Source: an uncultured Caulobacteraceae bacterium (GTDB lineage Bacteria; Pseudomonadota; Alphaproteobacteria; Caulobacterales; Caulobacteraceae). From it: a DNA stretch of 64,000 nucleotides. This document shows, one piece after another, positions 1-64,000 of this stretch. The DNA is taken from positions 44,552 through 108,551 of the forward strand of contig CAIQJF010000025.1 in NCBI GenBank assembly GCA_903872075.1, read 5' to 3'. The translations under genes were made by a program, and so were the position numbers. Positions within the stretch are counted from its first letter, which is position 1, and each line of letters opens with the position of its first letter. The notes beneath the pieces were generated by a model. The model saw only the letters and a program-made list of their open reading frames with translations, made no database searches and was not told where the DNA came from.

Positions 1-1
1 G

Positions 2-757
2 CCGCATCTGCCGTTTCTGCGGCGCTACGCGCGCGCCCTGACCGGCGACCAGAACGCCGGCGACGGCCTCGTTCGTCTGACGTTACAGAGCCTCGCGGAC
101 AGCACCCTAGCGCTCGATGACGCCCTCTCGGCGCGGGTCGGCTTGTATCGGCTTTTCCATGAACGATGCTGCGCGCCACAGGCTCCGGACGCCCAGCCAG
201 CTGCGTCCGGCCCAACCGCGCTCATGCGGATCGCGCCGGACTCGCGTCAGGCCTTCCTGCTGACGGCCATGGAAGGTTTCACCCCCAGCGAAGCCGCCCG
301 GATCATGGGGCTTGAATTTGCGAACGTGGAAACGCTCATCAGCCGCGCTCAGCAGGAAATCGACGCGGAACTGTCGACGGACGTCCTCATCATCGAGGAT
401 GAACCGGTGATCGCGGCGGATATCGAGGCGCTGGTCGGTGAGCTAGGACACCGGGTGTCCGGAATGGCGCGCACGCGAGACGAGGCGACAGCCGCCGCGG
501 CGAAGTTTCCCCCAGGACTGGTTCTCGCGGACATCCAACTGGCCGACGGATCTTCCGGCATTGACGCCGTCCGGGACATATTGGTCGACGTCGATGCTCC
601 GGTGATCTTCATCACCGCATTCCCGGAACGACTGCTCACAGGCGACCGTCCGGAGCCAGCTTTTCTGATCACCAAGCCGTTTGACCCGGTGACCGTCAAA
701 GCCGCCATCGGCCAGGCGCTGTTCTTCCACAAGCGCCGCGCCACCGCGCCGTCCTGA
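2..757 (+). CDS. phyR: PhyR-like anti-anti-sigma response regulator (sigma-like domain plus receiver), 5' end truncated by window
   Basis: Open frame from base 2 (PHLPFLRRYARALTGDQNAGDGLV...) continuous with the 143..757 ORF; sigma-like N-terminus then receiver domain (VLIIEDEPVIAADIEALVGELGH...LVLADIQLADGSSGIDA...VIFITAFPE). Confidence 0.88.
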   Translation, partial: PHLPFLRRYARALTGDQNAGDGLVRLTLQSLADSTLALDDALSARVGLYRLFHERCCAPQAPDAQPAASGPTALMRIAPDSRQAFLLTAMEGFTPSEAARIMGLEFANVETLISRAQQEIDAELSTDVLIIEDEPVIAADIEALVGELGHRVSGMARTRDEATAAAAKFPPGLVLADIQLADGSSGIDAVRDILVDVDAPVIFITAFPERLLTGDRPEPAFLITKPFDPVTVKAAIGQALFFHKRRATAPS

Positions 758-758
758 G

Positions 759-1151
759 CTATTTGCGCGCGGGCTTGTCGTCGAGAAAGGCTTTGAGCGC
801 CTCACCCAGGTATTTGGGATTGCGGATCGCCATGAGGCCTGCGCCGGCCGCAGCGACCGCCGCCATGACCGGCTTTTCCTGAACAAGGGTCAGCGCGCGC
901 TCAAGCAGGTTTCCAGCGACCTGCGCGGGGGTCTTCGGCGCCGACCTCCGACCTCCAATCGCCAGGACAAGACCCAGCAAGCCCATGAGAAGCGCGACCA
1001 CCAAGGCGACGGCGCCAGCCGCCCCGGCCCGACCAAGGCGAGGCTCGGCCAGCGCATAGAGGGCGAAGGCCAGGGCCACCACCACGACGCCCGCAGCTGC
1101 GGCGAAAACCGCCGCTGCCGTCAGGGCCATCAGGACGCGACGGAAAATCAC
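759..1151 (-). CDS. Small membrane protein, holin-superfamily/YqjE-like
   Basis: 130 aa with two hydrophobic helices and a charged tail; overlaps the DUF883 gene at 1148-1151. Confidence 0.55.
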   Translation of the reverse strand: MIFRRVLMALTAAAVFAAAAGVVVVALAFALYALAEPRLGRAGAAGAVALVVALLMGLLGLVLAIGGRRSAPKTPAQVAGNLLERALTLVQEKPVMAAVAAAGAGLMAIRNPKYLGEALKAFLDDKPARK

Positions 1152-1477
1152 TTGCCGCGACTGGACAAAAGCACGCCGAGAAGGAAGCCGACGCCGAGAC
1201 CGGCAAGAGCGGCGGTGACGGGACGTTCCTTCACCCGCTCGACAACGTAACGTTGAGCGTCATCCACGGTCGCGGGCCCCGAATAACCGTGCGTCTGGGC
1301 GCGCACCGCCTCGATACCATCCCGTATCACGCGCTCGGCGACCTTGGCGGCCTCGGTGAGGCGGCGTTCCGCCTGGGCCAGACCCTCTCTCAAAGCGCGT
1401 TGCGCCTGGTCGGCGGCAGCGTTGTCCCCAGTGGCGTCATCGTGGTCCGCGGACGACATCGAGGGATCGGCGGACAT
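1148..1477 (-). CDS. DUF883 (ElaB/YqjD-like) membrane-anchored protein
   Basis: Amphipathic helix and C-terminal VTAALAGLGVGFLLGVLLSSR anchor typical of the YqjD/ElaB family. Confidence 0.65.
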   Translation of the reverse strand: MSADPSMSSADHDDATGDNAAADQAQRALREGLAQAERRLTEAAKVAERVIRDGIEAVRAQTHGYSGPATVDDAQRYVVERVKERPVTAALAGLGVGFLLGVLLSSRGK

Positions 1478-1605
1478 GGAAAATCTCCGGAGACAGACAA
1501 CAAGGCGACCATGCCCGAAATTGCTGACTAGCTCACGCTTTTTTCCGAGCCTAGTCTGAAGCCCGTTGCGCCGCCAGGCGAGCCACGCAACGCCAGGGTG
1601 ACCAG

Positions 1606-3060
1606 ATGACCGGGCGAGGGTTCCAGCCTATCGACCCTACACGACGGGAAGCCGAGCGATCCGCGCTTGCGCTTGCCGCAGCTGACGTCGGAGAACATGA
1701 GTGGGACGTTGTGCGGGACGAGTGGTTCGTCTCGGTGCGACTGGCTTCACTCACAGGCCTGACACCCGGCGCGCGGCCAGCCCGCGACGGCGAAGCGCTA
1801 TACGACCACGTGCATCCAGGCGATGTTGACACCTTGCGGGGAGAGGTCGGCGAAGGGCTGCGCCTGCGGGATCGCTATGACGCCCGGTTCCGGTTTATCC
1901 GTCCGGACAACGGCCGATTGATGTGGCTGCAGGGCGCGGCGTTGGCCGTACGCGGAGATCATGGCCAGTTGCTGAAGACGGTCGGCGTCGTGCGCGACAT
2001 CTCCGCGGACAAGGGTGAGGCGGATCACCGTGAAGCCCTCCTCGCCGAACTCGATCATCGCATCAAGAATGTTCTCGCCTCCGTGCAATCTCTGGCGGCG
2101 CAGTCGGCGCGGCGAACGGTGTCCATCGAGGCGTTCCTCGAAACGTTCTTCGGTCGACTGGACGCGATGGCGGCGGCGCACACGCTCCTGACGGCGACCC
2201 GGTGGCGGGGGGCGGAACTCGGTCATATCGCCGCCGCCGAACTCGGCGGGCTGGCGCCCGGCCAGGCGCGGTGGGAAGGCCCCGACCTCCTCCTGAATCC
2301 ACGCGCCACGCACGCGCTCACGCTCGCCTTGCATGAACTCAGCGCCAACGCGGTCAAATATGGCGCCCTTTCCACGGACACCGGCCGGGTTGACGTCAAC
2401 TGGCGGGTCTCGGCCAAGGGCGGTTTTCAACTGGTCTGGACAGAAACTGGCGGACCTATCGTCGCGCCGCCGGCGCGGAGAGGGTTCGGCTCGACTCTGC
2501 TGGAACGCGTCACCGGCAAGGAAATAGATGGCGCCGTGGGTCTGGATTTCCGGCCGGAGGGCCTGCAGGCGACTTTGACGGCCGGGCCGGCGGCCCTTGC
2601 CTCTGAGACCCACCCCGAACGCGTGATGCCCCTATCGGCAGGCCAGTCGCCGACGCGAACGGAGCCCCAGGGCGGCGCCTCCCGCGGCGGCGGAACGGAG
2701 GCGGATATCAGCGGCCTTCGTGTCCTCATTGTCGAAGACGCGGTTCTTCTGGCCCTTGAGCTCGAATCAGGTCTCAGCGGCTGCGGTGCGGAGGTGGTGG
2801 GGTCGGCCGCGGATCTCGACGAGGGTCGCCGGCTCCTGTCCCTGGAGTTCGATGTGGCGATCCTGGACGTGAACCTGAACGGAAAATCTGTCGCCCCACT
2901 GGCGGAATCGCTCGCGGGACGGGGAATACCGTTCATATTCGCAACCGGCTACGGCGCAGCTGGCGCGGCGCCCGAAGGTTTTTCGGCCCCGGTGGTCAGA
3001 AAACCGTACAATATCCGCCAGATCGCGACGGCGCTCGCGGCGGCGACCGGGCGGGTCTGA
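1606..3060 (+). CDS. PAS-domain HWE-type sensor histidine kinase with C-terminal receiver domain
   Basis: PAS region, ALLAELDHRIKNVLASVQSLAAQSAR H-box, HELSANAVKYGALS N-box, C-terminal receiver (LRVLIVEDAVLLALELESGL...VAILDVNLNG). Confidence 0.85.
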   Translation: MTGRGFQPIDPTRREAERSALALAAADVGEHEWDVVRDEWFVSVRLASLTGLTPGARPARDGEALYDHVHPGDVDTLRGEVGEGLRLRDRYDARFRFIRPDNGRLMWLQGAALAVRGDHGQLLKTVGVVRDISADKGEADHREALLAELDHRIKNVLASVQSLAAQSARRTVSIEAFLETFFGRLDAMAAAHTLLTATRWRGAELGHIAAAELGGLAPGQARWEGPDLLLNPRATHALTLALHELSANAVKYGALSTDTGRVDVNWRVSAKGGFQLVWTETGGPIVAPPARRGFGSTLLERVTGKEIDGAVGLDFRPEGLQATLTAGPAALASETHPERVMPLSAGQSPTRTEPQGGASRGGGTEADISGLRVLIVEDAVLLALELESGLSGCGAEVVGSAADLDEGRRLLSLEFDVAILDVNLNGKSVAPLAESLAGRGIPFIFATGYGAAGAAPEGFSAPVVRKPYNIRQIATALAAATGRV

Positions 3061-3150
3061 ATCCGCCCGTGGGAGTCGTTGGTAAAGAGGGTCTTAACAC
3101 TCTTGGCTCAATCATCCGGGCTCAGCTCGAGGGTTGCGGGAGACAGTACG

Positions 3151-5472
3151 ATGGCCAGAGCAGTGCGACCGCGCATCGGGACCGGGCGGGGCAGTCTCGC
3201 CGCCCGGCTTGGACTGGACCAGCTTCGCCAACGGCTCGGGGCCGGCTTGTTTCTCGGGGCCGGAGGGCTTCTGAGCGCAGACCTCCTGTCCTACCGCGCC
3301 GGCGACCCCAGCCTCGACACGGCCTCCGCCGGGCCTGTGACCAACTGGTTTGGCGCCATTGGGGCCGATGCCGCCGATGTGGCGCTCCAGACTTTCGGCC
3401 TCGGCGCGTGGGTTGTCGCCCTTGCCCTGACCGGAGCGGGCCTTGTGGGCATCCTCCGTCCGGGCGGCGCAGCGCGACCCGCACGCGTGTTGCTGAGATT
3501 CGCCGCCGCCGTGTTCGGCGTGATCGCCCTGGCCGTAGCGCTCGCCGCGCCGCCGCCGCCGACCGCCTGGCCCCTCGCGGCCGGCCTCGGCGGCCTGGCG
3601 GGAGACGCGCTCCTCTCGCTCGCGGTTGATCCTTTCAACGTCGTGGCGCCGGCGGCCGCCCGTTGGCTCGTTGGAGGGCTCTCCGCGGTTCTTGGCCTGA
3701 CCGCCATGGCGTTCACGCTGGAACTGAGAAGCGTCAAGCGGATCAGCCCGGTCATTGCAAAGGCGCCAAAGGCGAAACGGGTCCCGCCGGCGCCGGCCCG
3801 GGACCTGCCGGAGACACCCCGGGTCGAGGACGAGACCGAGGAAGACGAGGTCGACACCTTGCGGACCGCCGGCGAATCGACGGTGACACCCTTGGCGATC
3901 AAACCGCCAAAGCCGTCCGTCCGGGCGTCCGACCGCGAGGCCCGCGAGACGCAACCCTCGCTGCCGTTCGGCGAACCCGGCTTCCGCCTGCCGGAACTGA
4001 TCATGTTGACCAAGCCCAAACCCCGCGCCTCGGCCTTCGACGCCGAAGCGCTTCGCCAGAACGCCCAGTTGCTAGAGACGGTTCTGGCGGAATTCGGCGT
4101 TCGCGGGCAGATCGACCACATCAGACCCGGCCCCGTGGTGACCCTTTATGAACTCGCGCCCGCCGCCGGGGTCAAATCAGCGCGCGTTGTCGCCCTTTCC
4201 GACGATATCGCCAGATCCATGAGCGTCGCGGCCTGCCGCGTCAGCGTCGTTCCCGGTCGAAACGCCATCGGCATCGAACTGCCGAACGCGCGCCGTGAAA
4301 CGGTCTACCTGCGGGATCTGCTGTCCAGCGCCGAGTACGAAAAAGCCAGTCAGTCCCTACCCCTCGCCCTGGGTGAGACGATCGGCGGCGAACCCTACAT
4401 TGTCGATCTGGCCAAGATGCCTCACCTGCTCATCGCCGGCACCACCGGCTCGGGCAAGTCGGTGGGGGTCAACGCCATGATCCTGTCGATCCTCTATCGC
4501 CTGCCGCCGGAGAAGTGCCGCTTCATCATGATCGACCCGAAGATGCTGGAATTGTCCGTCTATGACGGTATTCCGCATCTCCTGGCGCCAGTCGTCACCG
4601 ACCCGAAGAAGGCTATCGTCGCGCTCAAGTGGACCGTCCGCGAGATGGAAGACCGTTACCGCCGCATGTCGAAGATCGGCGTGCGAAACGTGGCGGGCTA
4701 CAATGAGCGGGCGCGCGAGGCCCTGGCGCGGGGCGAACACTTCGTCCGCACCGTGCAGACGGGGTTCGATGAGCAGGGCCGGCCGGTCTTCGAGGAAGAA
4801 AAGCTCCGCCCCGAACCGATGCCCTATCTGGTGGTCGTGATCGACGAAGTGGCCGACCTCATGATGGTGGCCGGCAAAGACATCGAGGGCGCGGTTCAGC
4901 GGCTGGCCCAGATGGCCCGCGCCGCGGGCATACACCTGATCATGGCCACCCAGAGACCCTCGGTCGATGTGATCACCGGCACCATCAAAGCCAACTTCCC
5001 GACGCGGATCAGCTTCCAGGTGACCTCCAAGATCGATTCGCGGACGATCATGGGCGAGCAAGGCGCCGAACAGCTGCTGGGCATGGGGGATATGCTCTAC
5101 ATGGCCGGCGGTGGCCGCATTACCCGGCTTCACGGACCCTATGTGGATGACGAGGAAGTCATCAAGGTCGCGAAGTTCCTTCGGGATCAGGGCGAGCCGC
5201 AATACCTGGAGGACGTGACCGCCCTGCCGGACGAGGATGGAGACGGCGCTGGCGGCGGCGGGGACGATGGCCCAGGCGGGAACGATCTCTACGACCAGGC
5301 GGTGGCGGTCGTCACCCGCGATCGCAAGGCCTCGACGAGCTACATCCAACGTCGACTTCAGATCGGCTACAATCGGGCGGCCTCCCTGATCGAGCGCATG
5401 GAACAGGAGGGGGTGGTGAGCGCCGCGAATCACGCGGGAAAGCGTGACATTCTCGCCGGCCCGCCGCCTTGA
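3151..5472 (+). CDS. ftsK: DNA translocase FtsK
   Basis: N-terminal TM region; [20 protein letters not shown] Walker [17 protein letters not shown] Walker B; C-terminal gamma domain. Start chosen at [10 protein letters not shown] rather than ORF start 3079. Confidence 0.93.
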
Positions 5473-6122
5473 CCCGCCTGGCCCTCGCCGCCGCGCTGTT
5501 CGCGCTTGGCCTGACAGCGTCGGTGCAGTCCGCCCAGAGCCAGACCCCGCCCGCGGCGCTCTCCGCCGCGGACGGCCACGACGTCTCCAGATCCGTCGCC
5601 TATCTTCAGGGCCTGACGAACGCTGAGGGGCGGTTCGTACAGACGGACGGTCGCGGAGGGCAAACCGCGGGGACATTCCATCTGCAACGGCCAGGCCGGG
5701 CCCGCTTTGACTACGATCCCCCGTCTGGCCTGGTGGTGGCCTGCGACAACGGCATGGTGGCGGTGCTCGACCGGCGCCTGAAAACCCTCCACACCTATCC
5801 GCTGAACCAGACGCCGTTGGCTTTGTTTCTGGCCCGGGAAATCCGCCTTGATCGCGGTGTGGTCGTCAGGGAAGTCAGGCATGACGTCGGGGCTATGACC
5901 CTCGTCGCAGAGGATGGCCGGGGGAAGCTGAAAGGCCGGATCGCCCTCACCTTCACGGAATCGCCGATCCGCCTCACGGGCTGGACGCTTACCGACGCGC
6001 GAGGCGGCGTGGTGACGGTTCGCCTGGCGAATTTTGCCAAGTCCGCGCCGAGAGACACGGACTTCTTCAGGCTGCAGGATCCCCACAGGTCGGCCACGCC
6101 GGAGCCCGAAGTCGGAAGATAG
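5469..6122 (+). CDS. lolA: Outer-membrane lipoprotein carrier LolA family protein
   Basis: Signal peptide, [45 protein letters not shown] start overlapping the ftsK stop. Confidence 0.82.
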
Positions 6123-6169
6123 GCCCGAACGCCATTTCGCCCCACCGCTGCGTTGGCTAGAGATGGTCC

Positions 6170-6973
6170 ATGAAACTGCGAATTGCCTCCTGGAACGTCA
6201 ATTCCGTGCGCCTGCGCGTCGATCAGCTCGCGCGGTTCGCAGAAGAGCAAGCCCCGGACGTCCTCTGCCTGCAGGAAATCAAATGTCAGGAAGCGGAGTT
6301 TCCATCGGAAGCCCTTGCTCAGGCCGGCTACGCCCACCTCAGGATCAAGGGACAGAAGGGCTGGCACGGGGTCGCCATCGCCTCGCGCCTGTCGATTGAG
6401 GACGCGCCTGCGCCTTTGCTTTGCCGCGAAGGCCATGCGCGTCATGTGTCCGCGACCGTCGCCGGTGTGGAGATTCACAATCTCTATGTTCCGGCCGGTG
6501 GCGACATCCCGGATTCAACCGTGAACCCGAAGTTCGCCCACAAGCTCGACTTCCTCGCGCGGCTCACCAAGGCGATGGCCGAACGCCGGCCCGAGGCGCC
6601 GTTGCTGATCGCCGGGGACCTGAATGTCGCGCCGGGAGAGTATGACGTGTGGAATCACAGGCACATGTCCAAAGTCGTCAGCCACACGCCGGTGGAAGTC
6701 GCCGCCATGGCGGCGCTGCAAGGCACACTCGGCTTTATCGATCTCCACCGCGAAGCCACGCCCGAGCCAGCAAAGCTGGCGTCCTGGTGGAGTTACCGCG
6801 CGGCCGACTTCCGCGCCTCGAACCGAGGGCTGCGCCTGGACCACATCTGGATAACGCCCGGACTGCGCGTTGCGGCGGACGCCTGTGGCCTTTCAGCAAA
6901 GATCCACGACGACGTCCGCGCCTGGGAGCGGCCCAGCGATCATGCGCCGGTCACGATCGACCTCCAGGTCTAA
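6170..6973 (+). CDS. xthA: Exodeoxyribonuclease III
   Basis: MKLRIASWNVNSVRLRVDQL...LCLQEIKCQ...LDHIWITPGL...PSDHAPVTIDL. Confidence 0.92.
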   Translation: MKLRIASWNVNSVRLRVDQLARFAEEQAPDVLCLQEIKCQEAEFPSEALAQAGYAHLRIKGQKGWHGVAIASRLSIEDAPAPLLCREGHARHVSATVAGVEIHNLYVPAGGDIPDSTVNPKFAHKLDFLARLTKAMAERRPEAPLLIAGDLNVAPGEYDVWNHRHMSKVVSHTPVEVAAMAALQGTLGFIDLHREATPEPAKLASWWSYRAADFRASNRGLRLDHIWITPGLRVAADACGLSAKIHDDVRAWERPSDHAPVTIDLQV

Positions 6974-6993
6974 CCCAAGCGCAGAGCACCAGC

Positions 6994-7680
6994 CTAAGGC
7001 GCGAGGCGATAGCCGCCAGCCTCCGTGATCAACAGGCGGGACTGACCTTGTTCGGGCTCGATCTTCTGCCGGAGGCGATAGACATGCGTTTCGAGCGTGT
7101 GCGTGGTCACCCCGGCATTGTAGCCCCAGACCTCGGCCAGCAGTTCCTCTCGCGTGACCGGCTTCGCGCCAGCTCGATATAAATATTTGAGTATGTTGGA
7201 TTCTTTGTCAGTCAGCCGCAGCTTCCGGCCCTTCTGATCCACCAGCAGCCTCCCCGCGGGATGGAAGGCGTAGGGCCCGACCTTGAGGGTCACATCCTCG
7301 GATTGCTCATGAGCACGGAGCTGCGCGCGAATTCTGGCCAACAGCACCGTGAAACGGAAGGGCTTGGTGACATAATCGCTTGCGCCCGCTTCAAGCCCGA
7401 GAACGGTTTCCGCCTCGCCGTCGGCGGCGGTGAGCATGATCACCGGAGCGCTCACGCCGGCTTCACGCAACAGAGCGCACGCTTCCCGGCCGTTGATGTC
7501 TGGCAGGTCGAGGTCCATCAAGATGAGATCGGGGCGAATTTCGGCCGCCGCCGTCACGCCCTCCAACGCCGTCGGCGCGCCGTGGGTGGCGAATTCCGAT
7601 TGCTGTTCCAATTGCTCGCGGAGCAACGCGCGGAGATCGTCGTCGTCGTCGATGATCAGGATGGTCTTAGGTTGCGCCAT
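6994..7680 (-). CDS. OmpR/PhoB-family response regulator transcription factor
   Basis: ILIIDDDDDLRALL receiver plus winged helix (LTDKESNILKYLYRAGAKPVTREELLAEVWGYN...LETHVYRLRQKIE). Confidence 0.88.
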   Translation of the reverse strand: MAQPKTILIIDDDDDLRALLREQLEQQSEFATHGAPTALEGVTAAAEIRPDLILMDLDLPDINGREACALLREAGVSAPVIMLTAADGEAETVLGLEAGASDYVTKPFRFTVLLARIRAQLRAHEQSEDVTLKVGPYAFHPAGRLLVDQKGRKLRLTDKESNILKYLYRAGAKPVTREELLAEVWGYNAGVTTHTLETHVYRLRQKIEPEQGQSRLLITEAGGYRLAP

Positions 7681-7740
7681 GGCCGGGAGCATGCACCCTT
7701 TGGGGCTAAATCGCCAACCATCACAACGAGGTCAGGGCCG

Positions 7741-8259
7741 ATGATCTTTCCTGTCTCGGCCGACGGCTGGATGGCGCTTCCCGCAGGCGCGGTCCGTTGC
7801 GCGATCGGGCGCGGCGGCGTCTGCGCAGCGTCGGAGAAGCGGGAAGGCGATGGACGGACGCCGGCCGGCCTTTGGCCCGTCAGACGGGTCCTTTGGCGAC
7901 CCGATCGCGGACGCCAACCCGCCAGCCAACTATCGACCGCGGCGATCAACCCCCACGACGGCTGGTGCGACGCGCCCAACGACGAGTCGTACAATCGTGC
8001 TGTGACCCTGCCCTATCCCGCCAGCGCCGAACATCTGTGGCGCGACGATCATCTGTACGATCGGGTGGTGGTTCTCGGGCACAATGACGATCCTGTTGTC
8101 TCCGGGGCCGGCTCGGCGATCTTTCTGCACCTGGCGCGACCGGATTTTTCACCCACCGAAGGGTGTGTCGCGCTCGCGGCCGCAGCGATGGAGCAGTTTC
8201 TGAGTGTGTGCGCCCCGGGCGATTTGCTGGCGATTACCCTTCCCAGCGGAGATATCTAA
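7741..8259 (+). CDS. L,D-transpeptidase (YkuD-like) family protein
   Basis: AIGRGGVCAASEKREGDGRTPAGLWPVRRVLWRP...GSAIFLHLARPDFSPTEGCVALA catalytic motif; ATG at 7741 preferred over long ORF start. Confidence 0.75.
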   Translation: MIFPVSADGWMALPAGAVRCAIGRGGVCAASEKREGDGRTPAGLWPVRRVLWRPDRGRQPASQLSTAAINPHDGWCDAPNDESYNRAVTLPYPASAEHLWRDDHLYDRVVVLGHNDDPVVSGAGSAIFLHLARPDFSPTEGCVALAAAAMEQFLSVCAPGDLLAITLPSGDI

Positions 8260-8930
8260 GCGTGAGCCCGCGCGCCGAACAGGGCCGACCCGACCCGGAC
8301 AGCCGTCGATCCGTGTCGTATCGCGACTTCGAAATCGGAACTCATGCCCATGGAAAGCCCTCGCAGGCCGTTTCGCCCCGCCAGTTTCGCCAGCAGGGCA
8401 AAATGAGGTCCCGGTGGCTCCGCCTCTGGCGGAATGCACATCAAGCCCTCCGGGTGCAAATCGTAGACGTTCCGGCAACGCGCCACGAAGGCGTCGGTCT
8501 CATCGGGGCGGACACCGGCCTTCTGCGGCTCCTCGCCGGTATTCACCTGCACAAAGACCCGCGGAGCTCGGCCCAGACGTTGAATTTCAGCGGCCAGGCG
8601 CTCGGCAAGCCTGTCGCGATCAAGGGTCTCGATCACATCGAACAGATTCAGGGCCTCACGCACCTTGTTTGTCTGAAGCGGCCCGATGAGCCTCAGCTCC
8701 AGCCCCTGCCGGTGGTCCGCCCAACGTTGGGCCGCCTCCTGGACACGGTTCTCACCGAAAACCGTTTGACCCGCGGCGAGGACGGGGGCGACGGCGGGCC
8801 AGGGCTGCTGCTTGGACACGGCGGTAAGTTGCACCTCCGCCGGGTCCCGGCCCGCCTGCCGGGCGGCGTCGGCCATGCGGCGGAGAATGTCCGCGCGCGC
8901 CGCGGCCGGGTCGAATTCGCTACCGTCCAT
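8256..8930 (-). CDS. YggS-family pyridoxal-phosphate homeostasis protein
   Basis: AVSKQQPWPAVAPVLAAGQTVFGENRVQEA...HLIGPLQTNK-type region, GLMCIPPEAE, LSMGMSSDFEVAIRHGSTAVRVGSALFG. Confidence 0.9.
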   Translation of the reverse strand: MDGSEFDPAAARADILRRMADAARQAGRDPAEVQLTAVSKQQPWPAVAPVLAAGQTVFGENRVQEAAQRWADHRQGLELRLIGPLQTNKVREALNLFDVIETLDRDRLAERLAAEIQRLGRAPRVFVQVNTGEEPQKAGVRPDETDAFVARCRNVYDLHPEGLMCIPPEAEPPGPHFALLAKLAGRNGLRGLSMGMSSDFEVAIRHGSTAVRVGSALFGARAHA

Positions 8931-8932
8931 CT

Positions 8933-9544
8933 ATGACCTCCGACCTTGACCTGTTCTGGCGAACGACGCGGAAGCTAGGCTTGCCGAGCCGGCGGCGGAA
9001 GGGCTTGCCGCCGCTGCTGTTCTTCACCGACCCCGCTCGCACGCCGCATCCAGAAGCGATCGTCCGCCGGCTCCCACGTGGCTCGGGGGTTGTCTACCGC
9101 AGCTTCGGCGCACCCGATGCACTCGAAACGGGCCGTCGGCTGGCCCGCATCGCCAGTGGGCGCGGTGTGTTGATGTTCGTCGGTGCGGATATCGGTCTCG
9201 CCATCGCCATCAACGCCCATGGCATTCATCTGCCTGAGCGCCTGTCCAGGCGCTCAGGCGTGAACAGTCGATTGCGCGGCCGTTTCGTGCTCACAGCCGC
9301 CGCCCATGGTCTGCGCCCCGCACTCCGTGCCCGGCGGTTGGGACTGGACGCGATTGTGGTGTCGGCGATCTTTCCCAGCCAAAGCCCCTCGGCGGGGCCG
9401 CCCCTGGGGCCGCGACGGCTCGCGGCTCTCGTCCGCTCGGCGAAGATGCCAGTCTATGGGCTGGGGGGCGTGAATGCGCGAACCGTGAAGGCCCTGACCC
9501 GCACCGGCGTCATTGGGGGCGCGGCTGTCGGCGGCATGAGTTGA
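8933..9544 (+). CDS. Thiamine phosphate synthase-like (ThiE family) protein
   Basis: LLFFTDPARTPHPEAIVRRLPRGSGVVYRSF...GLAIAINAHGIHLPE...VSAIFPSQSPSAGPPLGP. Confidence 0.78.
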   Translation: MTSDLDLFWRTTRKLGLPSRRRKGLPPLLFFTDPARTPHPEAIVRRLPRGSGVVYRSFGAPDALETGRRLARIASGRGVLMFVGADIGLAIAINAHGIHLPERLSRRSGVNSRLRGRFVLTAAAHGLRPALRARRLGLDAIVVSAIFPSQSPSAGPPLGPRRLAALVRSAKMPVYGLGGVNARTVKALTRTGVIGGAAVGGMS

Positions 9545-9582
9545 CTGCCTGTGGGCCAAAGGCTCCGGCCACGCCGGCAGAG

Positions 9583-9978
9583 CTAGAACTTGAAGGTCGT
9601 TTCCAGCCGGACCCGTGGGGCCGCGCCTTGCGGATCGATGACCCGCTGATTGATCGACGGGCTCGGCGCCAGGCTCACGGCGCCGCCGATGTGAAGCCGG
9701 GGGGTAAGCTTGTAGTACAGACCCGGTTGCACGTCGCGCCACTCACTGAAGCGATCCGTGCGCTGCTCAACGCCGAGCCGAAGGCCCCAGCGTCCCTTGC
9801 GGGAGTCCCACTCCAGTGTACGGCCAAGCGTTACTGGTCCCGGCGCATAGGCGGCGGAGGAGAAGTCGTTGCCGACCAGCATCACGCTCGCGCCTTCCGG
9901 CGCGGCGACAGCGCTCGCGCCGGCCGCCACGACGGCGGCTGCGAAGATCGCCAATGCTGTCAGCTTTGCCGACGTCAT
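9583..9978 (-). CDS. ntrZ: Small secreted protein, NtrZ-like
   Basis: Signal peptide (MTSAKLTALAIFAAAVVAAGASAVAAPEG) and beta-rich mature part; position next to DUF3576-leuS-lptE-holA-parB matches the remembered location of Caulobacter ntrZ; ATG at 9978. Confidence 0.5.
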   Translation of the reverse strand: MTSAKLTALAIFAAAVVAAGASAVAAPEGASVMLVGNDFSSAAYAPGPVTLGRTLEWDSRKGRWGLRLGVEQRTDRFSEWRDVQPGLYYKLTPRLHIGGAVSLAPSPSINQRVIDPQGAAPRVRLETTFKF

Positions 9979-10230
9979 CCGAACTTGCCTCTTTCCCCAG
10001 TGCCTGAACGCAACAGCGACAGTTTGACGCTTGTTGACAGATAAAGGGGGGCCAGGGCGCCACGTCAATCCATCGCCCCTCAAATTCACCCGGTGGCGCT
10101 CGGAACGCCTCAAGCTGTGGCTCCACGGCAACGCGATTGGATTTGGCGCATACGCCGGGATGTTATAGACGCAGGTGCCGAGGGCGACGAGGCTTGGCTC
10201 CCCAGGAGCGCCGATCATCAAGTGGAACCT

Positions 10231-10689
10231 ATGAATATGCCGACTGAGCGTGCCTGGATGAAGCGGGTCACCACAAGCCTGATCGTTCCCCTGTGCCTGC
10301 TGTCCCTGGCCGCGTGCGGCGGCAAGACGAGCCATCACCTGGCCCGAGGCGCGCCCGAAGGCGCAATCGGCGTGAACGGCTACCTGTGGCGCGCGACGCT
10401 CGACACGCTTGCCTTCATGCCCTTGCTCTCCGCGGACCCCTACGGCGGCGTTGTTATCACGGACTGGTACGTCAACCCCGAAAAGCCCGGCGAACGTTTC
10501 AAGGCCACGGTCTACATCCTGGACTCCCGGCTCCGCGCTGACGGCCTCAACGTCTCAGTGTTCAAGCAGGTCAGCGATGGCGCGGGGGGTTGGGCGCCGG
10601 CGCCGACGGCGGACCAGACATCGACCGACATTGAGAACGCCATTCTCACGCGGGCGCGGCAGCTGCGGCTGTCTAACCTCAAGGGTTAA
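10231..10689 (+). CDS. DUF3576 domain lipoprotein
   Basis: LLSLAACGG lipobox; GVNGYLWRATLDTLAFMPLLSADPYGGVVITDWYV. Confidence 0.8.
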   Translation: MNMPTERAWMKRVTTSLIVPLCLLSLAACGGKTSHHLARGAPEGAIGVNGYLWRATLDTLAFMPLLSADPYGGVVITDWYVNPEKPGERFKATVYILDSRLRADGLNVSVFKQVSDGAGGWAPAPTADQTSTDIENAILTRARQLRLSNLKG

Positions 10690-10893
10690 GTTCCGGCGCG
10701 CTTGGCGCGATCCGCCCGCGGATCGAAATCGCTCATCGCCCGATCTCGCCGCCCGGTGTGGGCCGGCGGGCTCAGAGGCCTCGTTCGTGGGATCGGCGGC
10801 GCTTCCGCCGAAGCGGTCTAAGGTCCCACCCCCACCTGGTCTTCGGGCGCCGCGCGGCGGCGGTCCGGAGGCGCAAGAGGAGCGCGCTGTCAC

Positions 10894-13452
10894 ATGGTTC
10901 GTTATAATCCCAAGGAGGTTGAGCCCAGGTGGCGGGCGGCCTGGGATGAGGCCGACGTGTTTCGCGCCGAAACAGACTCCTCCAAGCCGAAATACTACGT
11001 CCTGGAGATGTTCCCCTACCCGTCAGGCAGTCTGCATGTCGGCCATGCGCGGAACTACGCCATGGGCGACGTCGTCGCCCGCTTCAAACGGGCGCGCGGC
11101 TTTAACGTGCTGCACCCTATGGGGTGGGATGCCTTCGGTCTGCCGGCCGAAAACGCCGCCTCCGAGCGCGGGGTCGATCCCGCCGCCTGGACCTGGGACA
11201 ATATCGCCAAGATGCGCGAGGAGCTGAAACGCCTCGGCCTGTCGATCGACTGGTCGCGCGAGCTGGCGACCTGCGACCCCGCCTACTACGGCCGCCAACA
11301 GGCCTGGTTTCTGAAGCTCATGGAACGCGGTCTGGTCTACCGCAAGGAAGGCCTGGTGAACTGGGATCCCGTCGACATGACGGTCCTGGCCAATGAGCAG
11401 GTTATCGATGGTCGCGGCTGGCGGTCCGGCGCCATGGTTGAGCGGCGCAAGCTCACCCAGTGGTTTCTGAGGATCACAGACTATGCCGAAGACCTGCTCG
11501 ACGGCCTGAAGACCCTCGACCGATGGCCCGACAAGGTCCGCACCATGCAGGAGAACTGGATCGGCAAATCCCAGGGCCTGCGTCTGACATTTCAATTCGC
11601 GGGGGAAAGTCCCGAAAGCGGACTGGAAGTCTACACCACCCGGCCGGACACGCTGTTCGGCGCGAGTTTCTTGGCCGTGGCGCCCGATCACCCCCTCGCC
11701 GAGAACCTTGCCCAAAAGGACCCCCGCGTGGCGGCGTTTGTCGCGGAGGTCCGTCGTGGCGGCACGTCCGAAGCAGAGATTGAATCAGCGGAAAAACAGG
11801 GGTGGGACACGGGCCTCAAGGTCATCCATCCCTTTGATTCTACAAGACAAATACCGGTCTGGATCGCAAACTTCGTCCTCATGGACTATGGCGTCGGCGC
11901 GATCTTCGGCTGTCCCGCGCACGACCAGCGGGATCTGGATTTCGCCCGCAAATATGATTTGCCGGTGACGCCTGTGGTGTTGCCCGTGGGCGAGGACCCC
12001 GCCGTGTTTCACGTGAAACAGGAAGCTTACGTCGGCCCCGGGCGTATCTTCAACTCCGCGTTCCTGGACGGACTTGAGATCGAAGCCGCCAAGGCTGTGG
12101 CGATCGCGCGCGCGGAGGCGGATGGTTTCGGCAAGGGCACAACGGTCTATCGACTGCGGGACTGGGGTGTCGCGCGACAACGGGGATGGGGCTGTCCGAT
12201 CCCGGTTGTTCACTGCAGCGATTGCGGCGTCGTGCCTGTGTCGCCCGACCAGCTCCCGGTCGAACTGCCCGTCGACCTGGATTTCAGCAAGCCAGGCAAT
12301 CCCCTGGCGCGCCATGCCACCTGGAAGCACACGTCCTGCCCGAAATGTGGTGCGGCCGCCGAGCGCGAGACCGACACGCTCGACACGTTCGTGGACTCGT
12401 CCTGGTACTTCGCGCGCTTCCCGAACGCCGGCGCCGCGGAGCCCATCGACAAGGCGGCCGCGGACTATTGGCTGCCGGTCGATCAATATATCGGGGGCGT
12501 GGAGCACGCCGTATTGCATCTGCTCTATGCACGCTTCGTCACCCGCGCCCTGGCCGATGAGGGTCTTCTGTCCGTGAAGGAACCCTTCGCCGGTCTCTTC
12601 ACCCAAGGCATGGTCACCCACGAGACCTACCGGCGGCAGAGCGGCGAGTGGCTGGAGCCAGGCTCCGTCGTCATCCGCACGGAAGGCGCCCACAGGCGCG
12701 CGTTCCTGGCCGACACAGACGAGCCCATCGTAATCGGCGAAGCCGAGAAGATGTCGAAGTCCAAGCGCAACGTCGTGGCCCCGGCCGATATCGCCGACGT
12801 GTATGGCGTGGATGCCGCCCGGCTCTTCGTACTGTCAGACTCACCACCCGAACGCGATGTCCAGTGGACCTCCGGCGGAGTCGAGGGCGCGTGGCGGTTG
12901 ATTAACCGCGTCTGGGCGGAGTTCGATGAAACATCGCCGTCTGACGGCGAAATCGACGTGGCCGCAAGCCTCGCGTTGCGACGGGCGACCCACAAGGCGA
13001 TCAAATCGGTCACCGAGGCGATTGAAGGCTTCCGCTTCAACAGCGCGGTGGCCCGGCTCTACGAATTCGTCGCCATCGTCCGCAACGCACGAGCTTCAAC
13101 CGTCACGCCGGAGGTTCGGCGCGAGGCGCTTGCGGCCCTGGCGCGCCTTGTGGCCCCCTTCGCGCCCCACCTGGCCGAGGAATGCTGGCGTCGACTGGGT
13201 GAAGGTGGAATGATCGTGCACGCGGCATGGCCAGCATGGGACGCGAACCTGGTCGCCGACGAGGAGCGGATCCTGCCCGTGCAGATTAATGGCAAGCGAC
13301 GCGGCGAGATTCGTGCGCCGTCCGGCGCCACGGCAGCGGACGTCGAGGCGCTCTTGTTCGCCGATCCAGAGATCGCGAAGAAGCTTGAGGGACTGACGAT
13401 CCGCAAGGTTATTGTCGTCCCGGACCGGATCGTGAATGTGGTAGCGGCGTAG
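10894..13452 (+). CDS. leuS: Leucyl-tRNA synthetase
   Basis: [34 protein letters not shown], 852 aa. Confidence 0.96.
12005..12020. promoter_or_regulatory. parS centromere site, perfect palindrome, inside leuS
   Basis: TGTTTCACGTGAAACA read directly; encodes VFHVKQ in the leuS frame. Confidence 0.92.
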
Positions 13453-13456
13453 CGAA

Positions 13457-13966
13457 ATGCGAAACTCCACTCGGACATGGCTGACAGCTCTCGTGGCGAT
13501 CGGCTTCGCGCCCACTCTAGCCGGCTGCGGCTTCACCCCGCTTTACGCCTCGCCGGGCGTTGCGCGCGGACTACCGGCGATCGAGGTTGTCGCCCCGGCA
13601 GGCCGCGTGGCCTACCTGCTCCGGGAGGACTTGGATGACGCCCTTGGCCGCGACAAATCCTCAAAGCCCGCCTGGCGGCTCAACCTCACCGTGGTGCAGA
13701 CGCGGGATCCGCGCGGCCTTCGGCTCGACAACGTGGCCGAACGCTACGATCTGGGGCTGACGGTGAAATATACCCTCACCGATGTGACGACGGGAAAAGT
13801 GGCTCACTCGGGTCAGGTCAACTCGGAAGTCAGCTATGACGCGGCCAACGCCCCCTATGCCGGCATCTCCGCGCGTCAGGATAGTCAGGAACGGGTCGCC
13901 GGAGACGCGGCGCGCCGGATTCAGATTGAGCTCGCCGCCTGGTTGGCGCGTCATCCTCGGTCCTGA
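13457..13966 (+). CDS. lptE: LPS-assembly lipoprotein LptE family
   Basis: LAGCGFTPLYA lipobox region; located leuS-lptE-holA. Confidence 0.82.
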   Translation: MRNSTRTWLTALVAIGFAPTLAGCGFTPLYASPGVARGLPAIEVVAPAGRVAYLLREDLDDALGRDKSSKPAWRLNLTVVQTRDPRGLRLDNVAERYDLGLTVKYTLTDVTTGKVAHSGQVNSEVSYDAANAPYAGISARQDSQERVAGDAARRIQIELAAWLARHPRS

Positions 13967-13978
13967 CACGCGTTTCCA

Positions 13979-15031
13979 ATGATCATTCAGCGCCGCCCTG
14001 ACATTGAGCGCTTCCTGACGGGACCAGACTCGGCCGTGAGGGCGGCCGTTCTCTACGGCCGGGACATGGGCGTCGTTCGCGAACGGGCGCAGGCGCTGGC
14101 GCTCACGATCGCGCCCCAACAGGATGATCCCTTCAATGTGGCCATCCTGTCGGATGGAGACATAGCCGCCGCGGAAGACCGTCTGGAAGGCGAGCTCATG
14201 GCCTTTTCGATGACGGGCGGACGCCGTCTGGTCCGGCTCAGGCTCTCCGGCGACAAACCCGCGAATGAAAAGCTCGCCGTGGAAGCCCTCGCGGGACATA
14301 TCGCCGGGCGTTTCAATCCCGATGCCTTCTTCATTGTCGAGGCAGGGGCCCTCGCCAAGGATTCAGGCCTGCGAAAGATGGGCGAACCGGCGCCCGGATG
14401 CGTGGTGATTCCCTGCTACGAGGATGAACCCGGCGACCTCGCCCGCCTCACGCGGGAAGCCCTGGCGGCCGAGAGGCTGGCGCTGAACGCCGAGGCCCTG
14501 GATCGCTTCGTGGCGCGCCTGCCCCATGAACGCGGCGTCGCGCGCCGGGAAATCGAGCGTCTGATTCTCTTTCTCGGCCCGGGCAGCGGGATCTCGGCCA
14601 ACGCGGCCGATCTGGAAGGCTTTTTCGGGGTTGAGCCCGAGGCCTCTCTCGGCGAGGCGGCGGTCGACGCGTTCGGCGGCCGGGCGGACGCCGCCCACGC
14701 CAACCTGCGCCGGGCGGGTCTGGAGGGCGAAAGCGGCGTCGCCGCCGTGCGCGCGCTTGGCTCGCACCTGGCCCGGCTGAGACGCGTGGCCGTGTTGACA
14801 CGCAATGGGGCCAATCCGCAGGCCGCGGCCAAAAGCGCAGGCGTCTTTTGGAAATCCGAGAAGGAATTCCTCCGTCAGGCCCGGGTCTGGACCCTGACTG
14901 AGCTCGATCGCGTGCAGGCCGATATCCTGGGGGCCGACCGCGCCTGCAAGCAGACAGGCTCACCCGACCGGCTCCTCTCCGAGCGGCTTGCCGTCAGCAT
15001 CGCGGGCCGCGCCCGACGCCTCGGTCTCTGA
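13979..15031 (+). CDS. holA: DNA polymerase III subunit delta
   Basis: VLYGRDMGVVRERAQAL...LPHERGVARREIERLILFLG; conserved location after lptE. Confidence 0.88.
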   Translation: MIIQRRPDIERFLTGPDSAVRAAVLYGRDMGVVRERAQALALTIAPQQDDPFNVAILSDGDIAAAEDRLEGELMAFSMTGGRRLVRLRLSGDKPANEKLAVEALAGHIAGRFNPDAFFIVEAGALAKDSGLRKMGEPAPGCVVIPCYEDEPGDLARLTREALAAERLALNAEALDRFVARLPHERGVARREIERLILFLGPGSGISANAADLEGFFGVEPEASLGEAAVDAFGGRADAAHANLRRAGLEGESGVAAVRALGSHLARLRRVAVLTRNGANPQAAAKSAGVFWKSEKEFLRQARVWTLTELDRVQADILGADRACKQTGSPDRLLSERLAVSIAGRARRLGL

Positions 15032-15034
15032 ACC

Positions 15035-15928
15035 TCAGGATGTCGGCCCACGCCGGGAGAGCCGGCGACAAAGATCATCCAGTTGCTCGAGGGTCTCATA
15101 GGCGATGCGGAGTTCGCCCGCTCCGCCCCGGTCGCGAATTTCAACCGACAGCCCCAACACATCCTCAAGATCGGATTCCAACGCGCGCGTATCCGCATCC
15201 TTAGCCGCCGGTCGCCCGACTTTCCCCCCCGTCTTGCCCGATTCTCCCCGCGCGCCGCGCGCGAGAAGCTCAGTCTGCCGCACGTTCAGGCCCTGACGGA
15301 TGATCCGTTCCGCCAGAGCCGGCGCGTCGTCGAGATCGAGCAAGGCCCGAGCGTGTCCGGCCGTGAGGCGGCCTCCCTCAAGGTGATCCTGCACGACCTG
15401 TGGCAACCGCATGAGCCGCAGGGTGTTCGCGACGTGGCTACGACTCTTGCCGACGACCTTGCCGATTGCCTCCGGGCCGCGATCGAACCGCTGCGCCATG
15501 GCGTCGTACGCCCGGGCTTCCTCCAGGGCGTTCAGATCCGACCTTTGGATGTTCTCGATCAAGGCGACTTCCATCACCTCCTGGTCTCCCAGGTCCCTCA
15601 CAAGGGCGGGAAGCGCCGTGAGCCCGGCCTGCTGCGCCGCTCGCCAGCGGCGTTCGCCAGCGATGATCTGGTAGGCCTTCTCGGGGCCCGGCATCGGCCT
15701 CACCAGAATGGGTTGGAGCACGCCGCGTTCGCGGATCGAATCGGCGAGCTCCGTCAATTCCTCGCGGCCGAAAGCCCGGCGCGGTTGCTCGGGGTTGGGG
15801 CGGATGAGCTCTATGGGCACATCCAGGACGCCCGCGGCCCGGCGGCCCTCCGGCGTGGACGCCGCTTCGACCTCGTCCAACAGGGCGGACAACCCCCGGC
15901 CCAAGCCGCGCCGACCTTCCGCCATCAC
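15035..15928 (-). CDS. parB: Chromosome partitioning protein ParB
   Basis: RGLGRGLSALLDE, ELIRPNPEQPRRAF, AGERRWRAAQQAGL, IENIQRSDLNALEEARAY. Confidence 0.95.
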   Translation of the reverse strand: MMAEGRRGLGRGLSALLDEVEAASTPEGRRAAGVLDVPIELIRPNPEQPRRAFGREELTELADSIRERGVLQPILVRPMPGPEKAYQIIAGERRWRAAQQAGLTALPALVRDLGDQEVMEVALIENIQRSDLNALEEARAYDAMAQRFDRGPEAIGKVVGKSRSHVANTLRLMRLPQVVQDHLEGGRLTAGHARALLDLDDAPALAERIIRQGLNVRQTELLARGARGESGKTGGKVGRPAAKDADTRALESDLEDVLGLSVEIRDRGGAGELRIAYETLEQLDDLCRRLSRRGPTS

Positions 15929-16028
15929 ACCTCTCCCTTGAAACTATTCATGAATTCATACTGTTTGGCCGGAAAAGCGCCTGTTTGGCCTGCGGGTCAA
16001 AGAGATGTGGATCGAAGTCTGTTGCAAA

Positions 16029-16910
16029 TCATCGCGCGCCAGATCGGCTCACAGGAGCGGCGACAAGGGCCCGTTTCTCGCGAGCGATGACCTCGCGCGC
16101 CAGACCGAGGTAGGCCTGGCTGCCCGCGCACTGCAGATCATAGATGATCGCCGGCTTCCCGAAGGAGGGGGCCTCGGAGATCCTCACATTTCGCGGGATG
16201 ACGGTGTCGAAGACCCTGTCACCCAAATGGTCCCGAACGTCCTTCGCCACCAGGCTCGAGAGACTGTTTCGGCGGTCGTACATCGTCAGGACGACACCCT
16301 CGATCTGCAACGCGGCATTGAGTGAGGTCCGGACCTGTTCGACCGTCCGCAGCAGCTGGGTGAGACCCTCAAGCGCAAAGAATTCGCACTGCAAAGGCAC
16401 AATGACGGAGCCCGCCGCGGTCATGGCGTTCACAGTCAGCAGATTTAGCGACGGCGGACAATCGATGAGGATCCGGTCGTAGCTGCCAAGCGGAAGTCCA
16501 GCCAAGGCGTCCCGCAAACGGAACGCCCGCCGAGGGGTCTGACCCAGTTCCAATTCCACGCCAGACAGATCCGCTTCCGCCGGCAGAAGATGGAGACTGG
16601 GAATGTCCGTCTCCATAACGCAGGCGCTTACGGGCGTCTGGTCCATGATGACGTCGTAGAGGGTGCGCAGCCGCTTGTGAGGCAGAATCCCCAGGCCAGT
16701 GGAGGCGTTTCCCTGTGGATCGCTATCCACGAGCAAGACCTTCTCGCCGACAGCTGCCAGGGCCGCCGCCAGATTGATCGCTGTCGTGGTCTTGCCAACG
16801 CCACCCTTCTGGTTGGCGACAGCCACGACCCGGGGACGGTCAGCTTCTGCGGACACGTTGGATGGCCCCGATCGAAAGGACGCGGCCCCGGGGGTCGCTG
16901 AGACTGACAT
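16029..16910 (-). CDS. parA: Chromosome partitioning ATPase ParA
   Basis: VVAVANQKGGVGKTTTAINLAAALAAVGEKVLLVDSDPQGNAST deviant Walker A; start chosen at MSVSATPG. Confidence 0.94.
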   Translation of the reverse strand: MSVSATPGAASFRSGPSNVSAEADRPRVVAVANQKGGVGKTTTAINLAAALAAVGEKVLLVDSDPQGNASTGLGILPHKRLRTLYDVIMDQTPVSACVMETDIPSLHLLPAEADLSGVELELGQTPRRAFRLRDALAGLPLGSYDRILIDCPPSLNLLTVNAMTAAGSVIVPLQCEFFALEGLTQLLRTVEQVRTSLNAALQIEGVVLTMYDRRNSLSSLVAKDVRDHLGDRVFDTVIPRNVRISEAPSFGKPAIIYDLQCAGSQAYLGLAREVIAREKRALVAAPVSRSGAR

Positions 16911-17490
16911 GGGTGTCGGCGTCGAAGCGCCAGATGTGTCGGGCCGCGACGATCTCCGCCGCCACCTCACCGCCCTTGAGAAACAGCCCGCGCGCGCCAC
17001 GGGCGAAATACGGTTCCGCATAACCGAGCAGCCGGTCCAATGGCGCGCAGGCGCGAGCGGTCACCATGTCCACCTCGAGTTTCAGGGTCTCGGCGCGCGC
17101 ATTGTGCACGACCGCCGGCAACCCCAGTTCCTCTACCACTTCCGTGAGGAACCGGCATCGCTTCGCCATGCTTTCCACAAGGTGAATCTGCGCTCCGGAC
17201 ACGCCCTTGAGCAGCAGCGCCAGCACAAGCCCAGGCAGGCCGGCGCCGCTGCCCAGATCCGCCCAGACCCGGGCTCCCGGCGCAAACCACAGAAGCTGGG
17301 CGCTGTCGACAAAGTGACGCCGCCAGAACACCCCCAAAGTGGAGTCGCCAACCAGGTTCATATGGACGTTGGCGGCGGTCAGGCGATCCCGGAATATCTC
17401 GAGGTCTCGCTCGCGCTCCGGCGTCATGCCGATCGCGGCGAGGAACCCCGCCGGGAGATCCTCGCCGTCAGGCGGCGAAGCGGCGGACAT
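16840..17490 (-). CDS. rsmG: 16S rRNA (guanine527-N7)-methyltransferase RsmG (GidB)
   Basis: [23 protein letters not shown]...[16 protein letters not shown]. Confidence 0.93.
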
Positions 17491-19321
17491 GTGCCAGCAA
17501 CGCCGTGATCGCCCCAGGTGTCACACCCTCGATCCGCGCGGCCTGTCCGATCGTGGCTGGGGCGACGGCCTTGAGTTTTTCCTTCACTTCGTTGGACAGC
17601 CCGCCCATGGCTGAATAGTCAAGATTTGCGGGAAGCCTCAGGTCCTCTTCCTTTCGGAAAAGCGCCACATCAGCATCCTGCCGGTCAAGATAGCCATGGT
17701 AGGCGGCGTCAATTTCCACCTGTTCCCGCGCGAACGCCGGCCACCCGGCGATCTCGGGCCAGACGGCGGCGAGGTCGTCCAACCCGATGTCGCGATGAGT
17801 CAGAAGTTGCTTGAGCGTCCGGGGCTGCCCATCCGGGGTAATCTTAAAGCCCGCGCGGGACGCTTCGGTCGGCGTCAGAACCATGGCTTCGGTCGCGGTT
17901 CGCACGTTCTGCAGGACCGACATCTTTTCCTCATGCCGCGCGGCGCGTTCGGCGCCGACGCACCCAAGCGCCATGCCCTTGGTGGTCAGTCTCTGATCGG
18001 CGTTGTCGGCCCGCAGCCGCAGGCGATATTCGGCCCGGCTTGTGAACATGCGATAGGGCTCGGTGACGCCCCGCGTGACCAGATCGTCGATCATCACGCC
18101 GATATAGGCCTCCTCGCGGCCCAGAACGGCAGGCTGCAGGCCCTGGGTCGCCCTGGCGGCGTTCACCCCGGCCATGAGACCCTGGGCCGCCGCTTCCTCG
18201 TAACCGGTCGTGCCGTTGATCTGCCCCGCCAGATAGAGACCCGGCGCCCGTTTTACCTGCAAGTCGGGTGTCAGCTCCCGCGGATCGACATAGTCATATT
18301 CGATGGCGTAGCCGTACTGCAGCACCTTCACCGCTTCCAGCCCCGGGATGGTTCTCAGGAAGAGGTCTTGTGTCGCCGGCGCCAGAGAGGTGGAGATGCC
18401 GTTCGGATAGACCGTCGGGTCATCCAGGCCCTCGGGCTCCAGAAAGATCTGGTGGGACTCCCGGTCCCCAAACCGAACAACCTTATCCTCGATCGAGGGA
18501 CAATACCGAGGCCCTCGGCCGGCAATCCGCCCTCCGTAGACGGCGGATTCCTCCAGTCTTTCCGAGATGATGGCATGCGTAGCGGCGGTCGTGCCCGTGA
18601 TGCCGCATTGGATCTGCGGCGTCGTGATTTCGGCGGTCAGAAACGAAAACGGCGTTGGCAAGCTGTCCGCGGACTGCATGGCCAGCTTGTCCCAGGCGAT
18701 CGTCCGGCCATCCAGCCGCGGAGGGGTCCCGGTCTTCAGGCGGCCCATCGCCAGGCCAAGAGCGTAGAGACGATCAGACAGACCCAGCGCAGGCGCGTCA
18801 CCGGCCCGACCGGCCGGGGTTCGCTCTTCGCCGCGATGGATCACACCCTTCAGGAAGGTCCCAGTGGTGAGAACCACGCCTTTCGCGCTGTGGACCACGC
18901 CGTCGCTACAGACAACGCCCATAACCCGCCCTGCCTCGACCACAAGGTCTTCCACGGCCGCCGCCAGGATGGTCAGACCCGATTGCGCAGCCAGCGCCTC
19001 GGACATTGCTCGTCGATAGAGGGCCCGATCGATCTGCGCCCGCGGCCCGCGAACCGCCGGCCCACGCGACGCGTTGAGCATGCGAAACTGGATTCCGGCC
19101 AGATCCGCCGCCCGCGCCATGACACCGTCCAGGGCGTCAATTTCCCGAACGAGGTGCCCCTTGCCCAGGCCGCCGATGGCCGGATTGCAGGACATCTCGC
19201 CGATGGTCTCCAGGCGATGTGTCAGCAGAAGCGTCGAGGCGCCGCATCTCGCCGACGCGGCCGCTGCTTCGCAGCCCGCATGGCCACCGCCGATAATGAT
19301 GACGTCCCAGATGTTGGTCAT
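17468..19321 (-). CDS. mnmG: tRNA uridine-5-carboxymethylaminomethyl modification enzyme MnmG (GidA)
   Basis: [20 protein letters not shown]..., [25 protein letters not shown]. Confidence 0.96.
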
Positions 19322-19393
19322 GGCGCCCTGCCGCAAGGGTCGCTCCTTTATCCCACCCGACCGACGGCGTCGAGGCGACCCCGCGGTCGAATC

Positions 19394-19409
19394 TGTTTCA
19401 CGTGAAACA
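19394..19409. promoter_or_regulatory. parS centromere site, perfect palindrome, mnmG-mnmE intergenic
   Basis: TGTTTCACGTGAAACA read directly. Confidence 0.95.
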
Positions 19410-19411
19410 CG

Positions 19412-20752
19412 TCATTTGCCGATGCAGAAACTGGCGAAGATATCGCCCAACACATCTTCAACCCCGATCGAACCCGTCACCATGGCCAGAGCCCGGGTAG
19501 CCAGTCGGACGTCTTCCGCCGCCAACTCAGGTTCCGCCAGCATCGCGCGGGCCCGGTCGAGGTGGCCGACCGCCGCGCGAAGGTGCACCACATGCCGCGC
19601 GCGGGTGGTGGCTGGGAAATCGGAGCCCGAGAGATCTTGTGTGACACGCTGAGTCAGCAACACCCGGAGACCGTCCGCGCCGCCTGTCGCAAGTTCCCCG
19701 TCGACCAAACCCAGCCCAATCTCCCCCGCGGCCACCACAGCCCGCGCGCCCCCAATGGACGTGGCGAGATCAGCCTTGTTCAACAACCCGATGTCGGTCC
19801 GCCGGATGAGCGTCAAAGGCTCCTTCCAGCTGTCATCCTGGGTCGCGCGGTCAACAACCCAAATTCGAAGGTCGGCGGCCTCCGCCCAGGCCCGGGCCCG
19901 GCGGACGCCTTCTGCCTCCACCTCATCGGGCGACTCGCGCAATCCAGCCATGTCGGCGATCAGGACACGAAAACCGTTCAGGTCTATGGAGGCTTCGATG
20001 ACATCCCGGGTCGCACCGGGAACCGCCGTCACGATCGCCGCATCCCGGCCTACTAGTGCATTGAAAAGACTGCTTTTTCCGGCGTTTACCGCACCCACGA
20101 GCGCGACCCTGTAGCCGTCCCTCACTTGCCGGCCCCGAACCCCATCGGCGAGGGCGCTGGAGAGTTCATCCGTTAACCGAATAATCGGCTCAAGGGCCTG
20201 GGCCTGCACCTCCGCGGGCAGATCTTCATCAGGGAAGTCCACCGCGGCCTCAAGCCGGGCGAGAATACCGATCAGGGCTCCGCGCCATCGCCGGTAGCGA
20301 TCACCAAGTGCGCCGTCCAGCTGCGCCATGGCTTGCCTGGCCTGCGCCCGACTCTCCGCATCCACCAGGTCGGCCACCCCTTCGGCCTGGCCCAGATCCA
20401 TTTTCCCGTTTGTGAACGCGCGGCGGGTGAACTCGCCGGGTTCGGCCAACCTCAGCCCCAACCTCCCCAGAGCCAGCATGACCGCGTCGACCACCGCCGG
20501 ACCGCCGTGCAGATGAAGTTCCGCCGCATCCTCTCCGGTGTAACTGGCGGGCCCCGGAAACCAAAGCACCAGCGCCCGGTCGAGAGTCTCGCCCGCGCCG
20601 TCCACAAGTGATCTGAGACTGGCGGACCGGGGTTTAAGCCGTCGCGCGCCGAGGGCGGCAAGCGTGTCTCGGACGGCCGGCCCCGAGAGTCTGACAACAG
20701 CGACGGCAGATCGCCCCGGCGCGGTCGCCAGGGCGAAAATCGTATCCGTCAT
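19412..20752 (-). CDS. mnmE: tRNA modification GTPase MnmE (TrmE)
   Basis: [60 protein letters not shown]-terminal CIGK. Confidence 0.95.
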
Positions 20753-20997
20753 CCCCCGGGTTTAAGGCCCTGGGCCCCTGTCGCGGCAGTCATGAGCTTG
20801 CGGAACTGTTCGGTTGCCTGGCCGCCGAAAGCCATCCAGTTCCGCATGAGTTCGTCCGGCGAGACCATCGCCATGTTGGCGTCGAGACGGCGCTTCATCT
20901 CCTGGACCATATGATCGTTCAGCCCACTCACATCCGGCAGGCCAAGGAACGCCCGGGCTTCCAGCGGCGTGCAGTCAACTTCGACTTTGACCTTCAT
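20749..20997 (-). CDS. DUF6489 family small protein
   Basis: 82 aa [34 protein letters not shown]; 4-bp overlap with mnmE start. Confidence 0.65.
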
Positions 20998-21029
20998 CCC
21001 TACGGTCTCCCTGCGTCTTGAGGATCGCC

Positions 21030-22403
21030 TCAGGTGTTCATGGATTGGAAGAAGTCCGCATTGTTCTTCGAGTTGCGGAGCTTATCGAGCAGGAACTCGA
21101 TCGCATCCTGCGGACCCATCGGGTTAAGGATACGGCGCAGCACGAAGGTCTTCTGCAGCTGATCCTTCGGCGTGATGAGCTCTTCCTTCCGGGTGCCCGA
21201 CTTCAATACGTCGATCGCCGGATAGATGCGCTTGTCCGCAACCTTGCGGTCAAGGATGATTTCCGAATTGCCGGTACCCTTGAACTCTTCGAAGATCACT
21301 TCATCCATGCGGCTGCCCGTATCGATCAGGGCTGTGGCGATGATGGTCAGTGAGCCGCCTTCCTCGATATTACGGGCCGCGCCGAAGAAGCGCTTCGGCT
21401 TCTGAAGGGCATTCGCGTCGACACCGCCGGTGAGGACCTTCCCGGAAGAGGGCACAGTCGTGTTGTAGGCCCGGCCCAGGCGCGTGACCGAGTCGAGCAG
21501 GATGACGACATCGCGCTTGTGCTCCACGAGCCGTTTGGCCTTCTCGATGACCATTTCCGCGACCTGGACGTGGCGGATGGCCGGTTCGTCGAAGGTGGAT
21601 GAGATCACCTCGCCGCGCACGGTGCGCTGCATGTCGGTCACTTCCTCCGGCCGCTCGTCGATGAGGAGAACGATCAGATACGAGTTCGGATAGTTCGCGG
21701 CGATTGATTTGGCGATGTTCTGCAGCATCACCGTCTTGCCGACCCGCGGCGGGGCGACGATCAGACAGCGTTGGCCTTTTCCGAGGGGGGCGACGATGTC
21801 GATAACCCGGCCCGAGCGATCCTTCAGGGTGGGATCGTCGATTTCCATTGTCATCCGCTCTTCCGGATAGAGCGGGGTGAGATTGTCGAAATGCACCTTG
21901 TGACGAACGTTATCCGGGTTCTCGAAATTGACCTGATCGACCTTCACCAGAGCGAAATAGCGTTCCCCTTCCCGCGGCGCGCGGATGCCTCCGTCAACGG
22001 TATCTCCTGTGCGAAGACCAAACCGGCGAATCTGCGACGGGCTGACGTAGATGTCGTCCGGGCCGGGAAGATAATTGGCTTCGGGACTCCGAAGAAAGCC
22101 AAAGCCGTCCTGAACGACCTCCAGGGTCCCCGACCCGAAGATTTCAAGCCCCTCCTCCGCGGAGGCCTTGAGGATCGCGAACATCATGTCCTGCTTGCGC
22201 ATGGCGTTCGCGTTTTCGATGTCGAACTGCTCCGCAAACGCGAGCAGGTCGGCCGGCGATTTCTCTTTCAACTCCTGCAGCGACATACGCGTCAGGCCCA
22301 GGGTGCGATTCGGCCTCGGCTGATCGTCGTCGCCGGCGTCACCGAGCGTGGGCAGATTCTCGTCATCGCCATCGGCGGTTTCGATATCCAGAACATCTGA
22401 CAT
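21030..22403 (-). CDS. rho: Transcription termination factor Rho
   Basis: [77 protein letters not shown]. Confidence 0.96.
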
Positions 22404-22638
22404 GGCGAATAAACTCTTATCGTTTGCGACCGGGCCTGAGCCGATCTGGAACAGATTTCCGTTGGCGCCGCCCATGCAGGCAACGCGGTGGTTTTGATTG
22501 GAGGTGGGGCACACTCAAGCCCGCGACGGGGCGGCATGCTCACAAGGACAGGCGACGAAGCTCGATCATTCCGGATCGATCCTCACAGACAGCCGAAACA
22601 CACCGCAGTGATCACGTCAAGGGCGGGACGCCTGACGA

Positions 22639-23073
22639 TCAGGATCCGAACTTCGTCGTGACCGACAAAACGATCACGATCGCGGCGAGAAATGGCAGCT
22701 CATTGGTCATCCGCCAGAAACGTTCGGTATGGGGTCGCTCCCCTGACGCGAAGCGGCGGTGCGCATTGCCGAGGAACATATGCCAGAATAGAAGGAAGGC
22801 GATACCGCAGAGCTTCAACATCATCCACGGCCGAGACAAGGTCGAAAGACCATCGAAGTAGATAAGTGAAGCGCCAAATACAACCACGGCCACCATGGCC
22901 GGCGTCATGATTATCTTCGCCAGCTTCGATTCCATGGTTTTGAACGTTTCGTCCATCTCCGAGCCAGGTGTTGACCGCGTGTGATAGGCGAAAAGCCGCG
23001 GCATGTAGAGAAGACCGGCCATCCACGCGATGACGGCCAGGATATGCAAGCCCCGAACCACATTGAACATCAT
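22639..23073 (-). CDS. hemJ: Protoporphyrinogen oxidase HemJ (CopD-like membrane protein)
   Basis: RGLHILAVIAWMAGLLYMPRLFAYH, HRRFASGERPHTERFWRMTNELPFLAAI; next to hemH. Confidence 0.88.
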   Translation of the reverse strand: MMFNVVRGLHILAVIAWMAGLLYMPRLFAYHTRSTPGSEMDETFKTMESKLAKIIMTPAMVAVVVFGASLIYFDGLSTLSRPWMMLKLCGIAFLLFWHMFLGNAHRRFASGERPHTERFWRMTNELPFLAAIVIVLSVTTKFGS

Positions 23074-24116
23074 GCGCCTGTTTCCGATCCGACCTTGCGA
23101 CCACAACGCGCCAGCGACGACGGGCATGGCCCGCCATCCGGGCAACGGCCCTTCCGCCCTAGCGCACGCGACACAGCCTCAGCTAGACCATCGATAAAAG
23201 CGGGATCAACACCGACCACAGGCGCGCGGAGATAGACCGGGACGCCGCACTCCGCAGCGAGTTCCGCATAGTCAATATCCAGCTCGACCAGAGTCTCAAT
23301 GTGCTCAGACACGAAAGCGACGGGATCAATCAGGACGCCGACATCGTCCTTGCCCGCGGTTTCGATCGCTTCAGGCGTTGATGGGCCTATCCATTTCAAA
23401 GGTCCGACCCGACTCTGATAACAGACCTGCCAATCCCAATCCGCGCCAAGCTGAGCGGCGATCGCCGCACAGGTTGCCTCGATCTGCCATTGGTAAGGAT
23501 CGCCGCTTTGCGCGATCTGCTCTGGCAGGCCGTGCGCGGAAAAGAGCAGTCGCACCCGTGGCCGGCCCGCATCGTCCCAGGCGCGGCGAATCCGGCTGAC
23601 GTGAGCGTCGATCAGGCCGGGATTGTCGTACCAGCAGCAGATTGTATGAGTTTCGCCGCTGCCTTTGTAAGCCTTGCGCCAGGCCTCAAGTGACGATCCG
23701 GAGGTCGTTGTGGAGTACTGCGGATAGAGTGGCGCCAGCACCACATGATCGGGTCTGAAGGCCGCGACGCGCTTGGCCGTTTCCTCACTCGTCGGTTTCC
23801 AATATCGCATGGCGATGAAGGTCTCGACCTCAGCCTCGCCCAGCCGTATCGCCAGGGCGGTTTGCAGAGCGTTTGCCTGGGACTCGGTCTCGGGCACGAT
23901 CGGCGAACCTCCGCCCATCAGTGCATAGTTCGCGATCGCTGAACGCTCCCGCAGCCGCGCAATCAGGGCGGCCAGGGGGCGGCGTATCAACCAGGGAGCG
24001 CCGATGATCGCAGGGTCGGAGAACAGATTCTCAAGGAAGGGCCGTACCGCTTTTGGCCCGTCCGGGCCGCCGAGATTAAACAGCACGATGGCGATGCGGG
24101 GTTTCACGCGACTCAT
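23070..24116 (-). CDS. hemH: Ferrochelatase
   Basis: RIAIVLFNLGGPDGPKAVRPFLENLFSDPAII, LFSAHGLPEQ, FVSEHIETLVELDIDYAELA. Confidence 0.95.
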   Translation of the reverse strand: MSRVKPRIAIVLFNLGGPDGPKAVRPFLENLFSDPAIIGAPWLIRRPLAALIARLRERSAIANYALMGGGSPIVPETESQANALQTALAIRLGEAEVETFIAMRYWKPTSEETAKRVAAFRPDHVVLAPLYPQYSTTTSGSSLEAWRKAYKGSGETHTICCWYDNPGLIDAHVSRIRRAWDDAGRPRVRLLFSAHGLPEQIAQSGDPYQWQIEATCAAIAAQLGADWDWQVCYQSRVGPLKWIGPSTPEAIETAGKDDVGVLIDPVAFVSEHIETLVELDIDYAELAAECGVPVYLRAPVVGVDPAFIDGLAEAVSRALGRKGRCPDGGPCPSSLARCGRKVGSETGA

Positions 24117-24140
24117 CGCCAGATCACTCTTCGCCCCCAA

Positions 24141-24675
24141 GGACCACTCTCCAGCCCCTACTCAATTCGGAGGCCCATCGCCAGCGCGCTTTAGACAGCC
24201 ATCGGGGTTTGTCCTCAAGACCCCAAAGAGCCTCTCATTCTTAATCATTCTTAAAGAGAGAATCTGAGAGGATGCAGGGGTGGTAGGGTGAGCCATAGCG
24301 GGGAAAAGCGTCAAACCGTCGGAATATCCCCAAACGCGACAGGCCTTCCCCACACGACGGACTTAAGGGAAAAGTTTACCCACAACTTGGGGATTGTCGA
24401 TCAAAGCACTGATCTAAAAAGTCTTTTTGAGCGGATGACGGGATAAAACCTGTGTGCCTACCCTTTTGTCCGACCAAGGTCATTCAACTCGGCGTCGACC
24501 GTTCACAGGAATTGCCGAATGGGATTCTGCGGGGGATGAAAGGCGGTTTTGTCCTCACCGATCCACCGAGGCTCGGCTTTGGCGGCGGAAGCCCTGGAAG
24601 TTTCCACATAGCCATGGGATTGGTTAAGCACTTCTTAACCGGCGTTCCACAGACGTCGTGTCAGGCCGGACCTGA
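24141..24675. other. Candidate chromosomal replication origin (Cori-like) between hemH and ppsR
   Basis: TTACCCACA (24376-24384, one mismatch to TTATCCACA); TCCCCA motifs at 24327-24332, 24347-24352 and reverse at 24388-24393; AT-rich tract 24411-24431; CtrA box 24624-24638; divergent gene orientation on both sides; flanking genes as at Caulobacter Cori. Confidence 0.75.
24624..24638. promoter_or_regulatory. CtrA binding box TTAA-N7-TTAA
   Basis: TTAAGCACTTCTTAA exact, 38 bp before the ppsR start codon. Confidence 0.75.
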
Positions 24676-25524
24676 ATGACAACGCCTCAACGCCTCGCCA
24701 CCTATTTCCACGTTCACCTGGTGTCGGATTCCACCGGCGAGACGCTCAACGCCATGGCGCGCGCCGCTTGCGCCCGGTTCAACAACGTCCTTGAGATCGA
24801 GCACATCTACGCGCTGGTGCGGTCGCCCGCGCAACTCGAGCGGGCGCTGGTTGAAATCGCCAATGCGCCGGGTGTCGTGCTCCACACCATCGTTGATGAG
24901 AACCTCAGGGGCGCTCTGGAAGCCGGATGCCAAAAACTGGATATGCCGTGTTTCGGCGCGCTTGACCCCCTTGTCTCGGCCCTCTCCTGGTATTTAGGAG
25001 CCCCGCTTTCCAAACGGGTTGGCGCGCAATACGCCCTGGACAGTGACTATTTTAACCGTATGGACGCCCTGGCCTACGCCTTGGGCCACGACGACGGCCA
25101 GGGTGGACAGGATCTGAACCTCGCCGATGTGGTTCTGGTCGGCGTGTCCAGGACGTCCAAAACACCCACCTGCATCTATCTGGCGCATCGGGGCATCAAG
25201 GCGGCAAACATCCCCTTGGTGACAGCCGCGGAAGTTCCCTCAAGCCTGAAGGATCTGAAGGGCGTACCTGTGGTCGCCCTGACGCTTTCCCCGGATCGCC
25301 TTGTGCAAATACGGCGCAACCGTCTGCGCAGCCTCAATGAGAGCCGTGAAAGCAACTACGTCGACAACGATTCGGTGCGTGGTGAGGTGGTCGCGGCGCG
25401 CCGCCTGTTCGAACGACAAGGCTGGCCGGTTATCGACGTCACGCGTCGATCTGTCGAAGAAACAGCCGCCGCCGTCATCAATATCCTCTCTGGAGGGACC
25501 GCGCAGGTCGAGGTTGTCGGGTGA
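24676..25524 (+). CDS. ppsR: Pyruvate, phosphate dikinase/PEP synthase regulatory protein (DUF299)
   Basis: HLVSDSTGETLNAMARA..., VGVSRTSKTPTCIYLAHRGIKAANIPLV. Confidence 0.93.
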   Translation: MTTPQRLATYFHVHLVSDSTGETLNAMARAACARFNNVLEIEHIYALVRSPAQLERALVEIANAPGVVLHTIVDENLRGALEAGCQKLDMPCFGALDPLVSALSWYLGAPLSKRVGAQYALDSDYFNRMDALAYALGHDDGQGGQDLNLADVVLVGVSRTSKTPTCIYLAHRGIKAANIPLVTAAEVPSSLKDLKGVPVVALTLSPDRLVQIRRNRLRSLNESRESNYVDNDSVRGEVVAARRLFERQGWPVIDVTRRSVEETAAAVINILSGGTAQVEVVG

Positions 25525-26114
25525 AGCCTGTCATACTGGCGTCAACCAGCCCATCCCGCGGCGCGCTGCTCAGCGCCACGGGGCTTGCCTTCACAGCGGC
25601 GAGTCCTGGTGTGGACGAAACGCCGATCAAGCTCCGAATGGGCGCCGAGGGTGCGAACGGTCGCGACATCGCCCTGGCCTTGGCGGAAGCCAAGGCTCTG
25701 GCCATCTCACGCGTCACACCGGGCCTTGTCATTGGCGCCGATCAGACTCTCGATGTGGACGGTCAGCTCTGTGACAAGACCGAGACCCTGCAGGAAACGC
25801 GTGACCGCCTGAAGCAACTGCGCGGGCGCAGCCATCATCTTTTCGCCGCCGTGGCCTTAGCCGAAGACGACAGGATTCTCTGGCGCACCGTCGAACAGGC
25901 CACGCTGACCATGCGATGGTTCTCGGACGACTTTCTTGAAGACTACCTGGTGCGTACGGGCCCAGCCGTCATGTCCAGCGTCGGCGCCTATCATCTTGAG
26001 GGGCTTGGCGCGCAGCTGTTCGACAGGGTAGATGGCGACTATTTCGCCGTTCTCGGTCTACCGATTATGAAGCTGCTCGCCGCATTGCGGGCCGCTGGAG
26101 GCGCTTTGGAATGA
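25521..26114 (+). CDS. maf: Maf-like nucleotide pyrophosphatase
   Basis: ILASTSPSRGALLSATGLAF, VIGADQTLDVDG, AYHLEGLGAQLFDRVDGDYFAVLGLP. Confidence 0.92.
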   Translation: MKPVILASTSPSRGALLSATGLAFTAASPGVDETPIKLRMGAEGANGRDIALALAEAKALAISRVTPGLVIGADQTLDVDGQLCDKTETLQETRDRLKQLRGRSHHLFAAVALAEDDRILWRTVEQATLTMRWFSDDFLEDYLVRTGPAVMSSVGAYHLEGLGAQLFDRVDGDYFAVLGLPIMKLLAALRAAGGALE

Positions 26115-26959
26115 CCGCGATTTCGGCCCGGACCCTGGTCGCCGGCGTCGCGGGCGCGCCGGTAAGACACTCCCTCAGTCCCGCGCTCCACAATGCATGG
26201 CTTACCGCGTCCGGAATTGACGGCGTCTACGTGGCGTTTGCGCCGCCGCCAGGTGGGTTCACGCGTTTCGCCAATGGTCTACGTGGTGGCGCGATCCGCG
26301 GGCTGAATGTTACCGCGCCCTTCAAGGAGGAGGCCCTGGCCCTTGCGGACAGACTGTCCGATCGCGCCCGACGCGCTGGATCCGCCAATCTCCTGATGTT
26401 CCACGACGACGGTAACGTCGAGGCTGACAACACGGACGGCGTCGGTCTGCTGGACGCGTTCGCCGTACAGGCCCCCGGCTTCAACCCTGCGGACGGCCCG
26501 GTGGTTATCCTCGGCGCCGGCGGCGCGGCGCGAGGGGCCGCGGTGGCCTTTCTCGATGCCGGCGCGCCCCAGGTGGTGTTCATCAACCGGAGCGCGGCCC
26601 GCGGCGCCGCCCTTGCGGACATGTTCGGCGAGCGTACGATCGCTCTCGCTATCGAGGCGGCCACGCCGGTTCTGCGAACCGCTTCGGCCCTGATAAACGC
26701 CACCCCGCTAGGCCTCCACGGCGGGGTGGGACCCATCGCGCCGTTCGCGTCTCTGGCGAGGTCCAGCGTCGTGATGGATATGGTCTACAGGCCGATCCGA
26801 ACCGCCTGGCTTGAGGCCGCCACCGCGAGTGGGCTGCGGACCGTCGACGGGCTAGCGATGCTCATCGGTCAGGCCAAACCCAGCTTCGAGGCCTTCTTCG
26901 GCTGTCCGCCACCACAGATTGATGTTCGATCCCTCGCGGTTGCGACGTTGGAAGGGTGA
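26111..26959 (+). CDS. aroE: Shikimate dehydrogenase
   Basis: VAGVAGAPVRHSLSPALHNAWL, GLNVTAPFKEEAL, VILGAGGAARGAAVAF. Confidence 0.93.
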   Translation: MTAISARTLVAGVAGAPVRHSLSPALHNAWLTASGIDGVYVAFAPPPGGFTRFANGLRGGAIRGLNVTAPFKEEALALADRLSDRARRAGSANLLMFHDDGNVEADNTDGVGLLDAFAVQAPGFNPADGPVVILGAGGAARGAAVAFLDAGAPQVVFINRSAARGAALADMFGERTIALAIEAATPVLRTASALINATPLGLHGGVGPIAPFASLARSSVVMDMVYRPIRTAWLEAATASGLRTVDGLAMLIGQAKPSFEAFFGCPPPQIDVRSLAVATLEG

Positions 26960-27550
26960 ATGATGAAAATTGTCGGTCTCACGGGCTCGATCGGAATGGG
27001 AAAATCCACCACCGCGCAGATGTTCGCGGACGCTGGGGCGCCGGTCTATGACGCGGATGCGGAGGTCCGCAGGCTCTACGCCGCTGGTGGGGCCGCGGTC
27101 GGACCGGTCGAGGCGGCCTTTCCCGGCGTTGCTGGGCCAGACGGTATCGACCGGGCAAAGCTCTCCGAACATGTTCTCGGCAATCCTGAGGCCCTCTCGA
27201 AGTTGAATGGAATCGTCTGGCCTCTTATGGGCGCAGCGCGGGCGGCTTTCTTCGAGCGGGCCCAGGCGGCTCAGGCGCCGCTCGTCGTGCTCGACATTCC
27301 GCTGCTGCTTGAGACAGGTGGCGAGAAATCGGTGGACAAGGTCGTCGTGGTTTCGGCGCCCGCCGAGATGCAACGCGCGCGCGTTCTGGCCCGGGACGGC
27401 ATGACCGCGGCGAAACTCGAGGCAATCCTGGCGGCTCAGATGCCGGACGCTGAAAAGCGCAGTCGGGCGGATTTCGTTATCGATACGAGCCAGGGTCTTG
27501 AGCCTGCGCGCCGCCAGGTCGAGGCCGTTCTGGCGACCTTGCGCGGTTAG
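26960..27550 (+). CDS. coaE: Dephospho-CoA kinase
   Basis: [38 protein letters not shown]. Confidence 0.95.
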
Positions 27551-27573
27551 GCAAAGCAGCCGATTTGTCGGCC

Positions 27574-28290
27574 ATGACGCGTGAAATCGTACTGGACACT
27601 GAAACCACCGGACTCGATCCGCGCGATGGCCATCGGGTTATCGAAATTGCCTGCGTCGAACTGCGGGACTATCTGCCGACCGGCCGCAGTTTTCACGCCT
27701 ACATAAATCCGGAGCGGGATATCGATCCGGATGCGCAGCGCGTTCACGGCATCTCCCGGGATTTCCTCGAAGACAAGCCGGTGTTCGGCCATCGAAGCGT
27801 CTGTGGAGACTTTCTGGACTTCATTGGGGATGCGTCCCTGATCGCCCACAATGCCGGGTTCGACCGTGGTTTCGTGAACGCGGAACTATCCCGGATCGGC
27901 GTCGACCTTCTCCCGGAAGAGCGTTGGATCGACAGCCTGGCCATGGCCCAACAGCGCTATCCAGGGATGTACAATTCGCTCGACGCGCTGTGCAAGCGCT
28001 TCAAGATTTCGCTGGAGAGCCGCGACAAGCATGGCGCCTTGATCGACGCAGAGTTACTCGCGGGCGTCTATCTCGAACTTCGCGGCGGCCGCGAGGTTGG
28101 CCTGGATCTAGGCCAGACAACGGACAAGGGCGTTGCCATTGTCGCCGACCGGGTCACCTACGGCGCGCGGCCCCGCCCGGTCGCGCCCCGCCTGACGGCC
28201 AGTGAACTCGCCGCTCACCTGAGCTTTATAAGCAACGAACTCAAAGGGACGGCCGTGTGGCTATCCCTCAACCCAGACCCGATATCCTGA
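27574..28290 (+). CDS. dnaQ: DNA polymerase III subunit epsilon
   Basis: REIVLDTETTGLDPRDGHRVIEIACVEL, LIAHNAGFDRGFVNAEL, DKHGALIDAELLAGVYLEL. Confidence 0.95.
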   Translation: MTREIVLDTETTGLDPRDGHRVIEIACVELRDYLPTGRSFHAYINPERDIDPDAQRVHGISRDFLEDKPVFGHRSVCGDFLDFIGDASLIAHNAGFDRGFVNAELSRIGVDLLPEERWIDSLAMAQQRYPGMYNSLDALCKRFKISLESRDKHGALIDAELLAGVYLELRGGREVGLDLGQTTDKGVAIVADRVTYGARPRPVAPRLTASELAAHLSFISNELKGTAVWLSLNPDPIS

Positions 28291-28299
28291 CGGTGGGGC

Positions 28300-28794
28300 T
28301 CAGGCGTTGCCGGCCTGAACGCCTTCCGCCTGCGCTTTGCGGGCCAGATAGATGGCGGCGAAGTCCATGGGTTCCAGCATCAGCGGCGGGAAACCACCTT
28401 CGGCCGACAAATCGGCGATGAGCCGGCGAGCGAACGGGAAGAGATAGCGCGGGCATTCGATCATCAGGACCTGTTCAAGGTCTTCCTGATCCACGCCAAC
28501 GATCTGGAATAGACCGGCATAGACAAGTTCGATCTGGAACACGGCCTCGCCGTCGCGACGCGCGGAAGCGGTGAGTTTAAGTTCAACCTCGAATACCCCG
28601 CCGTCCTTGCCCTGGGCGTTCAGTTCGACGCCCAGCTCGATCTGCGGCGCGCTGGCGCCGCCACGGAGGGATTCAGGCGCCCTGGGGTTTTCGAACGAGA
28701 GGTCGCGCACGAATTGCGCCAGGATGCGGATCGCTGGCTGCTGGCCCTGACCATCGGCGGCGGACGGCAATGTCGGGCTGGAAGTATCGGTCAT
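28300..28794 (-). CDS. secB: Protein-export chaperone SecB
   Basis: [66 protein letters not shown]. Confidence 0.94.
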
Positions 28795-28910
28795 GTCGCG
28801 GAGCGTCCGTGTTTGACGCGGCGGGTGGCCGCCGGGGAGCGGGCTCGCTAACATGACGTTCGCAGGCTCGCAACGGCGGGCTGCTGACGCAGCGCTTCGC
28901 TTCCCCTATA

Positions 28911-29555
28911 ATGGCAGATCATCCAGTCGAAAGGCGCGTTCAATCCTTGCGGGTTCTCGAACTCATCATCCTGGCGGCCCTCGCGGCGGTGGTCCTGTTT
29001 CAGCTCTACGCCGTACTCGGACGCCGGGTGGGCCGGGGCGCCGAGGAAACGCCGCGCCCGGGCGTCCTCCCGGTCGAACCGCCCCGGCTGGCGCCGTCGG
29101 CCCCGGAGGGGTCGATCTCGGCGACAGGTGTCGCCGCGATGCGCGCCCGTGATCCGAATTTTGATGTCGCCGGTTTTCTGCAGGGCGCGCGGGGCGCCTA
29201 TCAGATGATTGTCACAGGCTTCGCAGCCGGGGACCGCGCCACTTTGGAACCGCTGTTGTCGCCCGAGGTGATGGCCGGATTCGACGCCGCTCTCAAACAG
29301 CGCGAAGCGGAAGGCCGAACCGAATCGATTGAGTTCCTGCATGAACCGCGAGCCGACTTCGAGGGCGTCACCCTGACCGGTGACGATGCCAAGGCGTCGG
29401 TGCGGTTCCTTGCTGAGTTCCGCAGCAGGACCAAGGGGCCGGAAGGCGAGGCCGTCGATGACCGCCGCACCGCTGAAATCTGGACGTTTCAACGCAATCT
29501 TAAGAGCCGCAACCCTAACTGGACGCTCATCCATGTGGATGCTGCGGAGGCCTGA
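28911..29555 (+). CDS. Tim44-like domain protein
   Basis: N-terminal TM anchor, DPNFDVAGFLQGARGAYQMIVTGFAAGDRATLEPLLSPEVMAGF...WTFQRNLKSRNPNWTLIHVDAAEA. Confidence 0.9.
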   Translation: MADHPVERRVQSLRVLELIILAALAAVVLFQLYAVLGRRVGRGAEETPRPGVLPVEPPRLAPSAPEGSISATGVAAMRARDPNFDVAGFLQGARGAYQMIVTGFAAGDRATLEPLLSPEVMAGFDAALKQREAEGRTESIEFLHEPRADFEGVTLTGDDAKASVRFLAEFRSRTKGPEGEAVDDRRTAEIWTFQRNLKSRNPNWTLIHVDAAEA

Positions 29556-30706
29556 TGCGTTCGATAGCTGCGGCCGGACTGTTGGCCGCGATGCTGCTGG
29601 TCGGTTGCGCCACCACGCCGACGGCCCGTCAGGCCCCAATCGCATCGATCCCGGCCGCAACGGTCCCGCAACCGCCCGTTCGTAGCGTCCCGGAGCCGTC
29701 TCCTGCCACGCCTCTTGTGGCGACCTCGCCGCGGGCGCGGCCATCGGGCGCCTTCGCTGGGCTGGAAGGCTGGGCCGAAGACGATCATGCGGCCGCTTTT
29801 CACGCCTTCGCGGCCGGCTGTCGGGCGGCAAGGGATCCAGAACTGGCGAAGACCTGCCGGCGCGCTCTGAACCTGGGCGAACTGACGGAAGATCAGGCCC
29901 GGCGATTTCTTGAAACCAATTTTCGGCCAGAGCCCGTCGGCGATCCAGGCGTTCTGACCGCCTATTTCACCCCCGTGTACGAAGCGCGGCGTGTCCGTGA
30001 AAGTGATTTCACCGCTCCGGTGCGACCACGTCCCGTCGACCTGCCGCGTCAGCAACCCGCAACTCCCACGGCGACCTACGCGAGCCGGGAGAGCATCGAT
30101 CGACGTCCCGCCGCAGACGCTCTGGCCTGGTTGCGTCCGGAGGATCTGTTCTTCCTCCAGATTCAAGGATCTGGTGTGCTCCGTTTCCCGGACGGGTTGG
30201 CCCGCCGTGCCGCGTTCGATGGATCCAACGGCGCGCTGTTCGTCGGGATCGCGGCGCCCATGCGCCGGCTTGGCCTGCTTGTCGATCAGGACACCTCGGC
30301 GGAGCGTATCCGCGCCTGGCTGGCCGCCAACCGCGGGTCCGCGGCCGATGCGGTGATGCGCCTCAACCCCCGATATGTGTTCTTCAGGCTCGAACCCGAT
30401 GATGGCGTGGAGCCGGCCGGCGCCGCCGGCGTTCGCCTCATCCCGGGACGCGCACTCGCCGTCGATCAGAGCCAGCATGGCATGGGCGAGGTGCTCTGGG
30501 TGGACGCGACGTCGCCGACCCTCGCCGGGGCGTTCCCCGCCTATCGGCGGCTCGCGATGGCGTTGGATACGGGGGGCGCGATCAAGGGTCAGGTCCGCGC
30601 CGACCTCTATCTTGGCCGGGGGCCGGAGGCGGGGCTCGAAGCCGGCCGGGTTCGCCACGTTCTGCATCTCTACAGGCTGACGCCGGTGTCCCCCCCGTCG
30701 TCATGA
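29555..30706 (+). CDS. mltA: Membrane-bound lytic murein transglycosylase A (MltA/3D domain)
   Basis: LVGCATT lipobox, GVLTAYFTPVYEARR, FLQIQGSGVLRFPDG, RLAMALDTGGAIKGQVRADLYLG. Confidence 0.92.
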   Translation: MRSIAAAGLLAAMLLVGCATTPTARQAPIASIPAATVPQPPVRSVPEPSPATPLVATSPRARPSGAFAGLEGWAEDDHAAAFHAFAAGCRAARDPELAKTCRRALNLGELTEDQARRFLETNFRPEPVGDPGVLTAYFTPVYEARRVRESDFTAPVRPRPVDLPRQQPATPTATYASRESIDRRPAADALAWLRPEDLFFLQIQGSGVLRFPDGLARRAAFDGSNGALFVGIAAPMRRLGLLVDQDTSAERIRAWLAANRGSAADAVMRLNPRYVFFRLEPDDGVEPAGAAGVRLIPGRALAVDQSQHGMGEVLWVDATSPTLAGAFPAYRRLAMALDTGGAIKGQVRADLYLGRGPEAGLEAGRVRHVLHLYRLTPVSPPSS

Positions 30707-31257
30707 GTCTGCGGGAGGAAAAGGACGCCCGCCTTTGGGGCCTCGTCACCGCCACGGTGCGGCCGCTGCCCCATCGGATAAGGCCTGCGCCATTGCCTCC
30801 CCGGCCGCCGTCCCCCGTCCTGCAGACGCCCCTCGCCCCGGCTCCGGTGGCGCGCCCACGACTCCAGAAACCTTCGCCGCCGGCGCCACCCGTCGCGAAG
30901 GCGACTCCCCCTCGCGCGCCGCGCGTCCTCGATCCGATCGAGCCGCGCCGCCGCCGAAGGCTGGACCGGGAGGTGGAATCGCTCTCGGCCCGTATCGACC
31001 TGCACGGCCTCAATCAGGACGAGGCCCGCGCGGCGCTGACAGCCTTTGTGCTTCGTTGCTGGAGCGAACATCGCAGATCGCTGCTTGTGATCACGGGCAA
31101 GGGCGCCCTGGGCGACGGCGTGCTTCGTCGCCGGGTTCCGGACTGGCTGGGCGAGCCGCCCTTGCGTGGCGTCGTTGCCGGGCTGTCCGAGGCCCATCGG
31201 CGTCATGGCGGCGGCGGTGCTCTGTATGTGGCCCTCAAGCGGGCGGAGCACCGCTGA
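30703..31257 (+). CDS. Smr/MutS2 C-terminal domain protein
   Basis: ARIDLHGLNQDEARAALTAFV...SLLVITGKGALGDGVLRRRVPDWL...HGGGGALYVALKR. Confidence 0.92.
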   Translation: MSLREEKDARLWGLVTATVRPLPHRIRPAPLPPRPPSPVLQTPLAPAPVARPRLQKPSPPAPPVAKATPPRAPRVLDPIEPRRRRRLDREVESLSARIDLHGLNQDEARAALTAFVLRCWSEHRRSLLVITGKGALGDGVLRRRVPDWLGEPPLRGVVAGLSEAHRRHGGGGALYVALKRAEHR

Positions 31258-31267
31258 GTCCCTACCT

Positions 31268-31590
31268 TCAGCTCTTGGGGCGTGAGGCTTTCTCATCGAC
31301 ACCGGAGCGGCCTTCGCGAGCCTCCAGGGCGGCGGCGACCTCGTCGAGGCTCACGTCCGTGGCGGCCAGCAGAGCCAGCCAATGATAGATCAGATCGGCG
31401 CTCTCGGCGACGATCCCCGCCCGATCACCCTGCACGGCGGCCAGGGCGGTTTCGACCGCTTCCTCCGCCAGCTTCTTGGCGGCCAGCGGCGGACTGGCGA
31501 TCAACCGCGCCGACCAGGACGATGCCGGATCCGCGCCGCGGCGACTGGCAACCACGGCGGCGAGGCGCTGAAGGACGTCGTCGAATCGAC

Positions 31591-31594
<4 letters not shown>
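31268..31594 (-). CDS. hisE: Phosphoribosyl-ATP pyrophosphatase
   Basis: [52 protein letters not shown]. Confidence 0.93.
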
Positions 31595-32366
<772 letters not shown>

Positions 32367-32367
<1 letters not shown>

Positions 32368-33089
32368 CAGGCCACCGCAGCCAGGGCTTCACGCGGGGTG
32401 ATGCCGCCGGTGTAGAGCGCGCGGCCGAGGACCGCCCCGGCGATGGGCGTGCCCGCGCGAGCCATGAGGTTGATCACATCGTTCACTGAGGCCAGGCCGC
32501 CGGCCGCGATCACCGGGATGGTCACGGCGTCGGCGATCGCGCCGAACACCGCCGTGTTGAACCCCAGCAGGGCGCCGTCCCGATCGATGTCCGTGACGAT
32601 GAGGGCCGACACGCCTTCGTCCTCGAAGCGTTTGGCGACACTGATCGCGTCGAGGCCGGAGTCCTCGGTCCAACCTTGAACGGCCACCTGCCCTTTTCGT
32701 ACGTCGACGCTGACGGCGATCTGCTCCGGCCACTGGCGCGCCGCCGCCTTGACCAGCTCCGGATCGCGCACCGCAGCGGTGCCCAGAATGACGCGGCTGA
32801 CTCCGGCTTCAATCCAGGCTTCCACGTCGGCCAGGGTCCGAATCCCGCCGCCGAGTTGCACCGGAATACTCACGGCCTCCAGAATCGCCTCGATGGCCTC
32901 GCTGTTGATCGCGCGGCCGGCGACCGAGCCGTTGAGATCGACCACATGAAGCCAGCCGAAACCCGCGTCGGCCCAGGCCCGCGCCTGGGCGGCTGGCTCG
33001 GTGTTGAACACCGTCGCCGTCGCCAGGTCGCCGCGCACGACGCGAACGCACTGGCCGTCTTTGAGGTCGATTGCGGGGTAAAGGATCAT
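32367..33089 (-). CDS. hisA: Phosphoribosylformimino-5-aminoimidazole carboxamide ribotide isomerase HisA
   Basis: [29 protein letters not shown]. Confidence 0.96.
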
Positions 33090-33730
33090 GGCCGCCAATT
33101 CAAAAAGTTGCCGATCAGCCGGGCGCCTGCGCCCTGCGACTTCTCGGGGTGGAACTGAACCCCCGCGACATTGTCTCTCACAACGGCTGAAACGAAGACG
33201 CCGCCGTGATCGGTCTCGGCGGCGATGTCGGCCGCGTTACCCGGGTAAAGCGCGAAGGAGTGGGTGAAGTACATATGAACGCCTGCGGTTAGGCCATCGA
33301 ACAACGGCGTGTTCAGGGCGCCTTCCAGGGCGTTCCAGCCCATATGCGGGATTTTTATGCCGGGCCGACCCGGCTCGAGCACGCGCACCTCGCCGGAGAT
33401 CCAATCGAGGCCCGGCGTCAAGCCGAACTCCAGGCCGCGCGTGGCGAGAAGCTGCATGCCCACGCACACGCCGAGGAAGGGCGCGCCGCGTCGGACAACG
33501 GCCTCCGTCATGGCTTCCACCACGCCGGAACGGGCGTCGAGTGCGGCGCGGCAAGCTGCGAAGGCCCCGACGCCGGGCAGGACCAGCCTGTCGGCGCGGG
33601 CGATGACATCGGGATCGTCGGTCGTGACAACCTGTGTTGAAACCGACAGTCCCAGCGCTGCTTTGCGCAGGGCCTTGTCCGCCGATGGCAGGTTGCCCGA
33701 TCCATAGTCGATCAGGGCGACGGTCTGCAT
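33086..33730 (-). CDS. hisH: Imidazole glycerol phosphate synthase subunit HisH
   Basis: VALIDYGSGNLPSADKAL, LPGVGAFAACRAAL, FLGVCVGMQLLA. Confidence 0.95.
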   Translation of the reverse strand: MQTVALIDYGSGNLPSADKALRKAALGLSVSTQVVTTDDPDVIARADRLVLPGVGAFAACRAALDARSGVVEAMTEAVVRRGAPFLGVCVGMQLLATRGLEFGLTPGLDWISGEVRVLEPGRPGIKIPHMGWNALEGALNTPLFDGLTAGVHMYFTHSFALYPGNAADIAAETDHGGVFVSAVVRDNVAGVQFHPEKSQGAGARLIGNFLNWRP

Positions 33731-33740
33731 TCAGGATTTC

Positions 33741-34331
33741 CTATAGAACGCCCTTGGTGGACGGCGCCTGACCCAGCGTCTTGGGATCGATTTCGACGGC
33801 GTCACGGAGCGCACGCGCCAGCGCCTTGAAGCCGCTCTCGGCGATATGGTGAGAGTTTTCCCCGTAGAGCGTCTCGAGATGGACGCACGCCCCGACGTTC
33901 ATGGCGAAGGCGTGGTGGAACTCCTTGAACAGTTCGGTGTCCATGGTTCCGACCTTCGGCGTCCGATATTTCACGCGCCAGACCAGATAGGGCCGGTTCG
34001 ACAAGTCCACCGCACACCGCGTCAGGGTCTCGTCCATGGGCACATAGGCGTGACCGAACCGGCGGACGCCCTTGAAACCGTCCAGAGCCGCATTGAACGC
34101 CTGCCCGATCACGATGCCCGTATCCTCGACCGTGTGGTGCATGTCGATGTGGAGGTCGCCTTGCGCCTCGACCGTCAGATCGAAGCCGCCGTGCCGCGCG
34201 AAGCTGTCGAGCATGTGGTCGAAAAAGCCGATGCCGGTCGAGACGCGCGCCTGGCCGGACCCGTCGAGATCGAGGCGAACCTTGATCCGGGTTTCCTTCG
34301 TGTCACGTGAAAGTTCAGCTGTCCGGTTCAT
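33741..34331 (-). CDS. hisB: Imidazoleglycerol-phosphate dehydratase
   Basis: GIGFFDHMLDSFARHGGFDL, DLHIDMHHTVEDTGIVIGQA, ENSHHIAESGFKALARAL. Confidence 0.96.
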   Translation of the reverse strand: MNRTAELSRDTKETRIKVRLDLDGSGQARVSTGIGFFDHMLDSFARHGGFDLTVEAQGDLHIDMHHTVEDTGIVIGQAFNAALDGFKGVRRFGHAYVPMDETLTRCAVDLSNRPYLVWRVKYRTPKVGTMDTELFKEFHHAFAMNVGACVHLETLYGENSHHIAESGFKALARALRDAVEIDPKTLGQAPSTKGVL

Positions 34332-35326
34332 GACAGGTTCAATCCCCGCGTTGCGGCCAGGTCACGCAAAGAGACTTCCGGGCGCGGACCGTAGTGGCTG
34401 ATCACTTCGGCTGCCGCAAGCGAGCCCAGCCGGCCGCAGACATCGAGCGAGCGATTCTGCGCCAGCCCGAGCAGGAAACCCGCAGCGTATTGATCGCCGG
34501 CGCCGGTAGAGTCGACGACTCGGTGAATGGGCTCTGCCGCGATGGCATGTGTCGCCGGCCCGCTGAGGACGATCGAGCCGGCGGAGCCCCGGGTAACCGC
34601 GGCGATATCCACCCGCCCGCGGATGGCGGCGACAGCCTCGTCGAAGCTCGAGGTCTCGAACAGGGCCGTGATCTCACTCTCATTGGCCAGAAGGATGTCG
34701 ACCTGCGTTTCGATAAAGCCCAGCAGCGCGTGGCGGTGGCGCTCCACGACGAAGGAATCGGAGAGGGTCAGGGCGATCTTGCGGCCCGCGCCCCGGGCGA
34801 GACCGGCCGCCTTTGCGAAGGCCCGCCGAGCCTCCTCGGGGTCGAAGAGATAGCCTTCAAGGAACACCACCTGTGCGCCTTCCACCAGATCGGCGGACAC
34901 GTCGGCCGGCGTCAGTTCCACGCACGCGCCCAGGTAGGTGCACATCGTGCGTTGCCCATCCGGTGTGACGTTGATCAGGCAGCGCGCGGTCGCTGGGCCG
35001 CCGGACAGGGGCAGCGTGTCGAAATGGGCGCCGCCGGCGCGGATATCGTGGGTGTAGATCGCTCCAAGCTGATCGTCAGCCACCTTGCCGATATAGGCGG
35101 CGCGTCCGCCGAAGCTGCCAACGCCGGCGACGGTGTTCGCCGCTGAGCCGCCCGAAGCCTCAAGCCCGCTGGCCATGCGCCCATAGAGGTCGCGGGCACG
35201 CTCGGCGTCGATCAGCACCATGGAGCCTTTTGGAAGCCCCTCGCGCTCGAGGAAGGCCTCATCGGCGGGTGCGATCACATCGACAATCGCGTTCCCGATC
35301 GCCGTGACATCATAAAGGGCGTTCAT
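34328..35326 (-). CDS. PfkB-family sugar kinase, adenosine kinase-like
   Basis: GGSAANTVAGVGSFGGRAAYIGKVADDQLG, DSTGAGDQYAAGFL. Confidence 0.88.
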   Translation of the reverse strand: MNALYDVTAIGNAIVDVIAPADEAFLEREGLPKGSMVLIDAERARDLYGRMASGLEASGGSAANTVAGVGSFGGRAAYIGKVADDQLGAIYTHDIRAGGAHFDTLPLSGGPATARCLINVTPDGQRTMCTYLGACVELTPADVSADLVEGAQVVFLEGYLFDPEEARRAFAKAAGLARGAGRKIALTLSDSFVVERHRHALLGFIETQVDILLANESEITALFETSSFDEAVAAIRGRVDIAAVTRGSAGSIVLSGPATHAIAAEPIHRVVDSTGAGDQYAAGFLLGLAQNRSLDVCGRLGSLAAAEVISHYGPRPEVSLRDLAATRGLNLS

Positions 35327-35394
35327 CAGAGCTCCGGGGCCGTCTGGACGGGCGACCTACATCAAGACAGCCTTCCTGACGAGCCCCGGGCGCG

Positions 35395-36057
35395 TCAGGC
35401 GCCGAGGAACAGCTCCCGGGACGGGCACAGATCCGCCAGCAGACAGCTCTCGCACCTGGGCTTGCGCGCGACGCAGGCATAGCGACCGTGAAGAATCAGC
35501 CAATGGTGTGCACGGGTCAGGCCGTCCCGCGGCGTGATGCGCATGAGGTCGGCTTCGACCTGATCGGGCGTCTTGGCTTTCGACAGGCCCAGCCGGTGCG
35601 CGACCCGGAACACGTGGGTGTCGACGGCGATGGCCGGCTCAACGCCCAGTTCGTTGAGCACGACGCTGGCCGTCTTTCGGCCCACGCCGGGCAGCGCCTG
35701 CAACGCCGCCCGATCAAGCGGAACCTTGCCCCCGTGCTGGTCCAGCAGGATTTTGGACAAGGCGATGACGTTCCTGGCCTTGGTGTTGAACAGGCCGATG
35801 GAGGAGATGTACCCCGCCACGCCGGCCTCGCCGAGCGCCAGCATTTTCTCCGGCGTGTCGGCGACCTTGTAAAGTTCGGCCGTCGCCTTGTTCACTGAAA
35901 CGTCGGTCGCCTGCGCCGACAGGACGACAGCCACCAGCAGAGTGAAGGGTGTGGCGTAGGTAAGTTCGGTCCGCGGATCGGGCATGCTGGCCTCGAGACG
36001 GGCGAACATGGCGGCGATGCGCTGACGTTCCTTCGGCGGTGGCGGGCTTTGAGGCAT
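35395..36057 (-). CDS. nth: Endonuclease III
   Basis: LQALPGVGRKTASVVLNELG HhH, CVARKPRCESCLLADLCPS Fe-S cluster loop. Confidence 0.95.
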   Translation of the reverse strand: MPQSPPPPKERQRIAAMFARLEASMPDPRTELTYATPFTLLVAVVLSAQATDVSVNKATAELYKVADTPEKMLALGEAGVAGYISSIGLFNTKARNVIALSKILLDQHGGKVPLDRAALQALPGVGRKTASVVLNELGVEPAIAVDTHVFRVAHRLGLSKAKTPDQVEADLMRITPRDGLTRAHHWLILHGRYACVARKPRCESCLLADLCPSRELFLGA

Positions 36058-36122
36058 GGCCTGACCATGGCGCGGCGCGGCCGTCTCGCCAAGCCGCCGG
36101 CAACCGCTTATTTTGCCGCCGA

Positions 36123-36602
36123 ATGGATGGCCCCTTGTTCATGGACGCGGTGATCACGCCGCACCGATCCCTCTCCCAGAAGGGTTTCATCGTTCTCATC
36201 AGCGTGCTCACCGCCATCAATGCGTCCACGGCGGCGATCTTCCTGTTCATGGGGGCCGGGCCCGTGCCGCTTTTCCTCGGTCTCGATCTTGCTGCGGTAG
36301 TCATCGCCTTCATGGCCAGCAATCGCGCCGCCGCCAACCGCGAGCGGATTCAGGTGACGGCCGCCGAGGTCCGGGTTGTCCACGAGTCTCCGCGCGGCTC
36401 CCAGACCATCTGGGTCTCGCCCACCGCGTTTACGCAGGTGGCGCTGCGGGGCGACGCGGGTGATGAAGACGATCTCCACCTGCGGCTGTCGGATCGTGAG
36501 CTTCGCGTGGCCCGAGCGCTCAGCCGGCCGGAGCGGCTCGCGTTCGCCAAGGCCCTGGACCGGGCGATCTGGCGCGCCCGCACCGGCCGTCGGGGCGAAT
36601 AA
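36123..36602 (+). CDS. DUF2244 domain membrane protein
   Basis: FMDAVITPHRSLSQKGFIVLISVLTAINASTAAIFLFMGAGPVPLFLGLDLAAVVIAF. Confidence 0.85.
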   Translation: MDGPLFMDAVITPHRSLSQKGFIVLISVLTAINASTAAIFLFMGAGPVPLFLGLDLAAVVIAFMASNRAAANRERIQVTAAEVRVVHESPRGSQTIWVSPTAFTQVALRGDAGDEDDLHLRLSDRELRVARALSRPERLAFAKALDRAIWRARTGRRGE

Positions 36603-36622
36603 ACGGTCCCGTCCCGTTCCGC

Positions 36623-37930
36623 CTAGAGGATATATCGGGACAGGTCGGCGTTGCGGGCCAGATCGCCCACAAGCCGGCGGACATCCTCCGCATCGATCGT
36701 GACAGTGTCGCCGGAGCGGTCCGCGGCGGCGAAGCTTATTTCCTCGACCACCTTTTCCAGCACGGTCTGAAGTCGGCGCGCGCCAATGTTTTCCACCGCG
36801 CCGTTTACCGCCACGGCGGCGTCCGCCAGGGCGTCGAGAGCGGCATCGGTGAATGCCAGGGTGACGCCCTCGGTGGCGAGCAGGGCCTGGTGCTGTCGGA
36901 TCAGATTGGCTTCCGGCTCCGTCAGAATTCGCCGGAGATCATCGCGCGTCAGGGCCTTGAGCTCTACCCGGATCGGCAGTCGGCCCTGGAGTTCCGGCAG
37001 AAGATCCGACGGCTTGGCTACATGGAATGCGCCCGAGGCGATGAACAGGATGTGGTCTGTCTTCACCGGCCCGTACTTCGTCGAGACGGTCGTGCCTTCG
37101 ATGAGCGGCAACAGGTCCCGTTGCACGCCTTCCCGCGAGACATCCGCACCGGCGCGCTCGGCGCGGGAGGCGACCTTGTCGATCTCGTCGATGAACACGA
37201 TGCCGGCGTTCTGGGCCAGATCCAGCGCCTCCGCGGTCACCGCATCGTCGTCGAGCAGCTTGTCGCTTTCCTCCGCGATCAGGGGGCCCCAGGCGCCCGT
37301 GACGGTCGTCTTGTGGGCCTTGCGCTTGCTCCCGAAGGCCTTGCCCATGAGGTCCGACAGATTGAGCATATTCATCGAGGCGCCCGGCTGGCCGGGAATC
37401 TCGAAACCCTGAACGCCAGGACCGGCGTCGGGCAGGTTCAGCTCGACCTCCTTGTCGTCCAATTCGCCCGCGCGCAGTTTCTTGCGGAACGACTCCCGTG
37501 TGGCGGGCTGGGCGTGCGCGCCCACCAGCGCGTCCAGTAAGCGCTCTTCGGCGGCGGCCTCGGCCTTGGCCTTCACGGCGCCGCGCCGCTTCTCGCGCAC
37601 CATGCCCAAGGCGTTTTCCACAAGATCCCGGACGATCTGATCCACGTCCCGTCCGACGTAGCCCACCTCCGTGAATTTGGTGGCCTCGACCTTCAGGAAC
37701 GGTGACTGAGCCAGTCGCGCGAGGCGACGGGCGATCTCCGTCTTCCCGACGCCCGTGGGGCCGATCATCAAGATGTTCTTGGGCGTCACTTCATCGATCA
37801 GGTCGGCCGACAGCCGCCGTCGGCGCCAGCGGTTGCGCAGGGCGATGGCGACGGCCTTCTTGGCCTCCGGATGTCCGACAACGAACCGATCAAGCTCGGA
37901 AACGATTTCGCGGGGGGTGAATTCGGTCAT
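36623..37930 (-). CDS. hslU: ATP-dependent protease ATPase subunit HslU
   Basis: [49 protein letters not shown]. Confidence 0.97.
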
Positions 37931-37937
37931 CTGCGCC

Positions 37938-38486
37938 TCAGACCGTTTCCACGGTCAGGCTGGTGTTGGTGTAGACGCAGATCTCGGCCGCGATCCCCAT
38001 GGCGCGCCGGGCGATCTCTTCGGCCGTCAGGTCGAAATCGATGAGCGCGCGCGCCGCCGCCAGGGCGAACGAGCCGCCCGACCCGATCGCGGCGACGCCA
38101 AACTCGGGTTCAAGCACATCGCCGACACCGGAGAGCGTGTAGATGCCGTTGGCGTCGGCGGCGATGAGCATCGCCTCGAGGCGGCGCAGATATCTGTCCG
38201 TCCGCCAGTCCTTGGCCAGGTCGACGCAGGCGCGCGCAAGCTGTTCGGGATATTGTTCGAGCTTGCTCTCCAGGCGTTCGATCAGGGTGAAGGCGTCCGC
38301 CGTGGCGCCGGCGAAGCCCGCGACCACCTTGCCGCCGGCCAGGCGACGCACCTTGCGGGCGTTGCCCTTGACCACGGTCTGCCCCATGGAAACCTGTCCG
38401 TCGCCGGCGATCACGGTGGATCCGCCTTTGCGCACGGCGAGAATGGTGGTCCCGTGCCAGTCGGGAAAGGCGGCGCCTGTCTGCAT
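37938..38486 (-). CDS. hslV: ATP-dependent protease proteolytic subunit HslV
   Basis: [40 protein letters not shown]. Confidence 0.96.
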
Positions 38487-38526
38487 CGACGGGATGTGGC
38501 GGCGCGAAAGGTGTGGGTCAAGGCGC

Positions 38527-39270
38527 ATGCAGTTTTCCGATGATGAGGTCGAGCGCTACGCACGGCATCTGGTCCTGCGGGAAATCGGCGGTCCGGGCCA
38601 GCAGGCGCTCAAGCGGGCCCGGGTGTTGCTCGTCGGGGCCGGCGGGCTTGGCGCGCCCGCGGCGCTTTATCTGGCGGCGGCCGGCGTGGGTCACATCGCC
38701 CTGGCCGACCCGGACATTGTCAGCCTGTCGAACCTGCAGCGCCAGGTCCTCTACGGCGTAGCTGATCTCGAGGCCTCGAAGGTCGAGACGGCCGCGCGCC
38801 GGCTTGGCGCGCTCAACCCTCATGTGACCATAGACCCCCTTCCGCTACGCCTGGATTCCGGAAACGCCGCCGGTCTGGTCGGCGCCTACGACCTGGTGCT
38901 GGACGGCACGGACGATTTCGTCACCCGGTTCGCGGTGAACGCGGCCTGCGTGCAGACTGGACGAACCCTGGTGAGCGGCGCGATCGGACGTTGGACCGGC
39001 CAGGTGGGGGTCTTTGCCGGCCGGCCTTGCTATCGGTGCCTGGTGCCGGATGTCCCGCCCGACGCAGAGACTTGCGCGGCCGTGGGTGTGGTGGGGGCCC
39101 TGGCGGGGGTGATCGGGTCGATGATGGCCCTTGAGGCCGTGAAAGTGATCACTGGCGCGGGTGAGGCTTTGACCGGCCGGCTGCTGATCTATGATGGCCT
39201 GGCCGGCGAGGCGCGGACAGTGCGCCTGGGGCCCGACCCGGATTGCCCCGTATGCGGCGTCGCCGCTTGA
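38527..39270 (+). CDS. HesA/MoeB/ThiF family adenylyltransferase
   Basis: [59 protein letters not shown]. Confidence 0.93.
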
Positions 39271-39275
39271 GGGGA

Positions 39276-40262
39276 TCAGAGCATGGAGGGAATCACCCGG
39301 TCGGGCGGCCTGTGGCCATCCATCCAGGCGCGAATATTGATGATCACCTTCTCGCCCATGTCCGTCCGGCCTTCGATGGTCGCCGAGCTCATGTGCGGCA
39401 GCAGAACGACGTTAGGAAGCTTCAGGAGCTTGGGATTAACCGTCGGTTCATGCTCATAGACGTCCAATCCGGCTCCGGCGATCTCGCGACGCTGGAGCAT
39501 CCCGGCGAGGGCCGCCTCGTCGATGATCTCGCCCCGGGCGGTGTTGATCACCAGGGCGTGGGGTTGCAGCAGTTTCAGGCGGCGGGCGGAAAGAAGATGG
39601 TAGGTCGCCGGCGTATGGGGGCAGTTCACCGAGACCACATCCATCCGGGCCAGCATCTGATCGAGGCTCTCCCAATAGGTCGCCTCCAGCTCATCGGCGA
39701 TCCGGGGGCTGACAGGTTTGCGGTTGTGATAGTGGATCGCCAGACCGAAGGCCCGGGCGCGTTTGGCGAGGGCCTGGCCGATTCGGCCCATGCCGACAAT
39801 TCCAAGGCGCTTGCCCCTGAGGCGGCGGCCCAGCATCCAGGTGGGCGTCCAGCCGTGGAACTCGCCGGCCTGGACGATATTGGCGCCCTCGACCATGCGC
39901 CGCGCGGCGGCCATGATCAGGCCCATGGTCAGGTCGGCGGTGTCTTCGGTCAGCACGCCCGGGGTGTTGGTGACGGTGATGCCCCGCGCCGTGGCGCCGG
40001 TCACGTCGATATGGTCCACGCCCACCCCGAAATTGGCGATCAGTTTCAGGCGGTCACCCGCCTGGGCGATCAGGTTCGCGTCGACCCGGTCGGTGATGGT
40101 GCACGCGAGAACGTCCGCGCGCTGCATGGCCGCGGCGAGGGCCTCGACGTCCATGGGCGTATCGTTGAGATTGAGCTCGGTGTCGAACAGTTCGCGCATG
40201 CGGGTCTCCACCGCATCGGGGAGCTTGCGCGTGACAACGACTTTCGGCTTGCGAGGGGCCAT
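39276..40262 (-). CDS. D-isomer-specific 2-hydroxyacid dehydrogenase (D-glycerate/glyoxylate reductase-like)
   Basis: VVVTRKLPDAVETRMRELFD, LGIVGMGRIGQALAKRARAFGLAIHYHNR; ATG at 40262. Confidence 0.9.
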   Translation of the reverse strand: MAPRKPKVVVTRKLPDAVETRMRELFDTELNLNDTPMDVEALAAAMQRADVLACTITDRVDANLIAQAGDRLKLIANFGVGVDHIDVTGATARGITVTNTPGVLTEDTADLTMGLIMAAARRMVEGANIVQAGEFHGWTPTWMLGRRLRGKRLGIVGMGRIGQALAKRARAFGLAIHYHNRKPVSPRIADELEATYWESLDQMLARMDVVSVNCPHTPATYHLLSARRLKLLQPHALVINTARGEIIDEAALAGMLQRREIAGAGLDVYEHEPTVNPKLLKLPNVVLLPHMSSATIEGRTDMGEKVIINIRAWMDGHRPPDRVIPSML

Positions 40263-40377
40263 GGGCGGGTCTGACAGGCAGTTACGTGGACGCGACGGTC
40301 GCGTCGCTCTTCCTACCAAAACGGGTTCGGCCGGCCAAGCAAGCGAGAACTGCCGGCGGGCAATCCCGCCGACGGCC

Positions 40378-40887
40378 ATGCTGGCCTTGGCGGCGATCGC
40401 TCTGGCGTCCTGCGGCGGGCACGGCGGCGAGGGCAAGGACTGTCCGCCGGCGGCGCATATATCGGTCGTCTCGGGTTTCTGCGTGCCGCGGTACGTCAGC
40501 CTCAAGCGCGACAAGGTCTATGCGCGAAAAGGGCCGGGGGTGGACTACCCGGCGCTCTGGATCTACCGGGCCAAAGGGTTGCCCGTGCAGGTGGTGGCCG
40601 AAACCCTGGACTGGCGGCGTGTGTGTGACCCGCTTGGCGGCGCAGTCTGGGTGCACAGATCGATGGTCGATGGCCGCCGCACGGTTCAGGCGCGAGGCCC
40701 CGGCCCGGCGCCCTTGTTGCGGTCCGCGAAAGCCGGGGCCGCCCCGGAAGGGCTGCTGGCGGCCCGCGCGCTTGCGAGTCTCGACCGCTGCAACGGCGCG
40801 TGGTGCCGGGTCGCGGTGGCGGGCGTGAAGGGCTGGACGCCGGCGGTGGGAATCTGGGGCGTGGCGCCGGAGGCGCAATGTCGTTGA
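40378..40887 (+). CDS. SH3-domain secreted protein (bacterial SH3-like)
   Basis: Lipobox-like LASCGG; FCVPRYVSLKRDKVYARKGPGVDYPALWIYRAKGLPVQVVAETLDWRRVCDPLGGAVWVHRSMVDGRR. Confidence 0.82.
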   Translation: MLALAAIALASCGGHGGEGKDCPPAAHISVVSGFCVPRYVSLKRDKVYARKGPGVDYPALWIYRAKGLPVQVVAETLDWRRVCDPLGGAVWVHRSMVDGRRTVQARGPGPAPLLRSAKAGAAPEGLLAARALASLDRCNGAWCRVAVAGVKGWTPAVGIWGVAPEAQCR

Positions 40888-40920
40888 GGCGGGAGCGGGC
40901 GTCGTGCTAACCGCTAGGAT

Positions 40921-41442
40921 ATGAACGCGACCCCCAAGACCCGGTTCGACCACGAAGATCTGCTGGCCTGCGCGCGAGGCGAGATGTTCGGCCCCGGAAA
41001 CGCCCAGCTTCCGGCCCCGCCGATGCTGATGTTTGACCGGATCACAGACATCAGCGCCAAGGGCGGCGCCTACGGAAAGGGTCAGGTTACCGCCGAACTC
41101 GATATCCGGCGCGATCTCTGGTTCTTCGATTGTCACTTCATTGGGGATCCTGTGATGCCGGGCTGCCTTGGCCTGGACGCCATGTGGCAACTGGTCGGTT
41201 TCTTTCTCGGCTGGTCCGGCGCGCCGGGTCGCGGGCGGGCGCTGGGGGTCGGCGAGGTGAAATTCAGTGGCCAGGTGACGCCAAAGGTGTCGAATTTGGT
41301 CTACCGCATCGATTTCAAGCGTGTGATCCTGCGAAAATTAGTGATGGGCGTCGCCGACGGGGTTCTCGAAGCGGACGGAAAACCCATCTACGAGGCGAAA
41401 GATCTCAAGGTCGGCCTGTTCAACGCCGCCGACCTGGCTTGA
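40921..41442 (+). CDS. fabA: 3-hydroxydecanoyl-ACP dehydratase/isomerase FabA
   Basis: [50 protein letters not shown]. Confidence 0.96.
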
Positions 41443-41460
41443 CGGGAAGAGGAAGCGGAC

Positions 41461-42675
41461 ATGCGGCGAGTCGCCGTCACCGGCATGGGCGTCATCTCCT
41501 CCATCGGCGCTAACGCCGGAGAGGTTGTGTCGTCCCTGAGAGACGCGCGGGCCGGCGTCACAGCCGCGTCGAAATACGCGGAAATGGGCTTCAAATGTCA
41601 GGTGCATGCTGATCCGGCGGTTGCCTGGGAAACGCTGGTCGACAGGCGCGCCGCCCGATTCCTGTCCGAGGGCACGGCCTACGCCCACTTGGCCATGGAA
41701 CAGGCCATCGCCGATTCCGGCCTCACGCCCGATGAAGTGTCCAATGATCTGACCGGCCTGATCGTCGGATCCGGCGGCCCCTCCACGCGCGCGATTGTCG
41801 AGGCGGCCGACACGGCCCGCAGCCGGGGCGTCAAGCGGATCGGCCCCTTCGCGGTGCCCAAGGCGATGAGTTCCGGGCCGTCGGCGACCCTTTCGACCTG
41901 GTTCAAGATCCGCGGCATCAACTATTCCATCGCCTCAGCCTGCGCCACGTCCACCCATTGCATCGGCGCGGCCTACGAACAGATTCGCCTGGGCAATCAG
42001 GATGTGATGTTCGCCGGAGGGTGCGAGGAGCTTGATTGGACCCTCTCGTCGCTGTTTGACGCCATGGGGGCCATGTCTTCCGGCTTCAACGAGACCCCCG
42101 CCCGGGCCAGCCGCCCCTACGACGTCGACCGCGATGGTTTCGTCATCGCCGGCGGCGCCGGAATGCTGGTCCTTGAAGACTATGAGCGCGCGGTGGCGCG
42201 CGGCGCGAGAATCCATGCCGAGATCGTGGGTTACGCGGCGAACTCCGACGGTCATGACATGGTTGCGCCCTCAGGCGAGGGCGCGGCGCGGTGCATGCGC
42301 CTGGCCATGCGGGGCGCCGGCAACCGGCGAATCGATTATCTCAATCCGCACGGCACCGGCACGCCCGTGGGAGACCTCAAGGAGATGGGGGCGGTTCGGG
42401 AGGTGTTTGGCGACACGGCCCCGCTGATCTCCTCCACCAAGGCGCTGACCGGCCACAGCCTTGGCGCGGCCGGCGCCCAGGAGGCCATTTACTGCCTGCT
42501 GATGATGCAGGAGGGCTTCGTCGCGGAAAGCGCCAATATCGATAATCTCGATCCGGCCTTCGAGGGTCTTCCTATCGTTCGCGAGCGGTTGGAACGGCCC
42601 TTGGAAACGGTGATGTCGAACAGCTTCGGCTTCGGCGGCACCAATGGTTGTCTGGTGATGACCCGCGCCACCTGA
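41461..42675 (+). CDS. fabB: 3-oxoacyl-ACP synthase I FabB
   Basis: [47 protein letters not shown]. Confidence 0.95.
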
Positions 42676-42888
42676 CCGGTGACGCGACGGCCTTGCGTCG
42701 TCGATACCTGTCAAAACCGCGTGCGCCTCTGAATTTTCGGCGAACTTGCTTATTTTCGCCCGCGCGAAAACCGAACGCCCCGCGCAAAAAAGTCCGGCGT
42801 CATGGTTTTCATCGCTTGCGCTTTTTTCTGACTTTGATACTCGTTTGCGCAATCGCCCAGAGTGGCGGTTTTCATGGGAGGGATCGCC

Positions 42889-45456
42889 ATGTCGCGCGAG
42901 CGACGCACATCATTGTCTATGACCACTGGCGCGGTGATGCTCACCGCGGCCTTTGCGATCTTCGCGGCCGACATACCTGCGGCCCACGCCCAGGTGGCCG
43001 AAGTGGTCGTGACCGCGCGTAAGCGCGAGGAAAACGTCCAGAACATCCCGATCGCCGTGACCGCGATCACCGGCAAACAGGTTGAGCAGTTCAACCTCAC
43101 CAATGTCGAGGATGTCGCCCAGCGCACCCCGCAGCTGATCATTTCCCGCGGGTCGAGCGGCAGCGGCGCCGACATCACCATGCGCGGCATCGGCGCGCCC
43201 AGCCAGAACATCGGCATCGAGCAGTCCGTCGCCGTGAACATCGACGGCGTCTACTACGGCCAGGGCCGGGCCATCGATGAAGGCGTGTTCGACGTCAGCG
43301 GTGTCCAGGTGATGAAGGGGCCGCAGGCGCTGTTCTATGGGAAGAACGCCACGGCCGGCGCCCTCGCCGTCCAGACCAACGATCCCGGCTCCAAGCCGGA
43401 AGCCAGCCTGACCGCTGGCTATCAGTTCGAGGCCCAGGAAGCCTATGTTCAAGGTTTCGTGTCAGGCCCCGTGACCGAGAAGTTCGGCCTGCGTCTGGCC
43501 TTCAGCTACCATGACCAGAGCCAGGGCTATCTGAAGAACACCGCCACGGCCCTACCCTACAACACCTTCGATACCGCGACCTTCACGCCGCACTCGACCC
43601 CGACCTCGACCCCGCCGTCCTATCTCGGGCAGACCAAGGACGCCCTGGTTCGCCTCACCGCCAAGTGGCGGCCGACCGATCGCTGGACCTTTACGGCGAA
43701 GGGCACGTTCGACGACCATCACAGCAACAACAACGTCGACAACGGCGTGATTGTCTACTGCCCCCTCGGCTATCCCCAGTCGGAAGGCGGCCTGCCCGCC
43801 GCCAGCCGGTCCACGTGCGGACCGCAATGGGCCGCGCCGCAACCGGGCCTGCCTCTGGTGATCGCCAACACTCCCGGCTCGCTTGAGGGCAAGGAAGGCG
43901 GCAAGGATTTCGAGCACTATCGCGACGGAAACATCTATCTGAAGATCAACTACACCGGGGAGAACTTCACGTTCACCTCGACCAATGGCTATCAGACCCT
44001 GTCGAACGACTGGGCCGACAATCAGAATTTCACCAAAGCGACCGGTGTTTACGCCGGTGAGCATTTCGACTGGCAACAGTTCTCCACCGAGGAGCGGGTG
44101 ACGACGTCGTTCCACGCCCCGATCAACTTCGCGGGTGGCGTCTACTTCCAGACCACCTCCCTGAATTTCCAGCAGAATGTCGACTTCGCCGGCGCCCAGA
44201 ACAGCGCCGCGCCCGCAATCGACCAGTATGTGGCCTACAACAAGCTGGCCCACACCAAGGGCGACACCTACGCTGTCTTCGGCCAGGGGATCTGGGACAT
44301 CATCCCCACCGTCGAACTGACCGCCGGGGCGCGCTACACCCACGAGACCAAGACCTCGTTCTTCCGCCAGCCCTATGTCTGGCCGGCCGTCTACGGCCTG
44401 TTCATCCAGTACAATCCCGCCAACCCCACCTCGGGCGGCGGCATCTGTAATTGCAATCAGGTTCTCGGCGACCAGTCCTTCGACAACGTTTCGCCGGAAG
44501 TGACCCTGACCTGGAAGCCGACCAAGGACCTCACCCTCTACGGGGCCTATAAGACGGGCTACAAATCGGGCGGCTTCTCCGACTCCGCCATCCTCAGCAC
44601 CGGCACCCTGCCGGGCGACCTTCAGTTCAAGCCTGAAACCTCCGAAGGCTTCGAATTCGGCGTGAAATCCACCTGGCTCGATCGCCAGCTGCGGATCAAC
44701 GTCGACGTGTTCGACTTCCTCTACTCCAACCTGCAGGTCGACTTCTTCAACACCCCAACCTTCAACTACGTGACCCTCAACGCGGCCAGCGCCCGCACCT
44801 ACGGCGTCGAATACAACATCGAGTTCGCGCCAAAGACGGTCCCCGGCCTCGTGCTCTATGCCGACGGCGCCTACAACGAGTCGCACTATGGCCAGTTCAC
44901 GTCGCCTTGCTCGCCTGCGGGCCTGACCTACGAGCAGGGCTGCAACACCCTGCGGGTGGTGAACCCTGCTTCGGGCGCCTACACCTTCTCCCCCAATTGC
45001 GGCAACGGCGGGGGGCAGGCGAACTGCAACTTCATGAATGTCGACGGGCGGCCTACCGCTCTGTCGCCGAAGTGGACCGCAGTGATCGGCGCCGACTATG
45101 ATCACCAGATCAGTTCGACGTTGAAGCTCGGCCTGGCGGCCGACATCCGCATCAGCAGCGACTATGCGACCAACTCGTTCCCCAGCGACGTCACCCTGGC
45201 GATCGACCACCAGAATGCCTACGCCATGCTCGACGCCGTCATCTCGCTGGGCAGCGTGAACAACCACTGGCAGGTTTCGGTCATCGGCAAGAACCTGACG
45301 AATGAGTTCGTGAAGCTGGGCGAAGGCGGCCTGCCGCTCTCCGGCGGCACGGCCGGCTGCAAGACCTCGGTCTGCGGCGCGCAGTTGATCTCCGACCAGA
45401 ACGCGATCGTGCAGAACCCCCGCACGGTGGCGATCCAGCTGAAATACACCTACTGA
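42889..45456 (+). CDS. TonB-dependent receptor
   Basis: VAEVVVTARKREENVQNIPIAVTAI plug, C-terminal NLTNEF...VAIQLKYTY; start at MSRERR with GGGAGG upstream. Confidence 0.92.
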   Translation: MSRERRTSLSMTTGAVMLTAAFAIFAADIPAAHAQVAEVVVTARKREENVQNIPIAVTAITGKQVEQFNLTNVEDVAQRTPQLIISRGSSGSGADITMRGIGAPSQNIGIEQSVAVNIDGVYYGQGRAIDEGVFDVSGVQVMKGPQALFYGKNATAGALAVQTNDPGSKPEASLTAGYQFEAQEAYVQGFVSGPVTEKFGLRLAFSYHDQSQGYLKNTATALPYNTFDTATFTPHSTPTSTPPSYLGQTKDALVRLTAKWRPTDRWTFTAKGTFDDHHSNNNVDNGVIVYCPLGYPQSEGGLPAASRSTCGPQWAAPQPGLPLVIANTPGSLEGKEGGKDFEHYRDGNIYLKINYTGENFTFTSTNGYQTLSNDWADNQNFTKATGVYAGEHFDWQQFSTEERVTTSFHAPINFAGGVYFQTTSLNFQQNVDFAGAQNSAAPAIDQYVAYNKLAHTKGDTYAVFGQGIWDIIPTVELTAGARYTHETKTSFFRQPYVWPAVYGLFIQYNPANPTSGGGICNCNQVLGDQSFDNVSPEVTLTWKPTKDLTLYGAYKTGYKSGGFSDSAILSTGTLPGDLQFKPETSEGFEFGVKSTWLDRQLRINVDVFDFLYSNLQVDFFNTPTFNYVTLNAASARTYGVEYNIEFAPKTVPGLVLYADGAYNESHYGQFTSPCSPAGLTYEQGCNTLRVVNPASGAYTFSPNCGNGGGQANCNFMNVDGRPTALSPKWTAVIGADYDHQISSTLKLGLAADIRISSDYATNSFPSDVTLAIDHQNAYAMLDAVISLGSVNNHWQVSVIGKNLTNEFVKLGEGGLPLSGGTAGCKTSVCGAQLISDQNAIVQNPRTVAIQLKYTY

Positions 45457-45529
45457 GCCGCGACGAGGCGCGGACCCCGGGCATAGAAACCGGGGCCAGT
45501 CCGCCTCACAAAAAGATCGCGCTCGAAGA

Positions 45530-45558
45530 CCCCGGCGGCTCAACCGCCGGGGTTTCTT
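45530..45558 (+). terminator. Rho-independent terminator after TonB receptor
   Basis: CCCCGGCGG-ctcaa-CCGCCGGGG followed by TTTCTT. Confidence 0.8.
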
Positions 45559-45580
45559 GTCTCTGGATGATCTTTGCGTC

Positions 45581-48500
45581 CTACCAGGCGTCGACGAAAC
45601 GGCGGCGCGGCGAATGGCGCGGCCGGGCGCTCTTCAGGCCCTGGACGATCCACTTGCGAGTGTCGGCCGGGTCGATCACGGCGTCGATCTCAAGTGTCGC
45701 GGCGACATTGACGGCCTTCCCGCGCGAATAGAGGCCAGCCAGAAGCTTGTCGAAGAGCGCTTGCTTCGCCGCGGGGTCGGTTTCGGCTTCCAGTTCGCGG
45801 CGGTAGCCGAGGCGTACGGCCCCTTCCAGACCCATCCCGCCGAATTCGCCTGTAGGCCAGGCGGCGCAGAAGAACGGCGCCAGGGTGGAGCCGCCCGTCA
45901 TCGCCTGGGCCCCCAGCCCATAGGCCTTGCGCAGCACGATCGAGAACATGGGCGTACCCAGCCGCGCGGCGTTGATGAACAGCCGCGAGGTCTTGCGCAC
46001 CGCGGCGGCGGCCTCGCTGTCGGGTCCGACCATGAAGCCGGGGGTGTCGACGAGGGAGAGCACCGGCAGGTCGAAGGCATCGCAGAGCTGGAACAGGCGT
46101 GAGCCCTTGTCGGCGCCGTCGCAGTCCACCGCCCCGCCGAGATGGCGGGGATCATTGGCGATCAGGCCCATGGGCCGGCCTTCCATGCGGATGAAGCCGG
46201 TGATCAGGCCCGGTGCGAAATTCGGACGGAGTTCGAGGAACGAGCCCGCGTCGACCAGCGTCTCGATCACGTTCCGGACATCGTAGACCCGCAGGCGGTT
46301 TTCCGGGATTGCCCGGCGCAGGAGCCGCTGATCGGCGGCGGTCCAGTCGGAAACCGGTCCCTGGAAATAGGACAGGGTCTGTTTGGCGATCCGGGTCGCG
46401 TCCGCCTCGTCCTCGGCCAGGACATCGACCACGCCGTTGGCGGTCTGGACGTCCATCGGGCCGATGTCCTCCGGCGCGAACACCCCAAGGCCGCCGCCCT
46501 CGATCATGGCCGGGCCGCCCATGCCGATATTGGTCCCCTTGGTGCAGATCAGAATCTCGCACACGCCGGCAAAAGAGGCGTTGCCGGCGAAGCAGCGGCC
46601 GGACACGACGGCGATCTTGGGGACCTGGCCGGCCAGCTGGGCGAAAGCCTTGAAACTGGGGGTGGCGAGACCGGAGCTGCCAATCCCGTCGGTGTCCCCC
46701 GGGCGCCCGCCGCCGCCTTCGGCGAACCAGACCACGGGCAGATGTTCAGCCTCGACCAGCTCCAGAAGCCGGTCGGTCTTAAGGTGGTTCATCAGTCCCT
46801 GGGTGCCGGCCAGAACCGTGAAATCGTAGGAGAGGGCGGCGCAGCGGGCCTTGTCGGGCCCAAACAGGGCGCCGTTGACCGATCCGACGCCGCAGATGAG
46901 CCCGTCGGCGGGGCTCATCTTGAGCAGCTCCTCCGGGGTGCGCCGACGGCGCTGGGCGGCGACGGCGAACGAGCCATATTCGAGGAAGGTGCCGGGATCG
47001 AGCAGGTCGTCGATATTTTCCCGGGCGGTTCGCTGGTTGCGGCTGCGACGGCGCGCCACCGCCTCAGGCCGCGCCTCATCGAGAGTCACCCGCCAGCGTT
47101 CGAGCACCTCGGCCAGATCGGGCCGGATGGCGTCTAGGTCCACCTCCTCCTGGAGATCCTCGACCGCATCCGCGACGGCCTCCGGAATCAGGAAGACCAG
47201 CGGCTGGTCCTTGAGAACCACATCCCCAGCGGCGGCGCCTATGCGCGCCACGCGACCGCCGGCCGTCGCCTCGACGACGTGCTCCATTTTCATGGCTTCA
47301 AGGATGGCGAGGGTCTGTCCTGGGCGAACGAGGTCGCCCTCGGCGACGCCGAAGGATCCGACCGTCGCCTGCAGCGGCGCGCGCACCGAAACGGCTCCCT
47401 CCACCGCGAGTTCCTGCCCGCCCGCCACCGCGCCCGCCCCGCTCGTGTCGGCGGCGAATGCGCGGCTGGAGAGTCGGTCGGCCGCGGCTATCAGGGCCGG
47501 AGCCTCGCTCTCAACGAAGGTCGTCGTGGTCTCGCCGGCCAGAACTTCCGGCCGCGCCAGCAGGGCGCGGAGCGGACCGATCAGGGTCTGGGCGCCTTCG
47601 ATCCGGAATTCCGAAAGGGCGCGATCCGTGCGGGCCGCCGCCTGAGCCAGGGTCGCGCCATGCACGATGACCTTGGCCAGCAAGGAGTCGTAGTTGGGGT
47701 TGGTCACATAGCCGGCGTAGCCATAGCCATCGACCCGAACGCCGGGTCCCGACGGGGGTTCATAGGCCGTCAGCCGCCCGCCGCTGGGCAGAACTGAACC
47801 GTCTGCCGCCAGGGTCTCGAGATTGACCCGGGCCTGGATGGCATAGCCTTGCGAGCGCGGCGTTTCCGTCAGACCGATCGCGGCGAGGGTGTCGCCGGCG
47901 GCCAGACGAATCTGGGCCTGGACCAGATCGATCCCCGTGACCGCCTCGGTGATGGTGTGCTCGACCTGCAGCCGGGCGTTGGCCTCGATGAAGAAGAAGT
48001 CTTCGCCTCCCGCCTCGAGCAGGAACTCGATGGTGCCCAGGGTGCGATAGCGGGCCGCCGCGGCCAGGTTGACCGCCGCCTCGAACAGCCGCGTCCGGAC
48101 ACCCTCTAAAAGGTTCGGCGCCGGCGCGATTTCGAGGATCTTCTGGTGGCGGCGTTGCAGCGAGCAGTCCCGCTCGCCGATGGCGAGAACCCCGGTCCTG
48201 TCGCCCGCGACCTGCACCTCGATGTGCCGGGCGTGCTCGATCAGACGTTCGGCGTAGACAAGGCCGACGCCAAACGCCGCCTGGGCCTCGCGTGACGCTG
48301 CGGCAAAGGCGTCGGGCAGTTCCTCGCGCGTGCGCACCGGCCGCATGCCCCGCCCCCCGCCGCCGGCCACGGCCTTGATCATCATGGCCGCGCCCCTGGG
48401 CAGGGTGTCGAAGAAGGCCGTCATTTCCGCGAGGTCGGCCGCCCCGTCGGTGCCGGTGATGACCGGGACGCCGGCGCGCACCGCCAGTCCCTTGGCCCGC

Positions 48501-48850
48501 GCCTTGTCGCCGAACAGTTCGAGGGCCTCGGGGGAGGGGCCGACGAAGGCAAGACCGGCCTGGGCGCAGGCCCGCGCAAAGTCGGCGTTCTCCGAGAGAA
48601 AACCATAGCCGGGGTGGATCGCGTCACAGTGCGCGGCCTTGGCGGCGGCGATCACCGCGGGAATGTCCAGATAGGCCTTCGCGCCGGCGGCGCCGAGCGG
48701 GACGGCCTGGTCCCCGGCCCGGACGTGGAGGGAGGCCGCGTCGTCGGTTGAGTAGAGGGTGGTGGAACGGAGGCCGAGGTCGGCGGCGGCGCGGGCGATG
48801 CGGATGGCGATCTCGCCACGGTTGGCGATCAGCAGATTCTGGAAAGGCAT
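45581..48850 (-). CDS. Single-chain biotin-dependent acyl-CoA carboxylase (biotin carboxylase-BCCP-carboxyltransferase)
   Basis: N-term LLIANRGEIAIRIARAAADLGL biotin carboxylase, ILEAMKMEHVVEA biotinylation motif, C-terminal carboxyltransferase (VVSGRCFAGNASFAGVCEI, DTPGFMVGPDSEAAAAVR), 1089 aa. Confidence 0.9.
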   Translation of the reverse strand: MPFQNLLIANRGEIAIRIARAAADLGLRSTTLYSTDDAASLHVRAGDQAVPLGAAGAKAYLDIPAVIAAAKAAHCDAIHPGYGFLSENADFARACAQAGLAFVGPSPEALELFGDKARAKGLAVRAGVPVITGTDGAADLAEMTAFFDTLPRGAAMMIKAVAGGGGRGMRPVRTREELPDAFAAASREAQAAFGVGLVYAERLIEHARHIEVQVAGDRTGVLAIGERDCSLQRRHQKILEIAPAPNLLEGVRTRLFEAAVNLAAAARYRTLGTIEFLLEAGGEDFFFIEANARLQVEHTITEAVTGIDLVQAQIRLAAGDTLAAIGLTETPRSQGYAIQARVNLETLAADGSVLPSGGRLTAYEPPSGPGVRVDGYGYAGYVTNPNYDSLLAKVIVHGATLAQAAARTDRALSEFRIEGAQTLIGPLRALLARPEVLAGETTTTFVESEAPALIAAADRLSSRAFAADTSGAGAVAGGQELAVEGAVSVRAPLQATVGSFGVAEGDLVRPGQTLAILEAMKMEHVVEATAGGRVARIGAAAGDVVLKDQPLVFLIPEAVADAVEDLQEEVDLDAIRPDLAEVLERWRVTLDEARPEAVARRRSRNQRTARENIDDLLDPGTFLEYGSFAVAAQRRRRTPEELLKMSPADGLICGVGSVNGALFGPDKARCAALSYDFTVLAGTQGLMNHLKTDRLLELVEAEHLPVVWFAEGGGGRPGDTDGIGSSGLATPSFKAFAQLAGQVPKIAVVSGRCFAGNASFAGVCEILICTKGTNIGMGGPAMIEGGGLGVFAPEDIGPMDVQTANGVVDVLAEDEADATRIAKQTLSYFQGPVSDWTAADQRLLRRAIPENRLRVYDVRNVIETLVDAGSFLELRPNFAPGLITGFIRMEGRPMGLIANDPRHLGGAVDCDGADKGSRLFQLCDAFDLPVLSLVDTPGFMVGPDSEAAAAVRKTSRLFINAARLGTPMFSIVLRKAYGLGAQAMTGGSTLAPFFCAAWPTGEFGGMGLEGAVRLGYRRELEAETDPAAKQALFDKLLAGLYSRGKAVNVAATLEIDAVIDPADTRKWIVQGLKSARPRHSPRRRFVDAW

Positions 48851-48952
48851 GGGTTTTCGGGGCGTCCTCGAGCGGCTCTTCGGCGGTTTGACTCACCATA
48901 GAGTCCCCGAATTCCGGCCGCCATGCGCAAACGACCGAAAGTCCGGGGCGGC

Positions 48953-49591
48953 TCAGCCCGTCACGATCGTCCCCGCTTCGGCGGCGATAGTCGACGCTTC
49001 CGGCCGGGCGACCCCGAGGCCGGTCAGCAGAAGCGCGATCACATCGGCGGCCAGCCGTGCGGCCTGCGGGGCGGAGAGACTCCTCTCGACTGTGGTCGAG
49101 AGGAGAATCTGGCAGAGTCCGATGACATAGACCGCCGCCGCCTCCTGATCCGGACACCCGAAGCGGCCGCTGGCGCATCCGTCGGCAATATCGGTCCGTA
49201 AGGCTGTATTGAGCGGATGATCCGTCTGCAACGCCCGGGCGTGGCCTCGCAACATCACGCGGGCCGCGCGGCCATCCGTCAGCGCGAAGCGCACGAACGT
49301 GCCGATCGCACGCGCCATGCGCGCCGCCGGGTCGCTGATCCCGGTGTTCGTGGCGGTGGCGTCGATCTCCACCTTCTGACGGATCTCCGCCGCGACCGCC
49401 GCCGCGAAGGTGTCCTTATCCGCGAAATGATTGAAGAAGCTGCCTTTCGCCACGCCGGCGCGGTCGATGATGTCGTTGACCGGGATTGCGTCGATGGACC
49501 GGTCCGCCAGCAGTTCAGCCCCGGCGGCGAGAAGCGCGGCCCGGGTCTTCAGGCGGCGCGGTTCCTGTCGGCTGGCTGGTCTGAGATTCAT
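48953..49591 (-). CDS. TetR/AcrR-family transcriptional regulator
   Basis: RAALLAAGAELLADRSIDAIPVNDIIDRAGVAKGSFFNHFADKDTFAAAVAAEIR HTH. Confidence 0.9.
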   Translation of the reverse strand: MNLRPASRQEPRRLKTRAALLAAGAELLADRSIDAIPVNDIIDRAGVAKGSFFNHFADKDTFAAAVAAEIRQKVEIDATATNTGISDPAARMARAIGTFVRFALTDGRAARVMLRGHARALQTDHPLNTALRTDIADGCASGRFGCPDQEAAAVYVIGLCQILLSTTVERSLSAPQAARLAADVIALLLTGLGVARPEASTIAAEAGTIVTG

Positions 49592-49644
49592 GGACACCCT
49601 CGGAGCGCTAGGCGCTTGCGCCTGGTCAGGCAATATGACAAACA

Positions 49645-49658
49645 TGACCAAATGGTCA
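49645..49658. promoter_or_regulatory. Probable TetR operator palindrome in divergent promoter region
   Basis: TGACCA-AA-TGGTCA between the divergent TetR and VOC genes. Confidence 0.55.
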
Positions 49659-49674
49659 AGTTAAGGGAAGAGCC

Positions 49675-50619
49675 ATGAGTATGATCAGGATCGCGGACAT
49701 CGCCTATGTCCGCTTCACCGCGCCGGACCTTGGCGCCATGGCGGCCTTTCTCGCGGACTTCGGCCTCACGGCCGAGATCTGGTCCGACGGCGCGCTCTAC
49801 GCCCGGGGCGCCGGCCCGGCGCCTTTCGTTCACGCCACCGCCCTCGGTGAGCCCGGATTCGCCGCCCTGGGGCTCCGCGCCGACAGCCTGGCGGACCTCG
49901 ACGTGCTGGCGGCGGCGGAGGGTGTGACGGTGGAGGATTTGCGGAGCCCCGGCGGCGGCCGGGTGGCGCGCCTGCGGGATCCGGATGGACGTCTGGTGGA
50001 GGTCGTCGCGGGTCAGACCCTGGTTGACCCGGCGCCTGTTCCCGGCGATCCGCCGCGCAACACCGCTACCGTCCGCCCGCGCCGGCGGGCGCCGGTCAGG
50101 CTGGCCGCGGGCCCTTCGCGGGTCGTCCGGCTCGGCCACGCCGTCCTGGATGTGTCGGACTATCGGACCCTGGGCGCCTGGTACGCCGATCGTTTCGGTC
50201 TGATCGTCAGCGACGAGATTGAGGTCGCGCCGGGCGCGCCGATCGGCGCCTTCTTCCGGTGCGACCGGGGCGATGACCTCACGGACCATCACACCCTGTT
50301 CCTGCTGCAGTCGCCCCGCGGCCCCGGCTTTAATCATGCGGCCTTCGAGGTCGCCAATGTGGACGATCTGATGCGTGGCCACAGCCATCTGAAGACCGCC
50401 GGACGAACGCCGGCCTGGGGCGTCGGCCGTCATATCCTCGGCAGCCAGGTCTTCGACTACTGGAAGGATCCCTGGGGGCATGAACTGGAGCATTGGACGG
50501 ACGGCGATCTGTTCACCGCCGCGGACGGCTCCAACACAGCCGATATGGCGACCTTGCTGGGGGTCCAGTGGGGCCCGCTGCACCCGATGATGGCCGCCGC
50601 CCAGGAGCGTCGCTTATGA
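49675..50619 (+). CDS. VOC-family two-domain dioxygenase (type I extradiol-like)
   Basis: Tandem VOC modules: IADIAYVRFTAPDLGAMAAFLADFGL and VVRLGHAVLDVSDYRTLGAWYADRFGLIVSDEIE...GFNHAAFEVANVDDLM...YWKDPWGHELEHWTDGD. Confidence 0.83.
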   Translation: MSMIRIADIAYVRFTAPDLGAMAAFLADFGLTAEIWSDGALYARGAGPAPFVHATALGEPGFAALGLRADSLADLDVLAAAEGVTVEDLRSPGGGRVARLRDPDGRLVEVVAGQTLVDPAPVPGDPPRNTATVRPRRRAPVRLAAGPSRVVRLGHAVLDVSDYRTLGAWYADRFGLIVSDEIEVAPGAPIGAFFRCDRGDDLTDHHTLFLLQSPRGPGFNHAAFEVANVDDLMRGHSHLKTAGRTPAWGVGRHILGSQVFDYWKDPWGHELEHWTDGDLFTAADGSNTADMATLLGVQWGPLHPMMAAAQERRL

Positions 50620-51455
50620 AACTCGCCATGTATGACGCCGGCGCCGGCCCGCGGGTCGGGGTCGTGAACGACGGCCGCGTGACCGACGCAGGCTGGGCAG
50701 GCTCCATGATCGCGCTGATCTCTGAGTGGGACCGCCGCCGGCCGGAGGTCGAGGCGCGGCTTCAGGACGCGCCGGCCATCCCCCTCGCTGCGGTTCGTTT
50801 GCTGCCGCCCGTGGCGCGGCCGGGCAAGATCTTCGCCATAGGCCTGAACTACGCCGACCACATCGCCGAGAGTCACATGGAGACGCCGGTCCATCAGGTG
50901 TGGTTCACCAAGGCCGTGACCTCGGTCAACGGCCCCTTCGATCCGGTGCTGATCGCGCGCGGCGCCCCCTTCGTGGACTATGAGGCCGAGCTGGTGGCGA
51001 TCATCGGCCGGGGCGGCAAGCACATCGCCAAGGCGGACGCCGCGGCCCACGTCTTCGGCTATTGCGTCGGCAACGACGTGACCGAGCGGGTCTGGCAGCA
51101 TCGCAGCGGCCAGTGGTCCCTGGGCAAGTCCTTCGACACCCATGCGCCCATCGGCCCCTGGATCACTACCGCCGACGAGGTCGCCGATCCTCACGCCCTG
51201 GCGATCGCGTGCCAGGTGAACGGCGAGACGCGCCAGGACTCCAATACCCGCCACCTTGTGTTCGATGTGTTCGACCAGATCGCCCACCTGTCCCAGGCCA
51301 TGACTCTGGAGCCGGGCGATCTGATCTTCACCGGCACGCCCGGCGGCATCGGCGCGGCCATGGAGCCACGGCGGTTTCTTCAAGCCGGCGATGTGGTCCG
51401 CTGCGACATCGAAGGGCTCGGTCACATCGAAAACACTCTGGCGGCGGAGGCCTGA
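50616..51455 (+). CDS. Fumarylacetoacetate hydrolase (FAH) family protein
   Basis: KIFAIGLNYADHIAES, DYEAELVAIIGRGGKHIAKADAAAHVFGYCVGNDVTER, LEPGDLIFTGTPGGIG. Confidence 0.92.
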   Translation: MKLAMYDAGAGPRVGVVNDGRVTDAGWAGSMIALISEWDRRRPEVEARLQDAPAIPLAAVRLLPPVARPGKIFAIGLNYADHIAESHMETPVHQVWFTKAVTSVNGPFDPVLIARGAPFVDYEAELVAIIGRGGKHIAKADAAAHVFGYCVGNDVTERVWQHRSGQWSLGKSFDTHAPIGPWITTADEVADPHALAIACQVNGETRQDSNTRHLVFDVFDQIAHLSQAMTLEPGDLIFTGTPGGIGAAMEPRRFLQAGDVVRCDIEGLGHIENTLAAEA

Positions 51456-51457
51456 TC

Positions 51458-52942
51458 ATGTCCCACACCGTCGACTGCGATGTCCTGGTGGTCGGCGCTG
51501 GGCCGGTCGGGGTGACCCTGGCGGCGCTGCTGGCCGGGGAGGGCGTCAGCGTCCTGGCCGCCGAGCAGGCTGCCGAAATCTATCCCCTGCCCCGGGCCGC
51601 CCATATCGATCATGAGATCGTGCGGGTGTTCCAGGCCATTGGCGCCGCCGAGCCGGTCCTGGCGGCGGCCAAGGCGGCGGGCCGCTACGACTTTCTCACC
51701 GCCGCCGGCGAGACCCTGCTGAGTTTCGATTCCACCCAGGCGCGGTCGCCGTCGGGCTGGCCGGCCTCCAACATGATCCATCAGCCGTCGGTGGAGGCGG
51801 CTCTGCGTGCGGCCCTCGCCAGGTCCGCGCCGGGCGCCCTGCGATCGGGCTGGGCCCTTCTGGGTCTCGACGCCGCCGCCGACGGTGTGGTCGCCCGCTT
51901 CGCCACCCCCGAAGGTGAGCGGACCGTCCGGGCCCGCTACCTCGTGGGCTGTGACGGCGCCCGCAGCACCGTCCGTGACCTGAGCGGCATCGCACTTGAG
52001 GATCTGAAGTTCGACGAACCGTGGCTGGTCATCGACACCATCGTCCACGATCCGGCCCGCCTGCCTGATCGCAATCTTCAGATCTGCGATCCCCGCCGCC
52101 CCACCACGTGCGTCCTGATGGGGGCCGGCCGGCATCGCTGGGAGTTCATGATGCTTCCGGGTGAAACCCCTGAACAGGTGAGCGAGCCAGCCTTCATCGC
52201 CGAACTGCTGAAGCCCTGGGACGTGGAGGGCGCCGTCACCCTGGAGCGCGCGGCGGTCTATCGCTTCCACGCCCTCGTCGCGCAAACCTGGCGGCGGGGG
52301 CGGGTCTTGCTGGCCGGAGACGCCGCCCATCAGACCCCGCCGTTCGCGGGCCAGGGCCTCTGCGCCGGGGTGCGGGACGCCGCCAACCTGGCCTGGAAGT
52401 TGGGCGCCGTCCTCCGCGGGGCGGCGGCCGAGAGCCTGCTCGACACCTACCAGACCGAGCGCGAACCGCATGTGCGGGCCTTCATCGATCTGGCCCTGAT
52501 GATGGGCCGCACGGTCTGCATTACCGACCCCGACGCCGCCGCGGCGCGGGACGCGGCCATGCTGGCCCAGCGCGCATCCGGTCAGGCGCAGGGTCCAGGC
52601 CTCGGCGGACCGGCCCTGGCGGGGGGATGTCTGCTGGAGGGAACGCCCGGCGCGGGGGAGTTCTTCCCGCAACCCTGGGGCCCAGGCGGCGAACGGCTGG
52701 ACGAGACGGCGGGTCCCGGGGCGTGGTTGATCGGGCGAGGCGTCGACCCCGCTGGCGGCCCGCCTGGCGTGGCCGTCCTGGATCTCGATCAACCTCATTT
52801 GCAACCGTTCGCCGCCGATCTGTCCCGCTGGCTGGAGCGGCATGGCGCCGCGGCCGTTCTGGTCCGGCCCGATCGCTACGTCTTCGGAACGGGCTCTCCC
52901 GCGGACCTCGCCGCCGCCTGGACGGCCGCGCTCGGGCGCTGA
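51458..52942 (+). CDS. FAD-dependent aromatic monooxygenase (MhpA/PheA-like)
   Basis: DVLVVGAGPVGVTLAALLAGEGVSVLAAEQ, LVGCDGARSTVRDLSGI, GRVLLAGDAAHQTPPFAGQGLCAGVRDAANLAWKL. Confidence 0.9.
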   Translation: MSHTVDCDVLVVGAGPVGVTLAALLAGEGVSVLAAEQAAEIYPLPRAAHIDHEIVRVFQAIGAAEPVLAAAKAAGRYDFLTAAGETLLSFDSTQARSPSGWPASNMIHQPSVEAALRAALARSAPGALRSGWALLGLDAAADGVVARFATPEGERTVRARYLVGCDGARSTVRDLSGIALEDLKFDEPWLVIDTIVHDPARLPDRNLQICDPRRPTTCVLMGAGRHRWEFMMLPGETPEQVSEPAFIAELLKPWDVEGAVTLERAAVYRFHALVAQTWRRGRVLLAGDAAHQTPPFAGQGLCAGVRDAANLAWKLGAVLRGAAAESLLDTYQTEREPHVRAFIDLALMMGRTVCITDPDAAAARDAAMLAQRASGQAQGPGLGGPALAGGCLLEGTPGAGEFFPQPWGPGGERLDETAGPGAWLIGRGVDPAGGPPGVAVLDLDQPHLQPFAADLSRWLERHGAAAVLVRPDRYVFGTGSPADLAAAWTAALGR

Positions 52943-52971
52943 GCCACCGTCTTTCCATCTGAGCCGGGCGC

Positions 52972-53010
52972 TTGACTCCCTCGGACTCCGGACTAGAACA
53001 AAAAGAGAAC
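52972..53010 (+). promoter_or_regulatory. SOS-regulated promoter: -35/-10 with overlapping LexA box
   Basis: TTGACT-N16-TAGAAC; GAAC-AAAAAGA-GAAC (52996-53010) matches GTTCN7GTTC on the other strand and overlaps the -10. Confidence 0.8.
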
Positions 53011-53028
53011 AAAAGGAGTCTTGATCCC

Positions 53029-53808
53029 ATGTCCCGCGCGGCGCGCCTCGAAGCAGTGCGGGCCCGCGTCGCCGTCCTGGAGGCTGGCGGCGCGCCGGCC
53101 CGGGGAGTCCTGTCCTTCGGCGATGTGCGGCTGGATGGGGCGTTTCCCGCCGGCGGCCTGCCCCTGGGCTGCTGGCACGCGGTAGGGGGCGAGGGGCTGG
53201 AGATCGAAACCGCCGCCGCGCCGGGCGCCTTCGCCGCCGCCCTGGCCGCGCCGCTGGCCGGGCGAGGGGCGGTGGTCTGGGTGATGCGCCGGGGCGATCT
53301 CTATGCGCCGGGCCTGGCTGGGCTGGGCTTTCCCGCCGACCGCCTGATCCAGGTTCAGGTCCGGGACGAGGCCCAAGCTCTTGCCGCCCTGGAAGACGCC
53401 CTGGGCGCCGCCGGCATCGCCGCCGCCATCGGCGAGGTGGGGAGCGTCGATCTGACGGCCGGCCGGCGGCTTCAACTGGCCTGCGAGCGGCGGGGCGCGA
53501 CGGGATTTGTCATTCATCGGCGGCCCTTCGGCGCCGGGACCGGAGCCGCGGCGGCTGCGCCGGGGGCGGCCGCCGCCACGCGCTGGATCGTGGGCGCCGC
53601 GCCCAGCGGTCCTGGGTTTCACGCCCCCGGGCTCGGCCCGCCGGGCCTGGGGCCGCCGCGCTGGCGGGTGGAACTGACCCGATGCCGGTCCGGCCGGCCG
53701 GGCGCCTGGATACTGGAGAAGACCGATGGAGCGCATCCTCTGCGCGTGGTCGCCGAACTGGGCGATCGCCAACTGGAAACGCCGCAACCCCTCCGCCGCG
53801 CTGGCTGA
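53029..53808 (+). CDS. imuA: ImuA (SulA/RecA-like mutasome protein)
   Basis: RGVLSFGDVRLDGAFPAGGLPLGCWHAV...; directly upstream of imuB-dnaE2; ATG at 53029. Confidence 0.88.
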   Translation: MSRAARLEAVRARVAVLEAGGAPARGVLSFGDVRLDGAFPAGGLPLGCWHAVGGEGLEIETAAAPGAFAAALAAPLAGRGAVVWVMRRGDLYAPGLAGLGFPADRLIQVQVRDEAQALAALEDALGAAGIAAAIGEVGSVDLTAGRRLQLACERRGATGFVIHRRPFGAGTGAAAAAPGAAAATRWIVGAAPSGPGFHAPGLGPPGLGPPRWRVELTRCRSGRPGAWILEKTDGAHPLRVVAELGDRQLETPQPLRRAG

Positions 53809-55255
53809 GGCCTTCGCCCTGGCGGAAACGTCCCGCAACGCCCGCCGGCTCTCCGCGGTGAACGCGGCCGCCGCCGCCCTGGGCCTGTTCGTGGGCCAGA
53901 AGGCCACGGACGCCACAGCCCTGGTTCCGGACCTGGTCCTGGCCGACGCCGAGCCCGAGGCCGACGCGGCGGCGCTGATCGCCCTGGCCGACTGGTGCGC
54001 CCGGTTCTCGCCCGCCGTGGCTCTGGATCCGCCCGACGGTCTCTTCCTGGATATCACCGGCCTCGCCCATCTGTGGGGCGGCGAGGCGGCCCTCGCGGCG
54101 GATCTGACCGCGCGTCTCGCCCGCAATAGCCTGCCTGTGAGGACCGTCGTCGCGCCGACTCCCGGCGCGGCCTGGGCCCTGGCCCGCTTCGGTCCCCATG
54201 GAACCATCCTGAATCCCGAGGACGCTGCGGCGCGCCTGTCTCCCCTGCCGGCCGCGGCCCTGCGCCTGGCGCCGGAGGATGCCGCCCAGATCGCCCGCCT
54301 GGGTCTGGCCACGGTCGGCGCCCTGGGCGCCCAGCCGCGCGATCAACTGGTCCGGCGGTTCGGCGCGGGTGTCGTGCTGCGGCTGGATCAGGCCCTGGGC
54401 CGGCGACGCGAGGCCCTGACCTTCCGCCGCCCTCCCACGCCCTGGTTTGCGCGCCTGGCCTTCGCCGAACCGATCAGCACGCCGGAGGATCTCGCCCGGG
54501 CGGCCCGGGACATCGCCGATCGCCTCTGTGCGCGGCTGGAGGCCGAGGGGCGGGGCGGCCGGCGTTTCGATCTGGCCTTTCACCGCCTGGACGGGGTGAT
54601 CCTGCGCCAGAGCGTGGGCCTCGCCCTGCCCGGGCGGGACGCCGTGGCGGTGGCCCGGCTGATGATCCCGCGGCTGGATACGCTCGATCCCGGGTTTGGT
54701 ATCGAGGCGGTGACCCTTGCGGCGGCTGGGGTCGAGGTCTTGTCCGCCCGACAGGTCCGCCTGGATGAAAGCCGCGATATCGCGCCGGAAGAGGGGATCG
54801 CGCCCCTGGTGGATCGTCTGGTCAACCGCCTGGGGGACGACGCTGTCTGGCGGGCCGAACCCCACGCCAGCCACGATCCGGAACGGGCGGTGCGACGGCG
54901 CCCGCCGCTGTCGCCGCCGTCCGTCGCGGCGCCCGGCGGCTGGGATCCGGAGCGGCCGCGGCCCCTGCGCCTGTTCCGCCGGCCCGAACCCATCGAGGCG
55001 GTGGCGCCGGTGCCCGACGATCCGCCGGTGTTCTTCCGCTGGCGCGGCGCGGGCCACCGCGTGCGCCGGGCCGAGGGGCCCGAGCGCCTGGCGGAGGAAT
55101 GGTGGCGCCGGTCCTTCGAGGAGGCCGGTCCCGGCCGGGTGCGCGACTATTACCGGGTGGAGGACGAGGCGGGCGGGCGCTTCTGGCTGTTCCGCGACGG
55201 GCTCTACGCCGCCGCCGATCCGCCGCGCTGGTGGCTGCACGGCCTGTTCGGTTGA
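53726..55255 (+). CDS. imuB: ImuB Y-family polymerase-like protein
   Basis: [22 protein letters not shown]...[19 protein letters not shown]...; operon context. Confidence 0.92.
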
Positions 55256-55271
55256 GAGCCTCGCGCCGCCA

Positions 55272-58200
55272 ATGACCTACGCCGAACTGCAGACCACCAC
55301 CAACTACAGCTTCCTGCGCGGGGCCTCGCATCCGGGAGAACTGGTGCTCACCGCCAGGGCCCTGGGCGTGGCCGCCGTGGGGGTCACCGACCGCAACAGC
55401 CTGGCCGGGGTGGTACGGGCCTGGTCCAAGGGGCGGGAACTGGGACAGCGGGTGCTCAGCGGCTGCCGGCTGGATTTCGCCGACGGGGCGCCCAGCCTGC
55501 TTTGCTATCCCACCGACCGGGAGGCCTGGGGACGCCTCACCCGCCTGCTCACCGTCGGCCAGCGGCGGGCGAAAAAGGGCGACTGCCATCTGATGGCGGC
55601 CGATCTTGCGGCCCATGCCGCGGGCCAGCTGTTTCTCGTCGTCGCGCCGTCGCGTCTGGATCCGGTCTTTGACGCCGACCTGACCCGGCTCGCGGGGGAA
55701 TATCGCGGGCGGATCTGGCTGGCGGCGGCCCGTCCCTATGGCGCGCGGGACATCCAGCGGCTGGCGGCCCTGGACGAGCTGGCGGCGCGCAGCGGCGCGC
55801 CGATGATCGCCGTCAACGACGTCCTCTACCATGGCCCCGAACGGCGGCCCCTTCAGGACATCCTCACCTGCATCCGCGAGGGCCGCACGATCGAGACGGC
55901 GGGCCTGAGCCTGGAGGCCAACGCCGAACGCCATCTGAAAACCCCGTCCGAGATGGCCCGCCTGTTCGCGCGCTGGCCGGCGGCCGTGGCCCGCACCGTC
56001 GAGGTGGCCGACCGGATCGGCTTCGACCTGTCCCAGCTCAAATACGAATACCCAGACGAGCCGGTTCCGCCCGGCAAGACCCCCATCGCCCATCTGACCG
56101 ACCTGGCCTGGCGCGGTGCGGCCTGGCGCTACCCCGGCGAGGTCCCCGAGAAGGTCCAGAGACTTCTGCGCGAGGAGCTGGGCCTGATCGAGGAGCTCGA
56201 CTACCCCAACTACTTCCTCACTGTTTACGACATCGTCGCCTGGGCGCGCTCCCAGGGCATCCTCTGCCAGGGTCGCGGCTCGGCGGCCAATTCGGTGGTT
56301 TGCTTCTGCCTGGGGATCACGGCGGTGGACCCCACCAAGCCCAAGCACGACATGCTCTTCGCCCGCTTCATCTCCCGCGAGCGCAACGAGCCGCCGGATA
56401 TCGACGTCGATTTCGAGCACGAGCGGCGCGAACTGGTGATGCAGTACATCTATGAGCGCTATGGCCGGGAGCGGGCGGCCATCTGCGCCACGGTGATCCA
56501 CTACCGGCCGCGCAGCGCCATCCGCGACGTCGGCAAGGCCCTGGGCCTGACCGAGGACGTCACCGCCGCCCTGGCCGGCACGGTCTGGGGCAGCTGGGGC
56601 GACGGACTGCCCGATGATCACATCCGCCAGGCGGGGCTGGACCCTGAAAGCCCCGAGATTCGCCGGGCCACGGCCCTGGCCGAAGAGCTGCTGACCTTTC
56701 CCCGCCATCTCTCTCAGCACGTGGGCGGCTTCGTCCTCACCCGCCGGCGGCTGGACGAGACCGTCCCCATCGGCAACGGGGCCATGAAGGACCGCACCTT
56801 CATCGAATGGGACAAGGACGACATCGATGATCTCGGCCTGATGAAGGTGGACGTCCTGGCGCTGGGCATGCTCACCGCCATCAAGCGGGCCATGGATGTG
56901 TTGGGCATCGCCGACATGGCCGACATCCCCGAGGAGGACCCGGCCGTCTACGCCATGCTGTCCCGCGCCGATTCCGTGGGCGTGTTCCAGGTGGAAAGCC
57001 GGGCGCAGATGTCCATGCTGCCGCGGCTGAAGCCGCGGGAATTCTATGACCTGGTGATCGAGGTCGCCATCGTCCGGCCGGGGCCGATCCAGGGCGACAT
57101 GGTCCACCCCTATCTGCGCCGCCGGGAGGGAACCGAGCCAGTTGAATTTCCCGCCCCCGCGCCGGAGTTCGGCCCGGCCGATGAACTGGAAGGCGTTCTG
57201 GGCAAGACCCTGGGCGTTCCCCTTTTCCAGGAACAGGCCATGCGCCTGGCCATCGAGGCGGCGAAGTTCACGCCCGAGGAGGCCAACGGCCTGCGCCGGT
57301 CCATGGCCACCTTTCGCAACTACGGTGATGTGGGAGTCTATGGGCGCAAGTTCGCCGAGGGCATGGTCAGCCGGGGCTACGACCCGGAGTTCGCCCAGCG
57401 CTGTTTCCGCCAGATCGAGGGCTTCGGCTCCTATGGCTTCCCCGAGAGCCACGCCATCAGCTTCGCCAAGCTGGTCTATGTCTCGGCCTGGCTGAAGCAC
57501 CATCGCCCGGACGTGTTCTGCGCGGCCATGCTCAACAGCCAGCCCATGGGGTTCTATCAGCCCGCCCAGCTGGTCCGCGACGCGCGCGAGCATGGCGTCG
57601 AGGTCCGCCCGCCTGACGTGATGCGCAGCGGCTGGGACTGCGCGCTGGAAGAGGATCGTGACGAACGCCCCCTCCACTACCTTCGGCGGTCCCCCTCCCC
57701 CGCGGGCGGGGGAGGAGAAAATACATCTCCTCCCCCGTGCAACGGGGGAGGGGGACCGCGCCAAGGGCGCGTGACGGAGGGGGTGCACCTCCGTCCCGTC
57801 CGCCTCGGTCTGAGGATGGTTTCGGGGCTGCGCCGGGAAGAGGCCGACCGGCTGATCGCCGCCCGCCGGGACGGCGCGCGGAGCCTCACCGGTCTCGCCG
57901 CCCAGGGCGCCCTGTCGCGCCAGACCCTGGAGCGGCTGGCCGAGGCCGACGCCCTGCGATCCCTGGGAATGGATCGCAGGGCCGGACTCTGGGCGGTCAA
58001 GGGTCTGGCGCCCGAGGCCCGGGCGGAGACCGAAGCCCCGCTTCTGGCCCTGATGGGCCCGCCCGCCGAGGGTCCGGCCAGCCTGCCGGTCATGCCCCTG
58101 CCGGCCCATGTGGCCGAGGACTACCGCACCACCAGCCTCTCCCTGAAGGCCCACCCCTGCGTCTTCTTCCGGCCCTTGCTGAACGACCTTGGGGCCGTGA

Positions 58201-58565
58201 CGGCGGCGCGTCTGAAGACGATGAGGGATGGCGCCCGCCTCTGTGTGGGCGGTCTGGTCCTCATCCGTCAGCGGCCGGGCACGGCCAAGGGCGTGGTGTT
58301 CGTGACCCTGGAGGACGAGACCGGGGCCGCCAACGCCGTGGTCTGGAAGGACGTCTTCACCGCCAATCGCCGCACCGTCATGGCCTCGCGCTTCCTGGTG
58401 GTGCATGGCCGCCTGCAGAAGGCTGGCGAGGTGATCCATGTGGTGGCCGAGCGGTTCACCGATCTCACCGCGCGCCTGAGCGACTTGCGGGCCGAGGGGC
58501 CGGCGGCGCTGGAACCGCCACGGGCCTCACCGGCCCGGCTGGGCCGCAGCCGGGACTTTCACTGA
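55272..58565 (+). CDS. dnaE2: Error-prone DNA polymerase DnaE2
   Basis: [77 protein letters not shown]. Confidence 0.96.
57669..57784 (+). repeat. Palindromic repeat element inserted in frame within dnaE2
   Basis: CCCCCTCC...GGTCCCCCTCCCCC / GGGGGAGGGGGACC...GGAGGGGG arms around inner hairpin GGGGGAGGAGA-AAATACA-TCTCCTCCCCC. Confidence 0.8.
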
Positions 58566-58582
58566 CCGTGATGGACGATGGA

Positions 58583-59533
58583 TCAGCGCGACGTGGCCAT
58601 GGCCGAGGACATCCAGCCTCGGTTGCCGTTCTCATCATCCACTTCCATCCACACGCCGTTGCGCTGGCCGGTCGGATAGACCGTCGCGCCGGCCTGCAGC
58701 GAATAGACGATCTTGCCGGTGGGCGATGGCGTCGCCCTGACCGCAAGGGCCGCCGTCGTGCGCTGGGACGACACCGGCGCATTGGCCGCCGCCTCGCCCG
58801 GCTGCTGGTTCTGCATGTAGTGGACCAGGTCCACGAAGGCGTTGAAATAGGCCGCGCCGATCACCTTGCCGATGTCCGTGTCGGAATAGCCGCCGCCGGC
58901 CAGGCCCACGAAACCGCCCCATCCGCCGCCGCCACCCCCGCCGCCGAACGAGACATCGGATTTCTGGGCCGCGCCCTCGGCGATGTAGAGCTGCTCGGTG
59001 GTGCGGGCGTCCACCAGGGTCAGGAGCGTATGCGCCTCCGACTTCTTGACCTGAATGCTGCCGGCCAGGGCGCCGAAACCGCCCGGCAGGAAGCGCCCGG
59101 CCACCGCGCCGATGTTGCTGCCCCCGGAATTCCTGTTCGATCCGGCGATGTCCGGGATGATGAAATAGTCGGCCGCCGACACCTGGCCGCGCCCGACGTT
59201 GGACCCGCGGCGGAGATCGCCGGATTCATTAAGTCCGGCTTCCTGATTGCGCATGGCCAGGCCGCCGTTGCGGTCGACGATGCGAAGGCAGCCCGACTTC
59301 AGGGCGAACAGCTTGATCAGGGATTCCGGATTGGAAAGGCCGAGCCCTTCCCACCAGCGGTTCTGCGGCTCCTTGACCGCGGCCGTGCCGAGCGGCCGGT
59401 CGCAACGGGGCAGGTCCGGTGTGAGCGTTTTCTTCGGCCCGTTCCGGTCCATGCCGTACTGGGCGACCGCCGGCGTCGCCAGCGACGAGGCGATAAGCCC
59501 GACGACGAGGCAGGTGGAGACGAAATTACGCAT
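58583..59533 (-). CDS. CsgG/HfaB-like secreted protein with C-terminal SH3-like domain
   Basis: Signal peptide; CLRIVDRNGGLAMRNQEAGLNESGDLRRGSNVGRGQVSAADYFIIPDI pattern; LTLVDARTTEQLYIAEG; C-terminal ALAVRATPSPTGKIVYSLQAGATVYPTGQRNGVWMEVDDENGNRGWM. Confidence 0.75.
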   Translation of the reverse strand: MRNFVSTCLVVGLIASSLATPAVAQYGMDRNGPKKTLTPDLPRCDRPLGTAAVKEPQNRWWEGLGLSNPESLIKLFALKSGCLRIVDRNGGLAMRNQEAGLNESGDLRRGSNVGRGQVSAADYFIIPDIAGSNRNSGGSNIGAVAGRFLPGGFGALAGSIQVKKSEAHTLLTLVDARTTEQLYIAEGAAQKSDVSFGGGGGGGGWGGFVGLAGGGYSDTDIGKVIGAAYFNAFVDLVHYMQNQQPGEAAANAPVSSQRTTAALAVRATPSPTGKIVYSLQAGATVYPTGQRNGVWMEVDDENGNRGWMSSAMATSR

Positions 59534-59623
59534 GATCAGCCCTTTCTGGCCCCCACCGGACCTTAGCGAGGGCGGCGACGGCGTCAACGGCGCGAGCCGC
59601 GGAACGCCGCCGCCGGCGGCGGC

Positions 59624-61696
<2,073 letters not shown>

Positions 61697-61939
61697 GCGG
61701 GTTTCCTCGGCTGCGGCTTCCGCGCGCGCGGGGGCGGGCGAAGTCATATTATGCGCGCGTCATTGACGCCGCCCATGGCGCCCGTCAATCCGGCCGCGGG
61801 ACAAGGGCGGAAAAAAGCCGGGACGCAAAGCCAAGCTTTTGCCGCTTTTGCGGGAAGCAAGACCATTTTCCGCCCCTTTTCGGGACGCGGCGAAAGGTCT
61901 ATGAAAGCCCCTTGGGGCATCTTGAGAGGATTTCGGATC

Positions 61940-63247
61940 ATGTCACGTCTCGTCCACGGCGCCGCGGGCGCCTTGTCGGCTGGGGGTGCGTTCCTGCGCG
62001 CCTGCAGGGCCGCATCAATCTGTCTGGCCGCCGCCGCCCCTGCCATGGCCGACCCGGCTCAGGCGCAGCTCACCTCCCAGCAGGATGCCTATCTGCAATC
62101 GCACCAGATTTCGCCCGGCGCGCTGACGCCGCGCTATCTGAGCGGGGCTCCCGGCGGCGGCCAGAAGATGCTGAAGACGCAGCAGACGCTGCAAACGATC
62201 AGCCCCGGCTCGACCCTGCCCTACTGGTCCACCACGGTCACCTCACCGCTGGATCACGTGACCTATAATGTCTCCATGGTCGGCAGCAGCCCCTACGTCA
62301 CCAAGCCCGCCAACACCGACATCACCTATGTGCCGATCGCCGTGCGCCTGCACTTCCCGGGCGGCTATGTGTTCGATCCGACCACCAACGCCAACTGCGA
62401 CACCCGTTCGGCGTCGAACCGGTTCTTTTATTCGCCGATCTTCCGGGCGGCGACCTACACTTCCAACGGCGTGAACGTCAGCGCCGGCGTCACCCTGGGC
62501 ACCCAGCTGGTGTCGGCCTACCAGCGCGCCAACTTCTGGGACAACGTGAAGGGCTCGCAGTACGGCATCCGTCTGATGCCCAAGCAGTCGAACCCGATCG
62601 TGGTCGACTACACGGTCACCTACCCCGACTCTCAGGTCGTCAGCATCGCCAGCCAGTGCGGCAAGAAGAACAACCCGTTCGGCGAGATGGACATCAACGA
62701 ATATGACGCCCTGGTGCAGTCGCTCGCGGCCAAGTACGCCACCCCGACCCAGCTGCCGGTCGTCCTGGCCTACAATGTCGTGCTGGTGGACGGCTCGCTG
62801 AGCAACTGCTGCATCATCGGCTATCACAACGCCGTGCCGGTCACCGGCGGAACACAGATCTACGCTGTCGGCACCTATGTGGACCCGGGCGTGTTCAGCG
62901 GCATCTCCGATATCGGCGCCTGGTCGCATGAGATCGCCGAACTGTATGACGACCCCTTCGTCCAGTCGATTTCCGGCGTTCCCGGCGGCTTCAGCAACGA
63001 CCTGACCCCGGCCTGGGGCCATCTCGGCCAGGTTGGCGGTTGCCAGAACAACCTCGAGAACGGGGACCCGCTCACGGGTAGCCAGTTCGCGGTGACCACC
63101 ACGGTCGGCGGCGCCACATTCACCTACCACTACCAGGACCTCGCCTTCCTGAACTGGTTCTACCGCACCCCGTCCACGGCGGCCGGCAACGCCGGGTCTT
63201 TCCAGTCTCTTCTGCCCCCCGGCGGTCAACCGACCGTCTGCCAATAA
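61940..63247 (+). CDS. Secreted protein with HExxE-type motif, putative metallopeptidase-like
   Basis: Signal peptide; DIGAWSHEIAELYDDPFVQ...VGGCQNNLENGDPL. Confidence 0.7.
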   Translation: MSRLVHGAAGALSAGGAFLRACRAASICLAAAAPAMADPAQAQLTSQQDAYLQSHQISPGALTPRYLSGAPGGGQKMLKTQQTLQTISPGSTLPYWSTTVTSPLDHVTYNVSMVGSSPYVTKPANTDITYVPIAVRLHFPGGYVFDPTTNANCDTRSASNRFFYSPIFRAATYTSNGVNVSAGVTLGTQLVSAYQRANFWDNVKGSQYGIRLMPKQSNPIVVDYTVTYPDSQVVSIASQCGKKNNPFGEMDINEYDALVQSLAAKYATPTQLPVVLAYNVVLVDGSLSNCCIIGYHNAVPVTGGTQIYAVGTYVDPGVFSGISDIGAWSHEIAELYDDPFVQSISGVPGGFSNDLTPAWGHLGQVGGCQNNLENGDPLTGSQFAVTTTVGGATFTYHYQDLAFLNWFYRTPSTAAGNAGSFQSLLPPGGQPTVCQ

Positions 63248-63318
63248 GCGCTTCGTGAGGTCGCGGCCCCTGCGGCCGCGACCGTCCGGGCCATCGCGAT
63301 TGCACCATTTCGGCCGCA

Positions 63319-63362
63319 GAGCCGCAGGAACCCTGGCCGGTTCCTGCGGCTCATTGCTTTTT
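63319..63362 (+). terminator. Rho-independent terminator
   Basis: GAGCCGCAGGAACC-CTGGCC-GGTTCCTGCGGCTC, 14-bp perfect stem followed by attgcttttt. Confidence 0.85.
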
Positions 63363-63386
63363 GGAAACAAATCGCAACGAAACCGG

Positions 63387-63414
63387 TTGACGCGTGCAAA
63401 TCGTTCATTAACAT
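63387..63414 (+). promoter_or_regulatory. Putative sigma70-type promoter of second TonB receptor
   Basis: TTGACG-N16-TAACAT about 95 bp before the ATG. Confidence 0.4.
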
Positions 63415-63507
63415 CCTAACCTTACCCGCGAAAACACGGCGAGGCCGGGGCGGGCCAACCGGAAACGTATCCGCCGTCCCCGCAAGGGCCGGTTTGGGGG
63501 GGGGCAT

Positions 63508-64000
63508 ATGGCGATCAGACAGATTCTCATGATGACCGGCGCGGCGAGCGTGCTGGCGCTTGCGAGCGGGCACGCTTGTGCGGCTGAGGCCAACGCCAAG
63601 GCGACGGACAACTCGGGCGGCACCACCATCGGCGAACTGGTGGTTACCGCCGAAAAGCGCGAACAGAACCTGCAGACCGTTCCGGTGGCCATCTCGGCCT
63701 ACACCGCGGCCAAGCGTCAGCTGATGGGGATCGACTCCATCCAGGATATGACCAACTTCACCCCGGGTCTTGAGTACAACAGCTCCACCGACCGGATCTC
63801 GCTGCGCGGCGTGGGCCGCCTGACCAACGTGCTCTCCGCCGACGCCTCGGTGGCCAACTACAGCGACGGCGTCTACGAGACCTTCGCGGTGGGCGCCGGC
63901 GCCTCGACCCTGTTCCTGGACCGGGTGGAAGTGCTCCGCGGTCCGCAAGGCACCCTCTACGGCCGTAACGCCATCGGCGGGGCGATCAACATCATCTCCC
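63508..64000 (+). CDS. TonB-dependent receptor, 3' end cut by window
   Basis: Signal peptide, IGELVVTAEKREQNLQTVPVAVSAY, EVLRGPQGTLYGRNAIGGAINIIS, open to window end. Confidence 0.93.
   Translation, partial: MAIRQILMMTGAASVLALASGHACAAEANAKATDNSGGTTIGELVVTAEKREQNLQTVPVAISAYTAAKRQLMGIDSIQDMTNFTPGLEYNSSTDRISLRGVGRLTNVLSADASVANYSDGVYETFAVGAGASTLFLDRVEVLRGPQGTLYGRNAIGGAINIIS

Follow-up and report, generated by a model that had tools for sequence, protein, structure and literature searches.

In Caulobacter crescentus, the chromosomal replication origin Cori is located between hemE and a gene of the COG1806 group (PMC1914354), and its W- and G-boxes have been described (PMC4285127). The response regulator CtrA acts on both Cori and ftsZ in this bacterium (PMC2217572). 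The origin of Rickettsia prowazekii, a small AT-rich intergenic region with CtrA and DnaA sites, likewise lies between hemE and the COG1806 gene RP001, and published origin criteria accept either hemE or COG1806 as the boundary gene (PMC1914354). A precedent for the separation of the two genes is found in Wolbachia, where the predicted origin lies between COG1253 and hemE (PMC1914354). In Sinorhizobium meliloti, CtrA is conserved and tied to replication and division, and it does not bind the origin (PMC4433202). The hemE-COG1806 pair serves as a landmark for alphaproteobacterial origins. Here we describe a locus in which one half of this landmark has been replaced while the origin very probably stayed in place; the type of origin is already known, and the displaced flank and the stripped set of CtrA targets are new.

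The DNA analyzed, referred to as the window, is a stretch of 64 kb (C25:44552-108551, on a contig of 108 kb) from a metagenome-assembled draft genome of the Caulobacteraceae (4.36 Mb, 100 contigs). By kinship to named members, the genome is assigned to the genus Palsa-881, renamed Acaudatibacter, in which SZAS AMP-5 and CP_BM_RX_R9_33 have been placed; flagellar and holdfast genes are missing in most species of this genus, and photosynthesis clusters are present in some (PMC12700997). The source organism is apparently a light-using, uncultured relative of Caulobacter. The features of the locus that bear on the origin are as follows.

24117 to 24675, no strand: putative chromosomal replication origin (Cori orthologue), a non-coding divergent gap of 559 bp
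23070 to 24116, minus strand: hemH (ferrochelatase, TIGR00109), directly flanking the gap
22639 to 23145, minus strand: hemJ (TIGR00701 is the best and sole match, slightly below the cut-off)
24676 to 25524, plus strand: ppsR (DUF299/COG1806, NF003742), the conserved right flank of Cori
15035 to 15928, minus strand: parB (TIGR00180)
16029 to 17021, minus strand: parA (ParA-family matches and position beside parB)
12005 to 12020, plus strand: perfect parS site TGTTTCACGTGAAACA
19394 to 19409, plus strand: perfect parS site TGTTTCACGTGAAACA

A reading of the sequence alone (the sequence-only reading) had proposed that a non-coding gap of about 0.55 kb, at which gene orientation flips, is the equivalent of Cori. 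The gap is correctly placed, with hemH on the minus strand and ppsR on the plus strand, and it measures 559 bp if hemH starts at the ATG at 24116, which is likelier than the longer TTG start at 24140. The ppsR gene of the window is a homologue of C. crescentus CC_0001.

To the right of the gap the locus resembles Cori and the R. prowazekii origin in that it adjoins a COG1806/DUF299 orthologue, identified by NF003742 and by conserved gene order, while on the left hemH takes the place of hemE, which both of these origins retain. The order rho-hemJ-hemH-hemE-gap-ppsR-maf-aroE-coaE-dnaQ is found in about 70 other Caulobacteraceae loci, and hemE is missing beside the gap only in the window and in loci L041-L046. 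With hemE gone, hemH adjoins the gap in the window and in L041-L045. Locus L046 (JAFANN010000107.1, genome G011) has an origin gap without both hemE and hemH, and the single HemH-like match in that genome is a 29%-identical protein on a different contig. A nucleotide profile was built from 65 gaps outside the genus and searched against contig C25 and parts of contig C72. It matched the 108-kb contig at two places in total, both inside the gap and in order, each with a modest E-value when taken singly.

24192 to 24311, plus strand: hemH-side conserved segment, nhmmer match to the hemE-ppsR gap profile (E 0.005)
24528 to 24665, plus strand: ppsR-side conserved segment, collinear nhmmer match to the same profile (E 0.006)

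The conserved order and the collinear match therefore identify the gap as the orthologue of the hemE-ppsR gap and not as a new intergenic region; hemE is a flank and not a functional element of the origin. That the gap is a mere divergent promoter for hemH and ppsR, with the CtrA box and TCCAC motifs regulating ppsR, appears improbable to us. The two genes do diverge here, and the exact CtrA box, whose distance to the start of ppsR is 52 bp, is plausibly placed for a promoter element. However, the gap can be aligned to the gap between hemE and ppsR in relatives, at the position established for Cori by experiment, and regardless of the left-hand gene its length stays within about 450-660 bp in almost every locus. 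The clustering of W-boxes, the linkage to parABS and the GC skew of relatives also speak against a promoter and for an origin.

The motifs in the gap, together with the one other exact CtrA box in the assembly, are given below.

24327 to 24332, plus strand: W-box TCCCCA
24347 to 24352, plus strand: W-box TCCCCA
24388 to 24393, minus strand: W-box TCCCCA (TGGGGA on the plus strand at 24388)
24376 to 24384, plus strand: DnaA-box-like TTACCCACA, not conserved in sister species
24395 to 24403, minus strand: G-box-like TGATCGACA, one mismatch
24369 to 24428, no strand: lowest-GC 60-mer of the gap (0.37), a candidate unwinding element that contains AAAAAGTCTTTTT at 24416
24624 to 24638, no strand: TTAAGCACTTCTTAA, an exact CtrA box; the genome has just one other
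24241 to 24254, no strand: imperfect CtrA box TTAATCATTCTTAA, spacing 6
24600 to 24651, plus strand: conserved ppsR-proximal module TTTCCACA .. GATTGG-CtrA box .. TTCCACAG, from the alignment of sister gaps
G000:C16:17882-17896: second exact CtrA box, 108 bp upstream of ftsZ (TIGR00065)

All motifs listed by the sequence-only reading (the W-boxes including the reverse one, TTACCCACA, AAAAAGTCTTTTT and the exact CtrA box at 24624) are present, and they exceed chance in comparison with dinucleotide shuffles of the gap: 3 W-boxes vs 0.61 expected (p 0.024), 1 TTA[TC]CCACA site vs about 0 expected (p 0.004) and 1 TTAAN7TTAA site vs 0.01 expected (p 0.005). As origin elements, TTACCCACA at 24376 and AAAAAGTCTTTTT at 24416 fared less well, being conserved not even in sister species; TTACCCACA is missing from the sister gaps and was rejected as a key conserved DnaA box. 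What is conserved in the alignment with sister gaps is the ppsR-proximal block at 24600-24651, which reads TTTCCAC..GATTGGTTAAGCA-N6-TTAAC..TCCACAG, and a hemH-side block that includes the imperfect CtrA box at 24241. Across the pooled Caulobacteraceae gaps, enrichment over shuffles is 5.8-fold for W-boxes and hundreds-fold for exact CtrA boxes, figures that are not probabilities because the loci are related; exact CtrA boxes occur there at 92 places (184 counting both strands).

Since the earlier motif set had partly been picked after viewing the gap, the density scan was redone with published motifs only, covering about 190 kb of the genome (C25 and part of C72). With 6 sites per 535 bp, the gap is the maximum of the 108-kb contig, the runner-up having 3, and its three W-boxes and near-consensus boxes form the densest DnaA-site cluster there. 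In the 83 kb scanned on C72, one place reaches 5 sites per 535 bp; this stretch of DnaA/CtrA-type motifs lies at about 45,500-46,100, near photosynthesis regulator genes. The GC content of the gap (0.54) is within the lowest 0.4% of 535-bp stretches on the contig. The gap thus shares with Cori the position left of the COG1806/DUF299 gene (CC_0001), W-boxes, an exact CtrA box, low GC and linkage to ParABS. It differs from Cori, which has five CtrA boxes, in carrying one exact (TTAAN7TTAA) and one imperfect box, and it contains no exact C. crescentus G-box TGATCCACA and no clear IHF site: the IHF consensus WATCAANNNNTTR has no match in the gap within one mismatch, but the IHF site of C. crescentus is itself divergent, so that a site of another form may be present.

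Measured from the centre of the gap, the two parS sites lie at 5.0 and 12.4 kb; parA and parB are 7-9 kb away. The sequence-only reading had named GC skew as a check, and the outcome is mixed. On the contig itself, a single contig of a draft genome, skew does not change significantly at the gap (p 0.13). In relatives, a split at the ppsR gap gives p 0.0005 in G034 (a contig of 5.55 Mb) and p 0.03 in G026 (a one-contig genome that has also lost the origin-side hemE). The skew minima are offset from the gap by about 120-345 kb in G034 (250-kb sampling) and by about 140 kb in G026, i.e., within about 2-6% of the chromosome, and the support from skew is moderate because both are weak-skew genomes.

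The absence of dnaA and hemE from the neighbourhood had also been noted correctly, both genes being located on C72, outside the window. For dnaA this is the normal arrangement, since in no Cori locus did the examined flanks of up to 10 kb contain it, and its absence is therefore not odd. The joint presence of hemE and dnaA on C72, the C72 stretch with 5 motif sites at about 45,500 and the Wolbachia precedent (PMC1914354) are compatible with an origin that moved with hemE, with dnaA or elsewhere, leaving the gap as a relic. We regard such a move as very improbable: the parS sites and motifs are still at the gap, and the hemE on C72 belongs to a different lineage inside a photosynthesis cluster and hence carried no origin along. 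In G026, moreover, the skew minimum lies close to the ppsR gap (at 67 kb) rather than to hemE (at 1.69 Mb). While the predicted Wolbachia origin stayed with hemE when hemE and COG1806 were separated, the origin would here have stayed with COG1806.

Taken together, synteny, the two collinear matches to the profile, the linkage to ParABS, the clustered motifs and the skew of relatives support the proposal that the gap is the Cori equivalent. It is very probably the chromosomal replication origin orthologous to Cori, which would have lost its hemE flank after a second hemE was acquired and kept its CtrA box; the identity as an origin is well supported, although not proven. We propose that DnaA would assemble on the cluster of W-boxes and weak boxes at 24327-24403 and open the adjacent AT-rich stretch, that CtrA at 24624, and weakly at 24241, would block this assembly, and that ParABS, 5-12 kb away, would segregate the copies.

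The sole hemE of the genome is found on C72 amid photosynthesis genes (bchB, PpsR/CrtJ, bchG, tspO, hemE, bchI, bchD, crtI, crtB). The photosynthesis PpsR encoded there (L175, C72:40001-60000) and the window's DUF299 'ppsR' are unrelated. Among 250 family genomes, hemE is bimodal, with 75-100% identity to that of the window genome in ten (type B) and 57% or less among the others listed. The same photosynthesis neighbourhood surrounds type-B hemE in G012, G002 and G009, while none of these genes was found around it on the stretches examined in G013, G011, G014 and G001. Type B is present in three genera, and the origin-side hemE is missing in all nine type-B genomes with a readable gap (G000, G002, G009, G011, G012, G013, G014, G066 and G026).

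The sequence-only reading had suggested that hemE was relocated. The gene does sit elsewhere, but it represents another HemE lineage, and the ancestral copy beside the origin has been lost. In the HemE tree, type B is monophyletic (100/100) and lies outside the clade of Caulobacteraceae origin-side HemE (type A), itself supported at 100/100. A relocated and fast-diverged origin-side gene would fit the single hemE of nearly every genome, from which it also follows that a B copy, wherever it occurs, takes the place of an A copy. Rapid divergence after relocation is nevertheless an unlikely account of hemE, given that types A and B are about 52% identical (range 43-58%) vs an average of 75-77% within each group, that they form separate, fully supported clades, and that B, found in three genera, is in every checked case accompanied by the absence of hemE from the origin. 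We therefore favour replacement, in which the second, distantly related hemE would have arrived first and made the ancestral left-flank copy dispensable, which would then have been lost. The gap was kept after the loss of hemE, as would be predicted for a gap whose function does not depend on that gene. No HemE above 56% identity was found outside the B group among 387 sampled genomes of the class that might point to a donor. G006, from the same genus, encodes a third HemE (L161, C30:71289-72323) that is neither A nor B, is 43% identical and groups with HemE of other orders, and the origin gap of G006 falls at the edge of a contig; in the draft of G015, no hemE was found. Because hemE was replaced while the origin stayed, landmark searches based on hemE fail in these genera, and the locus represents a natural experiment in which origin function has been split from its old neighbour.

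The genome encodes CtrA (C43:47992), with 81% identity to C. crescentus CtrA. The exact CtrA box occurs once in the window and twice in the whole 4.36-Mb assembly, and both sites, in the gap and before ftsZ, recur in sister species. The chance that, of two randomly placed sites, one falls in the gap and the other no more than 300 bp upstream of ftsZ is about 2e-8, a post hoc estimate. Across 11 genomes of the genus, 16 of the 30 exact boxes are at the gap or at ftsZ, the ftsZ box (75-116 bp upstream) being present in 10 and the gap box in 6 of the 11. The concentration of exact boxes at the origin and the ftsZ promoter suggests that CtrA is probably mainly a regulator of replication and division here; these counts include exact boxes only, and the true regulon may be larger because CtrA also uses imperfect sites. 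Judged by these sites, replication and division seem to be the main processes left under CtrA control in this lineage, for which the loss of flagella and of dimorphic development has been reported. Unlike in S. meliloti, where the origin is unbound by CtrA, the origin here carries one of the two exact boxes that remain. Tentatively, the regulon may have shrunk to an irreducible core of origin and ftsZ in a non-dimorphic phototrophic lineage, which would show the basic job of CtrA to be the coupling of initiation to division even where swarmer/stalked development is absent, and the gain of the photosynthesis-cluster hemE may have led to the removal of the gene found beside the origin in both Rickettsia and Caulobacter. 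With exact boxes kept both at ftsZ and at the origin, and with flagella and holdfast reported missing from the lineage, the essential outputs of CtrA after the loss of dimorphism become testable. Most other genomes of the family contain 5-22 exact CtrA boxes, and G010 (SZAS AMP-5), a deep-branching member described as having motility genes, contains 12.

Follow-up and report, generated by a model that had tools for sequence, protein, structure and literature searches.

Rickettsia palindromic elements (RPE), as summarised from Ogata et al. 2000 in PMC2229807, are palindromes of 105-146 bp that lie between genes and are also fused in frame in conserved proteins, and a guanylate kinase bearing an RPE was reported in that review to be still active. 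ERIC/RU-1, RU-2 and RU-3 are MITE-like small mobile palindromes likewise fused in frame to genes (PMC2229807, PMC2759123), MITEs being recognised by terminal inverted repeats, target-site duplication and a parental transposon. REPs have a unit of 20-40 bp with GTAG or CGTC at one end, the GTAG type occurring with RAYT (Y1_Tnp). Di Nocera and colleagues (2013, PMC3733652) describe GTAG/CGTC-tagged REPs inside replication and repair genes, DnaE2 included; repair genes are often the sole REP-tagged genes of a species, a mutator effect is proposed and, recB apart, genes of the same category carry repeats at differing sites. CIR, in the summary of Chen and Shapiro 2003 given in PMC2229807, are intergenic inverted repeats of ~110 bp in Caulobacter and other alphaproteobacteria; they have a conserved GANTC, each of their six frames contains stops, and according to that summary none was found in genes.

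The window analysed here, a stretch of 64,000 nucleotides from an uncultured Caulobacteraceae bacterium (genome G000), carries a palindromic repeat element of 122 bp (57665..57786, + strand) inside dnaE2. The repeat is dispersed and multi-copy, and it lies in a conserved gene whose frame is open and some of whose orthologues are empty. Like RPE, it is a palindrome found in frame in a coding sequence and also between genes, and the mechanism is alike; unlike RPE, it belongs to another host group and has one coding copy among 36, in a loop where different repeats are found in other lineages. The relatives of this repeat that were found are in the same Caulobacteraceae genus, and the analogy drawn in the original prediction holds for how the element works. 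ERIC/RU-1, RU-2 and RU-3 resemble it by description, as small palindromes in frame in genes. In contrast to them, no target-site duplication was definable here at the dnaE2 insertion against the sister species, and a search for Y1_Tnp (PF01797), the one transposase family covered, gave no match in the draft genome (100 contigs, ~93% complete) while control genomes were positive, so that neither a parent transposon nor a RAYT as mobiliser of the repeat was found there.

REPs also lie inside replication and repair genes, DnaE2 among them, but the unit here is longer (~110-120 bp, four hairpins, ends CGCCCCCTCC..GGAGGGGGCG), one site recurs, and no consistent terminal GTAG/CGTC tag is present: in a family alignment of 29 near-full copies, GTAG occurs in 3 and CGTC, in a non-terminal position, in 20. 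Unit length, tag and the absence of RAYT in the draft genome rule out membership of the REPs. CIR are inverted repeats of similar length in Caulobacter relatives, but here 3 of the 29 copies contain GANTC, the dnaE2 copy not among them, and open frames make up 71%; CIR membership was rejected because the defining GANTC site is not conserved. In-frame palindromic repeats, some of them in DnaE2, have thus already been published, and the new and more interesting part is a recurrent hotspot at a single site. Convergent insertion at a single site was not found in the literature searched, which included few subscription journals and excluded the supplementary list of PMC3733652, and a 2026 survey of bacterial polymerases (PMC12926913) does not mention insertions.

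The element in dnaE2 and its genomic copies

The host gene, dnaE2 (imuC; 55272..58565, + strand), encodes an error-prone DNA polymerase of 1097 aa with the Pfam domains DNA_pol3_alpha, finger, HHH_6, PHP and OB, and scored 1395.8 bits against the NCBIfam profile PRK05672 (cut-off 939). Its reading frame stays open across the insert, whose peptide agrees with the one originally predicted, and the insert-bearing protein retains D376, D378 and D527, the aspartates that are catalytic in Pol III alpha. Directly upstream is an imuB-type gene (53726..55255, + strand; Y-family, IMS domains, DUF6504-like tail), preceded by an imuA-like gene (53029..53808, + strand) assigned by gene order and a weak NF033429 match (39.4 bits, E 5.9e-10, below the curated cut-off of 150). 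The gene belongs to an imuA-imuB-dnaE2 cassette, whose imuA member is this weak match. DnaE2 is in general not essential.

The original prediction described about 116 bp at 57669-57784 with mirrored arms and a perfect inner hairpin, and all of these are read in the sequence: CCCCCTCC (57668) is mirrored by GGAGGGGG (57776), the arm GGTCCCCCTCCCCC starting at 57688 has its exact reverse complement GGGGGAGGGGGACC starting at 57744, and GGGGGAGGAGA (57708) and TCTCCTCCCCC (57726) form the perfect inner hairpin. The location was right, and the true unit, whose bounds were set by the other genomic copies, is slightly wider (57665-57786). Its outer arms ACGCCCCCTCC and GGAGGGGGTGC are paired, its inner hairpins are of the form CCTCCCCC..GGGGGAGG and its centre is GGGGGAGGAGA/TCTCCTCCCCC. 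The element is GC-rich, with two outer hairpins of variable stem and two inner ones. In the aligned copies the 5' part consists of (G/A)CGCCCCCTCC, a variable-stem hairpin with a TTCG-type loop, CCTCCCCC-loop-GGGGGAGG and a short centre, and the 3' part of a second CCTCCCCC-loop-GGGGGAGG, another variable hairpin and GGAGGGGGCG; changes in the hairpin-1 stem are compensated among copies (ACCCC-GGGGT, ACCGCC-GGCGGT, ACCACC-GGTGGT). The predicted minimum free energy was -100 kcal/mol over 126 nt containing the element, and the 147-bp linker that houses it (57651..57797, + strand; 49 codons, delimited by comparison with insert-free orthologues) had a fold z of -8.9 against dinucleotide shuffles. 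No Rfam family matched the element at the gathering threshold, by which a known structured RNA was ruled out. Without a T-run, there is no intrinsic terminator on the coding strand at the element; one terminator-like match lies on the minus strand.

The insert contributes ~45 residues to DnaE2. In the AlphaFold2 model (mean pLDDT 82.7, pTM 0.79) the protein adopts the Pol III alpha fold, with 7pu7, 4iqj and 2hpi as best PDB matches. Residues 796-836 (57657..57779, + strand) are predicted to be disordered, with pLDDT <50 at residues 797-836, and are flanked by two-residue strands at 791-792 and 843-844. The insertion point lies within the Pfam HHH_6 match (HhH region) and, in the alignment with Pol III alpha chain 2hpi, comes just past residue 881. 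In this model the insert is most likely a solvent-exposed loop extension.

Searching the genome (4.36 Mb) with the element gave 60 matches, which fell into 36 distinct places after the two strands of the palindrome were merged; being counted by sequence search in a draft, the copies number about 36. This copy number puts the palindrome far above chance and rules out a single-copy sequence unrelated to any repeat family. By a codon-usage test of the flanks, the dnaE2 copy is the only one of the 36 with a continuous coding frame across it, as expected for the normally intergenic small repeat that had been proposed; several other copies sit in long open frames, but judged by codon usage they do not lie within one coding frame. 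The flanks of the intergenic copies vary, and 12 of 16 genomes from the same Caulobacteraceae genus contain the family. At G000:C55:11836-12078, two full copies stand in tandem with ~20 bp between them.

Among intergenic copies, 119 of 168 frames are open (71%) and lengths are spread evenly modulo 3; therefore roughly a quarter (~24%) of random insertions of this repeat would leave the frame open. The original statement that the repeat entered the gene without breaking the frame was correct, and it is less remarkable than it sounded: frame-keeping by this one copy is invalid as proof of selection and carries weight only within the tally of 22 inserts given below.

Filled and empty linkers across Alphaproteobacteria

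In most members of the genus the linker is short: that of G002, G013, G010, G011 and others measures 3-10 aa and lacks the insert, by which an insert ancestral to all DnaE2 is ruled out. In the DnaE2 tree the insert-bearing G000 gene pairs with the empty gene of G002 (support 92), and the empty G013 branches next. Because the filled gene nests among empty ones, a recent gain in G000 would be the simplest reading. The observation behind the original prediction is thus confirmed, and its interpretation as an insertion into the gene is supported by these sequence comparisons. At the same site, a related full element is present in G015, whereas G006 and G012 have only a short hairpin. In another member of the genus, locus L045 (G005:C444, ~1395-1580), imuB ends directly before a strong palindrome (-130.6 kcal/mol), beyond which dnaE2 is present from the insertion site onwards only, about 784 codons being absent; this arrangement reflects a deletion between two copies of the repeat or else a collapse in the assembly.

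We then surveyed 387 alphaproteobacterial genomes drawn evenly, 196 of which had a DnaE2 match. Because a long insert lowers the match score, the 47 lowest-scoring of the 196 were re-searched and those without the locus were fetched. An insert of 150-285 bp at this linker was present in 7 of the 196 DnaE2-bearing genomes sampled (L201-L205, L214, L225), and one more, L230, had such an insert ~17 residues downstream. A search of named genomes, which is biased toward similar proteins, added 8 more at the linker (L062, L064, L098, L101, L104, L108, L117, L140), and its L100 insert has the same sequence as that of L203. The genomes compared include some MAGs. In total 22 long inserts were measured, 18 at this site (L100 and L203 having the same sequence) and 4 at a second site. 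All 22 are multiples of three and stop-free, and 21 are strongly palindromic (fold z -3.4 to -11.1). Inserts of at least 135 bp had fold z of -2.7 to -11.1, whereas linkers of ~100 bp or less were near 0, some hairpin remnants excepted.

When 88 DnaE2 proteins were mapped on an insert-free reference, palindromic long inserts fell at residues 885-890 in nine lineages; the others lay at 904 in the Bradyrhizobium group, at 193 in Brevundimonas and at 920 in one MAG. Nine of the 12 palindromic insertion events thus lie within 6 residues (~1e-16 under uniform placement), a figure that shows clustering and not its cause, because the uniform model ignores that loops are unequal targets. A DnaE2 tree built without the linker requires the insert state to change 15 times, at least 11 of them on well-supported branches. 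When the inserts at this site were compared with one another, about ten sequence groups emerged; since several of these have the generic CCCTCTCCCC/GGGGAGAGGG motif in common, their being unrelated is a matter of degree. Six inserts (Caulobacter, Roseomonas, Erythrobacter, Novosphingobium, G081, G365) were searched against their own genomes and all six were multi-copy, the Novosphingobium and G081 families being smaller and their matches mostly partial. Judged from sequence, the loop is a recurrent insertion hotspot, which goes beyond what the original prediction saw.

The linker also changes length without palindromic inserts and is the most length-variable internal point of DnaE2 in the set examined; non-palindromic length variation occurs at reference 145-150 and at the C-terminus as well. 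The second site, ~17 residues downstream (reference 904), holds the palindromic inserts of Bradyrhizobium-type DnaE2 in L111, L127, L137 and L230, and L121 (Brevundimonas sp. AAP58) has a palindromic insert of 102 residues (z -8.4) near reference 193 in the N-terminal part of DnaE2. Short linkers resembling repeat remnants were seen in L228, L032 and L033 (peptides HSREGGNP, PPDKGEGG and PPHKGEGG), and for this reason past insertions are at least as many as the long inserts counted. In Rhizobiales loci such as L073, L077, L097 and L105, the same loop holds a conserved non-palindromic insert of ~20 residues (FDPxxIxxRHxxMRxVIxTxHA), which suggests an ancient insertion that has since been fixed. 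In DnaE1, four partial matches had linkers of up to ~30 aa and no long palindromic insert, and the other full-length matches had no long gap, in a comparison that was not a systematic survey.

Origin of the recurrent inserts

We consider it very probable, as a joint reading, that a dispersed repeat occupies a permissive DnaE2 loop, that about ten groups colonised this loop independently, and that near-neutral insertion and purifying selection account for the pattern. Abundant palindromic repeats would insert widely, at random and near-neutrally, and purifying selection would remove genic insertions unless frame and fold survive. With 71% of frames open and lengths even modulo 3, roughly one in four insertions would persist in a loop that tolerates them; the filter would be relaxed in DnaE2, non-essential but useful, and the exposed, length-variable turn (the loop joining the strands of a short beta-hairpin within the HhH region) would be the main place where insertions are tolerated. 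The insert would be retained as a translated, disordered loop of ~45 residues, and its translation in vivo is presumed from the open frames. The inserts are probably near-neutral, and the hotspot is probably caused by a permissive loop rather than by a sequence target; the inserts may share a preference for GC-rich targets.

An adaptive role would have the inserts change how accurately DnaE2 copies DNA, how it contacts the clamp or ImuB, or how much of it is present, and so tune stress-induced mutagenesis; this is the mutator effect proposed in PMC3733652, which argues that repair genes are hit too often for chance. Recurrence within one DNA-damage polymerase, a site in the HhH region and DnaE2 as the sole gene hit in this genome among 36 copies (by codon usage) agree with such a role. 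The inserts, however, have no peptide sequence or length in common, most DnaE2-bearing species lack them, loop length varies even without them, and a permissive loop accounts for the site without any benefit; we regard adaptation as possible but unlikely. REP-mobilising transposases can show target preferences, and the conserved Leu-Glu codons (CTGGAG/CTGGAA) before the linker might accordingly offer repeat-mobilising enzymes a favoured DNA motif. Yet insertion ends and flanks differ between lineages and insertion points lie several codons apart, which argues against one fixed target sequence; about ten sequence groups are involved, intergenic copies have varied flanks, this draft genome has no Y1_Tnp, and other DnaE2 sites are occasionally hit too. 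Targeting around CTGGAG is in our view very unlikely.

We hold it to be highly improbable that the insert goes untranslated as such, the RNA hairpin being skipped, cleaved or terminating and DnaE2 being inactivated or made in two parts. A hairpin of -100 kcal/mol within the mRNA could block or attenuate expression, and the L045 contig shows imuB, a palindrome and only the C-terminal part of dnaE2, but frame-keeping, stop-free sequence in 22 of 22 long inserts is what translation would predict and what skipping or decay would not, the catalytic residues are intact, and the coding strand has no terminator T-run. As to a misjoining of the repeat into dnaE2, the draft is in 100 contigs and the element is repetitive, whereas both flanks belong to one gene in one frame inside a contig, the same situation exists in the isolates L062 (Caulobacter), L064 (Reyranella), L098 (Roseomonas) and L101 (Azospirillum), and the L062 and L098 inserts are repeats of their own genomes; an assembly artefact is extremely improbable.

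Coding palindromes have so far been treated as scattered oddities. One loop entered independently by about ten repeat groups, the frame being kept each time, amounts to a natural replicated experiment in which insertion pressure is separated from selection. It is an improbable proposal that one structurally fixed DnaE2 loop is a class-wide convergent hotspot whose inserts modulate stress-induced mutagenesis, with repeat mobility feeding back on mutation rate. The polymerases with and without insert form ready-made pairs, by which any effect on error-prone repair becomes directly testable, and the DnaE2 loop, which tolerates 40-95 additional residues, would be of use for tagging.
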